Positions 1 through 64,000 of a DNA stretch of 64,000 nucleotides are shown here, piece by piece (the stretch's first letter is position 1; each line of letters opens with the position of its first letter). A model generated the notes under the pieces. The model did not search any database and was not told the DNA's origin. It saw nothing but the letters and a program-made list of their open reading frames with translations. The position numbers and the translations under genes were made by a program. The DNA is from an uncultured Moraxella sp. (GTDB lineage Bacteria > Pseudomonadota > Gammaproteobacteria > Pseudomonadales > Moraxellaceae): assembly GCF_945873075.1 (NCBI RefSeq), contig NZ_CAMCBS010000002.1, positions 62,001 to 126,000 on the forward strand. Direction: 5' to 3'.

Positions 1-852
1 CAAAATCTCAAATGCAGGCATACGACCGCCACCTGTGGCAGGTAGTAGTCGCTGAGCGATGACAGCGGTGAGCGAGTCGGCAAGCATGGTGCGAATCAGT
101 GATTTTTCGGCGGCATCAAAGACATCGACAATGCGATCGATGCTTTTGACGGCGCTGGTGGTATGTAGTGTGGCAAGCACCAAATGCCCTGTCTCTGCTG
201 CGGTGAGTGCTAGACGAATGGTCGTCAAATCACGCATTTCACCCACCAAAATCACATCAGGATCTTCACGCAGGCTCGCTCGCAATGCTTGCTCAAAGCT
301 GTGCGTATCTCGTCCGACTTGACGCTGAGTGATGAGCGATGCGCCGGATGTATGGATAAACTCAATCGGGTCTTCGATGGTGATGATGTGCGCTTGGCGA
401 GTGTGATTGATGTGGTTTATGATGGCGGACAGCGTGGTTGATTTGCCCGAGCCTGTCGCCCCTGTGACAAGCACAAGCCCTGTATGCTGATTGGCAATCG
501 GCGTGATGAGCGGCGCAATCCCAAGCGCATCAAGGCTTGGCACGGATGATGGAATGACACGAAACACCGCCCCTGCACCCATTTGCCCAAAAAACGCATT
601 CACCCGAAAGCGAGCCGTAGCCGTCTGTATGCCAAAATCCAGCTCTTTTTGGCTTTGCCAAGTCTGATACTCATCAGTACTCATCACCGAGCGCATCATC
701 TCAAGTACCGTCTGATGGCTGAGCGTGGGTAGCTGAAGTGGCATCATCTGCCCATCAATACGAGCCATCACCGGCTGATGTGCTGATAGGTGCAAATCGG
801 ATGCGCCTTTTGCGTGTGCAAAGCTAAGTAGGTCGGTCAAATTCGGTGTCAT
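1..852 (-). CDS. pilT: Type IV pilus retraction ATPase PilT (partial, C-terminus beyond window)
   Basis: Hexameric cytoplasmic ATPase that powers pilus retraction and twitching motility. The leftward frame begins at the ATG at 852 and stays open to base 1, giving 284 codons; PilT is usually about 345 residues, so roughly the last 60 lie outside. Seen directly: the N-terminal ASDLHLS motif, Walker A GATGSGKST around residues 131-139 (Lys137), the Asp box ITIEDPIEF, Walker B LREDPDVILVGEMRD and the His box TLHTTSA. These read like PilT; PilU is the main alternative but is less similar in the motif spacing I recall. It diverges from yggS over a 116-bp gap. The product would act with the pilV-pilW-pilX minor pilins near 44-46 kb. 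Confidence 0.93.
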   Translation of the reverse strand, partial: MTPNLTDLLSFAHAKGASDLHLSAHQPVMARIDGQMMPLQLPTLSHQTVLEMMRSVMSTDEYQTWQSQKELDFGIQTATARFRVNAFFGQMGAGAVFRVIPSSVPSLDALGIAPLITPIANQHTGLVLVTGATGSGKSTTLSAIINHINHTRQAHIITIEDPIEFIHTSGASLITQRQVGRDTHSFEQALRASLREDPDVILVGEMRDLTTIRLALTAAETGHLVLATLHTTSAVKSIDRIVDVFDAAEKSLIRTMLADSLTAVIAQRLLPATGGGRMPAFEIL

Positions 853-921
853 TTTATTATCGCTAAAATTAGATGTGCTTATTAAAGCAAAACTTGGCAA
901 AATACACAAGCCATCAGCAAA

Positions 922-933
922 TTATGCTACAAT
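922..933 (+). promoter_or_regulatory. Extended -10 promoter of yggS
   Basis: The 12-mer TTATGCTACAAT contains TG-N-TACAAT, an extended -10 element, 35 bp before the yggS start. No good -35 is visible, as is usual for extended -10 promoters. The same 12-mer occurs before hsdM and before ddc. Confidence 0.5.
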
Positions 934-968
934 ATTTATCATAAAAACAGCCAAACGATAGGTGCGCT

Positions 969-1676
969 ATGTCATCACAAGATGTTCAAAATTATGATAA
1001 AAATGAATTACTTAATAATTATCAAGCTGTCAAATCTGCACTAGATACTGCCAATAGGCTTGCCAATCGTACAGACAGCCCCTGTGGATTGATTGCGGTG
1101 TCCAAGACCAAGCCTGCTGCTATGATTGCTGATTTGGTGGCGATTGGGCAGCAGGATTTTGGCGAGAATTACTTACAAGAAGCACTTGGCAAAATCGATA
1201 CGCTCAAAGATTTGCCCATCACTTGGCATTATATCGGCAGTATTCAGCGCAACAAAACTCGTGATATCGCCAAATATTTTGATTGGGTGCATACCATCGA
1301 GCGAGATGTCATCGCCAAGCGACTGAATGAACAGCGAGCAGGATTGCCACCCTTGAATGTGCTTATCCAAGTCAATATCGATGATGAAGACAGCAAGTCT
1401 GGCTGTCTGCCTGATGAGTTGCCGTCACTTATCCGTGCGATGATGGATTATGAGAATTTACACCTGCGTGGACTGATGGTCATTCCTGATAAGGCAGGCA
1501 GTGATGCCTTTGTCCGTACTAAGGCGTTATTTGATGCGATGGCAGAGCAGTTTGAGCTACCACACTGGGACAGTCTAAGTATGGGGATGAGCCATGATAT
1601 GACGGATGCGGTGGCGCAGGGGGCGACGATGGTGCGTGTCGGCACGGCGATTTTTGGTGCACGAGATTATAGCTAG
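969..1676 (+). CDS. yggS: YggS/PLPBP family pyridoxal-phosphate homeostasis protein
   Basis: Single-domain alanine-racemase-fold protein that binds pyridoxal 5'-phosphate and buffers cellular vitamin B6; no enzymatic reaction is established for the family. The 235-residue product matches the family length. Seen: the PLP-lysine segment AVSKTKP, the block FGENYLQEA, the IGSIQRNK motif, and C-terminal LSMGMSHDM followed by VRVGTAIFGARDY, all in canonical order. In many proteobacteria yggS lies next to pilT in the opposite orientation, exactly as here, which supports both calls. An extended -10 element precedes it. Confidence 0.96.
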   Translation: MSSQDVQNYDKNELLNNYQAVKSALDTANRLANRTDSPCGLIAVSKTKPAAMIADLVAIGQQDFGENYLQEALGKIDTLKDLPITWHYIGSIQRNKTRDIAKYFDWVHTIERDVIAKRLNEQRAGLPPLNVLIQVNIDDEDSKSGCLPDELPSLIRAMMDYENLHLRGLMVIPDKAGSDAFVRTKALFDAMAEQFELPHWDSLSMGMSHDMTDAVAQGATMVRVGTAIFGARDYS

Positions 1677-1730
1677 CGTAGGGAGAAAGCTTGTCATCAT
1701 AATCATTAAACATACAAATAAGGTTAAGTC

Positions 1731-2957
1731 ATGCTAATTAATATTGCCAAACCACAAAAATCCCCACATCCTGTGCTAAATCTCGGCTTTCGGATATTTT
1801 TTCTAAGTGCATCCATCTTTGCCATCATCACAATGGTGGCGTGGCATTTATTACTCATTGAGCAGGTGCAGTTTTTGGCGGTGCTAAACCCTATCTTTTG
1901 GCATGGACATGAGATGCTGTTCGGTTATGGCTGTGCGGTGATTGCTGGGTTTTTATTGACAGCGGTCAAGGCATGGACGAGTGTGCCGATGCCTGTGGGC
2001 TGGCGATTGTTTGGGATTTTGGTGCCGTGGTTTATCGCACGAGTGTTGTGGCTTAGTGCAGGCATTATAGGTAGTGATGTGGGGCTTGTGATGGCTTGGC
2101 TATGCGATGTGCTGTTTTGGGTGCTGACGACTTTTGTGGTGACTCGTGCGGTGTGGCTGGCTCGCCAAAAACGCCAAGCAGGTATCGTTGCCAAGCTTGT
2201 GTTACTGCTACTGTGTCAGCTTGGCTTTGGCGTTGGCATGGCGAGTAATGAGCAGGCGTGGATGAGTGTGTCGCTGTATGTTGCTCTGTTTCTCATCGTC
2301 GGCGTGGTGCTGACGATTGGCCGTCGGGTGTTGCCGTTTTTTATCGAAAAAGGTGTGATGGTCGGCAAAGATGGCAAGCCTACAGGCGAGCAGGTGGCAC
2401 TGCCCAATGCGCTTTGGCGAGATAGAATTAGCCTAATCAGCTTTATCGGTGTGGCGGTCGGTACTTTGCTATCACTGCCTGTGCTTTTGACGGTGAGTGC
2501 GCTTGTGTGCGCAGGGGTCAATGCGTGGCGATTGATTGGTTGGTATCATCGGGGTATTTGGCAAAAGCCGCTCTTGTGGTCGCTGTATCTGTCGTTTTGG
2601 GGCTTGGTGGTGTCACTACTGCTACTTGCATGGCTACCATGGACGACATACAGTCTAAGCCTTGCTGTGCATTCGCTGGCGCTGACTGCCATCGGTATGA
2701 CGACGGTGGCGATGATGGCTCGGGTAAGTCTTGGACATACAGGGCGTAATATCCATGCGCCGCCTAAGCTGACTTCGATGATGTTTGGACTGATGATACT
2801 GTGTGTGCCGGTGCGTGTGTTTTTGCCGATGATGGTGGATGATTATTTGCAGGTGCTCAGCTACTCGCAACTACTGTGGGTGATGTGCTTTGTGCTGTTT
2901 GTGATTGGCTTTGGGCGGATGCTCGTGCAGCCAAGAGTGGATGGTATCGCAGGGTGA
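1731..2957 (+). CDS. nnrS: NnrS family membrane protein
   Basis: Polytopic inner-membrane haem/copper protein linked in other bacteria to nitric-oxide and nitrosative-stress resistance. The 408 residues are almost entirely hydrophobic, with about twelve predicted membrane segments. Seen: the opening pattern NLGFRIFFLSA, the FWHGHEMLFGYG motif with conserved histidines, AGFLLTAV, and the later RVSLGHTGR segment, all typical of PF05940. It starts 54 bp after yggS and may be read with it. No denitrification genes lie nearby, so a role in NO tolerance rather than in a denitrification pathway is an inference. Confidence 0.93.
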   Translation: MLINIAKPQKSPHPVLNLGFRIFFLSASIFAIITMVAWHLLLIEQVQFLAVLNPIFWHGHEMLFGYGCAVIAGFLLTAVKAWTSVPMPVGWRLFGILVPWFIARVLWLSAGIIGSDVGLVMAWLCDVLFWVLTTFVVTRAVWLARQKRQAGIVAKLVLLLLCQLGFGVGMASNEQAWMSVSLYVALFLIVGVVLTIGRRVLPFFIEKGVMVGKDGKPTGEQVALPNALWRDRISLISFIGVAVGTLLSLPVLLTVSALVCAGVNAWRLIGWYHRGIWQKPLLWSLYLSFWGLVVSLLLLAWLPWTTYSLSLAVHSLALTAIGMTTVAMMARVSLGHTGRNIHAPPKLTSMMFGLMILCVPVRVFLPMMVDDYLQVLSYSQLLWVMCFVLFVIGFGRMLVQPRVDGIAG

Positions 2958-2970
2958 TGGATTAAGCAAC

Positions 2971-2999
2971 AAGCCATTTTGTAGAAAATGGCTTTTTTG
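2971..2999 (+). terminator. Terminator after nnrS
   Basis: The 10-bp perfect stem AAGCCATTTT / AAAATGGCTT with a 4-base loop is followed by a T run. It lies just after the nnrS stop and before the convergent TRIC-like gene. Confidence 0.8.
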
Positions 3000-3020
3000 T
3001 GGCGATTAAAAATAAACCCG

Positions 3021-3653
3021 TTACCGTCTCAACTGTATCGATGGCAAATGCCAATCAAACTTCACCGCCAACATTCGTATGCCAAAGATGGTCATCAACG
3101 CCACCGTCTCACGCATCCAGTCAGCGACACCAAAGTGCAGCAATATCAGATACAGCACCGAGCCTGCGATGCTTGCCGAGATGTAGATTTCTTTTTGGAG
3201 TACTAGGGGAATTTCGTTACAAATCATGTCACGCATGATACCCCCTGCGATGCTTGTCATCACCGCCATTAGGATGGCAATAATCGGATGTGCATCAAAG
3301 GATAATGCCACCGTCAGCCCAATCACGCTAAATGCCGCCAAGCCAATCGCATCAAATAACTTGAGCATCCCATCAATCCGCTGATGACGATGAAAGAACA
3401 TCTGCCCTAGGATGGATGTTAGCGTAATCACCACGACATAACTCAGATCCGTCATCCAAAACAGCGGATGGCGATCCAGCATCACATCTCGGAGCGTCCC
3501 GCCACCGATGGCATTAACCATCGACACCAAGATACAGCCGAATAGATCAAATCGCTTGTACAAAGCAAGCGTCGTCCCAGCGATGGCACAGGCGATGATG
3601 CCGACCATGTCAAGTAGATAGATCATTTGTTCAGGGCTAAACGGTAAATTCAT
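3021..3653 (-). CDS. Trimeric intracellular cation (TRIC) channel family protein, YicG-like
   Basis: Inner-membrane protein of the UPF0126/TRIC family, whose bacterial members form small trimeric K+/cation channels. The 210 residues carry about seven hydrophobic helices and a duplicated motif: GGGTLRDVML in the first half and GGIMRDMI in the second, the hallmark GGxxRD repeat of the family. Length and motif spacing are normal. Its ATG directly follows the stop codon of the DMT transporter gene upstream, so the two are probably translationally coupled in a queE-DMT-TRIC operon. The physiological ion is not evident from sequence. Confidence 0.9.
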   Translation of the reverse strand: MNLPFSPEQMIYLLDMVGIIACAIAGTTLALYKRFDLFGCILVSMVNAIGGGTLRDVMLDRHPLFWMTDLSYVVVITLTSILGQMFFHRHQRIDGMLKLFDAIGLAAFSVIGLTVALSFDAHPIIAILMAVMTSIAGGIMRDMICNEIPLVLQKEIYISASIAGSVLYLILLHFGVADWMRETVALMTIFGIRMLAVKFDWHLPSIQLRR

Positions 3654-4616
3654 CTAACTTTGTATCCGACAAAATAACACAATCCCAACGCTCACCATCA
3701 CAATGCCAATCCAGCTCATCACTGACGGCATCGGCGTACCAAGCAGTAGCACACCACCAATCAGCGAAAAAATCACTTCGGTGGCTTGAGTGGCATCCAC
3801 CCCTGCGATTTGACCACTGTTGCTTGCCTTGGAGCGGGCGAACAAAAACAGCGATGTAGCGATGACACCGGCAAATAAGGCGACTAACAGCGAATTGAAC
3901 GCCTGCGACACGCCAAGCATCGGTGGCTGTACGATGAGTCCAAGCACGAGCCAAAACGGTAGCGAGCCAACGGACAATAGCCATACTTTATGTAAAGGGC
4001 TAGCCATCAGCTCGCTTGTCAAATGTGGCACTTTAGATAATAGCGGATGCGTCGATGGCGGACGAGTAGCGTACCATACCAGCTGATTGCCAATCGGGAA
4101 ACAAAATCCCGCCACCAAGCAAGGCAACGCACCAAGCAGTAGCAAGGTTGTCAGCGAACCTGTCGTACCACCGTGCAGGCCTTCGCCGATATTGGTCAGC
4201 ACCACCCCTGTAAAGATGAGCACGCTGGTGGCGATCACTTGCTTGGTCAGTCGCTCGCCAAATAGTGCAAGCACGATCAGGCTTGCTACTGTGGTGAACT
4301 GAAAAGTCGCCGCAATCACCCAACCGGGCGCATGATCCGCCCCAAAGCACAGCGGCGCATAAAACATCCCAAAGCCGATACCACCTGCGATGCACCAAAA
4401 TTTATAATGCTCGCTAAACAATCGATACAGACCGACAAGCGTGCCCACACCACTTTTGATGGCAATCATCACAGACAGCAGTAGCCACATAAACACATAG
4501 CGCAAGGATGCCGACCAGAACCAATGACCGCCTTGACTTGCCATCAGCTCATTAAGCACAAAAGTCGCACTAAAAAATGCACCTGCTATCACACCGATAA
4601 AAATCAGCTTAACCAT
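3654..4616 (-). CDS. DMT-superfamily multidrug resistance efflux transporter family protein
   Basis: Inner-membrane protein of 320 residues with about ten transmembrane helices. It resembles the family annotated 'multidrug resistance efflux transporter' (PF13536, EmrE-like). Seen: the N-terminal AGAFFSATFVLNELMA segment, internal GGIGFGMFYAPLCF, and a C-terminal EamA-type half with ATEVIFSLIGGVLLLG. The name reflects a family label; no substrate can be inferred. It sits between queE (20-bp gap) and the TRIC-like gene (0-bp gap), so all three are likely co-transcribed leftward. Confidence 0.8.
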   Translation of the reverse strand: MVKLIFIGVIAGAFFSATFVLNELMASQGGHWFWSASLRYVFMWLLLSVMIAIKSGVGTLVGLYRLFSEHYKFWCIAGGIGFGMFYAPLCFGADHAPGWVIAATFQFTTVASLIVLALFGERLTKQVIATSVLIFTGVVLTNIGEGLHGGTTGSLTTLLLLGALPCLVAGFCFPIGNQLVWYATRPPSTHPLLSKVPHLTSELMASPLHKVWLLSVGSLPFWLVLGLIVQPPMLGVSQAFNSLLVALFAGVIATSLFLFARSKASNSGQIAGVDATQATEVIFSLIGGVLLLGTPMPSVMSWIGIVMVSVGIVLFCRIQS

Positions 4617-4636
4617 CTGACATCCTTGTTTGCTGA

Positions 4637-5359
4637 TTATTTACCTTTGGCGTCTGCCCAGATGATTTTGTGTAGCTGAAGCTGAAACCGCACCGGCAAG
4701 CCATCAGCCAGTATCCATTCGGCAAGGTCGGTAGCAAGGCTTGGCACATCGCCTTTGTGGGCATCTTGGATATTAAACATCGGTGAGAACCACACCGTGC
4801 CGACTTTTTTATCAAGCTTATAAGTATGCAGCTTATCCACCGCCCAATCATAGTCTGCACGGTCTGCGATGACGATTTTGATTTGGTCGTGGTGTGTGAG
4901 ATAATCCAAATTTTCCCACAGATTTTTGTCCGCTTCACCTGATGAGGGGGTCTTTAAATCCATCACCTTTGAGACGGCGACAGGGACATCTTTGACGGAT
5001 AATGCACCTGCTGTCTCAAGCGAGATTTCATAACCCAAGCTTAATAATCTGTCCATCAAAGCAATGGCATTGGGCTGTGCCAATGGCTCGCCGCCCGTCA
5101 CGCAGACACGCTTGCACGGATATTGGCTGATATGCTCAATAATCTCATCCAAGCTAAACCGCTCGCCACCGGTGAACGAATAAGTGGTATCGCAATAAGT
5201 GCAGCGTAGCGGACAGCCTGTCAGCCGTATAAAAATCGTCGGCAATCCCGATGCCAATGCTTCACCTTGGAGCGAATAAAAAATCTCGGTGAGCTTAAGC
5301 CCAGCTTGTGGGTCGGTGGTGGGGATTTTGGTGTTGCGAAGTGGGTCGGTGCTGTGCAT
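4637..5359 (-). CDS. queE: 7-carboxy-7-deazaguanine synthase (queuosine biosynthesis)
   Basis: Radical-SAM enzyme converting 6-carboxy-tetrahydropterin to 7-carboxy-7-deazaguanine on the way to preQ0 and tRNA queuosine. The radical-SAM cluster motif is CPLRCTYC (Cx3CxxC) in the first third, preceded by FYSLQGEA and followed by CVTGGEPLAQ. The 240-residue length fits the proteobacterial enzymes. The C-terminal region contains LKTPSSGEADKN and VRFQLQLHKIIW, typical of QueE. It is the first gene of a leftward group and faces dat across a 300-bp intergenic region. No other que gene is seen in the window. Confidence 0.95.
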   Translation of the reverse strand: MHSTDPLRNTKIPTTDPQAGLKLTEIFYSLQGEALASGLPTIFIRLTGCPLRCTYCDTTYSFTGGERFSLDEIIEHISQYPCKRVCVTGGEPLAQPNAIALMDRLLSLGYEISLETAGALSVKDVPVAVSKVMDLKTPSSGEADKNLWENLDYLTHHDQIKIVIADRADYDWAVDKLHTYKLDKKVGTVWFSPMFNIQDAHKGDVPSLATDLAEWILADGLPVRFQLQLHKIIWADAKGK

Positions 5360-5659
5360 TGTGGTTGTGTGTCAATTAAATTGGCTATTGTAACGAAATT
5401 GCCATAAAATTTCTATAAAATCATCCATATCAAGATTTAAAAAGCGTAAGCAAATATGGCAATGGCAAAAACGATGCTCGGTTACAAAAAAGTTTGGCAA
5501 TTTGGCAAAAAAAGCTTTTATTTTTTAAAAAAAGGCGTATCATGCGCTTGTTTGTTTTTGCGATAAAAACAAGCATACACTCAAGTCACTGACTTGGTCA
5601 TTTTCACCCATAAGTCATAGGAAAAGATAACCACGACTTAAACTTGTTAAGGCTGTTTT
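5360..5659. other. Intergenic region between queE and dat with dyads
   Basis: This AT-rich divergent region holds the promoters of queE and dat. It contains a hairpin-forming sequence at 5546-5574 (GCTTGTTT ... AAACAAGC) and a perfect 7-1-7 dyad CAAGTCA-C-TGACTTG at 5582-5596. Related AAGTCA/GACTT words follow before the dat start. No gene or small RNA was recognised. Confidence 0.6.
5582..5596. promoter_or_regulatory. Candidate operator upstream of dat
   Basis: CAAGTCA-C-TGACTTG is a perfect 7-bp inverted repeat with a 1-bp centre, 63 bp before the dat start codon. Its size and symmetry suit a dimeric regulator, but none is identified. Confidence 0.35.
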
Positions 5660-7021
5660 ATGAATGCAACACCTGTAAAACCAATCATTGATGCGACCAA
5701 TGAATACTACCTAACTCGTCAAAACGAGATGGAGTCCAATGTCCGCAGTTACCCACGCAAACTGCCATTGGCAATCGCCAAAGCGCAAGGTTGCTGGATT
5801 ACCGATGTCGAGGGCAATGAGTACCTTGACTGCTTAGCTGGCGCAGGCACACTTGCTCTAGGGCATAACCATCCTGCCACGATTAACGCCATCAAAGATG
5901 TATTGGAAAGCGGGTTGCCATTGCATACCCTTGACATCACAACGCCGATTAAAGATGCGTTTACCGAGAAGTTGTTGTCATTTTTCCCACAAGACTTTGT
6001 CCTACAGTTCTGCGGTCCAACCGGTGCTGACGGCACAGAAGCTGCGATTAAACTTGCCAAGACTTATACAGGTCGTGATAATGTCATCGCCTTTAGCGGT
6101 GGCTATCATGGCATGACGCATGGCTCGCTTGCCATGACAGGCAACCTATCTGCCAAAGAAAAAGTCGGCAATCTGATGGCAGGCGTGCAGTTCATGCCAT
6201 ATCCACACGAATACCGTTGCCCATTGGGTCTAGGCGGTGAAGCAGGCGTGGATGCCTTGACTTATTATTTTGAGAATTTCATCGAAGATGTCGAAAGCGG
6301 TGTGGTCAAGCCTGCTGCGGTCATCCTAGAGGCCATCCAGGGTGAGGGTGGTGTCGTCCCAGCCCCTGCCAAATGGCTACAAAAAATCCGTGAAGTCACT
6401 GCCAAGCATGACATCGTGCTTATCCTAGATGAAGTCCAAGCAGGTTTTGCGCGCTCGGGCAAGATGTTCGCCTTTGAACACGCAGGCATCACCCCTGATG
6501 TGGTGGTGATGAGTAAGGCAGTGGGTGGCGGTCTGCCACTGTGCGTCCTTGCGATTAATAAGAAATTTGACGCATGGGCACCAGCAGGCCATACAGGCAC
6601 ATTCCGTGGCAATCAGCTAGCGATGGCGGCAGGCTACAATGTCCTAGAAGAAATCACCAAAAACAACCTAGCTGAGAACTCACGCATCCAAGGCGAGTTC
6701 TTACGCAGTGAATTAAAGAAAATCGCCGAAGAATATCCATGCATCGGCCATGTGCGTGGTCGTGGTCTGATGACAGGTATCGAAATCGTCGATGAGCGTA
6801 AGCCTGCCGACCACATGGGTTCATATCCTGCTGACGGCGAGCTTGCCGCTGCTATCCAAAAAGCCTGCTTTGATAATAAGCTACTACTTGAGCGTGGCGG
6901 TCGTGGCGGTACAGTAGTGCGTCTGCTTTGCCCAATCACCATCACCGCTGATGAGTGCAACGAGGTTATCGCACGCTTCAAAAAAGCCGTCGGCGAAGCA
7001 TTGCAGGCGGTGCGTGGCTGA
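5660..7021 (+). CDS. dat: L-2,4-diaminobutyrate:2-oxoglutarate aminotransferase
   Basis: Class III PLP aminotransferase that makes L-2,4-diaminobutyrate from aspartate semialdehyde; Ddc then decarboxylates this to 1,3-diaminopropane. The 453 residues match Acinetobacter Dat. Seen: [12 protein letters not shown] near the N-terminus, [12 protein letters not shown] (PLP phosphate binding), GGYHGMTHG, the [12 protein letters not shown] aspartate region, and the Schiff-base lysine in MSKAVGGG (Lys286). The gene has its own terminator at 7051-7089. In Acinetobacter and relatives ddc follows immediately, but here a 9.3-kb restriction island intervenes before ddc at 16483. EctB of ectoine synthesis is a relative, but no ectABC genes are present. 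Confidence 0.93.
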
Positions 7022-7050
7022 TTCATCTGATTAAATCAAAGCACTGAACA

Positions 7051-7087
7051 AATAAGGCTTGGCATCTGATGCTAAGCCTTATTTTTA
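7051..7087 (+). terminator. Terminator after dat
   Basis: The stem AATAAGGCTT (7051-7060) pairs with AAGCCTTATT (7074-7083), extended inward by GGCAT/ATGCT, and is followed by Ts. It separates dat transcription from the downstream hsd operon. Confidence 0.8.
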
Positions 7088-7094
7088 TGATTTT

Positions 7095-7106
7095 TTATGC
7101 TACAAT
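7095..7106 (+). promoter_or_regulatory. Extended -10 promoter of the hsd operon; left copy of a 12-bp repeat
   Basis: TTATGCTACAAT lies 41 bp before hsdM. It has the extended -10 form TG-N-TACAAT and is identical to the element before ddc (16437-16448), so the two copies bracket the restriction island. Confidence 0.5.
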
Positions 7107-7147
7107 GATATTATTTAATCTATTGAAATGTATCTAAGGAATCTATC

Positions 7148-8695
7148 ATGACAAATATGCAACAACGCGCCGAACTTCACCGCCGTATCTGGCAAATCGC
7201 CAACGATGTCCGTGGCTCTGTGGATGGTTGGGATTTTAAGCAATATGTCTTGGGGGCGTTATTTTATCGCTTTATCAGTGAGAATTTTGCCGATTATATT
7301 GAAGCAGGGGATGACAGCGTTGATTATGCAAGCTTTGATGATGCCAATCCTATCTTGGACGCCATCAAAGATGACACGATCAAGGCCAAAGGATTTTTTA
7401 TTTATCCAAGCCAGTTATTTGTTAATGTCGCCAAAACCGCCCACACCAATCCAGATCTGAACACCGATTTGGCAAATATCTTTATGGCTATCGAATCATC
7501 TGCCAGTGGCTATGCATCCGAAGATGACATCAAGGGTTTGTTCGCTGACTTTGATACCACCAGTAACCGCTTGGGTAATACCGTGGCGGATAAAAACAAG
7601 CGATTGACAGCGGTGCTAAAAGGCGTGGCTGAACTGGATTTTGGGGATTTTAGTGACAACCAAATCGATCTATTTGGTGATGCTTATGAGTTTTTGATTT
7701 CCAATTATGCTGCCAATGCCGGCAAATCAGGCGGTGAGTTCTTCACGCCGCAGCATGTCTCCAAGCTGATTGCCAAATTGGCACTGTACGGCAAAAACAA
7801 GGTCAATAAAATCTATGACCCTGCTTGTGGATCGGGTTCGCTACTACTACAAGCCAAAAAGCAGTTCGATGAGCATATCATCGAAGAAGGATTCTTTGGG
7901 CAAGAGATTAACCATACGACTTATAACCTAGCTCGTATGAATATGTTTTTGCACAATATCAATTATGATAAATTTCATATTGAGCTGGGTGATACACTGC
8001 TAAATCCACAGCTTCAAAACGATAAGCCATTCGACGCCATCGTCTCCAATCCCCCATATTCGGTGAAATGGATTGGTTCTGATGATCCCGTGCTGATTAA
8101 TGATGAGCGTTTTGCGCCAGCTGGGGTGTTGGCGCCGAAGTCCAAGGCGGATTTTGCGTTTATCCTACATGCGCTCAATTATTTGTCTGCCAAAGGGCGT
8201 GCGGCGATCGTCTCATTCCCGGGGATTTTTTATCGGGGTGGGGCAGAAGCCAAGATTCGTCAGTATCTGGTGGATAATAACTATGTCGAGACGGTGATTG
8301 CGCTTGCACCGAATTTGTTCTTTGGGACATCGATTGCGGTGAATATTTTGGTGCTTAATAAGGGCAAGACCAATGATAACCGTGTTCAGTTTATCGATGC
8401 CAGTGAGTTATTCAAAAAAGAAACCAATAACAACATCTTAACCGATGAGCATATCGATACCATCATGACTCTATTCGCTGATAAAGTCGATGTCGCCCAT
8501 CAAGTGGCGATGGTAGATTATGATGCCATTAAGGCCAATGATTATAATCTGGCGGTCTCAAGCTATGTCGAAGCCAAAGACACTCGTGAAGTGATCGATA
8601 TCAGCGTGCTCAATAGCGAAATCAAAACCACCGTCGCCAAGATCGATACGCTACGCCGTCAGATTGATGAAATTATTGAACAGATTGAGGCATAA
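7148..8695 (+). CDS. hsdM: Type I restriction-modification system DNA methyltransferase subunit HsdM
   Basis: N6-adenine methyltransferase subunit that forms M2S and, with HsdR, R2M2S complexes. The 515-residue product begins with the HsdM N-terminal helical domain ([14 protein letters not shown]). The SAM-binding motif [11 protein letters not shown] is at about residues 224-233 and the catalytic motif IV NPPY at 301-304. [14 protein letters not shown] is the conserved entry into the methylase core. Length and motif order are intact, so it should be active. It is the first gene of the island, has its own promoter, and hsdS1 follows after 2 bp. Confidence 0.97.
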
Positions 8696-8697
8696 CT

Positions 8698-9870
8698 ATG
8701 CAACCATTTTTACAACAGTTATTAGCAGGGCAGACGGTGGAATGGAAGCCGTTGGGAGATTTAGCTGTTATAAAAACAGGTCAGGCTGTAAGTAAGCAGA
8801 TGATTTCTGATAATAGTGGACAATACCCAGTTATCAATAGCGGCAGAGAGCCTTTAGGATTTATTGACACATGGAATACAGACAATGACCCGATAGGAAT
8901 TACAACTCGTGGAGCGGGTGTAGGGTCAATTACATGGCAAGAGGGTAGATATTATCGAGGCAATTTAAACTATTCTGTCACCATTAAAGATAATTTACAA
9001 TTAAATGTAAGATATTTATATCATGTACTTTTGCAATTTCAGCATGAAATTCATGCATTATGTAGCTTTTCAGGAATTCCTGCATTAAATGCAAGTGAAT
9101 TAAAAAAATTATACATCCCAATCCCGCCCCTATCCGTACAAACTAAAATTGCCCAAATTTTGGACACATTTACCGCTATCACCGCTGAGCTCACCGCTGA
9201 GCTTAACATAAGAAATCAACAATATCAATACTATAGAGATAAATTATTATCTGTTGATGAATTGGCAAAAGTTGGGTTTGAGTGGAAGACTTTGGGAGAA
9301 ATTTGTCATTATGTTGATTATCGTGGAAAAACTCCCAATAAGGCGGAGAGTGGAATATATTTAGTTACGGCAAAAAATATTAAAAAAGGATTTATTGATT
9401 ACGAAGCATCCAAAGAGTATGTTCTTGAAAGTGAATATCAAGAAGTTATGAGAAGAGGTTTGCCAAAACTAGGAGATGTTTTAATTACAACAGAAGCCCC
9501 TTGTGGTCATGTTGCTCAAGTGGATAGAGAGGATATAGCGCTAGCGCAAAGAGTGATTAAATATTGCTCAAAGAATCCCAATGTTTTAAGTAATGATTTT
9601 TTAAAATTTGTTCTATTGGGTAAGTATTTCCAAAATGAACTAAGTAAATATGCCACTGGTGGAACAGTTAAAGGAATCAAGGGGAGTGTATTGCACAAAA
9701 TCGAAATCCCAATCCCACCCCTATCCGAACAAGTCCGAATTGTCGCTATTTTGGATAAATTTGAAACGCTGACCCAGCCCATCACCGAAGGCTTGCCCCG
9801 TGAGATTGAACTGCGCCAAAAGCAGTATGCGTATTATCGGGAGAGGTTGTTGGGGTTTTCAAGGATTTAA
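8698..9870 (+). CDS. hsdS: Type I restriction specificity subunit HsdS (first copy)
   Basis: DNA-recognition subunit of 390 residues with two target-recognition domains (about residues 20-140 and 195-335). These are separated by a central conserved helical region (IPPLSVQTKIAQILD ... QYQYYRDKLL), and a matching C-terminal one follows (IPPLSEQVRIVAILD ... QYAYYRERLL). The recognition domains are visibly AT-rich, as expected for shuffled modules. Conserved DNA blocks at 8728-8756 and 9712-9840 recur in hsdS2 at 15244-15272 and 16258-16386. The gene is complete. The bipartite target cannot be read from the sequence. Confidence 0.96.
   Translation: MQPFLQQLLAGQTVEWKPLGDLAVIKTGQAVSKQMISDNSGQYPVINSGREPLGFIDTWNTDNDPIGITTRGAGVGSITWQEGRYYRGNLNYSVTIKDNLQLNVRYLYHVLLQFQHEIHALCSFSGIPALNASELKKLYIPIPPLSVQTKIAQILDTFTAITAELTAELNIRNQQYQYYRDKLLSVDELAKVGFEWKTLGEICHYVDYRGKTPNKAESGIYLVTAKNIKKGFIDYEASKEYVLESEYQEVMRRGLPKLGDVLITTEAPCGHVAQVDREDIALAQRVIKYCSKNPNVLSNDFLKFVLLGKYFQNELSKYATGGTVKGIKGSVLHKIEIPIPPLSEQVRIVAILDKFETLTQPITEGLPREIELRQKQYAYYRERLLGFSRI
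9712..9840 (+). repeat. hsdS 3' conserved block, copy 1 (direct repeat with 16258-16386)
   Basis: A 129-bp stretch encoding the C-terminal conserved region of HsdS1 is highly similar to the same region of hsdS2, in direct orientation about 6.5 kb away. It is a possible substrate for homologous recombination or gene conversion. Confidence 0.8.
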
Positions 9871-9926
9871 GATGAGGTTCCTAAAAAACAACTGATAAAC
9901 ACTCTAAAATATAGGAGAGAATCATA

Positions 9927-12056
9927 ATGAAGGTTGATCTTACTGATAATGATTTATTTAACTTCAGTGAAATCGAATTTAACAAAAAAGTTAATTTTAT
10001 TTTTGGTAAAAATGGTTGTGGGAAGTCTACAATCACTAAATTGGTAAAAGATCAATGCAATGACTATGATGTTAGAGTATTTCAAGGATTTGAGAGTGTT
10101 ATTAGTGAAAATAATACTCTGGACACTGTTATTCTAGGAGAAGAAAATACTGAGATTAATCAAGAAATATCTAAAAAAGAAAACCAAATAGAGGGTATTA
10201 GAAAGGACATAGAATCCATTCGCAATAATCTCATCGATAATGGAACGGAAAATTTATGGAAAGAGTATAAGATAAAAGAAAAAGAAGTAGCAAATATAGA
10301 AAATGAGATTGATGATTTTTGCAGAAATAAAGCAAGAGAGATAAAAAATCATGGTTTGAAGATATCTTCAACATCATATGATATTGGATCATTTAAACAT
10401 GATATACCATATGCCAAAGGTTTGGAAATTCAAGATATTGAAAAGCTTGAATCATTGCTGAGGTCTGAAGTTAAATCAGCTCAAATAATAAATAAACTAA
10501 ACATCAATCTAAGTAATGAATTAAAGGATGTAAATACATTGCTTCAAGGAAAAGTTGTAGAAAAAACGAGATTAAGTCGTTTGGATGACAACGCTCAAAA
10601 AAGAGATTTTGCTGAAAAAGGATTAAGCTTACATCAAGCAGGAGAACAATGTGCTTTTTGTAATAATATTGTTTCAAAAGAAACATTAGCAGAACTAGAG
10701 AGTTATTTTTCAGCAGATGATGTGAGAAATTTTAAACATGAGATAGAAAATAAAATTAAAGAGTTAGAGTCTTATATCAGCGATGTTCAAAACATCAGTA
10801 TAGATAGCTCCAAATTTTACGCTGACTACAAATCCGATATTGATGAAATCAACCATAAATTAGGAGACTTAAAAAATGAATATGAAATTTTTTTAAATAA
10901 ATTGATTTCTGAATTAAACAATAAGTTGGCTTATTTATTTGAGGAGTGTGAAAAACTTGCTCTGACTTGTCCTGATGATATTAATTCCATCATTAATCAT
11001 TACAATCAGATTGTAGATGACAATAACAGTAGCAACTTAATAAAAAAACAAACGGGTGCTCGAGATGCTCTGCGTTATCACTTTGTGAAAGAGTATTGTG
11101 ATAAATTCCAATACGAAGCGAAAAAGTCTAACTTGGAAGTACATCAGAATCTGCTTCAAGTTTTAAAAAATAAAGTTGATGGTGAAGAATCAAAAATTAA
11201 AGCATGCCAAAATAATATCAACCAAATTGAAGAGAATATCAAGCAATTATTGGAAAGTACAAAAAATGAAAAAATTCTAGTTGAAAGAATAAATAAGAAA
11301 TTAAAACTTTATGCCAGTTTTGAGCTGATTCATCAAGAGACAAGCAATGATTATAAAGTCAGGTGCTTAAGAAATTTAAATATAAGAAGTGTTCAAGAGC
11401 TATCCACTGGAGAGAAAAACCTGATTGCTTTCTTGTATTTTATTGAGAAATTAAATGAATTGAGTAATAACTCTCATTCAAGTAAAAGATGTGTTGTTTT
11501 TGACGATCCAATGAATTCCAATGATGATGCGGTTCAGTATCTAATTATTGAAGAATTGCAGAGATTAAAAGATAGGCATCTTCGTGATAATGAGATATTT
11601 ATTTTATTAACACACAATATTCATTTTTATTTAAATGTAAAATATGGTTGCAAATATGATAAATGTAATTTTTATCGGCTGGTAAAAATTAAAAATCGTG
11701 TTAATTGTATTAATATAGATAATGGAGAAGACGATTTTAAAACAAACTATGCTGCACTTTGGCAGGAGTTACAGTTTCTTTTGAGTCAGGATGATGCTAG
11801 CCCAAATATGCTTTTAAATCCTATTAGAAGGATTATTGAAACTTATACTAAATTTAATGGATTGAATCAAAGTGATTTTTTTGCCAATACATCAGGTGCA
11901 AGAAAGTTATTCAATGTGAATTCTCATTCTATAGATGATTTAGAAGCCGAATTAAATGGAAGATCAAAACAAGAGATTATTGTGTTATTTAAAAGTTGTT
12001 TTGAAGAAAATAATGCTATAGCACATTTTCAGAAATTTTTTGGAGATAACCCATGA
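9927..12056 (+). CDS. RloC/PrrC-like AAA ATPase, putative anticodon nuclease embedded in the hsd operon
   Basis: The 709-residue protein has an SMC/Rad50-like layout: Walker [10 protein letters not shown] (27-35), long charged coiled coils, a CAFC (Cys242-Cys245) zinc-hook-like motif between the coils, more coiled coil, ABC signature LSTGEKN (492-498) and Walker B VVFDDP (523-528). The C-terminal part holds RRIIE (Arg634, Glu638) and His667, matching the Arg-x3-Glu ... His triad described for the PrrC and RloC anticodon nucleases. It sits between hsdS and hsdR, as prrC does in the E. coli prr locus. Its size and CxxC point to RloC rather than the shorter PrrC. It is strongly AT-rich compared with hsdM and hsdR, suggesting separate acquisition. 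A good ribosome site (AGGAGAG) precedes it, and its stop overlaps the hsdR start by 4 bp. Nuclease activity is inferred, not shown; a generic AAA_13 defence ATPase is the alternative. Confidence 0.75.
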
Positions 12057-15000
12057 CAACCCAAACCACCCCCATCACCGAAACCAATCACTTTATCGTA
12101 CTGGATAAATACGACAAGATCGAGCAAGTCAGCAGCTATCAGACCGAGAGCGAGATGGAGCGGGAGTTTATCAGCGATCTTGTGGAGCAGGGCTATGAAT
12201 ATCGCACCGATCTAACGACGCATGATAAACTACTTGCCAATGTCCGTGTACAGCTAGAGCGGCTGAATAATACCGCTTTTAGCGATGGTGAATGGCATCG
12301 CTTTGTGGCAGAATATCTGGATAAGCCCAGCGAGAATATGATCGAAAAAACTCGCAAACTGCACGATGACAGTGCTTATGATTTTGTGTTTGATAATGGC
12401 CGTATCCAAAACATTCATCTACTGGACAAGACCAATCTGGGCAATAATAAACTGCAAGTCATCCATCAGTTTGAGCAGACGGGTACGAGTACGAACCGCT
12501 ATGATGTCACCATCTTGGTCAATGGTTTACCGATTGTGCAGATCGAACTCAAAAAACGCGGCGTCGCCATTCGTGAAGCGTTTAATCAAATTCATCGCTA
12601 TTCCAAAGAAAGCTTTAATAAAGAAAATTCGCTGTTCAAATACCTACAGATTTTTATCATCAGTAACGGCACCAACACCCGCTATTTTGCCAATACCACC
12701 AAGCGAGAGAAGAACAGCTATGACTTTACCATGAACTGGGCAAGGGCGGATAATATTCCCATTAAAGATCTTAAGGACTTTACCGCCACCTTTTTTGCCA
12801 AGAATACTTTACTCAATGTCTTAATCAAATACTGCGTGTTTGACAGCAGTAACACCTTGCTGATTTTGCGCCCCTATCAGATTGCGGCGGCGGAGCGGAT
12901 TTTGTGGAAAATCAGCAGTTCGTATAATACCAAAAACTACAGCAACCCAACCAGTGGCGGCTATATCTGGCATACCACAGGCTCGGGCAAGACCTTGACG
13001 AGCTTTAAGACAGCACGGCTAGCCACAGCGTTACCATTTATCAAAAAAGTGTTCTTTGTGGTGGATAGAAAGGATCTGGACTATCAGACCATGAAAGAAT
13101 ATCAACGCTTTAGCCCTGATAGTGTCAATGGCTCGGACAGCACCAAAGGGCTAAAAGCTAATATTGAACTAGATGACAATAAAATCATCGTCACCACGAT
13201 CCAAAAGCTCAATAATCTCATGAAATCCGAGCATAATTTGAATATTTATGATGAGCCTGTGGTGTTTATTTTTGATGAATGCCATCGCTCGCAGTTTGGC
13301 GAAGCCCAAAAGAACCTTAGCAAGCGGTTCAAGAAATTTTGTCAATTTGGCTTTACAGGTACGCCGATTTTCCCAAAAAATGCCATCGGAGCCGAGACGA
13401 CCGCCAGCGTCTTTGGCGAACAGCTGCATTCTTATGTCATCACCGATGCCATCCGTGATGAAAAGGTGCTCAAGTTCAAGGTGGATTATCATAATGTCCT
13501 GCCGAAGTTTAAAACTGATGAAAACGAGCAAGATCTCACCAAGCTATCAGCCGTCGAGAACCGCAAAGCACTGATGCACCCCGAGCGCATCCGTGAAGTC
13601 AGCAGCTATATTTTGGACAGATTCCACCAAAAAACGCATCGTAATAACGCCACAGGCAAGGGCTTTAATGCGATGTTTGCCGTCAGTAGCGTCGATGCTG
13701 CCAAGCTATACTATGAGACGCTCCATGAACTGCAAAAGAGCAGCGCTAAACCGCTAAAAATCGCCACCATTTTCTCATACGCTGCCAACGAAGAGCAGGA
13801 CGCCATCGGTGAGATCGAAGACGAAGGCTTTGAAGTCTCAGCGATGAATGCCAGTGCCAAAGAGTTCTTGACAAAGGTGATCGATGAGTATAATGCCGAA
13901 TTTAGAACCAACTTTAGTGTAGATAGTAAAGAGTTTCAAAACTACTACCGAGATTTGGCTAAGCGTGTCAAGGATCAAGAGATTGATTTACTTATCGTCG
14001 TCGGTATGTTTTTGACAGGCTTTGATGCACCAGCACTCAACACCTTGTTTGTGGACAAAAATTTACGCTATCATGGGCTGATCCAAGCCTATAGCCGTAC
14101 CAACCGCATCTATAACGCTACCAAGACCTTTGGCAATATCGTCACTTTCCGCAATCTAGAGCAGCCGACCATCGACGCCATCACGCTATTTGGCAATAAA
14201 AGCACTCGCCAAGTGGTGCTCGAGCAGCCGCTCAATAGCTATCTGGATGGCTATACTGATACGCTGTCAGGGCGTGCGCATCGTGGCTTTGTGGATATCG
14301 TCAATGAGCTGAACGAGCGATTTGGCGAGCCTGATAATATCATCACCGAAAAGGACAAAAAAGACTTCGCCAAGCTATTCGGCGAATATCTGCGTGCCGA
14401 AAATGCCCTACAAAACTTTGATGAATATCAAGCGATGATGGAGCTCAAACGCCTACCGCCCATCACCGATGAGACCGATGAAGTGGCAGCTGCTCACATC
14501 AGCCAAAGCATTCAAGACATCCAAAATAAATATCAGCTCGATGATGAAACTTTAGACAAATTACAAGCTATCCCATTGCCGAGCGAGCGCATGATACAGG
14601 ACTATCGTTCTACCTATAACGACATCCGTGACTGGAGTCGTCAGCAAAAACAGGGCGAAGAACAAGCCAAATCCACCATCAGCTGGGATGATGTGGTCTT
14701 TGAAGTGGATTTGTTAAAATCCCAAGAGATTAATTTGGATTATATCCTAGAGCTGATTTTTGAGCATAACAAAAAAACCAAGGATAAAGCCATCATCATC
14801 GATGAGATTCGCCGCCTGATTCGCTCAAGCTTCGACCATCGTGCCAAAGAAAGCTTGATTGTGGACTTTATCAATCAAACCGATCTGGATAACCTGCCCG
14901 ATAAAGCAGGCGTGATCGAAGCCTTTTATCAATTCGCCCAAGGTGAGCAGAAAAAAGAAGCCGATGAGCTCATCACTGATGAGAATCTCAACAGCGATGC

Positions 15001-15208
15001 TGCCTTGCGCTATATCGCCACATCATTGAAGCGTGAATACGCCAGCGAAAACGGCACAGAATTGAACGACATCTTACCAAAAATGAGCCCGCTCAATCCG
15101 CAATATCTCACCAAAAAACAAAGCGTGTTCCAAAAAATCGCCCAGTTTGTGGAGAAATTTAAGGGTATTGGTAATTTAAATGGGTTATTAAATAAGGAAA
15201 ATGACTGA
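12053..15208 (+). CDS. hsdR: Type I restriction enzyme endonuclease/translocase subunit HsdR
   Basis: Motor and cleavage subunit of 1051 residues. It has an N-terminal PD-(D/E)xK nuclease domain with the IELKK motif (164-168), then SF2 helicase motifs I TTGSGKT (GSGKT at 310-314) and II DECH (408-411), the TGTPIF motif III region, and later QAYSRTNR (motif VI). A C-terminal helical domain completes the protein. Length is normal for the family and no disruption is seen. Its ATG overlaps the stop of the RloC-like gene (ATGA), and its own stop overlaps the hsdS2 start, so the locus is one translationally coupled operon. Confidence 0.96.
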
Positions 15209-16407
15209 TGGCACAACATCCGTTTTTAGAAAACTTACTCAATGGGCAGACGGTGGAGTGGAAGCCGTTGGGTGAAGTGGCTGTTATAGGCACAGGAAGC
15301 TCAAATCGCCAAGATGAAAGTGAAAATGGAGATTATCCATTTTATGTCCGCTCAAAAAATGTTTTGCGCTCTAATAGTTATCAGTTTGATGAAACCGCCA
15401 TTGTTATTCCAGGTGAGGGAGGTATTGGTGATATTTTTCATTATGTGGAGGGTAAGTATGCCTTACATCAAAGAGCGTACAGAATTTGCATTCATGATGA
15501 GAACGTTAATACTAAGTTTTTATATCATGTTATGAGTCAAAGTTTTAAACAATACATATTGTCAAAAAGCGTGGGTGCAACTGCTACATCAATCAGAAAA
15601 CCAATGCTAGAAAAATTTCTAATTCCAATTCCGCCTCTATCCGCGCAAATTGAAATTGTAAGGATGTTGGATGTAATAAACGATTTGCTTGATGAATTAA
15701 AAAGTGAACTAAATTTACGCCAAAAACAATATCAATATTATCGTGATAAACTCTTGACATTTGATGCTGAAGCCGTACAATCCTTGGCGACAGCGAGCGA
15801 CAGCAGGACAGTGGTGTGGAAGACTTTGGGTGAAGTTAGCGAAGTCACTAAATTGGCTGGATTTGAGTTTACAAACTATGTTCAATATAGCGAACAAGGA
15901 ACAATTATCGCCTTGCGTGGACTGAATGTGAAGGGGAGACTTGATTTAAATGATGTGAAATATATAGATAATAGTGATTTTTCAAAGTTGAATCGCAGTA
16001 AGCTTTTTATAGATGATGTTTTATTTACTTATGTCGGCACTGTGGGTAATGTTGCTTTAATTCCTGAAAATGACAAGTACTATTTAGCACCAAATGTCGC
16101 AAGAATTAGATTTTTAGATAAGAACCAAGTGCACCCTAGGTTTGTGCTGTATTATTTTCAAACCACTTTTTTTCAGTCAAAGCAAATTGGAAAATATTTA
16201 AGTTCATCATCTATGAAAAATCTAACGATGGAAAATATTAGAAAATTTAAAATCCCCATCCCACCCCTATCCGAACAAGCCCGAATTGTCGCTATTTTGG
16301 ATAAATTTGATAAGCTGACCCAGTCCATCACCGAGGGCTTGCCCCGTGAGATCGAACTGCGTCAAAAGCAGTATGAGTATTATCGAGAAGCTTTGTTGTC
16401 GTTTTGA
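15208..16407 (+). CDS. hsdS: Type I restriction specificity subunit HsdS (second copy)
   Basis: A second complete 399-residue specificity subunit at the end of the same operon. It opens with the same conserved segment as HsdS1 (NGQTVEWKPLGE) and has a central conserved region (IPPLSAQIEIVRMLD ... QYQYYRDKLL) and a near-identical C-terminal one (IPPLSEQARIVAILD). Both recognition domains differ from those of HsdS1, so a different target is expected. Having two hsdS genes with one hsdM and one hsdR suggests alternative or simultaneous specificities. The start overlaps the hsdR stop codon (TGATG), and the gene ends 75 bp before ddc. Confidence 0.95.
   Translation: MAQHPFLENLLNGQTVEWKPLGEVAVIGTGSSNRQDESENGDYPFYVRSKNVLRSNSYQFDETAIVIPGEGGIGDIFHYVEGKYALHQRAYRICIHDENVNTKFLYHVMSQSFKQYILSKSVGATATSIRKPMLEKFLIPIPPLSAQIEIVRMLDVINDLLDELKSELNLRQKQYQYYRDKLLTFDAEAVQSLATASDSRTVVWKTLGEVSEVTKLAGFEFTNYVQYSEQGTIIALRGLNVKGRLDLNDVKYIDNSDFSKLNRSKLFIDDVLFTYVGTVGNVALIPENDKYYLAPNVARIRFLDKNQVHPRFVLYYFQTTFFQSKQIGKYLSSSSMKNLTMENIRKFKIPIPPLSEQARIVAILDKFDKLTQSITEGLPREIELRQKQYEYYREALLSF
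16258..16386 (+). repeat. hsdS 3' conserved block, copy 2
   Basis: Direct-repeat partner of 9712-9840, with only scattered substitutions between the two copies over 129 bp. Confidence 0.8.
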
Positions 16408-16436
16408 TGTAGGGTGGATGTCTAAGCATAGCCAAA

Positions 16437-16448
16437 TTATGCTACAAT
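16437..16448 (+). promoter_or_regulatory. Extended -10 promoter of ddc; right copy of the 12-bp repeat
   Basis: TTATGCTACAAT with the extended -10 form, 34 bp before ddc. It gives ddc its own promoter downstream of the restriction island and is identical to 7095-7106. Confidence 0.5.
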
Positions 16449-16482
16449 AGCCCTATTTTCACCAACTAGGAAATCCTGCGTT

Positions 16483-18027
16483 ATGCCAACTTTTGACCAA
16501 CATAAACAAGCCCTACTGTGCAACGATGCTCAATCCATCGCCGATTATGAATCAGCGATGGCACAGGCAACTCAAGCCGTCGCCAACTGGCTAAAAAACG
16601 ACAAAATGTACACCGGCGGTAGCATTAAGCAACTTCGTTCAGAAATCGCTTTTGAGCCGACCAAAGAAGGCTTGGGCGTGCACGCATCGCTTGAGCGACT
16701 TGTTGAGCTGTTTTTGAATAAAAGCCTGAAGGTGCATCATCCGCATTCATTGGCGCATCTGCATTGCCCAACGATGGTAACAAGCCAAATCGCTGAAGTG
16801 CTCATCAATGCCACCAACCAATCGATGGACTCATGGGATCAAAGCCCAGCAGGTTCATTGATGGAAGTGCAGCTGATTGACTGGCTACGCCAAAAAGTCG
16901 GCTATGGTAGCGGTACGGCTGGCGTCTTTACTTCAGGTGGTACGCAGTCGAACTTGATGGGTGTGCTGCTGGCCCGTGATTGGTGCATCGCCAAAAACTA
17001 CCAAAATAGCGACGGACAAGCATGGTCTGTACAGCGTGATGGCATCCCTGCCGATGCCATGCAAAAGGTGAAAGTCATCTGCTCAGAAAATGCCCATTTT
17101 AGCGTCCAAAAAAACATGGCAATGATGGGTATGGGATTTCAATCGGTTGTTACAGTACCTGTGAATGAAAATGCTCAAATGGATGTGGTTGCATTAGAAA
17201 AAACCATGCAAGCACTGCAAGATGATGGTAAAATCATCGCCTGTGTGGTAGCAACCGCAGGCACGACCGATGCTGGTGCGATTGATGATCTAAAGGCGGT
17301 GCGTGCATTGACCGATAAATTTGGCGCGTGGATGCATATTGATGCGGCATGGGGCGGGGCGTTATTATTGTCCAATGACTACCGTGATATGCTTGATGGC
17401 ATTGAGTTATCTGATTCGGTGACGCTGGATTTTCATAAGCACTTTTTTCAAAGTATCTCATGCGGTGCGTTCCTACTAAAAGATGAGCAAAATTATCGCT
17501 TTATGCACTATGAAGCAGAATATCTGAACTCTGCTTATGACGAAGAGCATGGCGTGCCAAACCTTGTTTCTAAGTCATTGCAAACCACACGCCGTTTTGA
17601 TGCATTAAAACTGTGGATGACCATCGAAGCTTTGGGCGAAGAGCTGTACGGCTCAATGATTGACCACGGGGTGAAGCTGACTCGTCAAGTGGCGGATTAT
17701 ATCAAGGCGACCGATGGGCTTGAGCTATTGGTTGAGCCACAGTTTGCATCAGTGCTGTTCCGTGTCGTGCCAGCGGGGTATCCTGCCGAGTTTATCGACA
17801 GTCTGAACCAAAATGTCGCTGATGAGCTGTTTGCCCGTGGTGAAGCCAATATCGGCGTGACTCGGGTGATTGATGCTCGCCAAGATGTGCAGTCGCTGAA
17901 GATGACTACACTTAGCCCTGTGGCGACGCTTGAAAATGTCCAAGCGCTACTTGCTCAAGTGCTCAAAGAAGCCGAACGCATCAAAGATGACATCGCAAGC
18001 GGTAACTACACACCGCCGATTGACTGA
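16483..18027 (+). CDS. ddc: L-2,4-diaminobutyrate decarboxylase
   Basis: Group II PLP-dependent decarboxylase producing 1,3-diaminopropane from L-2,4-diaminobutyrate. The 514 residues match the Acinetobacter enzyme. Seen: [12 protein letters not shown] near residue 87, [14 protein letters not shown] (PLP binding), [14 protein letters not shown], the IDAAWGGA aspartate motif and the Schiff-base lysine in LDFHKHFFQ (Lys319). Its functional partner dat lies 9.5 kb upstream beyond the restriction island, and its own extended -10 promoter should keep it expressed independently. A strong terminator follows. Confidence 0.95.
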
Positions 18028-18049
18028 TTTTGTTGATTAAATCAGTACA

Positions 18050-18080
18050 AACCGCCTTTTGCGATAAAAGGCGGTTTTGT
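18050..18080 (+). terminator. Terminator after ddc
   Basis: The perfect stem ACCGCCTTTT (18051-18060) / AAAAGGCGGT (18066-18075), with a 5-base loop, is followed by a T-rich run. Confidence 0.85.
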
Positions 18081-18152
18081 TTTGGCTGATGTTTGTTGTA
18101 AATATAGGGCTTTAATCTTTGTGATAAATTTGCTAATTATCAAAAAGGCTTG

Positions 18153-18190
18153 CCCAAAAAAATCCCCGCCAAACGGCAGGGATTTTGGTT
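18153..18190 (-). terminator. Terminator of the nqr operon
   Basis: AATCCC (18161-18166) pairs with GGGATT (18179-18184), with inner GCC/GGC pairs. A run of As on the left gives a T run on the minus strand, just past the nqrF stop. Confidence 0.7.
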
Positions 18191-18201
18191 TTTTTTGGTG
18201 A

Positions 18202-19437
18202 TTAGCCACCGAAATCATCCAGTAGGATGTTTTCATCTTCAACGCCCAGTGATTTAAGCATTGAGATAACCGCAGCGTTCATCACCGGAGGTCCACACAT
18301 ATAGAACTCACAGTCTTCAGGTGCTGGATGGTCTTTTAGATAGTTTTCATACAGCACATTGTGAATGAAGCCAGTGTAGCCTTCCCAGTTGTCTTCTGGT
18401 TGTGGGTCAGATAGAGCGACATGCCATTCAAAGTTGTCAAACTCTGCTGCCAATCCGTCATAATCTTCGACATAGAACATTTCACGCTTTGAGCGCGCAC
18501 CATACCAAAAGCTGATTTTGCGTTTTGATTTTAGGCGTTTTAGCTGGTCAAAGATGTGTGAACGCATCGGTGCCATACCTGCACCACCACCGATGAATAC
18601 CATCTCGGCATCGGTATCTTTGGCAAAGAATTCACCATATGGGCCTGATACGGTGATTTTATCACCCGGTTTTAGGCTAAAGACATACGATGACATCTTA
18701 CCCGGTGGGATACCTTCAGGGCCGCGTGGCGGTGGACTTGCGATACGGATGTTGAACTTGATGATGCCTTTTTCTTCTGGGTAGTTTGCCATCGAATAGG
18801 CACGAATCACAGGCTCATCGACCGTTGAAGTATAACGCCATAGATTGAAATTATCCCAATCTTCGTGATATTCAGGGGCGATGTCGAAGTCCTTGTAATG
18901 CACGGTGTGCGGTGGCGCTTCTAACTGTACATAGCCACCGGCACGGAATGGGACGACTTCACCTTCAGGAATCTTCAATGTCAGCTCTTTAATAAAGGTT
19001 GCCACGTTATCATTTGAGATAACAGTACATTCCCATTTTTTGACATCAAAAAATTCTGGGTCAATCTCAATTTTCATGTCTTGCTTAACAGCAACCTGAC
19101 ACGCCAGACGCATACCGTCACGGATTTCGCCTTGGGTGAAATGACCTTCTTCGGTCGGCAAAATATCGCCGCCGCCATCGATAACTTTACAACGGCACTG
19201 ACCACAGGTACCACCACCACCGCAAGCAGACGATAGGAAAATGCCTTCGTTTGCTAGGGTTTGTAGCAGCTTGCCACCTGCTTCGGTGGTGACGCTGTTG
19301 TCAGGGTTGTCGTTAATATTAATGGTAACTTTGCCACTGTTTACCAATCTTGAGCGTGCCACCAAAATAACAGCAACTAAGCTCATGATAATGACGGTAA
19401 ACATGGCAACGCCGCCAAATGCGGTACCAAATTCCAT
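18202..19437 (-). CDS. nqrF: Na+-translocating NADH:quinone reductase subunit F
   Basis: NADH-oxidising entry subunit of Na+-NQR. One N-terminal membrane helix (residues 8-27) is followed by a [2Fe-2S] ferredoxin domain with the cysteine set [10 protein letters not shown], then an FAD domain (RAYSMANYP) and a C-terminal NADH domain ([21 protein letters not shown]). The 411 residues are full length. It is last in the operon, 20 bp after nqrE. The accessory genes nqrM and apbE, often found downstream in other genera, are absent here; the next gene is the convergent ddc. Confidence 0.98.
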
Positions 19438-19457
19438 GATACTTTTCTCCTAATTGC

Positions 19458-20066
19458 TTATAGCGACATGCCGCCGAATGACATAAAGCCAAGCGACATC
19501 AAGCCAACAGTGATAAAGGTGATGCCAAGACCACGCAACGGGCCAGGCACATCCGAATATTTCAGCTTATCACGAATGGCGGCTAGAGTTGCAATCGCCA
19601 TCGCCCAACCAAGACCTGAGCCGATACCATAGACGATCGATTCACCGAAGTTATAATCACGCTCAACCATGAACAGTACGCCACCCATGATGGCACAGTT
19701 TACGGTGATCAATGGTAGGAATACACCTAGGGCATTATAAAGGCTAGGTACATATTTATCTAGGAACATCTCCATGATCTGTACCACAGCAGCGATCAGT
19801 GCGATATAGCTTAGAAAGCCCAAGAAGCTTAAGTCAGTATTTGGATAACCTGCCCAAGCTAATGCACCATCTTTTAGTAGGTATTGATAAAGTAGGTTGT
19901 TGAGTGGCACGGTAATTGCCATCACCACAACCACTGCAATACCCAAGCTGATGGCGGTTGAGACTTTCTTTGAAATCGCAATAAAGGTACACATGCCTAA
20001 GAAGAAGGCAAGTGCCATGTTTTCGATGAAAACAGATGTAATAAATAGGCTAATATAGTGTCCCAT
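19458..20066 (-). CDS. nqrE: Na+-translocating NADH:quinone reductase subunit E
   Basis: Integral membrane subunit of 202 residues with six hydrophobic helices; NqrD and NqrE form a pseudo-symmetric pair that holds a buried iron centre. Typical segments are seen: [15 protein letters not shown] (with the conserved Cys), [14 protein letters not shown] (second conserved Cys) and [10 protein letters not shown]. Its first base overlaps the last base of nqrD. No deviation from the usual sequence is visible. Confidence 0.97.
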
Positions 20067-20728
20067 TAGTGACCCCCCATGCCTTTAGATTGTGGTTTCA
20101 TCACATATTCTGCTGGCTCTTGTTGATCTTTTTTCCAGATGCGGATAATGGCAATAAAGCCTGCAATCACAAAGAATGCTGATGGTGGCAACAGTAGCAG
20201 ACCGTTTGGAATGTACCAACCGCCATCGGTGGCTTTTTCGAGTAATTGGATGCCAAACCAGCTACCATTACCCAAAATCTCACGCACGGTTGCAACAAAT
20301 AGCAATACCGCAGAATAACCAAGACCGTTACCAATACCATCTAAGAAGCTTGGGATTGGTGGGTTGCTCATGGCAAATGCTTCAGCACGACCCATAACGA
20401 TACAGTTGGTGATGATTAGACCAACAAAGACTGATAGCGAGCGACTGATTTCATAGGCGAACGCTTGTAGAATTTGGTCAACCACGATAACCAGCGATGC
20501 GATGACGACCATCTGGACGATAATACGAATCGATGATGGAATTTTGTTACGGATAATTGAGATAAAAAAGCTAGAAAATGCCGTAACCAAGGTCAGGGCG
20601 ATACACATCACCAAAGCGTTTGGGACGCTGGTTGTTACCGCAAGTGCCGAACAGATACCCAAGATTTGTAGTGCAATCGGGTTGTTGTTAAAAATCGGCG
20701 TTGTTAAGATGCTTTTGGTATCAGCCAT
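20066..20728 (-). CDS. nqrD: Na+-translocating NADH:quinone reductase subunit D
   Basis: Integral membrane subunit of 220 residues, partner of NqrE. Conserved segments are visible: [16 protein letters not shown] with the conserved cysteine, [16 protein letters not shown] with the second cysteine, and [10 protein letters not shown]. It starts 2 bp after nqrC and overlaps nqrE by 1 bp, indicating tight translational coupling in the nqrABCDEF order. Confidence 0.97.
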
Positions 20729-20730
20729 GA

Positions 20731-21540
20731 TTATGCTCCTTGACCAGAATCAGCTTTGTTGGCTTTTAGGTTATCCAAAAACGGCTTGTAGCCATTTTCA
20801 CCCATCCAAAATTGCAGCAGATTATTCACACCACGAATGGTCAAAGTTGCACCACTGATGCCATCCACTTGACCTTCTTTGGCTGTACCAGCTTTGGTGA
20901 CAGCCATCTTCATCGAACCATCTTCATTATACAGCTGCTTATCCACCCATAGGGCACGCCATGGCTCATCGGTGATACGAGAACCTAAGCCTGGGGTTTC
21001 TTTGTGTTGATAGAAGTTTACGCCCTTGATGGTATTTAGGTCTTTGTCTAGGGTCAATAGACCATAGATTTGACCCCATAGACCTGCACCATGAATCGGT
21101 AGGACAAGTTCTTCAACATTGCCATCAGCACCTTTAGCTAGATAAACTTTGCTAAATTTCGGCTTGCCACCGATACCTGCGGTGTCATTCTCTAGTGGTG
21201 TTGATAGATTTGGTGTGCGTGCAGCTTTGGCAACATCATAGCTATTGACATCACCTAGACCTGCTGCAGCAATCTCTTCATCGGTGGCATAAGCACCGGT
21301 TTCTAGATTGATATAGCGCACATCAAAACTGGCAAAACGCTCAGCAATCACCGATGTTGAGTCGGTTTGTGGGTTGAATTTGCCAGCAGCGATTAGGATG
21401 TTTTTGTTCAAATCTTGGCGCGCATTGTCTTGTTGCTTAGATTTTAGACCGACAGCAACTGCCGACACGAGCACCGAACACACCAAGCACAGTACCAACG
21501 CTGTGACGATGGTGCTTGCGTTACTATTTTTGGCTGACAT
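20731..21540 (-). CDS. nqrC: Na+-translocating NADH:quinone reductase subunit C
   Basis: Membrane-anchored periplasmic subunit that carries covalent FMN. An N-terminal helix (about residues 10-32) anchors a domain with the flavinylation motif DGISGATLT; the threonine of SGAT is the FMN attachment site, added by ApbE. The 269 residues match the family. Its start overlaps the end of nqrB by 17 bp. ApbE must be encoded elsewhere in the genome, since no apbE is in this window. Confidence 0.97.
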
Positions 21541-22753
21541 TGCTTAATCTCCGTGCAGTTTGGCGTTTGATGTTGGCTTGAGTGACGAAGTAGTCAAATA
21601 GTGGTGCGAACAAGTTAGCAAACAAGATGGCAAGCATGATGCCTTCTGGGAATGCAGGGTTCACCACACGGATAACCACAGTCATAAAGCCGATAAGTAA
21701 ACCATAGCACCAACGACCTGTATTGGTATGTGCTGCTGACACAGGGTCAGTTGCCATAAATACCGCACCAAACATAAAGCCACCGATGACCAAATGCCAA
21801 TGGGCAGGTAGGCTCATCATTGGGTTTTCGCCGCCGATTAGGTTAAAGATGAACGCAGTCACCACCAGACCCACCACAGAGCCTGCAATCACACGCCATG
21901 ATGCGATACGAGTCCACAACAGACCAATCATACCAATCAAGATGGCAAGGGTAGAGACTTCACCGATAGAGCCTTGCATATTACCTAGGAAGGCATCCAT
22001 CCAAGTGATGGTGTTGCCATAGGCATCGACAAATTTATCAGGTGTTACGCCCAGTGCTGCCAAGCCAAGTGGGGTTGCGCCACTAAAGCCATCGACCGCT
22101 GTCCAAATCGCATCACCTGACATATAGGCAGGATAAGCAAAGTATAGGAACGCACGACCAGCTAGGGCAGGGTTTAGGAAGTTTTTACCTGTACCGCCAA
22201 ACACTTCTTTGGCAACGACAACACCAAAGCTGATGCCTAGCGCCACTTGCCATAGTGGAATATCTGGTGGTAGTGATAGGGCAAATAGCACCGAAGTCAC
22301 AAAGAAACCTTCGTTCACTTCATGGCCACGCACGACGGCAAAGATGATTTCCCATAGGATACCGACAGCAAAGGTCACGGCATAAATTGGCAAAAATTGC
22401 ATCGCGCCATAAAGGAAACACGCCCAAACGCTATTTGGATCGTAGCCCGCCATATCGGTGATGATGGTACGCCAGCCGTCAGGGGTGATGCCCAGTTGTT
22501 GGATGGCGGTTAGGGCTTGAAAGCCGACATTGTACATACCCCAGAACATCACAGGGAAAGTACATAGCCAAACAGTAATCATGATACGCTTAAGGTCGAT
22601 ACCATCACGCACATGAGAAGCGCTATAAGTCTGAGATGACGGCTGACGGAAAAAGGTGTCAAACATCTCAAACACAGCATAATATTTCTCGTACTTACCA
22701 CCTTTGGCAAATGATGGCTCCATACGGTCAAAGATATTGTGAATGAACTTCAT
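21524..22753 (-). CDS. nqrB: Na+-translocating NADH:quinone reductase subunit B
   Basis: Main Na+-channel subunit, 409 residues with about ten membrane helices. Seen: the N-terminal [10 protein letters not shown] segment, [17 protein letters not shown], and the covalent-FMN motif [12 protein letters not shown], in which the SGAT threonine is the expected flavinylation site. It carries riboflavin and the second covalent FMN in the family. It starts 2 bp after nqrA and overlaps nqrC by 17 bp. Confidence 0.98.
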
Positions 22754-22755
22754 GG

Positions 22756-24108
22756 TTAGCCTTCCTGCTCAATACGGGTCAAGTTATCACGCAAAATATC
22801 ACCAAATTCATATTTACCCGGTGATACAAAGGTGCACAATGCCAAGTCTTCTTCGTCAAGCTCCAAAGCACCCAAATCCACCGCTGTGATGATGTCTTCG
22901 ACAATCAGTGCACGCAGTAGCTGAGTAGGTAGGTAGTCTTGTGGCATGACAGTCTCATAAAGACCGATTGGCACCATCGCGCGTGGTGAGCCGTTGGTAC
23001 TGGTCGTAAAGGCGTATTTTTTGCCTTTGAAAAATTGCGAGATATAGATTGGCAATTTTGAGAAACGGTTGCTACCTAGAGCAAAAAAGTGCATCGCAGG
23101 GCGTTCACGACCTTCAGCCAGTGCTGAGACTTGGTTGTGGAAACGACCCAAGAACGCCACAGCGTCAGTTGCCTTGCGACCTGATAGTACAGAGCCTGAG
23201 ATGATACGGTTGTCATCACCGTTTAGCTCGTCACGAGTCAGCTCAAGCAGGTCAGCACCACGAGTGGTGCGGATTAGACGTGGGTTTTTGACCACAGGGC
23301 CTGCCAGACTGATTAGGCGATCGGTGTGGATTTTACCGGTAGTAAATAGCTTGCCGATGGCGATGACGTCTTGGTAATTGATCGTCCAAACTGTCGTACC
23401 ACGACCCAATGGGCGCAAAAAGTGAATGTGCGTGCCTGCGTTACCTGCTGGATGCACACCGGTGAAACCTTGATAGATGGTTTCGTTACCTTCTGCGGTT
23501 TTGCTTACTTTCTCAGGGGCGACATCACCATGACAGACATAGGTCTTTGGTGAGAGCGTTGATAAAACTGCCAAGCCATCATTAAAAGAAGCGATTTCTT
23601 CAAATAATACCACCGCAGGATCAACCGCCAATGGGTTGGTGTCGGTTGCGGTGACAAAGATGGCGTCAGGTGTGCTATCAATTTCAGGTGAGCGGCTAAA
23701 CGGACGAGTGCGAAGTGCTGTCCATTCGCCTGATGCGACCAGCTGTTCAACCACAGTGGCACGGTCAAGCAGGCTCAAATCTTCTGAATTATAGCCATTA
23801 AAGGTGATTTCGGCGGCTGCATTATCATCACGAGCGATGACTAGGCTTTCAAATACACGGCGTTCGCCACGATTGATGGCGACCACTTTACCGCTCACAG
23901 GGGCGGTATATTTGACACCCGCACGCTTTTTATCTTCGAACAACACCTGTCCTTTGGCAACAATATCGCCTTCCTTCACAAACATCGTTGGACGCATGCC
24001 GATATAGTCATAACCGACAAGTGCAACTTGAGTTGGCGTGTGTTCGCTAATTTGCTTGGATGGCTCACCTGTGATGGGCAAGTCCAAGCCTTTTTTGATG
24101 GTAATCAT
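22756..24108 (-). CDS. nqrA: Na+-translocating NADH:quinone reductase subunit A
   Basis: Cytoplasm-facing subunit of 450 residues and first gene of the leftward operon. Family features are seen: the start [12 protein letters not shown], the [18 protein letters not shown] barrel-sandwich (lipoyl-like) segment, the [15 protein letters not shown] motif, and C-terminal [12 protein letters not shown]. The long upstream region (24109-24577) carries a TGTTAC-T-GTAACA dyad that may be an operator. Confidence 0.98.
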
Positions 24109-24280
24109 AAGCGGATACTTAAATTAAGACCAAAACACACCAGCACAGCAACAGCCCAAAACAAGGCTTGCAATGGCTGGCTACCAAATTTCCCTAAAAA
24201 CATCCAAAGCTTGTGGCTATCAGATAGCTGCAAGTTGATTTTGTCTAAAGGCTTATGTCAATGTGTAATAATATAAGGTT

Positions 24281-24293
24281 TGTTACTGTAACA
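24281..24293. promoter_or_regulatory. Candidate operator upstream of nqrA
   Basis: TGTTAC-T-GTAACA is a perfect inverted repeat with a 1-bp centre, about 170 bp before the nqrA start. No regulator is identified. Confidence 0.3.
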
Positions 24294-24530
24294 TTACCCA
24301 AAAAGTACAATTGACACAAGTAACCTTTCAATTATACGCTAAAATGCCGAAAAATTATAGGCTTAACTAATGATTATATAGCAAAAAATAGGGTAAAACT
24401 GCATCAAAAAGCCCGATTTTGCTGATTTATATTTATAAAACTAATAAGTATATACAAGTGATGTGGACGATGATTGGCAAGTTTTTGCCTTAAACTGTTG
24501 TAAGCAATGCTAGGATAATTGCCCAAAACC

Positions 24531-24539
24531 TGCTAAAAT
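24531..24539 (+). promoter_or_regulatory. Extended -10 promoter of hisA
   Basis: TGCTAAAAT fits TG-N-TAAAAT, 38 bp before the hisA start, and is of the same type as other promoters in this window. Confidence 0.45.
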
Positions 24540-24577
24540 GCTGTCCATTGATAGACCGTCATTAATAAGGAAAACTT

Positions 24578-25309
24578 ATGTCTATGCTGATTATCCCTGC
24601 CATCGACCTAAAAGATGGCAAATGCGTCCGCCTAAAGCAAGGTAGAATGGACGATGACACCGTATTTAGCGATGACCCTGTGGCGATGGCGAGCCAATGG
24701 GTAGCTCAAGGCGCACGCCGTCTGCATTTGGTGGATTTAAACGGTGCATTTGATGGCATGCCTGTGCACAAAGATGTGGTGACAGCAATTGCCAAAGCGC
24801 ATCCGAATTTGCCGATTCAGCTGGGCGGCGGTGTGCGTAGTCTTAGCACGATTGAGCATTATCTAGACGCAGGGCTGACCTATATCATCATCGGCACAAA
24901 GGCGGTCGAAGAGCCTGAATTTGTGGAGCTTGCCTGCCGTGAGTTTGCAGGGCATATCATCGTCGGTATCGACGCCAAAGATGGCATGGTGGCGACGCAT
25001 GGCTGGGCGAATGTCACCGATGTCAAGGCGACCGAGCTTGCCAAGCGATTTGCTGATGCGGGCGTGTCAAGCATCGTCTATACCGACATCGCCAAAGATG
25101 GCATGATGCAGGGCGTGAATATCGAGCAGACGGTGGAGTTAGCTCGCTTTAGCGGTCTGCCGGTGATTGCATCAGGGGGCGTGACCAATCTTGATGACAT
25201 CCATGTGCTCAAGCCATACAGCGAGCATCTACTCGGTGCGATCACAGGGCGTGCGATTTATGAAGGGACGCTGGATTTGGCGGCGGCGCAGGCACTGCTT
25301 GATGCCTAA
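24578..25309 (+). CDS. hisA: Phosphoribosylformimino-AICAR ribotide (ProFAR) isomerase HisA
   Basis: Histidine biosynthesis enzyme with a (beta/alpha)8 fold, performing the Amadori rearrangement of ProFAR to PRFAR. The 243 residues carry the paired phosphate-binding and catalytic features: N-terminal [14 protein letters not shown] (general-base Asp in AIDLKDG), [27 protein letters not shown] with the second catalytic Asp, and VIASGGV. It is a stand-alone gene here; hisF and other his genes are not in the window. A ribosome site AAGGAAAA precedes the ATG, and a terminator follows at 25341-25372. Confidence 0.96.
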
Positions 25310-25340
25310 ATGCAGTCAGCTGATGGCTGATTGATTGTTA

Positions 25341-25372
25341 ATACCCCGAATGTGATGTTCGGGGTATTTTTA
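25341..25372 (+). terminator. Terminator after hisA
   Basis: The 10-bp perfect stem ATACCCCGAA / TTCGGGGTAT, with a 7-base loop, is followed by TTTTTAT. Confidence 0.85.
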
Positions 25373-25477
25373 TGGGTATAAAGTAACAAAATCATCTTAT
25401 AAACGCTTGCTTGATGAATGCTTATCGTATATGCTAAGGTGTATCAATCGGATGGATTTGCTTATCAAGGAATGATG

Positions 25478-25948
25478 ATGAAACAACTCTTACCACTGAC
25501 TCTAGCACTATTCACCGTCGGCTGTACTACCACACAGCCGACCGTTCAAGTAGGTCAATCAACCACAGAATCTACCCAGACACAGATTTTGTATTATTGG
25601 GTGCATCCAAAAAATCCTGTGCAAATGCTTGGTGTGGTATCAGGTGAGTTTTATTGGGAAAATGGTTGCATTTATCTATTGCAAAATGGCAAGAAATTCA
25701 CCGCCCAATTCCCAGAACTGCCCAAAGACAGCGTTGTGTGGCATGAGCAGCGCCGCACTTTAACACTTAAAAACGCCAATAATTTATCTGAAACTGTGGA
25801 ATTTTACATGGGTGACGTGATTCTTACCAATGGCTATTATTCTGCTTATACGGCAGAAAAAATTGCCAATACAGATGAGCAGGATAGAAAATGTTTATCG
25901 CCAGATGGTATGGCAAATATCGGTACAGTAAGTATTGAAAAACTTTAA
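25478..25948 (+). CDS. Small lipoprotein, first of a tandem pair (unknown function)
   Basis: The 156-residue product has a lipoprotein signal peptide: Lys2, a hydrophobic stretch and the lipobox FTVGC (Cys17). The mature part contains YYWVHP, EFYWENGCIYLL, KKFTAQFPELPKD and a GDVILTNG segment, ending TVSIEK. I do not recognise a named family. Three in-frame ATGs occur (25472, 25475, 25478); 25478 is chosen because AAGGA at 25467-25471 is then 6 bp away. The next gene is a clear paralogue with the same start region, so this is a tandem duplication. The proteins are probably periplasm-facing lipoproteins; nothing indicates a partner. Confidence 0.7.
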   Translation: MKQLLPLTLALFTVGCTTTQPTVQVGQSTTESTQTQILYYWVHPKNPVQMLGVVSGEFYWENGCIYLLQNGKKFTAQFPELPKDSVVWHEQRRTLTLKNANNLSETVEFYMGDVILTNGYYSAYTAEKIANTDEQDRKCLSPDGMANIGTVSIEKL

Positions 25949-25973
25949 AATTTAAGCTTATCAAGGAATGATG

Positions 25974-26486
25974 ATGAAAATGCTCTTACCACTGACTCTA
26001 GCACTATTCACTATTGGATGCACAACCACGCAGCCAACTGTTCAAGCACAGCAACGGACTATCGAACCTATCGCACAGACAGTCAATCCAGTTAAAACAC
26101 ATATTATGTATTATTGGATTGACCCAATTCATGAAGGTCAAACACTAATGACAACATCTAGAGAATTTTATTGGCAAGATGGTTGTCTGTATCTACTAAA
26201 CCAACATGGCAAACTGGCTGCTGCATTTCCTGAATTTCCAAAAGATGCTATTCAGTGGAATGAGCAGGATAAAACCTTGACCATGACCAATAAAGATAGA
26301 CCGCCTAAGCAGTTTACCTTTAAGATGGGTGATGTGATTTATACCAATGGCACGGTTGTTCACAAGAAAAATATCAATATGGATGACCAAACCCCAGAAG
26401 ATTATAAATGTCTTGAATTTTCGACAGGTATAGCAGCTCTTGGCACGATTGATATCGAAAAATATGATATGTCGGATAAGCGATAA
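25974..26486 (+). CDS. Small lipoprotein, second of a tandem pair (unknown function)
   Basis: Paralogue of the preceding gene. The DNA around the start (TTATCAAGGAATGATGATGA and the following signal-peptide codons) is almost identical between the two. The 170-residue product has lipobox FTIGC, then YYWIDP, EFYWQDGCLYLL, AAAFPEFPKD, GDVIYTNG and GTIDIEK. The two mature parts have diverged considerably while keeping this motif order, so both copies may be functional. The start at 25974 is chosen on the same AAGGA spacing; 25968 and 25971 are alternatives. It ends 36 bp before a bidirectional terminator. Confidence 0.7.
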   Translation: MKMLLPLTLALFTIGCTTTQPTVQAQQRTIEPIAQTVNPVKTHIMYYWIDPIHEGQTLMTTSREFYWQDGCLYLLNQHGKLAAAFPEFPKDAIQWNEQDKTLTMTNKDRPPKQFTFKMGDVIYTNGTVVHKKNINMDDQTPEDYKCLEFSTGIAALGTIDIEKYDMSDKR

Positions 26487-26522
26487 GCTGTGATTGGCAA
26501 AAAATTGCAAACTTTAGTAAAA

Positions 26523-26564
26523 AAACACCCCAATTGTTAGCATTGTTAGCCAATTGGGGTGTTT
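26523..26564. terminator. Bidirectional terminator between the lipoprotein pair and the SafE-like gene
   Basis: The 14-bp perfect stem AAACACCCCAATTG / CAATTGGGGTGTTT, with a 14-base loop, is flanked by As on the left and Ts on the right. It serves both the rightward lipoproteins and the leftward SafE-like gene. Confidence 0.85.
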
Positions 26565-26572
26565 AATTTTGA

Positions 26573-27481
26573 TTAATGATGTGTGTGCTGACTGTGGTCG
26601 GTATGAGTGGGGTCAGTATGAGTGGCGTGTGCATCAGGCTTGGCGTCGGTGGATGGATTGGCAGGCTGATGCTGTGTGTGGTCTGTATGCGCTGAGTGGG
26701 CGGTGTGATTGCCATCTGCACTTGCTGTATCGTGCGTGCTATGGTCGCTGTGATTGGCGTGTGCACTGTGGTTGCTGTGGTCGCCATGATTGCCGTGAAG
26801 CTTGTGCATGAGTGGCATACTAAAGGCAATGGCAAGCCCTGAGATAATCATGATAGCACCGCTAAATTTACGCAGATGCAAGGTGGTGATTTTGGATTTT
26901 AGCCAAGTAATCAGCGAACCTGTTGCAAGGAGCATCGGCAAAGTCCCAAGCCAAAAAAACACCATAAACCCTGCTGCCGACAGACCAAATTGGTCATCGC
27001 TTGCTAGTCCTAGTGCCACACCAAGCGCCCCATACACCAGACCGCAAGGCAAAAATCCCCACAACAAGCCTGCAAACACCGCCTTTGGCACGGTATCCAT
27101 CGGTAGCACCTTACTGCGAATTGGAGCAAGTGCGTTCCATAAACCCAAGCCTGCTTTTTCAAGCTTATTAAGCACCGGCAAGCCAAACATCAACAAGCCT
27201 GCAAAGATAAGCGCACCGCCGAGCAGATATTTTGGCAGATTGCCATTTGCCATCAATGGCGCAAAAATATGCTTACCAACGGTCGCCGCCACAAGCCCAA
27301 GCAGTACATAACTGCCCAAGCGTCCGATATGATAGCACGCCATGAGTAGCAGTTTTTTGGTGGGACTGTGTGCTTTCATCGACAGGCTAAACGCCGCCAC
27401 GATACCGCCACACATCCCAAGACAATGTGGCGAACCAAGCAAACCCATGCTTAGCGCAGCAAAAATCAGTGCAAAAGTCAT
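26573..27481 (-). CDS. Sulfite exporter TauE/SafE-like (cytochrome oxidase assembly associated) membrane protein with His-rich tail
   Basis: Inner-membrane protein of 302 residues. The first ~225 form a six-helix domain of PF13386 with the signature GSPHCLGMCGG near the N-terminus and GFLPCGLVYGAL mid-protein. In many proteobacteria this family sits with ccoS/ccoI and is thought to act in copper supply to cbb3 oxidase. After the last helix there is a tail of about 75 residues made largely of His, Asp, Ser, Thr and Ala, with many H-x-x-H spacings, ending HTHH; this suggests Cu/Zn/Ni binding. It starts 8 bp after ccoS on the same strand. The family name 'sulfite exporter' is likely misleading here. 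Confidence 0.8.
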   Translation of the reverse strand: MTFALIFAALSMGLLGSPHCLGMCGGIVAAFSLSMKAHSPTKKLLLMACYHIGRLGSYVLLGLVAATVGKHIFAPLMANGNLPKYLLGGALIFAGLLMFGLPVLNKLEKAGLGLWNALAPIRSKVLPMDTVPKAVFAGLLWGFLPCGLVYGALGVALGLASDDQFGLSAAGFMVFFWLGTLPMLLATGSLITWLKSKITTLHLRKFSGAIMIISGLAIAFSMPLMHKLHGNHGDHSNHSAHANHSDHSTHDTASADGNHTAHSAHTDHTQHQPANPSTDAKPDAHATHTDPTHTDHSQHTHH

Positions 27482-27489
27482 ACGATGCC

Positions 27490-27666
27490 TTATTTATGTT
27501 TTGATTGTTGGATTTTTCGGCGTGCTTGGCGGTCATCCAGGATGATTTGCTCGGGGGCATTGTCCAAATCTTCAAACTGATTGGACTTGACCGCATAATA
27601 AATCGCCCAAATCGCCACCACAAATAGCATGAGACTGAGCGGAATTAATAAATAAATGCTTAACAT
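27490..27666 (-). CDS. ccoS: cbb3-type cytochrome oxidase assembly protein CcoS
   Basis: Small ORF of 58 residues. A single N-terminal membrane helix (YLLIPLSLMLFVVAIWAIYY) is followed by a short acidic/basic cytoplasmic tail (SNQFEDLDNAP ... ILDDR), the usual CcoS (FixS) pattern. CcoS is required to insert cofactors into cbb3 cytochrome oxidase. It lies 8 bp upstream of the SafE-like gene, a common pairing. The usual neighbour ccoI (copper P-type ATPase) is not adjacent; selO is. Start at 27666. Confidence 0.85.
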   Translation of the reverse strand: MLSIYLLIPLSLMLFVVAIWAIYYAVKSNQFEDLDNAPEQIILDDRQARRKIQQSKHK

Positions 27667-27791
27667 GGCACTCTCTTAGACCGATTGGCAGAGCCTTTTT
27701 GTCGCTTTGCCCAAAATTTGTGCTATTTTACCAAAAATCCCGATTGGCATAAAGGGATTATCCGCCTGTCTGTGCATTTGGTGCAAGATTG

Positions 27792-29315
27792 TTAGGATAG
27801 ACAGCTGACGGCGATTTGTTGGTCGGCTAAGGCAGGCGTGATGTCATTGGCGACTGCTTTGGGATTGACTTGATAAGGGGTGCTGAGTATCTCAAATAAG
27901 CGCTGCACTTCACCAAAATCATCTGTTAGGGCATGCGTGATGGCGGTGTGTGCCATGTGGTTGCGTAGCACATAGACGGGGTTGTGCGTTGTCAGTCGCT
28001 GTATCACCGCTTGAGTGTCGTTTTCGGCTTGGATAAGATGAGTAAAGCGTGCTACCCATGCTTGCCAAGTGTCTAGCGCCTTGTGCGGTAGGCCACGAGT
28101 GAGTGTGCCAAGCAGTCGGCGTTCGTGCGTATCGGCAGTATCGCTGTACATTTTATTTGCCGTATTATCCACTGTATCATCCGCCACCGCAATCAATGCA
28201 CGAAAGGTATTGGTATAATCCAGCTGATAAGTTTTCATCAAATCAAGCAGTTCATAGCCAAGCGCCGTCGTCTCATCACTTGCGTTGGCAAAGCCAAGCT
28301 TATGCGCAAGTCCATCATGATAAGTCTCTTGTAGCGCTTGTTCATAGCTATCTAGCGCATCATCAATGGCGGTCGGTGTCACGCCGATACGCTGTAAATT
28401 TTTGAACACCGTTGCCAAATTCCAATAGCCAATCATCGGCTGATTTTGGTAAGTGTATCTGCCTGTGTGGTCGGAGTGGTTATTAATCCAAGCAGGGTTA
28501 AAGCTTTCCATAAATCCAAAGGGCCCAAAGTCAAGCGTCGTACCTGTGATGTTCAGATTGTCCGTATTCATCACCCCATGACTAAAGCCGACCAGTTGCC
28601 ACTTGGCAATCATGCATGCGGTATTGATGGCAATTTGCTTTATCAGTGCAGGCATATCTGCCGTACCTGCCGTGCTATCGTATAGTGATGGATAATAACT
28701 TTGGCAAATATGAGTGATAAATCCTGATAAATAATCTGATGCATACATCGCCACCCATTCGATATGCCCCAGTCTGACATGACAGTCACTGACACGCAGT
28801 AGTGCAGCGGCTCGCTCCATCTGATAGCGTTGAATGGGTGTGTCCGACACCACAAAGCCAATCGCATCCGATGAGTCGATACCAAGACAATTCAGCGCAT
28901 GACCGCACAGATATTCACGGATAGTACTAGCAATCATCGCTCGCCCATCGCCATGCCGAGAGTAGGGCGTGCGTCCTGCGCCTTTTAGGTGCAAATCTGT
29001 CAGTCGTCCATCATCATCCATCAGCTGTGCGATTAATAAGCCACGCCCATCACCAAGCTGACCTGCCCACTGCCCAAACTGATGCCCTGCATATGCCATT
29101 GCAATCGGCTGTAACCCATGCGGACTTTGGCTTGCCAGTGGCGTCAGTCGCCCACTGATGACATCTTGCCAGTCGTTATCGCTAAGATTGCCAAGTCCAA
29201 GTTTATCAATCAATCCACGATTTATCGCACCTAGCTTAGGCGTATCAAGTGGCATAGGATTGATATGGCGGTACAGGCGTTCGTCATGTTTATGATAGTC
29301 GGTGATAAATTTCAT
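27792..29315 (-). CDS. selO: Protein adenylyltransferase SelO (YdiU/UPF0061)
   Basis: Pseudokinase-fold enzyme that transfers AMP to Ser/Thr/Tyr of target proteins, implicated in oxidative-stress responses. The 507 residues match the bacterial family. Seen: AYAGHQFGQWAGQLGDGRG near residue 75, HLKGAGRTPYSRHGDGRA, SSTIREYLCGHA, FSHGVMNTDNLNITG and DFGPFGFM. The C-terminus VSCLS has cysteine where some eukaryotic homologues have selenocysteine. It stands alone between ccoS (same strand, 125 bp away) and the desaturase. Confidence 0.96.
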   Translation of the reverse strand: MKFITDYHKHDERLYRHINPMPLDTPKLGAINRGLIDKLGLGNLSDNDWQDVISGRLTPLASQSPHGLQPIAMAYAGHQFGQWAGQLGDGRGLLIAQLMDDDGRLTDLHLKGAGRTPYSRHGDGRAMIASTIREYLCGHALNCLGIDSSDAIGFVVSDTPIQRYQMERAAALLRVSDCHVRLGHIEWVAMYASDYLSGFITHICQSYYPSLYDSTAGTADMPALIKQIAINTACMIAKWQLVGFSHGVMNTDNLNITGTTLDFGPFGFMESFNPAWINNHSDHTGRYTYQNQPMIGYWNLATVFKNLQRIGVTPTAIDDALDSYEQALQETYHDGLAHKLGFANASDETTALGYELLDLMKTYQLDYTNTFRALIAVADDTVDNTANKMYSDTADTHERRLLGTLTRGLPHKALDTWQAWVARFTHLIQAENDTQAVIQRLTTHNPVYVLRNHMAHTAITHALTDDFGEVQRLFEILSTPYQVNPKAVANDITPALADQQIAVSCLS

Positions 29316-29397
29316 GGCATCTTAAGGGTGGTGATAAATGGTTTAGACAGTGTAGCACACTTTGGCTAAGTGTGATAATGCGATAAAAAAAGAAAAA

Positions 29398-29424
29398 CCC
29401 TTTATCCAAGCGTCGGATAAAGGG
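29398..29424 (-). terminator. Terminator of the desaturase gene
   Basis: The 10-bp perfect stem CCCTTTATCC / GGATAAAGGG, with a 7-base loop and an A run on the left, reads as a T run on the minus strand. Confidence 0.8.
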
Positions 29425-29447
29425 TGGAGAAAAAGTGTTGCTAAAGC

Positions 29448-30632
29448 TTAGGCTTTGGCGGTTTTACCTTTAAGTTGTAAAAATGCCTTTTCGATACGTT
29501 CGCTGTGCGCTAGGATTTTGGCTTCGACTTCGGCAAACTGCGCTTTGAGCTTGTCATCAGCTTCTTGTAGGCGATTGGCAAATTCTGCTCGTTTTAGCTC
29601 AATAGCTTGAGCTTTTAGGGCGTGCCATTCTTCGACGGTTTTGGTAAATTCGTCATATTCAGCACTGATACGCTCTTTGAATGCCATCAAACGCTCATCC
29701 AGGCTTGGCTCACCACCGTTTACGATTCGCTCTTGGGCACGCTTAAACTGCATGGTGACTTCGGCGTGCTTGATGGTCAGATTATCGACACGCTTCAAGT
29801 CTGATGCGAGACCGATTTTTGACAAAATAGCGATAAACCATTTGGTTGGGTCGTATTGCCACCATTTGACGCCGTTACGATAGTCATATTGGAAATAATG
29901 ATGGTAGTTGTGATAACCTTCACCCCAAGTAAAAATCGCCAACACGCCATTATCACGCGCGGTATTGGTATCAGTATAAGGGCGAGTGCCAATCATGTGG
30001 CAAAGCGAGTTGATAAAGAAGGTAAAGTGATGTGTCAGCACAAGACGCAATAGACCTGCGATCAAAAATGTCCCTAGCATATCACCAGTGATCAGACCTG
30101 CGATACCGACGACGACTAAGTTTGTCGCAACAACCCAAAAGCCGTAGTAGTTGTGCTGAAGGGTAAGTAGTTTGTCTTTTTTGAGATCAGGGATATTTTT
30201 ATAATCATACTGACCGCTTGGGTATTTGTGCAGCATCCAGTCCATATGGCTGAACCAAAAACCACGGCGAGCCGAATACGGATCTTCATATTCATCATCG
30301 ACATGGCGATGGTGCGTGCGATGACCTGAGCACCAGTCAAAGGCAGAGCTTTGGACAGCTAAGGTCGCCCCAAGCAATAAGAAATATTTGACAATCGGGT
30401 GGGCTTCATACGCCTTATGCGCCCATAGGCGGTGATAGCCTGCGGTGATGGATAGTCCCGTCCACGCCATAAAGATGGCAAAAGCCGTCCAAACAGCAGG
30501 ATTGACCCCGTGTGTCCATAGATACCAAGGCACTAGGATGATTGCCAGTAGTGGCGTAGATAAAAGCACGATGGCAGGCACCCAGTTGATGGGCGCATTT
30601 TTAAAGGCTTCAGGATTGCGTTCGATACTCAT
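29448..30632 (-). CDS. Acyl-CoA delta-9 fatty acid desaturase
   Basis: Membrane di-iron desaturase introducing a double bond into saturated acyl chains. The three histidine boxes are intact: HRLWAH, HRTHHRHVD and HNYHH, between pairs of membrane helices. The first ~290 residues form the desaturase domain. Residues ~300-394 are a charged, alanine/glutamate-rich helical extension (KAQAIELKRAEFANRLQ and onward) likely to form a coiled coil, longer than in many bacterial DesC/DesB enzymes. A TetR regulator is divergently transcribed across a 402-bp region with dyads, reminiscent of the desT-desCB arrangement of Pseudomonas; regulation by that protein is inferred. Confidence 0.93.
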   Translation of the reverse strand: MSIERNPEAFKNAPINWVPAIVLLSTPLLAIILVPWYLWTHGVNPAVWTAFAIFMAWTGLSITAGYHRLWAHKAYEAHPIVKYFLLLGATLAVQSSAFDWCSGHRTHHRHVDDEYEDPYSARRGFWFSHMDWMLHKYPSGQYDYKNIPDLKKDKLLTLQHNYYGFWVVATNLVVVGIAGLITGDMLGTFLIAGLLRLVLTHHFTFFINSLCHMIGTRPYTDTNTARDNGVLAIFTWGEGYHNYHHYFQYDYRNGVKWWQYDPTKWFIAILSKIGLASDLKRVDNLTIKHAEVTMQFKRAQERIVNGGEPSLDERLMAFKERISAEYDEFTKTVEEWHALKAQAIELKRAEFANRLQEADDKLKAQFAEVEAKILAHSERIEKAFLQLKGKTAKA

Positions 30633-30829
30633 AAACGAAGGTTACCTATAAAATTGGGCGACAAACTTAATGCTTTCTCCAAAAAGTTTGCAAAAACAGC
30701 GATCAGTATTCCAAATATTTTGGCAAAATGCCATCAATAGCCTATCAATGACACTGCACAAAGCTTGGTGTGACAAAGGTTTGTACGCAGTGACCGCCTT
30801 TTATTATGCTATCATACTTCCTATAAAAA

Positions 30830-30845
30830 GTGAACAATTATTCAC
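30830..30845. promoter_or_regulatory. Candidate TetR-family operator
   Basis: GTGAACAATTATTCAC is palindromic except for one mismatched pair. It recalls the AGTGAAC-type half-sites of DesT in Pseudomonas. It lies about 200 bp from either gene, in a suitable place for divergent control. Confidence 0.4.
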
Positions 30846-30864
30846 ATAAATTTATGGGAGAAAT

Positions 30865-30879
30865 TGTAACTTTGTTACA
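30865..30879. promoter_or_regulatory. Second dyad in the desaturase/TetR divergent region
   Basis: TGTAAC-TTT-GTTACA is a perfect 6-bp inverted repeat with a 3-bp centre, 19 bp from the first dyad. Confidence 0.35.
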
Positions 30880-30996
30880 GTATCGTACAGTAGAATAACT
30901 TGGTCATATAGATCTCAGCATTATTTGGCATTAGAAAATATTTGTAAAATAAGCGCATGTTGATAATTAAAAATTGATGTCAAGACAAGCTTGGTT

Positions 30997-31005
30997 TGCT
31001 ATAAT
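30997..31005 (+). promoter_or_regulatory. Extended -10 promoter of the TetR gene
   Basis: TG-C-TATAAT matches the consensus -10 with the TG extension, 29 bp before the ATG at 31035. Confidence 0.55.
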
Positions 31006-31034
31006 TTGCTGGTTGAGTTTTTGAGGAATGAACT

Positions 31035-31748
31035 ATGTCCAACCGCAAGGAGTTGTACAATCTTCGTGAGGCACGGATTTTGGAAACTGCAGAGCAGTTG
31101 TTGCTTGATTCTGGTGAAGGTGATTTGACGCTAGACAGCCTAGCGATGCAGCTTGATCTGGCCAAAGGAACGCTGTATAAGCATTTTTCAAGCAAAGATG
31201 AGCTATTGATGCGTATCTTGATTGATTTTGAAAAACGCAAATTTTTGATGAATGATGTCAATGATGGCGCAGGGGCGGGCGTGGCTCGATTGGTGCTACA
31301 ACTGCTAAACTTACCGCATCGTGCGATTTTATTTAATCATATCGAAGAGCGGCTATCATCAACGGCTGTGGGTCTAAATAAACTGTTTGGCGAATTGTAT
31401 CAAGTGCGCCGTGAACGATTGGCTCGGCTATCGAATATTGCTGAGACTTATTTGGCAGAACAAAATAGCGGCATGACCACGAGAGACTATCTGGCGACGA
31501 TTTATTCGGTCGGGCAAGGTGGGGCGAGTTTACTTAATTCCACCTTTTATCAGCGGTATCTTGGTCGCCGAGACACGCTTAAGCAAGCACTGGTGAAGCA
31601 GATGCTTGATTTGCCACGCTTATACCCAAAAGTCGATAGCGCTGAGCAGGATTTACAAAATGCGCAGTTTAGCACCGAGCTAAATGAAGAAGTGGACATC
31701 GAAGAAATCGCCGATGCGATTGGTGCTCGGGTGGAGATGAGTATTTAG
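31035..31748 (+). CDS. TetR/AcrR family transcriptional regulator
   Basis: The 237-residue DNA-binding protein has an N-terminal TetR helix-turn-helix at about residues 10-55 (REARILETAEQLLLDSG, LTLDSLAMQLDLAKGTLYKHFSSKDELL). A helical ligand-binding domain and a ~25-residue acidic tail follow. Divergent orientation to the fatty-acid desaturase and the shared region with two dyads suggest control of unsaturated fatty acid synthesis, in the manner of DesT or FabR, but the ligand-domain sequence does not let me assign it to either. A GAGGAATG ribosome site lies just upstream of the start. Confidence 0.88.
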   Translation: MSNRKELYNLREARILETAEQLLLDSGEGDLTLDSLAMQLDLAKGTLYKHFSSKDELLMRILIDFEKRKFLMNDVNDGAGAGVARLVLQLLNLPHRAILFNHIEERLSSTAVGLNKLFGELYQVRRERLARLSNIAETYLAEQNSGMTTRDYLATIYSVGQGGASLLNSTFYQRYLGRRDTLKQALVKQMLDLPRLYPKVDSAEQDLQNAQFSTELNEEVDIEEIADAIGARVEMSI

Positions 31749-31790
31749 ATGAGCGTTTGACAGTTTTTTTGACTGTTTAAGGTGTGAAAA

Positions 31791-31820
31791 AAATATCCCC
31801 GACAAGCATCGGGGATATTT
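31791..31820. terminator. Bidirectional terminator between the TetR and permease genes
   Basis: The 12-bp perfect stem AAATATCCCCGA / TCGGGGATATTT, with a 6-base loop, has As on one side and Ts on the other, between convergent genes. Confidence 0.85.
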
Positions 31821-31838
31821 TGTGTATATAATCAAAGA

Positions 31839-33233
31839 TTATACATCTTCTTCTTTATATTGTGGTACTGGTGCTTTAAAGCCACGAGTCTTGATACCTA
31901 GCCAGATAAAGCCAAGTGCTGCCCAGAATAGACCAACTTTAAGAGTCAAGCCATCAACTTCTAACCACATTAAGAATACGCTAATAAAGCCAAGTACGGG
32001 AACAATAATGTAATTAAATACATCCTTTCCGTTTTTAACAAGCTTATTGCGGAATACATAATGGAAAAGTACCGAAATATTAACAAAGCTAAATGCAGTC
32101 AATGCACCAAAGCTGATTAGGTTGACGACAGTGTCAAGATTGATAAAACCTGCTGTTAATGCTACAGCGCCTGCAATTAAGATGTTATTTACTGGTGTGC
32201 GAAGTTTAGGGTGGATTTGACCAAAAATCTTGTTGCTGATTACGCCATCACGACCCATCACATACATCAGACGAGATACGCCAGCGTGTGCTGAGATACC
32301 TGATGCCATTACGGTAACAATCGCAAAGCCCAATACCCAACCTTGGAATACTGCACCGCCAACTGCCAAAAGAATTGATGGTTGCGTACCTTCTTCAACA
32401 GCTTCTTTGAAGTAGCCAACAGCTTCATTTGGAAAATACAGCTGCATAAAATAGGTACTTACAATAAAGATAATACCAGCGATTAGCGAGGTGAGGAACA
32501 TTGCTTTTGGTAGAGTATTTTTAACATCTTTAGTTTCTTCAGCCAAGCTTGATAATGAGTCAAAGCCTGTAAATGAGAAACATAGGATGGTTGCACCTGT
32601 AATTACAGCTGTGATAGATGTGGTATCATTCCAAAAAGGAGTTAGGCTCCATAATTGGTAGGCGTTGGTCGGATCGATTGTACCATCAGCATTGACGCCA
32701 CCTTGAAGATGTTGGAATGTCATGAACACAAAAATAGCAATGATGGCAATTTGGATGAATACAATCCAACTATTGAAATACGCTACCACTTTTGAACCAA
32801 ATAGGTTTACACCTGTCATTAATGCCGTCAAACCAATCACCCACACCCAGTGGTTTACTGATGGGAATAGTGCTTCTAGGTATAGCACCGCAAGGATGAT
32901 ATTGACCATTGGCGATAGCAGATAGTCAAGCCAGCTTGACCAGCCCACCATAAAGCCCATGCTTGGGTTGATGGATTTTTGGGTATAAGTATAAGCAGAA
33001 CCTGAAGATGGATATGCGCGAATCATATGACCATAACTGAGAGATGTCAGCAAAATGGCAATTAGGGCGAAAAAGTAGGACATTGGTACATGTCCAAAAC
33101 TTTCTTGCGAGACTTGACCAAAGGTATCAAGTAGGGTCATTGGTTGGATATAGGCAAGACCGATGATGATGACATGCCAAAGACCAAGGTTTCGCTGCAG
33201 GCGAGCGACATTCGGGGTAGGTGAAGTATTCAA
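31839..33233 (-). CDS. APC family amino acid permease
   Basis: Cytoplasmic-membrane amino acid/polyamine/organocation transporter with about twelve helices. Seen: the N-terminal LQRNLGLWHVIIIGLAYIQPM segment, ALLLTSLSYGHMIRAYPSSGSAYTY (consensus region around TM2) and FSFTGFDSLSSLAEE, typical of the family. The frame is open to an ATG at 33293, but the first 20 residues would be unusual. A TTG at 33233 has AAAGGA 9 bp upstream and gives a normal N-terminus, so it is preferred (about 464 residues). The substrate cannot be predicted. A TCAAACG-CAAT-CGTTTGA dyad upstream may be an operator. Confidence 0.88.
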   Translation of the reverse strand: MNTSPTPNVARLQRNLGLWHVIIIGLAYIQPMTLLDTFGQVSQESFGHVPMSYFFALIAILLTSLSYGHMIRAYPSSGSAYTYTQKSINPSMGFMVGWSSWLDYLLSPMVNIILAVLYLEALFPSVNHWVWVIGLTALMTGVNLFGSKVVAYFNSWIVFIQIAIIAIFVFMTFQHLQGGVNADGTIDPTNAYQLWSLTPFWNDTTSITAVITGATILCFSFTGFDSLSSLAEETKDVKNTLPKAMFLTSLIAGIIFIVSTYFMQLYFPNEAVGYFKEAVEEGTQPSILLAVGGAVFQGWVLGFAIVTVMASGISAHAGVSRLMYVMGRDGVISNKIFGQIHPKLRTPVNNILIAGAVALTAGFINLDTVVNLISFGALTAFSFVNISVLFHYVFRNKLVKNGKDVFNYIIVPVLGFISVFLMWLEVDGLTLKVGLFWAALGFIWLGIKTRGFKAPVPQYKEEDV

Positions 33234-33297
33234 CGATGGTATTCCTTTTAAGTGTGCAAAATGCAGCCAACACAAAAGAGAACTAAGCTTCATCGTA

Positions 33298-33315
33298 TCA
33301 AACGCAATCGTTTGA
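33298..33315. promoter_or_regulatory. Candidate operator upstream of the APC permease
   Basis: TCAAACG-CAAT-CGTTTGA is a perfect 7-bp inverted repeat with a 4-bp centre, 65 bp upstream of the preferred TTG start. Confidence 0.4.
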
Positions 33316-33552
33316 ATTTGGTTCGATTAGGCTATCTGCTCCAAGAATTAAAAAAAGTAGGGTTGAAAAAATGGGTATCAAAATTGCTAGTTTGTAACAA
33401 AAATCAATACCCATGTAAGTTCTTGTGAATTTTAGCCCAAAAAAAGTGATTTGTCAGCAAGTTTTTTGGTAATTTGTTCAATTTTCACCAATTTTGGCAA
33501 ATTATTTTGTAAAAATTGATGAAAAATTATCCCAATGTGCTTTTTTTATCCA

Positions 33553-34323
33553 TCACCCGCCCTTTAAGGTCAGCCCACGACCGCCATCCACTGCCAAGAT
33601 TTGCCCTGTGATATAGCGGCTATTGATCATAAACAGCACAGCACTAGCAATGTCATCGGGTGTGCCGATGCATTTGAGCGGCACAGAGTCTGTCAAGATG
33701 GCTTGGGTTTGGCTGTTTAGCTCGGGATTTTGGTCGTCATTAGGAAAGATATTCACCCCAGGGGCGACGCCATTGATGCGGATATCAGGCGCAAGCTCAA
33801 GTGCCAAGCTCTGTACCATCATGCGATGCCCCGCCTTTGCCATATTATAAATCGGATAACCGACAAAGGGCTTGGCATCGGCATGAATGTCAAGCAGGCT
33901 TAGGATACTGCCTTGATTTTGTTTAAGTTCTTTGGCGAATGCGTGTGTCAGTAGTAGCGGTGCTTTGGCATTGGTCAGCATCAAATCCTGCCAATGCGCC
34001 ATCATCGTCTCGTGCGTGCCATCAAATGGCGTGGCATAAAAGCTCGACGCATTATGCACCAAGACATCCAGTCTGCCAAAGCAGGACAGCACTTGTTCTG
34101 TAAACTCATCAAGCAGCTGACTGTCATTGACGACATCCAAGCTTGCGCTGATGGTCTTGGCAGAATTGGGACGAATGGCGTTCAGTCTATCTGCCAAGGC
34201 GCAAGCGTCATCATGGCTGTGATGATAGTGGATGATGACATCGTAGCCATCGGCGTGTAAGGTGGTGGCGATGGCTTTGCCAATTCGCTTGGCAGCACCT
34301 GTGATGAGTGCGGTTTTGTTCAT
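33553..34323 (-). CDS. SDR family oxidoreductase, pteridine reductase-like (FolM-like)
   Basis: NAD(P)H-dependent short-chain dehydrogenase of 256 residues. The cofactor loop reads TGAAKRIG (the TGxxxRxG form typical of pteridine reductases rather than TGxxxGxG), followed by HNASSF and the catalytic YNMAK. The C-terminus has ITGQILAVDGG, as in most SDRs. Homologues reduce dihydrobiopterin or dihydrofolate; the exact pterin substrate is not determinable. It begins 13 bp after the preceding same-strand gene cca, so the two may be co-transcribed. Confidence 0.85.
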   Translation of the reverse strand: MNKTALITGAAKRIGKAIATTLHADGYDVIIHYHHSHDDACALADRLNAIRPNSAKTISASLDVVNDSQLLDEFTEQVLSCFGRLDVLVHNASSFYATPFDGTHETMMAHWQDLMLTNAKAPLLLTHAFAKELKQNQGSILSLLDIHADAKPFVGYPIYNMAKAGHRMMVQSLALELAPDIRINGVAPGVNIFPNDDQNPELNSQTQAILTDSVPLKCIGTPDDIASAVLFMINSRYITGQILAVDGGRGLTLKGG

Positions 34324-34335
34324 AATTGATAAACA

Positions 34336-35526
34336 CTAATTTAAAATATAAAAAATTGTCAACGCATTTGCCATCTGAAAATTACCAATCAGTCCATACA
34401 GTGCCTGTGTGCGTAGGCGTGTCAGCTCATCGCCAATGGCTTTGCCAGTAAGTGTGCTGTCTATATTTGCCATACCAATAGACTGATAGCGACTGATGGC
34501 ATCAGCTAGCCATGCCTTTGGATAAGGCATTGATTTATTTTGATAAATTTCACAAGCATCATACAGCGACATCAGTAGTGTATCATCTTTATGAGCTTTG
34601 GTATGCTCAATCACGGTGAGTAGCTGCTCGGCGGTGATATTTGGCAGGGCAAGTAGTGTCGCACGATAATGAATAAACGCATGGATAAACTGACCGATGG
34701 CTTTTGGGACATTGAGCCGTGTTAGGCAGTCATTAAGCCCATTGATGTCATCGCCAAATACCGAAAACAGCATCGCTAGGCGAGTGGCAAGCGGACTATT
34801 TGCTCGGCAAGCGTTTTGCAATCTTGTCATCATCGCTTGATATGTGTCATAATTTGCCAATCGCTCGGCAAGTGTCGGTAATAGATGCGCCAAAATCCCA
34901 AGTCGGTGCAAGCAGTCGATATAATGATAACCATGTGGTTCGGCAATCGCCCGAGCTGTCTCTTGCCAAATGCGTTCACGGCTTAGATGTGATAATTCGC
35001 CTTGGGCGGCGATACTTTGCATGAGTGCCTGCGTGTCATCATGGATGACAAAGCCAAGCGGGGCAAAGCGGGCATAAAAGCGAGCCACTCGTAGCACACG
35101 CAAGGGGTCTTCGCTAAAGGCGGGGCTGACATGGCGTAGCACTTTGGCGTGCAAATCATCGAGCCCGCCATAATAATCCATCACTTCGCCTGTGATTGGT
35201 GTGTCATCAAATAAGCCTGTCACTTCGATGGCAAGTGCATTGATGGTCAAATCTCTGCGTAATAAGTCATCGGCTAGGCTGACATCAGGGCTTGACTGCA
35301 CGCTAAAGGCAGTGTGCCCTGTGCCGACTTTGCGCTCAAGGCGGGCAAGTGCGTATTCGGCGTGCGTATCAGGGTGCAAAAATACCGGAAAATCCGCACC
35401 GACTTGGCTAAAGCCATGAGCGAGCATGGTGGCAGTATCCGTGCCTACGACCATAAAGTCCTTGTCCTTAACAGGTAGTCCAAGCAGCCCATCACGCACT
35501 GCACCACCGACCAGATATACTTTCAT
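34336..35526 (-). CDS. cca: CCA tRNA nucleotidyltransferase
   Basis: Class II nucleotidyltransferase that adds or repairs the 3'-CCA of tRNAs. The 396 residues begin VYLVGGAVRDGLLG with the GGxVRD motif, followed by the catalytic DKDFMVV (DxD-type) and RRDLTINALA, then EDPLRVLRVARFYARF (basic neck region). The C-terminal HD phosphohydrolase domain of the longer E. coli enzyme has no clear HD motif here. It lies upstream of the SDR gene on the same strand. Confidence 0.94.
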   Translation of the reverse strand: MKVYLVGGAVRDGLLGLPVKDKDFMVVGTDTATMLAHGFSQVGADFPVFLHPDTHAEYALARLERKVGTGHTAFSVQSSPDVSLADDLLRRDLTINALAIEVTGLFDDTPITGEVMDYYGGLDDLHAKVLRHVSPAFSEDPLRVLRVARFYARFAPLGFVIHDDTQALMQSIAAQGELSHLSRERIWQETARAIAEPHGYHYIDCLHRLGILAHLLPTLAERLANYDTYQAMMTRLQNACRANSPLATRLAMLFSVFGDDINGLNDCLTRLNVPKAIGQFIHAFIHYRATLLALPNITAEQLLTVIEHTKAHKDDTLLMSLYDACEIYQNKSMPYPKAWLADAISRYQSIGMANIDSTLTGKAIGDELTRLRTQALYGLIGNFQMANALTIFYILN

Positions 35527-35595
35527 GCTATTTTTTCCGATGATTGTAAGAATGAGATGGATTTACTATAGCAAGATTTTTATAAAAAAACCAAT

Positions 35596-35628
35596 AAAAA
35601 ATGCCAGCGCTTAGGCTGACATTTTTGG
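35596..35628 (-). terminator. Terminator of maeB
   Basis: AAAAATGCCAGC pairs with GCTGACATTTTT with one mismatch. It lies just beyond the maeB stop, with an A run on the left. Confidence 0.6.
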
Positions 35629-35640
35629 CGCTTGGCAGGA

Positions 35641-37959
35641 TTACTGCGCAGCTTTTTGAGCTTCGGTCACCGCAACCGCAGTCATATTGACGATACGGCG
35701 AGCGGTCGATGATGGTACTAGGATGTGTACCGGTTTTTCTGCGCCTAGTAGGACAGGGCCGATAGCTGCTGAGCCAGTCGCCGCCTTGATTAGGTTAAAG
35801 GCGATGTTGGCAGCGTCAAGCGTTGGCATGATCAGCAGGTTGGCTGAGCCATTAAGCGTGCTAAATGGATGGTTCTCTTCACGCAGGCGAGCATCTAGTG
35901 CGGTATCGCCGTGCATTTCGCCATCAAATTCAAAGTCCACATTCATCTGAGTCAGTAGCTCATGCACACGGCGCATCTTGATGGCTGATTCTTTGTTTGA
36001 CGTGCCAAAATCAGAATGTGATAGCAACGCTACTCGTGGCTCAACACCAAAGCGACGCACGCTCTCAGCTGCCAAGACAGTCATCTCGGCCAGCTGTTCG
36101 GCGGTTGGGTCTTCGTGAATATATGGGTCAGCGATGAATAGGGTGCGGTTTTGCATGATGACACCACTCATGGCGTAGTAGTCGCTCACGCCTTGACGCT
36201 TGCCAATCACACGGCGGATGTAGTTCAAGTGCAAATCGTAGTAACCAAAAGTACCACACAGCATACCATCAGCATCACCTTGTTCAACCATCATTGCACC
36301 AAGTAGCGAGCTCTTACGGCGCATATCACGGCGAGCCAGCTCTTCTGAGATGCCTAGGCGTTGGTTGTTTTTTAGGTAGTACTTCCAGTATTCATCGTGC
36401 TTAGGATTGTTATTCAGATCCACGACTTCGACATTATTACCGATCGATAGGCGCAGGCCTAGTGCATCGATTTGGGCTTGGATGACATCAGGGCGACCGA
36501 TTAAAATTGGTTTTGCCATGTTTTCATCGACGACGACTTGAACAGCACGCAGAACATTCGGGTCTTCACCTTCGGCATAGACGATGCGTTTTGGCGCTTG
36601 TTTGGCTTGGGTAAAGACAGGCTTCATCGCCAAGGCTGAGTTATAGACGAACTCAGATAGGGTTTGGCGATAGGCATCAAAGTCTTCGATTGGCAATGTT
36701 GCCACGCCAGAATCCATAGCAGCTTTGGCGACAGCTGGGGCGATCTCTAGGATTAGATTTGGCTCTAGTGGGCCAGGGATTAGGTATTCACGGCCAAACT
36801 TATTGCCCATATCGCCTTTGACTTTTTCGCTCTCGCCGATTGAGATTTCGGTATGCGCCATGGCTGCGATAGCGTGTACACAAGCGATTTTCATCTCTTC
36901 ATTGACGATGGTCGCACCAACATCTAGCGCACCACGGAAGATGTATGGGAAGCATAGGGCATTGTTGACTTGGTTTGGATAGTCAGAACGGCCTGTTGCC
37001 ATGATGACATCTGAGCGAGCAGCGTGCGCAAGCTCTGGCATGATTTCAGGCGTTGGGTTGGCTAGGGCGAAGATGATTGGGTCTTTTGCCATGCGTTTGA
37101 CCATCTCTGGGGTCAAGATACCTGGACCTGACAAGCCTAAGAAGAAATCAGCATCGCCGATGACTTCGTCAAGGGTGGTGGCATCGGTATCTTGGGCGAA
37201 GCGTTGTTTTGATTCGTCAAGATTTTCACGGCGGGTATTGATGACGCCACGAGAGTCTAGGACGAAGATGTTCGAGCGGCTCACGCCCAAGGCAATGATC
37301 AGCTCAAGACAGCTGATGGCAGCAGCGCCTGCACCTGAGCAGACGACTTTGATTTGGCTGATGTCTTTATTGACGATTTTTAGGGCGTTCAATAGTGCAG
37401 CGGCGGCGATGATGGCGGTACCATGCTGATCGTCATGGAAGACAGGGATATTCATGCGCTCACGCAGTTCACGCTCGATCTTAAAGCATTCTGGCGCTTT
37501 GATGTCTTCTAGGTTGATACCACCAAAAGTCGGCTCAAGACTTGCTACCGCTTCGATGAACTTATCAGGATCATTTTGGTTAATCTCGATGTCAAAAACA
37601 TCAATACCGGCGAATTTTTTGAACAAAACGCCTTTACCTTCCATCACAGGCTTCGATGCTAGCGCACCGATATTACCCAGGCCTAGTACCGCCGTACCAT
37701 TGGTGATGACACCGACTAGGTTGTTACGCGCGGTATATTTGGCGGCAAGTTTTGGGTTTTTTTCGATTTCAAGACATGGGACAGCTACACCCGGTGAATA
37801 TGCTAAAGCAAGGTCACGCTGGTTGGCGATTTGCTTGGTTGGGGTGACTGAGATTTTACCTGGGCGTGGGTGCTCATGGTAGTGAAGGGCAGCTTGTTCA
37901 AATTGCTGTTTTTGCAACTGTGCATCAGTCAATGATGCGGTATCGTTTTCGATTGTCAT
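35641..37959 (-). CDS. maeB: NADP-dependent malic enzyme (malic domain + phosphotransacetylase-like domain)
   Basis: Converts malate to pyruvate with NADPH formation. The 772 residues match the long MaeB form. The N-terminal malic domain (1 to ~430) shows [46 protein letters not shown] and [12 protein letters not shown] (NADP-binding). The C-terminal ~330 residues form a PTA_PTB domain ([15 protein letters not shown] ... [10 protein letters not shown]) that in E. coli is regulatory and has no transacetylase activity. It stands alone with its own terminator. Confidence 0.96.
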
Positions 37960-38106
37960 AATCCATTCCGTCTTTGGTAAGTTTGCCTAGGCAAACGGGT
38001 TTTCATGTGAAATGTGTATAAAATTTATCAGCATTTTAGCATGATTTTAACAAAATAACGCTGATAAATTAATAAAAAATAGTAGGGTAACTTTTAACTT
38101 GTGCGT

Positions 38107-39144
<1,038 letters not shown>

Positions 39145-39305
39145 TTAGTGTAAGCAACTTGGGGTATTATAACAAAATTTGGCGTAAAAATGGCGCTTTT
39201 GTGAGATATTTTTATGAAAAAAATATTATAATATTATAAACAAAATAGATAAAATCATGCCAAGTGTAAAACAAGTGGGCAATTTAATGAATAAAACTTA
39301 CTCAC

Positions 39306-39794
39306 TCAAAACGACATTTCGGCAAATTCACGGCATAAAGCACGGTTTTCGGCGGCAGGGTAGCTGGCTGTCCATGCACGGACATTGTGCAGGACGGCAC
39401 GATAATCTCGTTGCATCGATAGCTGACGCAGGCTTTGTTGGGGATTGCTTGAGCGTGGCATAAACTGACGCAGTTGGCGATTATAAGCCTTGTCAAATCG
39501 CACTCGCTGTCTTTCGTTTAAGACTGGTGGGCAAATTTCTGATAGTACTTGCACCAAGGCAAGCTCGTATTGGCTGACGGTGAGATAGATGTCTTGGCTG
39601 GCAGGCTGAACGCTTGAGATTCGCTGATAGCGGTTGTTGTTTGCGCTAGCTGCCGATTGATAAAACGCCACGCCAAGCATCAGCACCAACAATAACGCAG
39701 ACCATGACAATGGCTTGGGCGCAATTTGGCTTGAGCGTGTGTCAGTCCGAATCATAGAAATTAAGGTGCGTTCAACAGCTTGGTTTTTCATCAT
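39306..39794 (-). CDS. Hypothetical membrane-anchored or secreted protein
   Basis: The product is 162 residues with one hydrophobic helix at about residues 30-48 (SWSALLLVLMLGVAFYQSA), preceded by a basic cytoplasmic stretch. A soluble, Arg/Gln-rich periplasmic part with two cysteines (EICPP, RALCREF) follows. No family is recognised. The open frame extends to a GTG at 39803; the ATGs at 39794 and 39791 are more likely starts. It lies between hemB and ruvB, and codon use looks ordinary for this genome, so the gene is probably real. Confidence 0.65.
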   Translation of the reverse strand: MMKNQAVERTLISMIRTDTRSSQIAPKPLSWSALLLVLMLGVAFYQSAASANNNRYQRISSVQPASQDIYLTVSQYELALVQVLSEICPPVLNERQRVRFDKAYNRQLRQFMPRSSNPQQSLRQLSMQRDYRAVLHNVRAWTASYPAAENRALCREFAEMSF

Positions 39795-39983
39795 AAGAAT
39801 CACGAAAGAGTTTGGAACTTGCTTATGATACTGTGTTGAACAAAAAAAATCCGCTTGTTAAGTGTATGTGTATTGTAGATTTTATCCAGTTTTAGCAACA
39901 CTTGGGAAAAATTTAGCCCAATTGTAAGCAGTTTTTGGCAAGAGTAGGCAAATGGTAATATTTGCAAGCTGTCTGAAAAACTG

Positions 39984-39992
39984 TGCTAAAAT
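39984..39992 (+). promoter_or_regulatory. Extended -10 promoter of ruvB
   Basis: TG-C-TAAAAT, 31 bp before the ruvB start, of the type seen throughout the window. Confidence 0.5.
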
Positions 39993-40023
39993 AGCGAAAA
40001 TTTTTGTTGTGTGATGCCAAACC

Positions 40024-41019
40024 ATGCTAGACAATCGCCTAATCGACCCAAATACCAAAAAAGAAGATGCCACCGACCGTGCCATTCGCCCAACTTCTTT
40101 GGCTGATTATATCGGACAGCCTGATGTCAAAGAGCAGATGGGGGTATTTATCCAAGCGGCGCGCAACCGTGATGAAGCGCTTGACCATACGCTGATTTTT
40201 GGCCCACCAGGACTTGGCAAGACGACACTTGCCAATATCATCGCTCGTGAGATGGGGGGTAATCTGCGTTCGACATCTGGCCCTGTGCTTGAGCGCGCGG
40301 GGGATTTGGCGGCGATGCTGACCAATCTTGAAGCAGGCGATGTGCTATTTATTGATGAAATTCATCGACTTAGCCCTGCCATCGAAGAGATTTTGTACCC
40401 TGCGATGGAAGATTATCAGCTGGATATCATGATTGGTGAAGGGCCGGCGGCTCGCTCGATTAAGCTTGATTTACCGCCATTTACACTGGTGGCGGCGACA
40501 ACACGAGCGGGGCTTTTGACATCGCCACTGCGTGACCGCTTTGGGATTGTACAGCGACTTGAATTTTATAATGTGGCGGATTTGACGACGATTGTTAAGC
40601 GTTCGGCTCGCTTGATGGGTGTGCAGATGGAACATAACGGCGCAACCGAAGTGGCTCGCCGTAGCCGTGGCACGCCACGCATCGCCAACCGCCTATTACG
40701 CCGTGTGCGTGATTATGCCGAAGTCAAAGGCAATGGCATCGTCACCGAGCAATTGGCATCAGCAGCACTGGATATGCTTGCGGTGGATAAGCAGGGGCTG
40801 GATCAACTTGACCGTCGTTATTTGATTGCGCTAAAAGAGCGGTTCAATGGCGGGCCTGTGGGTGTTGAAGCACTGGCAGCGGCACTTGCCGAAGATCGTG
40901 GCACGCTCGAAGATGTCATTGAGCCGTATCTAATCCAACAAAAATACATCGACCGCACCCCAAAAGGGCGGGTGCTGGCTGAACTTGCCATTCGCCAAAA
41001 TATTGTCGATGCCTTGTAA
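40024..41019 (+). CDS. ruvB: Holliday junction branch-migration ATPase RuvB
   Basis: AAA+ hexameric motor that works with RuvA to migrate Holliday junctions. The 331 residues show [12 protein letters not shown], Walker [10 protein letters not shown], Walker [11 protein letters not shown], sensor-1 VAATTRAG, the arginine-finger LRDRFG, and the [16 protein letters not shown] sensor-2 region, then a C-terminal winged helix. All motifs are intact. ruvA and ruvC, often adjacent in other bacteria, are not in the window. Confidence 0.98.
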
Positions 41020-41051
41020 TTACAAAAATACTAGGGCAAATCCAAAAACTT

Positions 41052-41060
41052 TGCTATAAT
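41052..41060 (+). promoter_or_regulatory. Extended -10 promoter of the DUF3465 lipoprotein gene
   Basis: TG-C-TATAAT, consensus -10 with the TG extension, 47 bp before the start at 41108. Confidence 0.55.
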
Positions 41061-41107
41061 AGACTGTTTGCCGATTGATTATCGGTGTTTTTTTGAGTGA
41101 TTGAGCT

Positions 41108-41647
41108 ATGATGAAATTTTGGCAAATTGGCAGTGTGGCGCTCATATCGATGTTGGCATTGAGTGCGTGTAATGGCGATGGCGAAACTGCAACGACAGCA
41201 ACTGCAAAAAGCAAGCAAACAGCAACCAGCACCACCCAAGATGGTGGCAAGCAGACGCAAGAGAATAACACTCAAACCAGTAAGCAAAACCAAGCAAAAT
41301 CATCGCTTTGTAATAATGAGCTGATTGTCAAAAGCTATCAAGCCAAGCAGTCCAATGTCCAAGTGCGTGGCTGCGGCAAAGTCAAAGCACTCTTGACAGA
41401 TGACAACAAAGGCAGTCGCCACCAAAAATTCATCGTCAGTCTCGATGGTCAAAAACAAACCATCTTGATTGCGCATAATATCGACCTTGCTCCACGAGTG
41501 GATGCGCTTGCTAAAGGTGATTGGGTGGATTTTTATGGCGAATATGAATACAGCGATAAAGGTGGTGTGGTGCACTGGACGCATCATGACCCAGCTGGTC
41601 GCCATCAAGGTGGCTATATCGAATTTCGTGGACAAAAGTATCAATAA
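41108..41647 (+). CDS. DUF3465 domain lipoprotein
   Basis: The 179-residue product has a lipoprotein signal (hydrophobic stretch ending LSACN) and a low-complexity linker rich in Thr, Gln, Lys and Ser (about residues 24-66). The C-terminal domain matches DUF3465 by its pattern: [43 protein letters not shown]. In other bacteria the domain is also found as a small secreted protein; its function is unknown, though the conserved HWTHHDP suggests metal or nucleotide handling (inference). ATG 41111 is an alternative start. It lies 28 bp before pldA on the same strand. Confidence 0.8.
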
Positions 41648-41675
41648 CTCATTGAGCGTTTTTTTTAGAGTATTA

Positions 41676-42914
41676 ATGATGAAAAAATCTGTTTATGTAT
41701 CTAAGCTTTCTGCATTGATTGGCTGTGGTGTGATGAGTCTCAATGCATATGCAACTGATCCTGTTTCTGCCCAAATCCCAGCGGTGCAACCAACTGCCAT
41801 GCCTAGCGTGCCACCAGCGGATGCGCCGCCTGCTGTGATCGATCGAGCTCGTGGTGAGCAGCTATTTTTGGAGTGTGCATCACTAAACCACGATGCAACT
41901 CGGTTGGCATGTTTTGATTCGCTAGCACAAGGTCAAATACCAAATATCACAAGCCCAAAGCGCCAAATTGCCCTGTCAGATACCGCAAAAAGTGCCTTTA
42001 AGGGTGATTTTCAGGTTGTCTATGCTGATGAATCAAAAAGCATTGCTAAGCCTGATGAGCTACCAACATCTCAAGAGCTAGAAGCGGCAGCTGATAGATA
42101 TTCACCGCTTAGCTTAGCATTTGACTTGGATAAGAATAACACAGGCCTTTGGCAAGCACGCCCGCATAATCCTATGTATGTATTGCCATTGTATCTTAAT
42201 GCCAATCCAAACCGACACCCACAGACGCCATCTCGTGAGCAAGTGGATTATAGCCAACAAGAAATGCAGATTCCTGAAATGAAGTTTCAGTTATCAGTCA
42301 AGGCAAAAGCCGCCGAAAATCTACTAGGTACAGATGCTGATCTATGGGTTGGTTATACACAGCAGTCGCATTGGCAGGTGTATAATTCTGATCATTCTCG
42401 CCCATTTCGTGCGCACGACTATCAGCCAGAAGTCTTTGTGACGCAGCCTGTGAGCGCTGATTTGCCGTGGGGTGGTCGCCTGCGTATGCTTGGTGCTGGT
42501 GCGGTGCATCATTCTAATGGTGAAGAAGGTGATATGTCTCGTTCATGGAACCGTGCTTATCTGATGGCAGGCATGGAGTGGGGTAATTTGACAGTAATGC
42601 CACGCCTATGGGCACGCATCAATAACGAAAACACACGAGATGATGACAACCCTGATATCACCGATTATTATGGCTATGGCGATGTCAAATTCCTATATCC
42701 TGTCAATGGTGGTAATGTGTCAGGTACTGTCCGCTACAATCCTAGCACCAATAAAGGGGCTGTACAGCTAGACTATGTGCACCCGATCGGTAAAGGCATC
42801 AGTGGCTATGTACAGCTATTCCATGGCTATGGTCAATCCATCATCGATTATAATGCCGAAACCACAGGGGTGGGTGTCGGTGTGATGCTCAATGACTGGA
42901 TGGGTTTATACTAA
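41676..42914 (+). CDS. pldA: Outer-membrane phospholipase A (OMPLA)
   Basis: Calcium-dependent outer-membrane phospholipase A1. The 412-residue precursor has a signal peptide (to about AYA) and a proline-rich N-terminal linker with LECASLNHDATRLACFDSLA, then the OMPLA beta-barrel. The catalytic motif VHHSNGEEGDMSRSWNR holds His, Ser and the downstream Asn of the family's His-Ser-Asn triad, and LWVGYTQQSHWQVYN is a conserved strand. The frame extends further upstream, but MMKKS at 41676 with a nearby GAG is the natural start. A T8 run lies 10 bp upstream of it. The terminator hairpin lies inside the 5' end of the next ORF (42962-42991). Confidence 0.9.
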   Translation: MMKKSVYVSKLSALIGCGVMSLNAYATDPVSAQIPAVQPTAMPSVPPADAPPAVIDRARGEQLFLECASLNHDATRLACFDSLAQGQIPNITSPKRQIALSDTAKSAFKGDFQVVYADESKSIAKPDELPTSQELEAAADRYSPLSLAFDLDKNNTGLWQARPHNPMYVLPLYLNANPNRHPQTPSREQVDYSQQEMQIPEMKFQLSVKAKAAENLLGTDADLWVGYTQQSHWQVYNSDHSRPFRAHDYQPEVFVTQPVSADLPWGGRLRMLGAGAVHHSNGEEGDMSRSWNRAYLMAGMEWGNLTVMPRLWARINNENTRDDDNPDITDYYGYGDVKFLYPVNGGNVSGTVRYNPSTNKGAVQLDYVHPIGKGISGYVQLFHGYGQSIIDYNAETTGVGVGVMLNDWMGLY

Positions 42915-42926
42915 GATGGTGTGTGT

Positions 42927-43709
42927 ATGATGTCGCCCAAATCTCAGCAGACATCATCACCAAAAAAGCAGGTTGCCAAGCCTGCTTTTTTGTATAAATT
43001 TTCGTCAGTAGCGCACCCAAAACTACCCCCATATTTGCCATCACTGTGGTGTGCGATGTGGCTGCGCCGTTGTGTCATCTGTCAGCAGCGGCATGCTTAT
43101 TTTCGGTTGATTTGCCAAGTATGCCAAATGCAGATACCGCTTCGGCTGGCACCTAGGGTTATCGAAGTGGCAGGCGAGCCATCACTGCGATTACGCCTAT
43201 ATCCGATGAGCTATTATCAATATCCCATTAATCGTATTATTCATCAGTTTAAAGAAAATGAAGATATTCAAGCCTTGCTTGCGCTGATTGCGTTGATTCG
43301 GACATTGCCAAAGCCTGTCGGCTGTCATGCGACAAATACCGCCATCGTCTCCATCCCTACGACTCAGACACGCATACGCCGTCGCGGATTTAATCCGACA
43401 GATATACTAGCAAGGCATTTGGCACATCATTGGTCTTTACCTTTGTATTATGGTGTTGCACGCCGAGATGGCGCACGGCAGCAGCGTGGGCTAAATAGAC
43501 AGCAGCGACTTAATAATATGCAATCGGAATTTTGGGTTAGTGACGCCAAGCTACCGTGTCAGCAGTTGATTATTTTTGACGATGTAGTGACAACGGGGGC
43601 GACATTGACCCAGATGGCAAGCTGTCTAAAAGCTGAATTTCCATCTGTCAAGCTGATGGCAGTATGCCTTGCGCATGGCTCTATTGAGTTTGGACTGCCT
43701 TATTTATGA
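42927..43709 (+). CDS. comF: ComF family protein (competence / phosphoribosyltransferase fold)
   Basis: Cytoplasmic protein related to ComF, involved in natural transformation after DNA entry. Seen: a zinc-finger-like CVICQQRH ... CQVCQ pair near the N-terminus and a type I phosphoribosyltransferase domain with VSIPTTQTRIRRRGFNPTDILA and the PRPP loop IFDDVVTTGATL. The start is uncertain. ATGs at 42927 and 42930 have a weak ribosome site, and the first ~20 codons contain a strong terminator-like hairpin (42962-42991). The conserved family region only begins near MWLRRCVIC at about 43060, so the true protein may be some 45 residues shorter. The context fits a competent Moraxella with type IV pili. 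Confidence 0.85.
   Translation: MMSPKSQQTSSPKKQVAKPAFLYKFSSVAHPKLPPYLPSLWCAMWLRRCVICQQRHAYFRLICQVCQMQIPLRLAPRVIEVAGEPSLRLRLYPMSYYQYPINRIIHQFKENEDIQALLALIALIRTLPKPVGCHATNTAIVSIPTTQTRIRRRGFNPTDILARHLAHHWSLPLYYGVARRDGARQQRGLNRQQRLNNMQSEFWVSDAKLPCQQLIIFDDVVTTGATLTQMASCLKAEFPSVKLMAVCLAHGSIEFGLPYL
42962..42991 (+). terminator. Terminator-like hairpin after pldA, inside the 5' end of the comF frame
   Basis: The perfect 11-bp stem AAAAAAGCAGG / CCTGCTTTTTT with an 8-base loop ends in Ts, 48 bp after the pldA stop. It overlaps the first codons of the longest comF frame. Confidence 0.7.
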
Positions 43710-43716
43710 GATATTT

Positions 43717-44229
43717 ATGAAACGCTTGGATCGCCAATTTGGCATGAGCCTGCTTGAAGTTGTGGTGGCGTTATTGATTTTATCCATCGCTGTGCTTGGG
43801 TTTTTGGCGGTGGGGTCAAGATCACTATTGGGTAGTGGCCAAGCTGATTTTCGCTCGCAGGCAGTGACATTAATTAGTGGGCATTATGATGCTGTACAGT
43901 ATTTTGATGAGCATCAAAAGCGTATTTATGTCCAGACATTGGCGCAAAGTATCGGCAGTGCAAGTGATATTGATGATTATATCAGACAGGTACAGGCGGT
44001 ACACATCGAATGTCAAGCCGCTTGTTCTAGAGATACTTTGGCAAAGCTTAGTGCTTGGCAGTTGGCACAAAGTGCAGCGACGGCACGCATGACAGTCTTG
44101 GCCAAAAATTGCCAAACTGGTATCTGCTGGGCGCTAGCATGGGGTGATGATGCGCCACAGATCATCACTGATTGCTTTAATCCTGTACCAAAAAATAGTG
44201 CTCATTGCTTTGTACTGGGGGATGAGTGA
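43717..44229 (+). CDS. pilV: Type IV pilus minor pilin / modification protein PilV
   Basis: The 170-residue prepilin-like protein has a short basic leader ending in Gly, followed by MSLLEVVVALLILSIAVLGFLAV, the classic prepilin-peptidase site with Glu at +5 and a hydrophobic helix. The C-terminal part has four cysteines (HIECQAACSRDT, NCQTGICW). The start is placed at 43717; the longer upstream frame overlaps comF. It is the first of three consecutive minor pilin genes (pilV, pilW, pilX), overlapping the next by 1 bp. The assignment as PilV rests on gene order and the N-terminal motif. Confidence 0.85.
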   Translation: MKRLDRQFGMSLLEVVVALLILSIAVLGFLAVGSRSLLGSGQADFRSQAVTLISGHYDAVQYFDEHQKRIYVQTLAQSIGSASDIDDYIRQVQAVHIECQAACSRDTLAKLSAWQLAQSAATARMTVLAKNCQTGICWALAWGDDAPQIITDCFNPVPKNSAHCFVLGDE

Positions 44230-45206
44230 TGCGCTCAAGTCAAATGGGGTTGAGCTTGATTGAGCTATTGGTAGTGCTTGTACTGGCACTGCTACTAAGC
44301 CTTGTGATGGTTGGTGTCTATCGCACAGGGTTTGATGGTAAGGTTCGTGCACAAAATATCGCCATGCTGATGGATCAAGATGTCTCCACGGTCACGATGA
44401 ATGAACAGCTGCGACTGGCAGGCAGTGGCATCGGATTATTCACGCAGATTCAGCCAAGTGCAGTAATCACTCAGCCAACCCAAATCGCTATGCTTAAGTT
44501 TCAAGGCTTGTCATCTAAGTGGCTTAGTCAAAGTCGTCATGCGGATGAGCCACCGCATTTAAATCATTTGCCATCTGATCAACTGACCATCTGGTATGTC
44601 GCACCGATGGATCTGTGGGATTGTGAAGGTGATTTGGCGCTTGGTCCACGAAAAGCACGGCTAAAAGACGGTACGATGGCGATGATAGATGGTCAAGTGG
44701 TGATTGAGCGCTATTTTGTGCAAGCTGAGAGTGATGGTAGCTTGTCACTGCGATGTGATGCTGCGCACTTTGTGACAGATGTCATCGATAGAGATGGCAC
44801 TCGTGATCGTCGTGGCGTTGGAGCATCTTTTATGACTGCGATCATTGATTCTGCTGTCTCGGGTCGTGGGGCGGTGACTCAGCCTTGGGTGCTAAAAGAT
44901 AGCAGTACAGCAGGCGAGATAATACTGCCAAATATAGATGGATTTTGGGTGCAGTTGTTGGTTGGCTCACAAGCTCAGTCATCGCAGGTCGCACAGATGC
45001 GTATTCATGAGTATCAATCTCAAGCCGATGGACAGCCGATATTGGGCGTGCAGTACGCCATCATCAGCCGTGCATCTCTTGCCCAACAAGGTGTACAAGC
45101 AGCGCCAATCAAAATCTTTGATCAAACAATATCACCACCTGACGATCAACTGCCACGCCGACTACACACGGCATCACTTTACTTTGATTCGGTGGTCATG
45201 CCATGA
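44229..45206 (+). CDS. pilW: Type IV pilus minor pilin PilW
   Basis: The 325-residue prepilin-like protein has the leader end QMG, cleavage before LSLIELLVVLVLALLLSLVM (Glu at +5), and a long C-terminal globular domain with a YRTGFDGKVRAQ helix. This length and pattern fit PilW. The start TGATG overlaps the pilV stop codon, and the end overlaps the pilX start by 4 bp (ATGA). Minor pilins prime pilus assembly and may sit at the pilus tip. Confidence 0.85.
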   Translation: MRSSQMGLSLIELLVVLVLALLLSLVMVGVYRTGFDGKVRAQNIAMLMDQDVSTVTMNEQLRLAGSGIGLFTQIQPSAVITQPTQIAMLKFQGLSSKWLSQSRHADEPPHLNHLPSDQLTIWYVAPMDLWDCEGDLALGPRKARLKDGTMAMIDGQVVIERYFVQAESDGSLSLRCDAAHFVTDVIDRDGTRDRRGVGASFMTAIIDSAVSGRGAVTQPWVLKDSSTAGEIILPNIDGFWVQLLVGSQAQSSQVAQMRIHEYQSQADGQPILGVQYAIISRASLAQQGVQAAPIKIFDQTISPPDDQLPRRLHTASLYFDSVVMP

Positions 45207-45931
45207 GAAACCCAAAAACTCAGCAAGGATTCGTGCTGATCGCTGTGCTGATCTTGGTGCTAGTGATTAGTACCATCGTGATGATCATGCTAAATCAGCA
45301 AAACTCAGATGTCAAATCTGCCGCCCAAAGTGCACAGCGTGCTAAGCAACTGATCATAGCCAAACAAGCGACAGCCGAGATTTGGCAAACGCCACCATCG
45401 CATCTATCGCAGATGGTGATGTCGCCCAATACATGGCTTGCTAAGCTTATGCACCAAGCATCATCTACGCACGGTGGTATCACAAGTTTGCATGCTTGCG
45501 GTGATTTGAGTCGCTCAAATATCGGATATGGTGATGGTCAATATGATGGTATGAGCATGCAATGCATCGACAAGCTTTGGTGGTATGGCTATGCTACCGC
45601 CATTGATGCTTCGCATTATTTGGTGAAATCTCATCAGCATCTACAGGCGATGCCAAATGACCAAGCTGATACTACTTCACCAACAGCAGCGAAGCAGTTG
45701 TTTTTTCAAATAGACCTGTATGCTGTAGCGATGACTTCTATTGTGTCAAGCTGTCAGGCGCAGTCCATGTATCAGCACCAAGCGCTCAGATGTCTGATTG
45801 ATGCAGGTGTACATGCCAAAAGCATGGCGATGCAGTGGCTAGCCATCACAACTCAAGCGCCAGATATGCCATCACCAACGATCAAGATTATTCCCATCAA
45901 AAAGTATGAGCTCAGACTCGTGCGTGACTAA
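45203..45931 (+). CDS. pilX: Type IV pilus minor pilin PilX-like
   Basis: The 242-residue product has a PilX-type N-terminus: QQGFVLIAVLILVLVISTIVMIML, a prepilin-like helix lacking the usual Glu at +5, as in PilX/GspK-type pilins. The soluble part has cysteines at SLHACGDLSR, MQCIDKL, SCQAQ and LRCLID. It follows pilW with a 4-bp overlap. In related genomes pilY1 and pilE usually follow; here the next gene is an unrelated outer-membrane protein 304 bp away, so the cluster looks shortened. Confidence 0.8.
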   Translation: MRNPKTQQGFVLIAVLILVLVISTIVMIMLNQQNSDVKSAAQSAQRAKQLIIAKQATAEIWQTPPSHLSQMVMSPNTWLAKLMHQASSTHGGITSLHACGDLSRSNIGYGDGQYDGMSMQCIDKLWWYGYATAIDASHYLVKSHQHLQAMPNDQADTTSPTAAKQLFFQIDLYAVAMTSIVSSCQAQSMYQHQALRCLIDAGVHAKSMAMQWLAITTQAPDMPSPTIKIIPIKKYELRLVRD

Positions 45932-46235
45932 TCATGAATATAAAAATCAGCTCAGTGTACAACCGTTTGATTTTTAAAATAAAAAAAATGAAACACATCC
46001 ACAAATCTTACCAAAAGTAACCAAATGTAAATAAAATTGCAGCTTTGATGAATCTGGCAAGTATTGTTACCTAATGCAGGTTGTTCTTACAAAACTACCA
46101 ATAAAAAGCGAGCCAAATGGGTGGTAAAAGGCGTGGTTATTCCCTAAAATGTAACCAATGATGACAAACAAACAGTTTGCTATCAGTAAGACGAACAAAA
46201 CCAAACCCATATTAATTGCTTATTTGGAGAGAATT
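45932..46235. other. Intergenic region upstream of the outer-membrane protein gene
   Basis: The 304 AT-rich bases hold repeated GTAACC words (46017 and 46151, and GTTACC at 46066) and a good ribosome site GGAGAG before 46236. An upstream in-frame ATG at 46158 would add an unlikely N-terminus. No terminator for pilX and no gene was recognised. Confidence 0.5.
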
Positions 46236-47015
46236 ATGAAAGCAATGAAACTATCTTTGATCGCTGGTGCGGTAGTACTATCAACTTCTGCAATGGCAAA
46301 TGTTGTAACTGATACAGCATCTAATGTTGCTACTGGCACTGTTAATGTTGTAAAAAACACTGGCTCAGCACTAGTTGACGGTGGTCGTACACTGGTTAAA
46401 ACTGCTATCAACCCAGCAGCAATCAGCGTTGAAGCTGGTACTCTAGGCTACGGTGCAAACGTTGCTTGGGCAGTAAACGAGAAGACTTCATTGGTTGCTG
46501 GTTGGACTGGTGGCGATGTTACTGATCTAGTTGGTGATGACTTCACTTCTCGTGGTGTTACTTATCAAGTTGACACTGATCTTAGCAACCCATACCTAGG
46601 TGTACAAGTACGCCCAGCAGCGAACTGGTTCACTGTAAGCGGTGGTATCATCGTTCCTGACAATGATGTAAAAGTAAAAGCATTGGGTGACAATGGTACT
46701 TATAAGATCGGTGGCGAAGTTTACCAAGCGACTGATGTTGGTGGTCTAAACGGTACTCTAGAGCATCGTAACAAACTAGCTCCATACATGACTGTTGGTT
46801 TCCGCCCAACCATCAACAACAACTGGGGTGTGTTTGGTGAAGTTGGTGCTGCATACATGGGTGATACTCGTGCAACTATCGAAGCTGATGGTACAGGTAC
46901 TATGACTGCAGAAGCTGCTCAACAAGTTGCTGACCAAGCAGCTGCTGAAATCGAAGACAAAAACTGGGGCCGTTGGGCACCAATCGCAAAAGTTGGTGTA
47001 ACTTACCGCTTCTAA
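46236..47015 (+). CDS. Outer-membrane beta-barrel protein, YfaZ/porin-like
   Basis: The 259-residue precursor has a clear signal peptide (MKAMKLSLIAGAVVLSTSAMA), a ~35-residue Val/Thr/Asn-rich lead, and alternating hydrophobic strands ending in the C-terminal YRF signature of outer-membrane barrels. Segments such as GYGANVAWAVNEKTSLVAGW suggest an eight- to ten-strand barrel of the YfaZ/Opa-like type, but I cannot assign a named family with certainty. Codon choice (GGT, GCT, AAC, GTT) is more uniform than in neighbours, which suggests high expression. Strong terminators follow at 47016-47066. Confidence 0.75.
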   Translation: MKAMKLSLIAGAVVLSTSAMANVVTDTASNVATGTVNVVKNTGSALVDGGRTLVKTAINPAAISVEAGTLGYGANVAWAVNEKTSLVAGWTGGDVTDLVGDDFTSRGVTYQVDTDLSNPYLGVQVRPAANWFTVSGGIIVPDNDVKVKALGDNGTYKIGGEVYQATDVGGLNGTLEHRNKLAPYMTVGFRPTINNNWGVFGEVGAAYMGDTRATIEADGTGTMTAEAAQQVADQAAAEIEDKNWGRWAPIAKVGVTYRF

Positions 47016-47066
47016 TCACGATCTGATCGTGAACAAAACGATGCTACAGTACTGTGGCATCGTTTT
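47016..47066 (+). terminator. Double hairpin terminator after the outer-membrane protein gene
   Basis: TCACGAT-CTG-ATCGTGA (47016-47032) is followed by a long near-perfect stem AAAACGATGCTACAGT / ACTGTGGCATCGTTTT (47035-47066), ending in Ts. Confidence 0.8.
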
Positions 47067-47168
47067 TTATTGGCAGAAAAGAGTTTTTGATAAATAAATT
47101 GACAAAACTAAGATAAATACCCTAACATATTGCCAATTTCAACTCACAAATATCCATGAGTATAAATT

Positions 47169-48227
47169 ATGAAGTTTGCAATTTTTTCAATGGTGAAGAA
47201 CGAAGCTGATATTATTGAGTCTTTTGTAAGGCACAATCTAAATTTTGCAGATGAGATGTATATTTTAGACAATGGTAGCACTGACAACACTTTATCTATT
47301 CTAAAGAATTTATACGGTGAAGGTTTGCCAATCCGCCTGTTTCAAGATACAACACATGGCCATAGACAGCATCAGATACTATCAAATTTAATGCAACATA
47401 TCCAAGGTGATACGGATGCAGATATATTTATGTGTTTAGATGCTGATGAATTTATTAGCATCAGCCCCAATTCCCCCCCCCAATATAGGCTGAACCAAAA
47501 AGCATTTTTTGATCAGCATTTACAAGCGGTAGCCCGGTATGGCGTCTGTGCAATGCAATGGGTGAATTATTTGCCGAATGACTCATGTGAGAATCTTGAT
47601 TTTATTAATTATTTTGACGATTTTGCAAGATGTCAGATGAGTGTACCTGAGCATCAAAAGGTGATTTTTTCTCGAGATATGCTTGCTAAAGTGGTACTTG
47701 CGCAAGGAAATCATTTTTTGAGTGATAAAAATACTCAACAAAAAATTCAACATTTGGTCTTTCAAGATATTGTACTCGCGCATATTCCGATTCGATCAGC
47801 AGAGCAAGCTATAAGTAAAGTGCTAACCACGGCCATCTCTGTTAGTAGTCGTGAGATGGGAATGAATGAATCATTTCACATCTTTAATATGAAAGAGAAA
47901 ATTATTAATAATAACTATACATTGGCTATCGATGAGTGTCGAGAGTTGGCGCATTATTATGGCTTGCCAGAGTTTTATCGTGAGCAGGTGGTGCTAGGTA
48001 AGGGCAGAATTAATGATGTCTATATTGAGCATAAATATTTAGATTTAATCAATTTAAGCATTGTCCACAATTTAAGAGAGCAGGCAGAAATTTTTGCCAA
48101 AAAGACCAAAGATTTGACAATGGCTTTGGCGGCAAAAGAGCAGGAATTAACCACAAGCCATCAGAGAATTTGTGAACTTGAGCGCTTATTAAAGCAAATC
48201 TCCCAAATGGGTCGGAAATATGGTTAA
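47169..48227 (+). CDS. Glycosyltransferase family 2 protein with poly-C tract (putatively phase variable)
   Basis: The 352-residue putative GT-A fold glycosyltransferase resembles Glyco_tranf_2_4. Seen: FSMVKNEADIIESFVRHNLNFADEMYILDNGSTDNT (nucleotide-sugar binding, in parts) and the metal-binding CLDADEFI (DxD). The last ~40 residues form a charged helix (AAKEQELTTSHQRICELERLL). Codons 102-105 contain a run of nine Cs (47473-47481); with C8 or C10 the frame stops within four codons, so this copy is in the ON state. The gene is AT-rich compared with its neighbours, suggesting transfer. A role in lipooligosaccharide or protein glycosylation is inferred. Confidence 0.85.
   Translation: MKFAIFSMVKNEADIIESFVRHNLNFADEMYILDNGSTDNTLSILKNLYGEGLPIRLFQDTTHGHRQHQILSNLMQHIQGDTDADIFMCLDADEFISISPNSPPQYRLNQKAFFDQHLQAVARYGVCAMQWVNYLPNDSCENLDFINYFDDFARCQMSVPEHQKVIFSRDMLAKVVLAQGNHFLSDKNTQQKIQHLVFQDIVLAHIPIRSAEQAISKVLTTAISVSSREMGMNESFHIFNMKEKIINNNYTLAIDECRELAHYYGLPEFYREQVVLGKGRINDVYIEHKYLDLINLSIVHNLREQAEIFAKKTKDLTMALAAKEQELTTSHQRICELERLLKQISQMGRKYG
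47473..47481 (+). repeat. C9 homopolymer in the glycosyltransferase coding sequence
   Basis: Nine consecutive Cs encode part of Ser-Pro-Pro-Gln. It is the only G/C run longer than six noticed in the window. Confidence 0.9.
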
Positions 48228-48796
48228 TCCATTTGAAAAATCGCCGATAGATGTAAGCTTGGATTGATATAAGTCATATAGCCATCGTGTAGTGGGATAA
48301 TGCTGTCGTTTTGTGGATGAATGTGGGCTAAATATTGTCCAAAATCCACGCCCATACCCTGTGTCAGCGTACCACCGTTTAGCTTAATCCATGATTCTTT
48401 TAATTGCCACAGGATTTGCCGATAGATGGCTTGAGTGTCTGCTGGATAATTTTGTAGATATAAATTTTCATGATGGCTAAAAAACCGCTTTGCCACCGCC
48501 TGCGTAATCGCTCGCTTTTCTACATCGACACCACATGGATAAGGACTGATAATTAGCGCCACGCAGTCTGCCGAATGGCTAAAGCTGACAAATTCCTGCG
48601 CCAGACTACCTACCATCAGCCGATAAGGAAAGTTGTCATCAGATAGTACACTTTGTTTACCCAATCTTGATAATACCAAATGCAGTAGCTCACGCACGGC
48701 AGACGACTGTAGAGATTTATCCGCCGTTGTCATCTGTGCATATGCGATGATGGTGGATTGAGATTGGTATATCCAAGGGGGGTGAATGGGCGACAT
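48224..48796 (-). CDS. 4'-phosphopantetheinyl transferase superfamily protein (Sfp-like)
   Basis: Transfers the phosphopantetheine arm from CoA to a carrier protein. The 190-residue protein shows the Sfp-type motifs FVSFSHSADCVAL, GVDVEKR (the GxDxE Mg2+ motif) and WQLKESWIKLNG (the WxxKE motif). It is somewhat shorter than typical Sfp (about 220-240). It converges with the glycosyltransferase gene and overlaps its end by 4 bp. No NRPS/PKS is in the window, so it may serve as the AcpS substitute or modify a carrier encoded elsewhere. Confidence 0.85.
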   Translation of the reverse strand: MSPIHPPWIYQSQSTIIAYAQMTTADKSLQSSAVRELLHLVLSRLGKQSVLSDDNFPYRLMVGSLAQEFVSFSHSADCVALIISPYPCGVDVEKRAITQAVAKRFFSHHENLYLQNYPADTQAIYRQILWQLKESWIKLNGGTLTQGMGVDFGQYLAHIHPQNDSIIPLHDGYMTYINPSLHLSAIFQMD

Positions 48797-48826
48797 GGAT
48801 GGTGGCTATTGAATAAGATTTAGACA

Positions 48827-48857
48827 AAAAAAAGCCCAAATGAATTGAGCTTTTTTT
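48827..48857 (-). terminator. Terminator of pal
   Basis: AAAAAAAGC (48827-48835) pairs with GCTTTTTTT (48849-48857), just beyond the pal stop. Confidence 0.6.
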
Positions 48858-48869
48858 GGATAGGGTGAA

Positions 48870-49391
48870 TTAATACGACAATTCGGCACGGCGATTTTGT
48901 GACCATGATGCTTCGTCTGAGCCTGTGGCGACAGGGCGTTCTTCACCAAAGCTGACAATCTCAACATTAGCTTCTTTGACACCTTTATTCAGCAGATAAC
49001 CACGCACCGCAGCAGCACGACGCTCGCCCAGTGACATATTATATTCACGGCTACCACGCTCATCGGTATGACCTGCGACCAGTACACGAGCGGTCTCATT
49101 GGCGGTCAAGAATTTGACTTGTTCATCCAAGATGGCAGCGGCTTGTGGCTTGATGGCATCAGAATTATAGTCAAAATGCACAAGGCTAGGCAGATTTGCG
49201 GCGGCTTGTTTGATGGCGTCTGAATTATTCACCAAAGCACCACCAGTATAGACTTTGCCTGTGTAGCCTGCCATTTGATTTGGTGCGACAACCACATCAT
49301 TGGTTTGGGCTTGTTTGCTTGCACAGCCTGTGGTAATCGTAAGGGCAGGAATCATCGCAAGTGCGACTAGTTTTAGTCCGAAGTGTTTCAT
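48870..49391 (-). CDS. pal: Peptidoglycan-associated lipoprotein Pal
   Basis: Outer-membrane lipoprotein of the Tol-Pal system that binds peptidoglycan through an OmpA_C domain. The 173-residue precursor has lipobox ITTGC. The OmpA_C domain spans roughly residues 67-173 with VHFDYNSDAI, VLVAGHTDERGSREYNMSLGERRA (in parts) and the conserved C-terminal SQNRRAELSY. The start at 49391 is preferred over an upstream in-frame start because it gives a proper signal peptide and has AAAGG 7-11 bp upstream. The tolQRAB genes usually beside pal are not in this window. Confidence 0.95.
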   Translation of the reverse strand: MKHFGLKLVALAMIPALTITTGCASKQAQTNDVVVAPNQMAGYTGKVYTGGALVNNSDAIKQAAANLPSLVHFDYNSDAIKPQAAAILDEQVKFLTANETARVLVAGHTDERGSREYNMSLGERRAAAVRGYLLNKGVKEANVEIVSFGEERPVATGSDEASWSQNRRAELSY

Positions 49392-49622
49392 AGGACACCT
49401 TTGATTATTATAATGCAATCTTGGTTGCATGATTTGTTTTTGGAAAGTAAATGCACTGCCTATATGATGACAAATTTATAACAATTTGACAAGTGATTTT
49501 TGCATTGGTTGTCTAAATCGTTGCATTTACTACAACAAAACAAAGATAACGGTGGATTTGCTTTCATAAAAAAGCAATTTTTGGTAGTATGTTGTGTTAT
49601 TTATCTACAAAAGAGTATATCT

Positions 49623-52196
49623 ATGAGCGCCGAACAACCGACCAAAATTTATCTAAAAGACTATACACCGCCAAGCTTTGAAGTAAAAAAAGTGGATTTG
49701 GATATTCAGCTATTTGATGACCATGCCACTGTCGATGCTACCCTTGAGATGACCCGCCGTCATGAAGGTGAGTTGGTGCTGTTTGGGCGTAGTCTTGAGC
49801 TACAAGATATTCGCCTAAATGGTCAAGTGCTTAGCGACAATGCCTACAAAAAAGACGATGAATCGCTGACCATTCTAGATGCGCCAAATGATGCTGTGGT
49901 ACAAACTCGTGTGCGTATCACCCCGCAGACCAACACCACGCTTGAAGGCCTGTATCAGTCAGGTCAGGGCGATGAGCTGATGTTTGTGACGCAGTGTGAG
50001 CCTGAAGGCTTTCGTAAGATTACCTATTTTCCCGACCGTCCTGATGTCCTGACCGAATACACCACACGACTTGAAGCGCCAAAACGCTTTAAAACTTTGC
50101 TTGCCAATGGTAATTTGATTGAGTCAGGCGATGTCGGTGATGAGCGTCACTTTACCATTTGGCATGACCCAACCAAAAAACCCAGCTACCTATTCGCCGC
50201 TGTCATCGCCAATCTAGAAGTGCTAAGCGATAGCTATACCACCATCGAAGGGCGTGATGTGCTGCTTGAAGTATATGCCACAGCGCATGATATTGATAAG
50301 TGCCATGTCGGTATGCAGGCGCTCAAAGATGCGATGAAATGGGATGAAGATAACTATGGGCGTGCCTATGACCTTGACCGCTATATGATTGTGGCGACCA
50401 GTCAGTTCAATATGGGGGCAATGGAAAATAAGGGTCTGAATATCTTTAATACCAGCTGTGTGCTGTCAAGCCCAGAGACTACGACCGATGAGCGTAGTTT
50501 TAATGTCAAATCAGTGATTGCGCATGAGTATTTTCACAACTGGACGGGCAACCGCATCACTTGCCGTGATTGGTTTCAGCTGTGCCTAAAAGAAGGTTTT
50601 ACGGTATTTCGCGACCAAAGCTTTTCGGGGGATTTTCGCTCAAAAGCAGTACAGCGTATCGAAGATGTGGCAATGCTACGCTCGGCGCAGTTTGCCGAAG
50701 ATGCAGGGACGTTAGCGCATCCTGTCAGACCAGAGAGCTTTGTTGAGATTAACAATTTTTACACCATGACCATCTATGAAAAAGGTGCAGAAATTGTGCG
50801 TATGCTTGCTAATTTACTTGGCAAAGATAAATTCCGTCAAGGCACGGACGAATATTTCCGCCGTTATGATGGCATGGCGGTGACGGTTGAAGATTTCTTG
50901 TCCGCCTTGTCGGTCGCTGATGAGCGAGTGTCGCTATTTATGCCGTGGTATCGTCAGCCGGGCACGCCTGTGCTGTCAGGCTCATCTCGTGTTGATGGCG
51001 ATAAAGTGGTGATAAGCCTTGCCCAAAAAACTCGCCATGTGCCAAATTATGATGCGCCGATTGCACTGCCTATCCCTGTGGGTACAGCGATTTTTGATAG
51101 TGTGACAGGTGAGATGTTGGCAAGCGATATGCTGCTATTGACCACAGACAGTGATGAGTTTGTCTTTGATGGCATCAAGCTTAGCGACGGTGCGCACCCT
51201 GTGGTGTCGGTACTGCGTAATTTCTCTGCGCCGGTGAAGCTGGATTTTGATTATACCGATGAAGATTTGGCACGCCTAGTGGCGTTCGAGACCGAAGGCT
51301 TTAACCAGTGGCAAGCCTTGCAAAGCTTGGTCAATCGTTGGCTATTTGGCAATAGCGATGATGCAAGCATCTTGACCAATGCGTTAAAAACAGCTGTTAC
51401 TAAGCTTAAAGACACCGACCTGATGCTTGCTGCTCGTTTGTTTGATTTGCCAAGCGAAAAAGAGCTTGCGATGGCGTATGATACCGACTATGACCCTACA
51501 GCGGTCAAGGCACGCCGTGATGCGCTCAAATCACTGATTGCACAGTTGCTGTCTGATGTGGCGGGCGAGTGGTATGCGTCGCTTGGCAATGAAGCGTATG
51601 CTGATACGCCTGATGCTCGTGGCCGTCGATTGCTAAAAAATGTCCTACTTGACCTATCATTGACCGCAGGTATCGATGGTGCGGATGCGTGGGCGTATGC
51701 ACAGTATGATAAGGCATCATGTATGAGTGAGCGACTGGGTGCACTGACAGCGATTATTCATCATAATCTTGAACAAAAACAAGTATTTATCGAGAATTTC
51801 TATGAGCGATTTAGCGATGAAGATTTGGTGATTGATACTTGGTTTAGCGCCCAAACTTCATCAAGCCATACCGGTGTCGATGAGATTGCCCGTCTCATGG
51901 CTCGTGATGATTTTGATTGGAATACGCCAAATCGTGTGCGTGCGGTGCTCGGTGCGCTCGCTGCCAAGCCAGTTCAGCTGTGGAGCGAAGCAGGCGTGGC
52001 ATTGTATTTGTCAGCGGTGGAGCGACTTGACGGCAGTAATCCGCTTTTGGCGGCTCGTCTATTGACGGCATTGGCTCGTTGGCAGACACTATCTAGTGAG
52101 CCAAAAGCAGTGGTCAAAGCCAAGCTTGAACACCTGCAAACCAAAGCCAGCTCAAAAAATGTGCTTGAGTTCTTGGGCAATATGCTAAATGGCTGA
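49623..52196 (+). CDS. pepN: Aminopeptidase N (M1 family)
   Basis: Zinc metallo-aminopeptidase of 857 residues. Seen: the N-terminal saddle domain, the substrate-recognition GAMEN (QFNMGAMENKG), the zinc motif HEYFHNW with the distal Glu in LKEGFTVF, and the C-terminal helical domain of the DUF3458 type typical of gamma-proteobacterial PepN. The frame is open 41 codons upstream, but ATG 49623 with an AAGAG site is the natural start and gives the usual SAEQPTKIYLKDY opening. A terminator follows at 52218-52246. Confidence 0.97.
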   Translation: MSAEQPTKIYLKDYTPPSFEVKKVDLDIQLFDDHATVDATLEMTRRHEGELVLFGRSLELQDIRLNGQVLSDNAYKKDDESLTILDAPNDAVVQTRVRITPQTNTTLEGLYQSGQGDELMFVTQCEPEGFRKITYFPDRPDVLTEYTTRLEAPKRFKTLLANGNLIESGDVGDERHFTIWHDPTKKPSYLFAAVIANLEVLSDSYTTIEGRDVLLEVYATAHDIDKCHVGMQALKDAMKWDEDNYGRAYDLDRYMIVATSQFNMGAMENKGLNIFNTSCVLSSPETTTDERSFNVKSVIAHEYFHNWTGNRITCRDWFQLCLKEGFTVFRDQSFSGDFRSKAVQRIEDVAMLRSAQFAEDAGTLAHPVRPESFVEINNFYTMTIYEKGAEIVRMLANLLGKDKFRQGTDEYFRRYDGMAVTVEDFLSALSVADERVSLFMPWYRQPGTPVLSGSSRVDGDKVVISLAQKTRHVPNYDAPIALPIPVGTAIFDSVTGEMLASDMLLLTTDSDEFVFDGIKLSDGAHPVVSVLRNFSAPVKLDFDYTDEDLARLVAFETEGFNQWQALQSLVNRWLFGNSDDASILTNALKTAVTKLKDTDLMLAARLFDLPSEKELAMAYDTDYDPTAVKARRDALKSLIAQLLSDVAGEWYASLGNEAYADTPDARGRRLLKNVLLDLSLTAGIDGADAWAYAQYDKASCMSERLGALTAIIHHNLEQKQVFIENFYERFSDEDLVIDTWFSAQTSSSHTGVDEIARLMARDDFDWNTPNRVRAVLGALAAKPVQLWSEAGVALYLSAVERLDGSNPLLAARLLTALARWQTLSSEPKAVVKAKLEHLQTKASSKNVLEFLGNMLNG

Positions 52197-52217
52197 TGCT
52201 TGGTTTGAGATGACTAT

Positions 52218-52246
52218 AAAGACAGGTTTGCGCCTGTCTTTTTATT
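52218..52246 (+). terminator. Terminator after pepN
   Basis: The stem AAAGACAGG / CCTGTCTTT, with a 6-base loop, is followed by a T-rich run. Confidence 0.8.
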
Positions 52247-52335
52247 TTTGTCCTGTAGATGATTGTTGAGAATTATAAAAAGTGTTATAATGATTTTTTT
52301 ATTAAAAAATTGATTAACACAATGATGAGTATCTG

Positions 52336-53040
52336 ATGAAAGGTAAGATTTTAGATTTTTCGGTGGCGCAAGGCGGTGGACTGATTCTAAGCAGTGATGG
52401 CACTCGCTATTTATTCAATGCTGACCAGTGGCATGGTCAAAGCTTGCCAAAAGCAGGGCAAGATGTGGATTTTAATATCGATGATACGCACAAGGCGATT
52501 GATATTTATCCTGATGTCTATGCGATGCCTGCGCAGAGTCAGACGGTGGCGAAGCTTGATGAGATTGGTAATAAGGTTGGTGATTCGTTTAATAAATTTG
52601 CCACCGATATCAATAACAGCTTGGTCAAAATCAACAGCAAAGAAACGCCTGCGACTTTTGTGGATTATGCGGTGCAAACCATCACCAAAAATTATGCCAA
52701 TTTTAATGGGCGAGCTCGTCGCAAAGAATATTGGGGCACGATGCTTGTGTATATGATTGTCGCTGTTATCCTGTCCATGTTGATGAATATCACCTTTTGG
52801 ATATCAGAATATTTGTCGTACTTTTTTGTGCTTGTGGCGTCGATTTTTTATTTGGCGACGATTGTGCCAATCATTGCGCTGACCGTGCGTCGCCTGCATG
52901 ATGTGGATAAATCAGGCTGGTGGTATTTTATTTCGCTTGTACCGCTGATTGGTGGGATTTGGCTATTGATTTTGCTATGCACCGAAGGCACTCGCGGTGA
53001 GAATCAATTTGGTGCTGACCCAAAGATGCTTGAGCAATAA
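52336..53040 (+). CDS. DUF805 membrane protein with N-terminal cold-shock-like domain
   Basis: The 234-residue protein is in two parts. Residues 1-65 resemble a cold-shock/OB-type domain (MKGKILDFSVAQGGGLI ... DVDFNIDD), seen on some Moraxellaceae DUF805 proteins. A linker with a short amphipathic helix follows. From about residue 112 comes a DUF805 domain (NFNGRARRKEYWG ... RRLHDVDKSGWWYF ... EGTRGENQFGADP) with four membrane helices. The function of DUF805 is unknown. A weak ribosome site precedes the ATG and a terminator follows. Confidence 0.85.
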   Translation: MKGKILDFSVAQGGGLILSSDGTRYLFNADQWHGQSLPKAGQDVDFNIDDTHKAIDIYPDVYAMPAQSQTVAKLDEIGNKVGDSFNKFATDINNSLVKINSKETPATFVDYAVQTITKNYANFNGRARRKEYWGTMLVYMIVAVILSMLMNITFWISEYLSYFFVLVASIFYLATIVPIIALTVRRLHDVDKSGWWYFISLVPLIGGIWLLILLCTEGTRGENQFGADPKMLEQ

Positions 53041-53058
53041 CAGGGTGCGGATTATCGC

Positions 53059-53088
53059 AAGACGGGTTTTCGCCTGTCTTTTTTTATT
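53059..53088 (+). terminator. Terminator after the DUF805 gene
   Basis: AAGACGGG pairs with CCTGTCTT with one G-T wobble, followed by a long T run. Confidence 0.75.
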
Positions 53089-53119
53089 GGCAAGTATTAT
53101 CGCCATTATGGGGCGAAAA

Positions 53120-53128
53120 TGTTACAAT
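53120..53128 (+). promoter_or_regulatory. Extended -10 promoter of waaA
   Basis: TG-T-TACAAT, 39 bp before the waaA start. Confidence 0.5.
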
Positions 53129-53167
53129 ACGCCAATTATTTATGCCAATTTTTGCTAGTATTTTTCA

Positions 53168-54526
53168 ATGATGACACCCGTTGCCCCGCCACTATATTAT
53201 AAAGTCGCCATCAGCTTACTTGCGCCCATCTATCGGATGATGGTCAAGAAAAAATCTCGCCACAGACCAACCTTGACTCGTGAGCTGGGTGAGCGGTTTG
53301 GTGAGCGGTATCTGCCTGCACCAAAGGCAGATAAGGGGGTGATTTGGTGTCATGCTGTTTCATTAGGTGAGCTAAATACCGCTTATCCATTATTAAAAAA
53401 ACTGCTCGATGCTGGCTTTGGCTTATGGATTAGCAGTACCACGCAGACGGGCTTTGAGCGAGCGAGTCGATTATTCGCTGATGAGATTGAGCAATCACGG
53501 GTGTCGCATAGCTTTGTGCCTGTGGATAGCCCTGTGGTGATACAGCGGTTCTTGGCTCATGTAAAGCCTGTGATGACGCTGTTTATCGAGACTGAACTGT
53601 GGGCGAATACTTTATATGAACTAAAAAAACACAACATCCCTGCATTGATGGTCAATGCCCGCCTAACGGACAAATCTTATCAAGGCTATGCCAAAATCAC
53701 TAAGGTCAGCCGTAGTATGATGGCAAATTTGGATAAAATCATTGCCCAAGATAGCGACTCTGCCAAGCGGTTTTTGGCACTTGGGGCGAATGATGTGCAG
53801 GTTGTGGTGGTTGATTCGCTCAAATGGGTCAGCCAAAGTGGACTAACCCCTGCCAATCAACAGCTTGCCAAGACAATGGCGGATGTGATTCATACTGCGG
53901 GCAGGCGAGCAGTGTGGACGATGGCAAGTACGCACGATAGTGAAGAGTTGTTGGCACTCACTGCACATCGTCAGTTCATTGATAAACTACAAACCCTGTC
54001 CAATCAACAGGCTAACCCATTATTAATCCTAGTGCCACGCCATCCCGAACGCTTTGATGCGGTGTATCAGCTGTGCTGTGAGATGGGGCTTGTGACCGCT
54101 AGACGCTTGGCAAATGATACCATCACAGACCGGACGCAGGTGTATCTGGCGGATACGATGGGTGAGCTGATGGCATGGTATCAGCTGTGTGATGTGGCGG
54201 TGGTGGGTGGCTCATTTGTGCCTGTGGGTGGGCATAATCCGATTGAGCCGGCAAGTCTTGGCAAGCCGATTATCATGGGTAGCTATGATGATAATTGTCA
54301 TCTATTGACCAAAGAGCTGCGCAAAGTGGGTGCGCTGGCGCAATTGGATGCCACAGATGCACAGGTAGCAGATAAGCTTATTGAGGCGCTGGTACAGACC
54401 TATGTCTATCGCTGGAGTGGCGAGCAGGGCGAACGACTTGTCAAAGCCAAGCAATCAGCACTGACGCATCAGTTTGATGAGATTATGAGCGTGCTACATC
54501 ATACAGAGAATGGGCATGGATTATGA
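53168..54526 (+). CDS. waaA: 3-deoxy-D-manno-octulosonic acid (Kdo) transferase
   Basis: Inner-membrane glycosyltransferase (GT30) adding Kdo to lipid A precursors. The 452 residues have an N-terminal hydrophobic anchor, then GVIWCHAVSLGELNTAYPLL (the catalytic Glu region), WISSTTQTGFERA, FIETELWANTLYELKKHNIP, LVPRHPERFDAV and GGSFVPVGGHNPIEPA (in parts), all diagnostic for WaaA. Whether it adds one or two Kdo residues cannot be judged by eye. It overlaps rsmE by 4 bp. Confidence 0.95.
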   Translation: MMTPVAPPLYYKVAISLLAPIYRMMVKKKSRHRPTLTRELGERFGERYLPAPKADKGVIWCHAVSLGELNTAYPLLKKLLDAGFGLWISSTTQTGFERASRLFADEIEQSRVSHSFVPVDSPVVIQRFLAHVKPVMTLFIETELWANTLYELKKHNIPALMVNARLTDKSYQGYAKITKVSRSMMANLDKIIAQDSDSAKRFLALGANDVQVVVVDSLKWVSQSGLTPANQQLAKTMADVIHTAGRRAVWTMASTHDSEELLALTAHRQFIDKLQTLSNQQANPLLILVPRHPERFDAVYQLCCEMGLVTARRLANDTITDRTQVYLADTMGELMAWYQLCDVAVVGGSFVPVGGHNPIEPASLGKPIIMGSYDDNCHLLTKELRKVGALAQLDATDAQVADKLIEALVQTYVYRWSGEQGERLVKAKQSALTHQFDEIMSVLHHTENGHGL

Positions 54527-55236
54527 ATATTATCTTATTAAACCCAAGCGACATCACAGGTGAGACAGTACTCATCAATGACAAGACGACCATCGCACAT
54601 ATCCGCACAGTGCTCGGGGCAGGCGTGGGCGATACCCTAAAGGTCGGCTGTCGTCATGGGCTCATCGGTACAGCCATCATCATGCGAATGGGTGATGATG
54701 GCATTCATCTGGGTATGCTTAGCCTTGATAAATCACCACCGCCGAAGCTGAATCTGACCGTCATATTAGCACTGCCCCGTCCAAAGGTGCTACGCCGCCT
54801 TGTGATGGATATGACAGCAATGGGGGTAAATCGCATTGTGCTTATCAATAGCTATCGCACGGACAAATCCTATTGGAGCTCGCCATTATTAAATAAAATT
54901 GATGAATACATTACCGAAGGGCTACAGCAGGGCATTGATACCGTGCCACCGCAGATTGTGATGGCAAAGCGGTTCAAGCCCTTTGTCCAAGACGAGCTAC
55001 CTGTCATCATCGGTGATGGTAAGGCGCTCGTGGCGCATCCTTATGCGGATATCGGCTTTGGCACGGTGGTGCAAGATGGCTTGCCGAGCGTGCTTATCGT
55101 CGGTGCTGAAGGGGGGTTTATCCCTTATGAAATTGAGCTATTAGGCAGTGTCGGGGTGCAGGCGGTGAGTCTGGGCAGTCGCATTTTACGCACTGAATCA
55201 GCGGTCAATGCACTGCTGGGTCGATGGCTGGATTGA
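54523..55236 (+). CDS. rsmE: 16S rRNA (uracil-1498-N3)-methyltransferase
   Basis: SPOUT-family methyltransferase of 237 residues. An N-terminal PUA-like domain (HIRTVLGAGVGDTLKVG) is followed by the knotted catalytic domain with VDMTAMGV-type segment (MDMTAMGVNRIVLINS), IVGAEGGFIPYE and LGSRILRTESAV, the SAM-binding trefoil-knot motifs. It overlaps the waaA end (ATGA), so the two are coupled. No clear terminator was found in the 112-bp gap before the convergent transporter. Confidence 0.94.
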   Translation: MNIILLNPSDITGETVLINDKTTIAHIRTVLGAGVGDTLKVGCRHGLIGTAIIMRMGDDGIHLGMLSLDKSPPPKLNLTVILALPRPKVLRRLVMDMTAMGVNRIVLINSYRTDKSYWSSPLLNKIDEYITEGLQQGIDTVPPQIVMAKRFKPFVQDELPVIIGDGKALVAHPYADIGFGTVVQDGLPSVLIVGAEGGFIPYEIELLGSVGVQAVSLGSRILRTESAVNALLGRWLD

Positions 55237-55348
55237 TTTGGCTGACTGACTAATTAGCTACCTGATTGATAAGATGGCAAATTGTCAGCTTGATAAAGTT
55301 GTAAAGTTATCATCGGCATATCAATCTTGGCGTATCACTTCATTAACA

Positions 55349-56245
55349 TTAACGATGAATCAGGGCATTTGCCAAAGTCGCCCCAATAATCAGTGCCACA
55401 CCAATCATCTGTAAGGGTAGTAGTGGCTGACCAAGTAGCACAATCGCCAAGATAATCGCTGTCAATGGCTCAATGATGGTAAAGACCGATGCCGTCGTGG
55501 CAGGTAGTTTATTGAGCGCAGTCATATACAGAAAAAACGGTGCAATCGTACCAACCAGACTAAGCCCAATCACATAAACCCATGCCTGCATCGGTAGCGT
55601 CAACACCGTCTGATAAGTGGCAAAGGTCTGGGGTAAAAATAGCAGGGCAATCGCACTAAATGCCACCGAGCTAAAAAACACCATCTGTGTCGAGTGGTTA
55701 AACGACATCGCTTTTTTGCCCAAAATGCCGTACAGCGAATAGCATAGCCCTGACAACAGACCGACCGCCACGCCCATATTCAGGCTAAATGTATCACCTG
55801 CCATCAAGCACGCCACACCGATGACGGCAACGATGGCAAGTAGAGCGGATTTGAGCGAGATTTGCTCGCCTAGGATAAGCTTGGCAAGCACAAGGCTAAA
55901 CACAGGCGCAGTATAAAGTAGCGCCACCGCCATGCTGACACCCACCTGACTGACCGCATAAAAATAACACAAAGTCATACCAAGCACACCGATGAGCGAC
56001 TGCACGATTAGGCTGAGCCATTCTTTGGCACGCATGGTCAAAAAGGTGCGATATAAGCTTGGCAATAGCACAAGCACCATCATGCCAGCGGTAACGATGC
56101 GCAAGGTGGTGATGGCAAAGCTATCTAGCCCAAGCCTGCCAAGCTGTGTCGAAAAAATCCCCAAAGTCCCCCAACAAATCCCCGCCATGATGACTTGTAG
56201 CGAGCCGATGAGTAGCGTGCGGTTTGGGGTGGTGGTTGTATGCAT
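55349..56245 (-). CDS. EamA/DMT family transporter
   Basis: Inner-membrane drug/metabolite transporter of 298 residues with ten predicted helices in two EamA repeats: MAGICWGTLGIFS in the first half and LSGLCYSLYGILGKKAM in the second. The LNKLPATTASVFTIIEPLTAIILAIVLLGQ block (in parts) is characteristic. The substrate is unknown. It converges with rsmE and follows ape1 on the same strand after a hairpin at 56271-56296. Confidence 0.9.
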   Translation of the reverse strand: MHTTTTPNRTLLIGSLQVIMAGICWGTLGIFSTQLGRLGLDSFAITTLRIVTAGMMVLVLLPSLYRTFLTMRAKEWLSLIVQSLIGVLGMTLCYFYAVSQVGVSMAVALLYTAPVFSLVLAKLILGEQISLKSALLAIVAVIGVACLMAGDTFSLNMGVAVGLLSGLCYSLYGILGKKAMSFNHSTQMVFFSSVAFSAIALLFLPQTFATYQTVLTLPMQAWVYVIGLSLVGTIAPFFLYMTALNKLPATTASVFTIIEPLTAIILAIVLLGQPLLPLQMIGVALIIGATLANALIHR

Positions 56246-56270
56246 GACTTGGTTAATTATTCATCAAAAA

Positions 56271-56296
56271 GGGAAGTTAGCATAGCATAACTTCCC
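56271..56296 (-). terminator. Terminator of the pacA-pacB-ape1 operon
   Basis: The perfect 9-bp stem GGGAAGTTA / TAACTTCCC, with an 8-base loop and an A run on the left, lies just beyond the ape1 stop. Confidence 0.6.
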
Positions 56297-56324
56297 GATA
56301 TTACCAAGTCTTATCAATCACGCA

Positions 56325-57569
56325 TCAGCGGACAATGCGAATGCTTGACTGGTCGTTAAGCGTGCCATTGACGGTCGGGTAATGACTGTTTGGCTGATAA
56401 GTATTGCTTGGTTGATAAAAACTGCTTGGCTGATAGCCTGTGCCTGATGATAGCGAGATGATGTCATCTGCCATCAGATTGCCCAGCTGTGTATAGCCTG
56501 AATGGGTAAAATGCACACCATCTTTTGATGCTTTACCACTATTAATCCAACCTTTCATCGAGCAGCTGCCACCCATTGCACCTTGCCAATCCCAAAACAG
56601 GGTTTGTAGGCTTTGGGCGGTTTGGCGTTGCACTTCTTGGATGTCACTGAGTTTGCTTGGGCGTGTGCCACATGAGCCAGCGGTGTTTTTGAGCGCTTCA
56701 GGGGATGAGACAATCATGATGGCGCTGTTTGGCGACGCTTTGCGAATTTGGGCGATACGCTCTGTCAGCACTTGGCGTACACGCTCAGGCTCGACGCTGT
56801 TGTAGGCTTCGTTCGTGCCGTAGGCTAGGATGATGAGATTGGGTGCGACGGTGGCAAGTTCATTTTGCCATGCCGTCATATTCCAGCGACTCCAGTGTGA
56901 TAGCTCAGCGCCATTAATCCCGAGTGATGATACGGTTGCACCTGTGCCATTGGCATTAAACGCCCACCAGCCACCGATGGCTGTATCACTCATAGTGCCA
57001 TTGGCGGTGATGGTGAATGGTAGCTTGGCATGGATTTTGGTAGTTTGCCAAGTGCCGTTTTTGATGGGTGCTTCGAGTGTGAAGCGATTACCATCGGCAT
57101 CAACACCGCTAAGCACACCATCATACGCGCCTTGTTTGATGCTGACGATGATGTTTTGGGTGGGTTCATTGCGTTTGGATTTGATGGTGAGTGTGCTACC
57201 TGCACCATTTGGCTTGGCAATCAGACCGCCTAGCGTATAATCTTCGCTCGTGGTGCGACGGCTAGACACAGGCGTCCATTGATAATTGTCATAGCCAAAT
57301 CGTGCCATGCGTTGACCGCTAAAATACATTGGCATCGCCCAGCCCATACCGCCGTTGCCATAGTGAGATTGTAGGCTTGAGCGTAGGGCGTCGGTCATGC
57401 TGTCGCCAGCGGTGTGTGAGTCGCCAAGCTGTACGATATGCACCTGTTGATTGTTCAGTGCTTGTACCAATTTGTCTGTATTTGGCTCGCCATAATTGGT
57501 CAGATAAGTCGCTTGAGCGTCAAGGCATAGGGCGGACACGAGCGTGGATAAGGCAAGTTGTTTTTTCAT
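56325..57569 (-). CDS. ape1: O-acetylpeptidoglycan esterase Ape1 (SGNH hydrolase)
   Basis: Periplasmic esterase removing O-acetyl groups from peptidoglycan. The 414-residue precursor has a signal peptide (MKKQLALSTLVSALCLDAQA). SGNH block I is QLGDSHTAGDS (nucleophile Ser), followed by an inserted beta-rich domain as in Neisseria Ape1, then GINGAELSHWS, LAYGTNEAYN, SSPEALKNTAGSCGTRPS, GGSCSMKGWIN and block V DGVHFTHSGY with Asp and His. These match Neisseria Ape1 segment by segment, from memory of that family. Start 57569 is chosen over the in-frame ATG at 57635 for the signal peptide. It is third in the pacA-pacB-ape1 operon; its 5' end is 25 bp from the pacB stop. Confidence 0.88.
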   Translation of the reverse strand: MKKQLALSTLVSALCLDAQATYLTNYGEPNTDKLVQALNNQQVHIVQLGDSHTAGDSMTDALRSSLQSHYGNGGMGWAMPMYFSGQRMARFGYDNYQWTPVSSRRTTSEDYTLGGLIAKPNGAGSTLTIKSKRNEPTQNIIVSIKQGAYDGVLSGVDADGNRFTLEAPIKNGTWQTTKIHAKLPFTITANGTMSDTAIGGWWAFNANGTGATVSSLGINGAELSHWSRWNMTAWQNELATVAPNLIILAYGTNEAYNSVEPERVRQVLTERIAQIRKASPNSAIMIVSSPEALKNTAGSCGTRPSKLSDIQEVQRQTAQSLQTLFWDWQGAMGGSCSMKGWINSGKASKDGVHFTHSGYTQLGNLMADDIISLSSGTGYQPSSFYQPSNTYQPNSHYPTVNGTLNDQSSIRIVR

Positions 57570-57594
57570 GACAGTTACCATTAACACCAGTTGC

Positions 57595-58695
57595 CTATGG
57601 CAAGATGGTGAGTTGTTGTTGAAGGGCTTCGGCAATCAATTTTTGTCCTTGGACACTAAAATGAATACCGTCGGAGCTACGCATTTTAATGGTTTCGCCA
57701 TCTTTTACAAGATAATCATTGTAAACATCGTTACTCGTACCTAACAATTGCCGAGCATCAAGCGTCAGCACATGATGGGCTTTGAGCTCTTCTTGCATGA
57801 CTTTATTCAGATAAATCATCTGCTCATTGAGCTGTTGTTTTTTCATGTTTGGCGGTGTAATCCAAATCACCTTGACGCCACGACTGTGTGCACTTTGGAT
57901 GATACTTGCCATGCGAGCGCGATACGACGCTTCCCATTCAGGTGTTTGGAATTTGAGTCGGGCTTTGGTTTGTAAATCAGGCATATCCCACGGGTCATTT
58001 GGGCCCAAAAATACCGCCAAGATTTTGATATTGGCATTGCTTGCCAGTGTCTCTTCGATGGTTTTTGGCCAGTCAAAGAAACTTGGATAAGCCAGTCCCG
58101 TGCTTTGTTTGCTTAGGTTTACTGATTTGATATTGTAATTTTTTTGTAGGTATTGCTGAACGTGTGGCGCAACCCCTTGCATCATTGAGTCACCGGCAAA
58201 GAAAATCTCATCGCCGGTTCGAAGTACATATTGGTTCGCCAGCTCTTTTTGGCGATTTTCTTCGGCAAGCTGTGCTTGTTTGGCGGCTTCTAGCTCAGCT
58301 TTGATTGCCATTTGCACCTTGTATTCAGGTGTGTAGGCATATTGCTCATTAAAATTGGTGGCAATTTGCTGATTATAGGCGACGATTTGGTCGGTAAATT
58401 GCCCGTGTGCCGCATACAATGCATTGCCAATATCGCCACCTTTTGCCCATAGGCTATATTGGCTGAGTGGTGCAATTGGGCTTTCACGGTGATAAGTTTG
58501 CAAAAAATACGCATTCACCGAATTTTGCATAATCCAAATGCTCAGCACGGCAAATAAGCATAGCACAAACAGCAAATAACTGATGGTTGAGCTATGGTCA
58601 TAAGGCGGTTCAATCTCGCCAAGTTTGATGTGTTTTGGCTCAGGATATTGGCGGTCGCTCACGGGTTTTTGGGTAGATGGATTAGAAGTTTGCAT
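57595..58695 (-). CDS. pacB: SGNH-family peptidoglycan O-acetyltransferase PacB/PatB-like (DUF459)
   Basis: The 366-residue protein has a cytoplasmic N-terminus, one membrane helix at about residues 38-57 (ISYLLFVLCLFAVLSIWIM) and a periplasmic coiled segment. It then has an SGNH hydrolase domain: FAGDSMMQGVAPH (Ser), FLGPNDPWDM and SSDGIHFSVQG (Asp/His). In the PatA/PatB or PacA/PacB systems this protein transfers acetyl from the MBOAT partner to MurNAc O-6. Start 58695 with AGGA 8 bp upstream is preferred; it overlaps the end of pacA by 14 bp. The assignment rests on the pairing with MBOAT and Ape1. Confidence 0.82.
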   Translation of the reverse strand: MQTSNPSTQKPVSDRQYPEPKHIKLGEIEPPYDHSSTISYLLFVLCLFAVLSIWIMQNSVNAYFLQTYHRESPIAPLSQYSLWAKGGDIGNALYAAHGQFTDQIVAYNQQIATNFNEQYAYTPEYKVQMAIKAELEAAKQAQLAEENRQKELANQYVLRTGDEIFFAGDSMMQGVAPHVQQYLQKNYNIKSVNLSKQSTGLAYPSFFDWPKTIEETLASNANIKILAVFLGPNDPWDMPDLQTKARLKFQTPEWEASYRARMASIIQSAHSRGVKVIWITPPNMKKQQLNEQMIYLNKVMQEELKAHHVLTLDARQLLGTSNDVYNDYLVKDGETIKMRSSDGIHFSVQGQKLIAEALQQQLTILP

Positions 58696-60178
58696 AAATA
58701 AATCCTGGAATGCCTGATGGTGCAAAAATAATCACGGTCATAAGTAGCACAAAAATCACAGGAATGAGCACGATTTTTGGGATACGAGCGCCAATCTTGA
58801 CGATGCTTGGTGTGGCTTTGGTATAAAGCGGATACAGTAGCCACGCCACCAAAAAGATAGACAGCATATAAATCGGATTATCATTCCAGCCGACATTGGT
58901 GTGGTTGTACACAAGTGCGCTAAAAATCCCCATCGCTTCTGCCCAAGTGGTCGCCCGAAAAAAGACAAAGCAAAGGCTGACAAAGGTGACAGTCACAAAA
59001 ATACCAATCACTTTGCCAAGCCAGCTGTGATTATATAGGGCATTGCGGGATGATTTGGCATCCATGCCGAGATAATTTTGGCATAGCTTATCGGTGCAGT
59101 TAAGCCAAATAATGGCAAGTCCGTGCAAAATCCCCCAAAGCAAAAAGTTCAAGCTTGAGCCATGCCAAATGCCTGATAAACCCATCGCAATGAGTAGGTT
59201 TAGCTGTGTTTTGGCAAAGCCACTGCGACTACCACCCAGTGGAATGTAGATATAATCACGAATCCAAGTCGATAAGCTAATATGCCATCTGTCCCAAAAG
59301 GCACGGATATTGTGGGCAATCAGCGGTGCTTTGAAGTTCACCGGCAGGCGAAAACCAAGTAGCATACCAAATGCCACCATCATCTCACTATAGCCCGAGA
59401 AATCTAAAAACAGCTGTAAGGTATAAGCATAAATCGCCACCAGTACTTCTAGGCTGTGGTACTGCATCGGATTGGTAAAAATTGGATTCACCCAATTATC
59501 CGCAAGCCAACCTGCCAGCCACCATTTTTTGATTAATGCCAATAAAATCAAGCATAAAGCGATGGTGGGGAATAGGATACGTCGTGGCGACTGCGTGCGG
59601 ATTTGGGCGCTCATACCGCACGGCTTGCCTTCGATATCTGTCAGACCTGATGCGCTTTTGGCACGAGCAATCGGGCCTGCACTGATCGTGCCAAAAAATG
59701 ACAAATGTGTCAAAAGATCGGCAAAGCCAAAGGCGGGTACTTCTTTTTCGTCATAATAGCGGCTAACCATATAGCTGATCGCCTGAAATGAGTAATAAGA
59801 AATCCCTAGCGGAAAAATGATGTTTGCCATTAGTCCTGAGCTATCAAGTTGTAGCGTTTCAAGGGCAAGCTTGATCGACTCACGAAAAAAGTCATAGTAT
59901 TTAAAAATACTCAACTGCACAAGCGTGATGACGATACCTGTGATAAGCCAAGGCTTTTTGCGTTCGCTTGTCGCCATGAATTTTGTAATAAAATAAACAA
60001 AAACAGTGTAGCCAAACAATACGCTAACCGCAACAATTCCTGCCATCAGATAGATGATCACATAGCTTGTGAGTATTAGTAGGATATTTTGCCACTTTGG
60101 TGACTGGCGAAATGCCCAATATACTGCCAAAAATACGATGAATAATAAGGCAAATTCAATGGATAAAAAAGAAAACAT
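58682..60178 (-). CDS. pacA: MBOAT family O-acyltransferase PacA/PatA-like (peptidoglycan O-acetylation)
   Basis: Polytopic membrane O-acyltransferase of 498 residues with about twelve helices, related to AlgI, DltB and PatA. Seen: FPLGISYYSFQAISYMVS, LLTHLSFFGTISAGPIAR, LFLDFSGYSEM, the FWDRWHISLSTWIRDYIYIPLGGSR block and the catalytic His region LIAMGLSGIWHGSSLNFLLWG (each in parts). It would move acetyl groups across the inner membrane for PacB. It is the first gene of the three-gene operon. AlgI-type alginate acetylation is the alternative, but no alginate genes are present. Confidence 0.88.
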   Translation of the reverse strand: MFSFLSIEFALLFIVFLAVYWAFRQSPKWQNILLILTSYVIIYLMAGIVAVSVLFGYTVFVYFITKFMATSERKKPWLITGIVITLVQLSIFKYYDFFRESIKLALETLQLDSSGLMANIIFPLGISYYSFQAISYMVSRYYDEKEVPAFGFADLLTHLSFFGTISAGPIARAKSASGLTDIEGKPCGMSAQIRTQSPRRILFPTIALCLILLALIKKWWLAGWLADNWVNPIFTNPMQYHSLEVLVAIYAYTLQLFLDFSGYSEMMVAFGMLLGFRLPVNFKAPLIAHNIRAFWDRWHISLSTWIRDYIYIPLGGSRSGFAKTQLNLLIAMGLSGIWHGSSLNFLLWGILHGLAIIWLNCTDKLCQNYLGMDAKSSRNALYNHSWLGKVIGIFVTVTFVSLCFVFFRATTWAEAMGIFSALVYNHTNVGWNDNPIYMLSIFLVAWLLYPLYTKATPSIVKIGARIPKIVLIPVIFVLLMTVIIFAPSGIPGFIYANF

Positions 60179-60300
60179 ACACGGATGCTCGATGAATGAC
60201 TAATTTAAACACTTAAATGCCTAAATTGTATCATAAGGTTATATTTTTGTTAATATACCAAGTATCAAACCGCATTATGTAGTTGTTTTGTATAAAAAAA

Positions 60301-60329
60301 TCACCCAATCATGGATGTAGATTGGGTGA
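60301..60329 (-). terminator. Terminator of cmoM
   Basis: TCACCCAAT pairs with ATTGGGTGA, with an A run on the left. It lies just beyond the cmoM stop on the minus strand. Confidence 0.7.
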
Positions 60330-60358
60330 GGATGAGCAAAGAACGGGTGATTTTTTGG

Positions 60359-61156
60359 CTACTGTTGAGTTTGTTTTTGGCTAATGATATGCAAATAGCG
60401 ACCCATCAGACGAAACGGCATCTGCCTTGCGTAGCGTAGCTCCATTGCGACGATGTCATCGGGATTGTTGAGTCCGCCACGCTTTAGCGGTGCATAATCC
60501 GAAAACACCCGAATCCCAGAGCGGATGGTGATGGTATAGCCATGATGTGTCAGCCAAGATTCAACTGCTTCGGGGGCGACAGGGTGATTGGGCGTCAGGC
60601 TCTTGTCATCGGCAGGGCGGGGCGTGTCAAGCTGATAAAAATTCCCCATCACAAGATTGCGATAAATCAGGCTAGCTGGATTATAAAAGCACAATGACAG
60701 CACGCCATGATCTGCCAAATACCGATCAAAAAACGCCATAATCGCTTCAGGCTCGCCAAGCCACTCAAGCACCGCATGGCACAAAATCATATCAAATTTT
60801 TCATCGCTCAAATGCTCGGGCAGCGCTTGATAAGGACAAGCAATAAAACGCAGATGGTCAGGATTGATAGCCATCTGCATCGCACTGTCTTTGGCTTTAT
60901 CAAGCATATTGACCGAGATGTCATTGATGGTGACATGATGATTGTTGGCAAGCTCAAGGCTAATCTGCGCAAGCCCTGCACCAACATCCAGCACCCGCAG
61001 TGGTCTGCCAAGCGTTTGGCTAAGCTCACCGATGGCATCTGTGATGTCCTGCGTGAGTACCGCCAAGCGGATACGACCTTTGAGTCCGCCATAGACTTTT
61101 TTGGCGAAGTGGTCAGCGATGGGGTCAAAATTTCGGTCAGTGGCTGATGTCGTCAT
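60359..61156 (-). CDS. cmoM: tRNA 5-carboxymethoxyuridine methyltransferase CmoM (SmtA-like)
   Basis: SAM-dependent class I methyltransferase of 265 residues thought to make mcmo5U at the tRNA wobble position. Diagnostic N-terminus NFDPIADHFAKKVYGGLKGRIRLAVL (in parts), then motif I VLDVGAGLAQISL, HAVLEWL, VLSLCFYNPASLIYRN and the C-terminal PFRLMGRYLHII, all as in CmoM. It stands alone and diverges from the lipoprotein at 61318. Confidence 0.9.
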   Translation of the reverse strand: MTTSATDRNFDPIADHFAKKVYGGLKGRIRLAVLTQDITDAIGELSQTLGRPLRVLDVGAGLAQISLELANNHHVTINDISVNMLDKAKDSAMQMAINPDHLRFIACPYQALPEHLSDEKFDMILCHAVLEWLGEPEAIMAFFDRYLADHGVLSLCFYNPASLIYRNLVMGNFYQLDTPRPADDKSLTPNHPVAPEAVESWLTHHGYTITIRSGIRVFSDYAPLKRGGLNNPDDIVAMELRYARQMPFRLMGRYLHIISQKQTQQ

Positions 61157-61229
61157 GTTAATGTTTTGTAAAAATTAAACGGATAAGTGTATCAAAACTT
61201 GGCAAAGGGGTGCGATTTTATCCAACTAT

Positions 61230-61238
61230 TGCTATAAT
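61230..61238 (+). promoter_or_regulatory. Extended -10 promoter of the repeat-rich lipoprotein gene
   Basis: TG-C-TATAAT, consensus with the TG extension, 80 bp before the ATG at 61318. Confidence 0.55.
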
Positions 61239-61317
61239 GCAGTGATTTTGCCAACTTGTCATTATTATAACACAGGCAAGTGGCTTTTATTGATTGATCA
61301 TCACAAAGAGCAAGGTT

Positions 61318-62445
61318 ATGAAAAATTCCACCATCAAATTTATCAGTGCGAGTACTGTAGCATTGTTGGCGTTGGCAGGTTGTAGCAAATCTGACGAATC
61401 GGCTGAGAATCTGCCTGTGGCTGAGCCTGTGGTCACCCAAATCACTGCCGTGTGTGATGATCATAGCCTAAAAAATCGCCTAAATGATGCGCTGCAATCA
61501 GCACTACTCGATGCATCATTGTCTCGCTTGACGGGTATGTCAGAGCTACAGATGCAAGATATGGAAACTAAGGTGCGTAGTCAGCTTGGCACGGTGAGTT
61601 TTGATTTACAAAATGTCAGCAACACCGATACAGGCTGTAGTGCAGATGTCTATATCACACCATCAGCACAAGATATGATGGCGGCGGAGAATCTATTGGC
61701 ACAGCGTAACATCAACCTTGCTGATCATATCAAAGCTGCAGGTGGTGAGCTGATCGCAGGGCGTATCGTAACCCAAGGCGTGACTTATAAGATTGTGGAT
61801 AATAAGGCGGTACTGGACAATCCACAGCACCCGATTTTTGGTGCGGCGGCGGATGCGCTGGTAATGGCTGCCAGTCAGATGGATGCGGCAGCTGCGGCTG
61901 ATGCAGGTGCGATGGATGCCGCTGCCGTCGCTGCTGCGGCGGTTGCAGCACCTGTGGTAGCGATGCGCCCGCAGGTGATTGATCGTAGCACAAGCGAAGT
62001 GGTGGCATCAGATGCGACTACTGATACCACGCCGGTCAGTCGTCCTACGACCACAACACAGCCAAAAGCCCAAACTCAGTCTAAGCCAAAACCAAAGACT
62101 GAACAAAAAGCTCAAACCCAGTCTAAGCCACGAACCGAACAAAAAGCCCAAGCCAAGCCAAAGGCTGAACCACAAAAAGCCACTGCTAAGCCTGTGGCAA
62201 AAGCTGACACTGCCAAATCATCGGATAATGATGGCGTTACTCGTACCATCACCCCATCAAAACAAGACGGTGAAACTCGCCAAACCATCACTCGTACAGT
62301 GACCAATACCGAGAAAAAGGCAGAACCAAAACAAGAAAGCAAGCAACAAGCCAAACCACAAGCCAAACCGCAAGCCAAGCAAGAGCAAAAACCTGCCGTG
62401 CCTGTGGGTGAGATTGTGATTGTTGAAGGTAATGACACTTACTAA
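61318..62445 (+). CDS. Lipoprotein with low-complexity Ala-rich and Lys/Gln/Pro-rich regions
   Basis: The 375-residue lipoprotein has lipobox LALAGC (Cys22). The N-terminal ~160 residues form a folded part with two cysteines (TAVCDDHSLKNRL, TGCSADVYI). An alanine-rich stretch (MDAAAVAAAAVAAP) follows, then a long Lys/Gln/Pro/Ala-rich tail with imperfect repeats of QTQSKPK.EQKAQ, ending QEQKPAVPVGEIVIVEGNDTY (in parts). No named family is recognised. The tail resembles flexible periplasm-spanning linkers. The start follows an AAGG site, and a hairpin and terminator follow. Confidence 0.75.
   Translation: MKNSTIKFISASTVALLALAGCSKSDESAENLPVAEPVVTQITAVCDDHSLKNRLNDALQSALLDASLSRLTGMSELQMQDMETKVRSQLGTVSFDLQNVSNTDTGCSADVYITPSAQDMMAAENLLAQRNINLADHIKAAGGELIAGRIVTQGVTYKIVDNKAVLDNPQHPIFGAAADALVMAASQMDAAAAADAGAMDAAAVAAAAVAAPVVAMRPQVIDRSTSEVVASDATTDTTPVSRPTTTTQPKAQTQSKPKPKTEQKAQTQSKPRTEQKAQAKPKAEPQKATAKPVAKADTAKSSDNDGVTRTITPSKQDGETRQTITRTVTNTEKKAEPKQESKQQAKPQAKPQAKQEQKPAVPVGEIVIVEGNDTY
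62060..62395 (+). repeat. In-frame imperfect repeats in the lipoprotein tail
   Basis: Repeated codons encode blocks such as QTQSKPK-EQKAQ and short KPQAKPQAK runs. The DNA units (CCCAAACTCAGTCTAAGCC and close variants) occur about every 45-50 bp. Confidence 0.6.
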
Positions 62446-62452
62446 AACCACC

Positions 62453-62487
62453 TAAGACTGCTTACCAAGATTTACCAAGCAGTCTGA
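62453..62487 (+). other. Hairpin after the repeat-rich lipoprotein gene
   Basis: AGACTGCTT pairs with AAGCAGTCT across a 13-base loop, without a T tract. It may stabilise the 3' end of the transcript. Confidence 0.4.
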
Positions 62488-62507
62488 ACAATCGTTTTAA
62501 GCTTGCC

Positions 62508-62548
62508 AAAATCACGCCATCGCTTTGTATGATGGCGTGATTTTTTTT
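62508..62548 (+). terminator. Terminator upstream of the ABC_sub_bind gene
   Basis: The 14-bp perfect stem AAAATCACGCCATC / GATGGCGTGATTTT, with a 9-base loop, is followed by Ts. Confidence 0.85.
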
Positions 62549-62682
62549 GAATATCACAAACCATGTTTCAAAAGCATATCCATCTTGTTAAACTTGTGTT
62601 AAAATCTACTGGCTAATCAGCTTTTTTGCCGATAGTTTTTTTAGCCAATGTTGGCGTTTATTTTTTGAATTTGGAGAATTGT

Positions 62683-63753
62683 ATGACTTTAGCACGCAAT
62701 AAATTTGCCCTAGTAATGCCAGCGATGCTGCTTGGTGCAGCGACGATGGTCGGTTGTAATCAATCAGCCCAAGATAAGCCAGCAGCCGAACAGCCTGCGC
62801 CAAGCACCGAATCAGCTGACAAGGTCGCCGAAAAAGCCGCCAAGACGGTAGCGATTACAGCGATTGTTGAGCACCCATCACTTGATGATATCCGCTTAGG
62901 CGTGATTGATGGATTGGCAAGTTTGGGCTATAAAGATGGTCAAAATTTGACCGTGAATTTCCAATCAGCACAAGGCTCAATGGCGACCGCAGGACAGATT
63001 GCCAAGCAGTTCGTGGCTGATAATCCTGATGCCATCGTTGCCATCACCACCCCGACCGCCCAAAGCCTAGCGGCAGCGACCACCACCATTCCACTGATTT
63101 ATACTGCTGTCTCTGACCCTGTCGCTGCCAAGCTTATCGATAGCAATAACAAGGGCTTACAAGAAAATATCACTGGTCTATCAAGCCAGTTACCACTTGA
63201 GCCACAAGTCGAACTATTTACCAAAATCAAACCTGATGCCAAGCGTATCGGCTTTGTGTATAGCCCGGGTGAAGCCAACTCTGTGGTGGTCAAAGAAGAA
63301 CTTGCCAAGCTGCTACCAAAATACGGCATGACTTTGGTTGAAGTCCCTGCCAACCGCTCAAGCGATGTGGCGGATGCGACCCGTTCGCTAGCAGGCAAGG
63401 TGGATCTGTTCTACACATCACTGGATAATGGCGTCGCATCTGCGATGGAAGCGATGGTGCAAGTCGCCAATGAACTCAAAGTCCCTGTGATTACTTCTGA
63501 TGAATTTTCGGTGCGTCGTGGTGCGACAGCTGCACTTGGCGTGAATGATTATGACTTTGGCTTGACCACTGCCAAGATGGTCGCAGATGTGTTAGATGGC
63601 AAAAAGCCAAGCGAAATCACCCCGCAGGTGATGAATACCTTGACACTATTTATCAGCCCAAAACACGCCGCCGAGCAAGGTGTGACGGTGGATTTGACCA
63701 CGCTGGGTGAGAGTATCAATGTTGATACCACAGCGCCACGCCAACAAAAATAA
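62683..63753 (+). CDS. ABC transporter substrate-binding lipoprotein (ABC_sub_bind / TrpX-like)
   Basis: Periplasmic solute-binding lipoprotein of 356 residues with lipobox TMVGC, an Ala/Pro/Glu-rich linker (about residues 28-50), and a two-lobed domain of PF04392. Seen: AIVEHPSLDDIRLGVIDGL, PDAIVAITTPTAQSLAAATTTIPLIYTAVSDPV (in parts), KRIGFVYSPGEANS and AALGVNDYDFG. Homologues with adjacent permease and ATPase bind tryptophan or other small solutes. The permease gene may start at the window edge (63974). Start 62683 with GGAG upstream is preferred over the longer frame. Confidence 0.9.
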   Translation: MTLARNKFALVMPAMLLGAATMVGCNQSAQDKPAAEQPAPSTESADKVAEKAAKTVAITAIVEHPSLDDIRLGVIDGLASLGYKDGQNLTVNFQSAQGSMATAGQIAKQFVADNPDAIVAITTPTAQSLAAATTTIPLIYTAVSDPVAAKLIDSNNKGLQENITGLSSQLPLEPQVELFTKIKPDAKRIGFVYSPGEANSVVVKEELAKLLPKYGMTLVEVPANRSSDVADATRSLAGKVDLFYTSLDNGVASAMEAMVQVANELKVPVITSDEFSVRRGATAALGVNDYDFGLTTAKMVADVLDGKKPSEITPQVMNTLTLFISPKHAAEQGVTVDLTTLGESINVDTTAPRQQK

Positions 63754-63763
63754 GTTTTTTTAA

Positions 63764-63821
63764 CATCAGCCTACGATGGGTGTATCATTGATATCGCCCA
63801 TCTTGCTGATGAATTTTTTTT
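63764..63821 (+). terminator. Terminator-like hairpin after the substrate-binding gene
   Basis: CATCAGC (63764-63770) pairs with GCTGATG (63805-63811), enclosing GATGGGT...GCCCATC pairs, and is followed by T8. It may attenuate rather than fully separate the downstream gene. Confidence 0.7.
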
Positions 63822-63873
63822 GTTAAAATTAAAATGTCTATACTTTTATAAAATGACAACTTGGCGGATGACT

Positions 63874-63906
63874 TAAGCTTTGTCTAAGCTTTGCCTAAGC
63901 GTTGTC
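63874..63906 (+). repeat. Three tandem 11-bp repeats upstream of the last start codon
   Basis: The units TAAGCTTTGTC, TAAGCTTTGCC and TAAGCGTTGTC follow each other without gaps. An 11-bp period is about one helical turn, as in binding sites for OmpR/PhoB-type regulators. Confidence 0.5.
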
Positions 63907-63973
63907 AAAAAAATCTGCCAAAGTTTGCCAAGTGAATTGAGTTATTTGTGTGTTTTTTATGGTGAGTATGTTT

Positions 63974-64000
63974 ATGAACACGAATTTTTTTAAAAAGACC
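63974..64000 (+). CDS. Possible start of a downstream gene (partial, 9 codons)
   Basis: An ATG at 63974, with GGTGAG at 63961-63966 as a possible ribosome site, opens MNTNFFKKT before the window ends. By analogy with ABC_sub_bind operons it could be the permease, but nothing in nine residues can show that. Confidence 0.3.

Follow-up and report, generated by a model that had tools for sequence, protein, structure and literature searches.

The closest described relatives of the protein treated here are PrrC and RloC, the latter belonging to the rlo (restriction-linked ORF) products. RloC is an anticodon nuclease that removes the wobble base once activated by DNA ends. PrrC, a tRNA anticodon nuclease of 341-416 aa and without a coiled-coil insert, is encoded as X in the order hsdM-hsdS-X-hsdR of the type IC-like restriction-modification (R-M) system EcoprrI, and acts as a back-up defence once restriction has been inhibited; in E. 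coli PrrC, the catalytic R-E-H triad occupies residues 320, 324 and 356, an E-to-H gap of 31. RloC proteins span 658-897 aa and have the spacing R-X3-E-X36-52-H published by Davidov and Kaufmann, with a Ser frequently in front of the His, and alanine at any triad residue abolished the activity of the G. kaustophilus form (PMC2610378). According to the same paper, only 8 of 72 RloCs are placed at a type I or III locus. Inducers of double-strand breaks activate RloC both in A. baylyi and when it is expressed in heterologous hosts; the A. baylyi protein is not silenced by its R-M protein, although the authors of PMC3874168 leave its regulation during infection open.

Accessory genes within R-M operons have been described before. 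The rlo ORFs are known from C. jejuni hsd loci (PMC5183652, PMC2610378), EPEC DarTG2 sits between hsdS and hsdR at a site remarked upon as a possible hotspot (PMC12255303), and HEPN, RhuM-like and Fic/Doc genes occur in R-M operons (PMC3710099). The C. jejuni and EPEC cases resemble our locus as variable hsdS-hsdR cargo, but differ in host and in the cargo itself. Among the matches listed in a search of open PMC papers, none dealt with an exchange of PrrC and RloC, or with the present locus.

Here we analyse an rloC-like gene in a 64,000-nucleotide stretch of DNA from an uncultured Moraxella sp., hereafter the window. We consider it probable (about 0.72) that the gene encodes an RloC-like tRNA anticodon-loop nuclease that arrived as a foreign cassette in the hsdS-hsdR slot.

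Architecture of the gene and its operon

The hsd cluster and the motifs of the encoded protein are as follows.

5660-7021: dat, one flank of the hsd cluster
7148..8695, plus strand: hsdM, type I methyltransferase subunit of 515 aa (TIGR00497, 5e-200)
8698..9870, plus strand: hsdS1, specificity subunit of 390 aa (PF01420, 3e-49)
9927..12056, plus strand: rloC-like gene encoding a 709-aa ABC-ATPase that bears a CxxC hook and a putative C-terminal anticodon nuclease (ACNase; HEPN-like) domain
10005..10031, plus strand: Walker A, GKNGCGKST, residues 27-35
10650..10661, plus strand: zinc-hook-like motif CAFC, residues 242-245
11400..11420, plus strand: ABC signature LSTGEKN, residues 492-498
11502..11507, plus strand: Walker B, D526 and D527 (138/138 homologues)
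11712..12053, plus strand: helical domain at the C-terminus (residues 596-709), a putative anticodon nuclease
11826..11840, plus strand: R634-x3-E638, putative catalytic triad
11925..11927, plus strand: H667, putative triad, within NSHS
12053..15208, plus strand: hsdR, EcoR124-type (type IC-like) restriction subunit of 1051 aa (TIGR00348, 1e-192; EcoR124_C, 7e-67)
15208..16407, plus strand: hsdS2, second specificity subunit of 399 aa (PF01420, 9e-46)
16483-18027: ddc, other flank of the hsd cluster

The first-pass annotation had proposed an RloC/PrrC-like candidate anticodon nuclease in a prr-type operon, and its description of the locus was accurate. The ORF list places the 709-aa protein between hsdS and hsdR, the order hsdM-hsdS-X-hsdR was recovered through Pfam and NCBIfam with all genes on the plus strand, and a check of the sequence returned Walker A, CAFC, LSTGEKN and the Walker B DD at the residues given; G27, T35, C242, C245, D526, D527, R634, E638 and H667 were in addition verified by script. 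Overlooked at that stage were hsdS2, directly 3' of hsdR, and the location of the cluster between dat and ddc. The stop codon of the rloC-like gene overlaps the hsdR start by four bases (ATGA).

The two hsdS genes share direct repeats at their 3' ends (156 bp, 90% identical; 9704-9859 and 16250-16405) and 5' ends (80 bp, 77.5%; 8701-8780 and 15217-15296). Specificity switching was considered but set aside, since repeats in direct orientation that flank the rloC-like gene and hsdR are expected to give deletion, not inversion; recombination between them could delete the rloC-like gene together with hsdR, or reshuffle specificity.

An HMM search with PF13166, suggested alongside the original proposal, gave a match at 3.1e-82 spanning residues 11-692. 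Over its full length the protein also matches PDC-S06, a phage-defence candidate of PADLOC (model PDLC04897), at 2e-249, although the label is that of a candidate only, PDCs being unvalidated candidates found through their embedding in known systems (PMC10855318). The PADLOC PrrC model was not among the 13 families matching the protein at E<=1e-3, and it found no match at this threshold in the window's own genome.

Compared with the G. kaustophilus and A. baylyi RloCs by their published features (PMC2610378, PMC3874168), the window protein has a length within the RloC range, ABC-ATPase motifs interrupted by a helical insert that carries CX2C, and an R-X3-E in the C-domain followed by a histidine after serine (R634, E638, S666, H667). 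It is in contrast nearly twice as long as PrrC, with a coiled coil and hook.

The AlphaFold2 model (mean pLDDT 86.8) is congruent with this layout: helices flank residues 242-245 on both sides, R634 and E638 are predicted on helix 626-643, and H667 lies just past helix 656-664. Fold matches of the protein are headed by Rad50, SMC and retron/PtuA ATPases, while those of the C-domain are weak, HEPN included. When the protein alone was used to query PDB sequences, nothing relevant came up. The family profile, on the other hand, matches the heads of AriA, Rad50, SMC and ABC-F proteins along with many coiled coils (e.g. myosin), and no chain named RloC or PrrC was among the best 60 of its 187 matches. 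AriA of PARIS, the top PDB sequence match of the profile (4e-7), has a related ATPase head. To our knowledge, AriA is without a C-terminal nuclease. In PARIS, the effector is a separate Toprim protein, AriB (PMC12409363).

The putative catalytic residues and their spacing

Homologues were collected with patterns drawn from the Walker regions, or by tblastn, and the triad was thus not selected for. The 166 blastp matches were reduced to 153 of at least 600 aa, to 151 without the two window copies, and to 138 after removal of near-copies. Within this non-redundant set both hook cysteines are invariant (C242 and C245, each 138/138), R634 is kept in 135, E638 in 133 with Asp in four more, and H667 in 107. 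Loss of the R-E-H residues among homologues had been named beforehand as grounds for abandoning the proposal; the residues are instead largely kept, and since the motifs are conserved across the 138 homologues they are not a product of chance. N631 (11817-11819; 132/138) and H700 (12024-12026; 113/138) are conserved about as well as the triad.

The proposed resemblance to the PrrC triad also held in a profile comparison. With a family profile of 62 rows (A3) aligned by hhalign to a set of 16 PrrC proteins (A5), the match covers 195 columns of the ATPase core and C-domain (probability 98.2, E 4e-14), with RRIIE of the window protein on RNLYE of PrrC and NSHS on SSHS, so that R634, E638 and H667 fall on R, E and H of PrrC. 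For the C-domain alone, the E-value was 0.0028 and the probability 10.9, with the register unchanged. Taken together, the motifs, their conservation and the profile match in PrrC register give good support to the assignment as an RloC/PrrC-like candidate anticodon nuclease.

One published RloC feature nevertheless fails: the E-to-H gap of the window protein, counted in the sequence, is 28 rather than 36-52, and we therefore name the protein RloC-like. Of the 107 homologues that keep E or D together with H, 98 have a gap of 36-45 and nine a gap of 26-28, and all nine belong to the ten closest to the window protein, the tenth (L012) having a gap of 39. Of these ten, which are 27-41% identical to it, eight come from Lactobacillales, one from TM7 and one from a viral contig; in a 61-row tree the ten share one branch with the window protein (support 99/96), and all eleven keep R, E and S-H. 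On a FastTree tree of 139 rows, the short gap costs two changes.

One change on the same tree suffices for the presence or absence of the histidine. Of the 31 RloC-like proteins without it (L015, L032, L049, L055, L084, L106 and others), 24 come from viral contigs, six from Bacillota contigs and one from a phage record; CxxC is kept, R-x3-E mostly so, and the group may be inactive or may use another catalytic residue. It includes a protein of phage Javan105 named RloC by its depositor, which is 21% identical to the window protein, lacks the histidine and matches the same candidate-defence family (PDC-S06).

At E<=1e-3, matches were found in two of 57 genomes searched, the window's own and G039 (22% identity), and the gene is absent from all 21 congeners searched. 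In a class-level sample 5 of 274 match, the window included, the other four being 22-30% identical.

The hsdS-hsdR slot and the dat-ddc site

To see how regularly an accessory gene is found between hsdS and hsdR in this R-M family, 40 loci were surveyed: the window, 38 others from HsdR searches (9 + 21 + 8), and G017 from an HsdM search. G011, G035, G007, G010, G034, G053 and G134 were left out, their HsdR being partial or less similar. The set draws on a single HsdR subfamily within sampled groups at the level of the Gammaproteobacteria and is no census. For 36 loci, some with broken genes, hsdM, an upstream hsdS and hsdR were found by tblastn; set aside were L268, with hsdM outside the stretch, and L279, L283 and L284, where parts were not found.

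In 35 of the 36 loci, hsdS and hsdR are separated by an ORF of 90 aa or more on the same strand, the exception being L263. The slot family was identified in 33; in L212 and L282 the slot contains nothing but remnants or unclassified ORFs. PrrC is present in 18 loci, RhuM in 16 (one a 93-aa fragment), SoFic-like or Fic in six (one a 141-aa fragment), AlbA_2 in three, and Abi_2, an M78 peptidase with DUF4411, and the RloC-like protein of the window in one each. Five of the 18 PrrC proteins were scanned with the PADLOC model, each scoring 1e-128 or better, and the other 13 were called by blastp clustering at 1e-8 and alignment; R-x3-E and His are kept in all 18 by alignment. Thus, PrrC genes occupy the same slot in related loci, in agreement with the prr-type position assigned at the outset.

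In eleven type IC-like loci, PrrC shares the slot with RhuM or a SoFic-like gene (L209, L258, L261, L262, L269, L270, L272, L277, L278, L280 and L281), possibly as a two-effector cassette.

At the dat-ddc site, compared across the window (5660-18027) and L204-L206, L215, L216, L217, L285 and L289, the cargo differs between congeners. G006, G013 and G020 carry HsdM and HsdR 72-95% identical to those of the window, with AlbA_2, Abi_2 and PrrC (PADLOC PrrC, 2e-132), respectively, between hsdS and hsdR; in G020, the HsdR beside PrrC is 72% identical. DNA homology to G006 ends at 9858, near the end of hsdS, and returns at 12051, two bases before hsdR. The rloC-like gene has a GC content of 28.5% (GC3 21.7), compared with 44.3 for hsdM, 44.8 for hsdR, 37 for both hsdS genes and 45.4 for the window. 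Judged by composition, breakpoints and closest kin mostly in the Lactobacillales, it looks like a low-GC cassette of foreign origin, in a slot whose content is exchangeable.

Across the genus, the interval is variable. A type I R-M system lies there in G000, G006, G013 and G020; G001, G004, G012 and partly G007 have a methyltransferase and helicase pair that by eye resembles type III R-M, and in G010 about 0.1 kb separates dat from ddc. In G004 and G012 the first gene of the type III-like pair opens with a PTNQ repeat, a tetranucleotide repeat that possibly confers phase variation.

Of 164 homologue loci, 22 match the Hsd proteins of the window by tblastn, which misses distant R-M families and short contigs. 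The rloC-like gene is immediately 5' of hsdR in L077, L043 and L114, sits close behind an hsdS in L051, L071 and L005, and comes after hsdR in L025 and L112; the pairing of RloC-like and type I genes therefore recurs. The first-pass annotation had stressed the union of RloC architecture with PrrC operon position. The combination is real, as motifs and slot attest, yet it is not new in kind, because RloC genes in type I loci were already described (PMC2610378). The novelty is accordingly smaller than first thought, though the observation and the family assignment both hold up. Apart from its E-to-H gap, the window gene differs from described RloCs in occupying the slot taken by PrrC in type IC-like operons; two points go further than what is known and are worth keeping, the short-gap clade and the PrrC/RloC-like swap in one operon chassis.

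Control of the putative nuclease

In the mechanism that we consider most likely, a low-GC foreign cassette would have entered a type IC-like R-M operon at its accessory-gene slot, and its Rad50-like ABC-ATPase head, with a coiled coil tipped by CxxC, would keep the C-terminal RNase off. Upon phage attack the HEPN-type RNase domain, with R634, E638 and H667, would be let loose and translation halted in the infected cell. Possible triggers are loss of restriction, in the manner of PrrC, DNA ends, in the manner of RloC, or ends generated by the R-M enzyme's own cuts.

As for what holds the protein in check, we lean, at slightly below even odds, towards a Rad50-like head that senses DNA ends independently of R-M, the operon providing co-expression and co-transfer only. 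The head and the invariant hook point this way, as do the activation of RloC by inducers of double-strand breaks (PMC3874168) and the small share of homologue loci with matching Hsd proteins, a figure of limited sensitivity and flank length. The translational overlap with hsdR inside the operon and a C-domain gap unlike that of typical RloC speak against it. The same overlap, the frequency of PrrC in this slot (half of the related operons) and the PrrC of G020 at the same dat-ddc site hint at control by HsdMSR, which would keep the protein latent and free it when a phage blocks restriction, thereby guarding the R-M system. Such a role is that of PrrC, and the first-pass annotation had given it to the present protein. 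We hold this more tentatively: the ATPase, coiled coil and hook are of the RloC type, thought to form an internal switch, the PADLOC PrrC model finds no match in the protein at E<=1e-3, and A. baylyi RloC escapes silencing by its R-M protein, with infection-time regulation left open by the authors (PMC3874168). Moreover, because many unrelated genes use the hsdS-hsdR slot, the position by itself leaves a physical link unproven.

It is improbable that the C-domain of this ABC-ATPase defence protein is something other than an anticodon nuclease, acting on other RNA or devoid of catalysis. PF13166 and PDC-S06 are broad, with PDCs unvalidated (PMC10855318), a clade without the histidine exists and the C-domain fold matches are weak; against this, R, E and S-H are retained, in PrrC register, by the window protein and by the ten homologues nearest to it. 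Returning to the RloC-like anticodon nuclease, an unlikely but more far-reaching version is a swap of triggers, where it would fire on the breaks that the R-M enzyme itself makes in phage DNA, as opposed to PrrC responding to blocked restriction, and where the short-gap clade would be a separate class of anticodon nuclease with its own tRNA target. If so, the double-strand breaks of R-M would be the alarm that stops translation.

The locus thus allows an RloC-like protein and PrrC to be compared in a natural setting, in one operon type and, in a congener, at the same chromosomal site. Whether an R-M enzyme may control RloC is a question left by the authors of PMC3874168, and the operon in the window bears on it. 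Specifically, the pair formed by the window and G020 bears on the source of silencing, the R-M complex or the effector's own ATPase.
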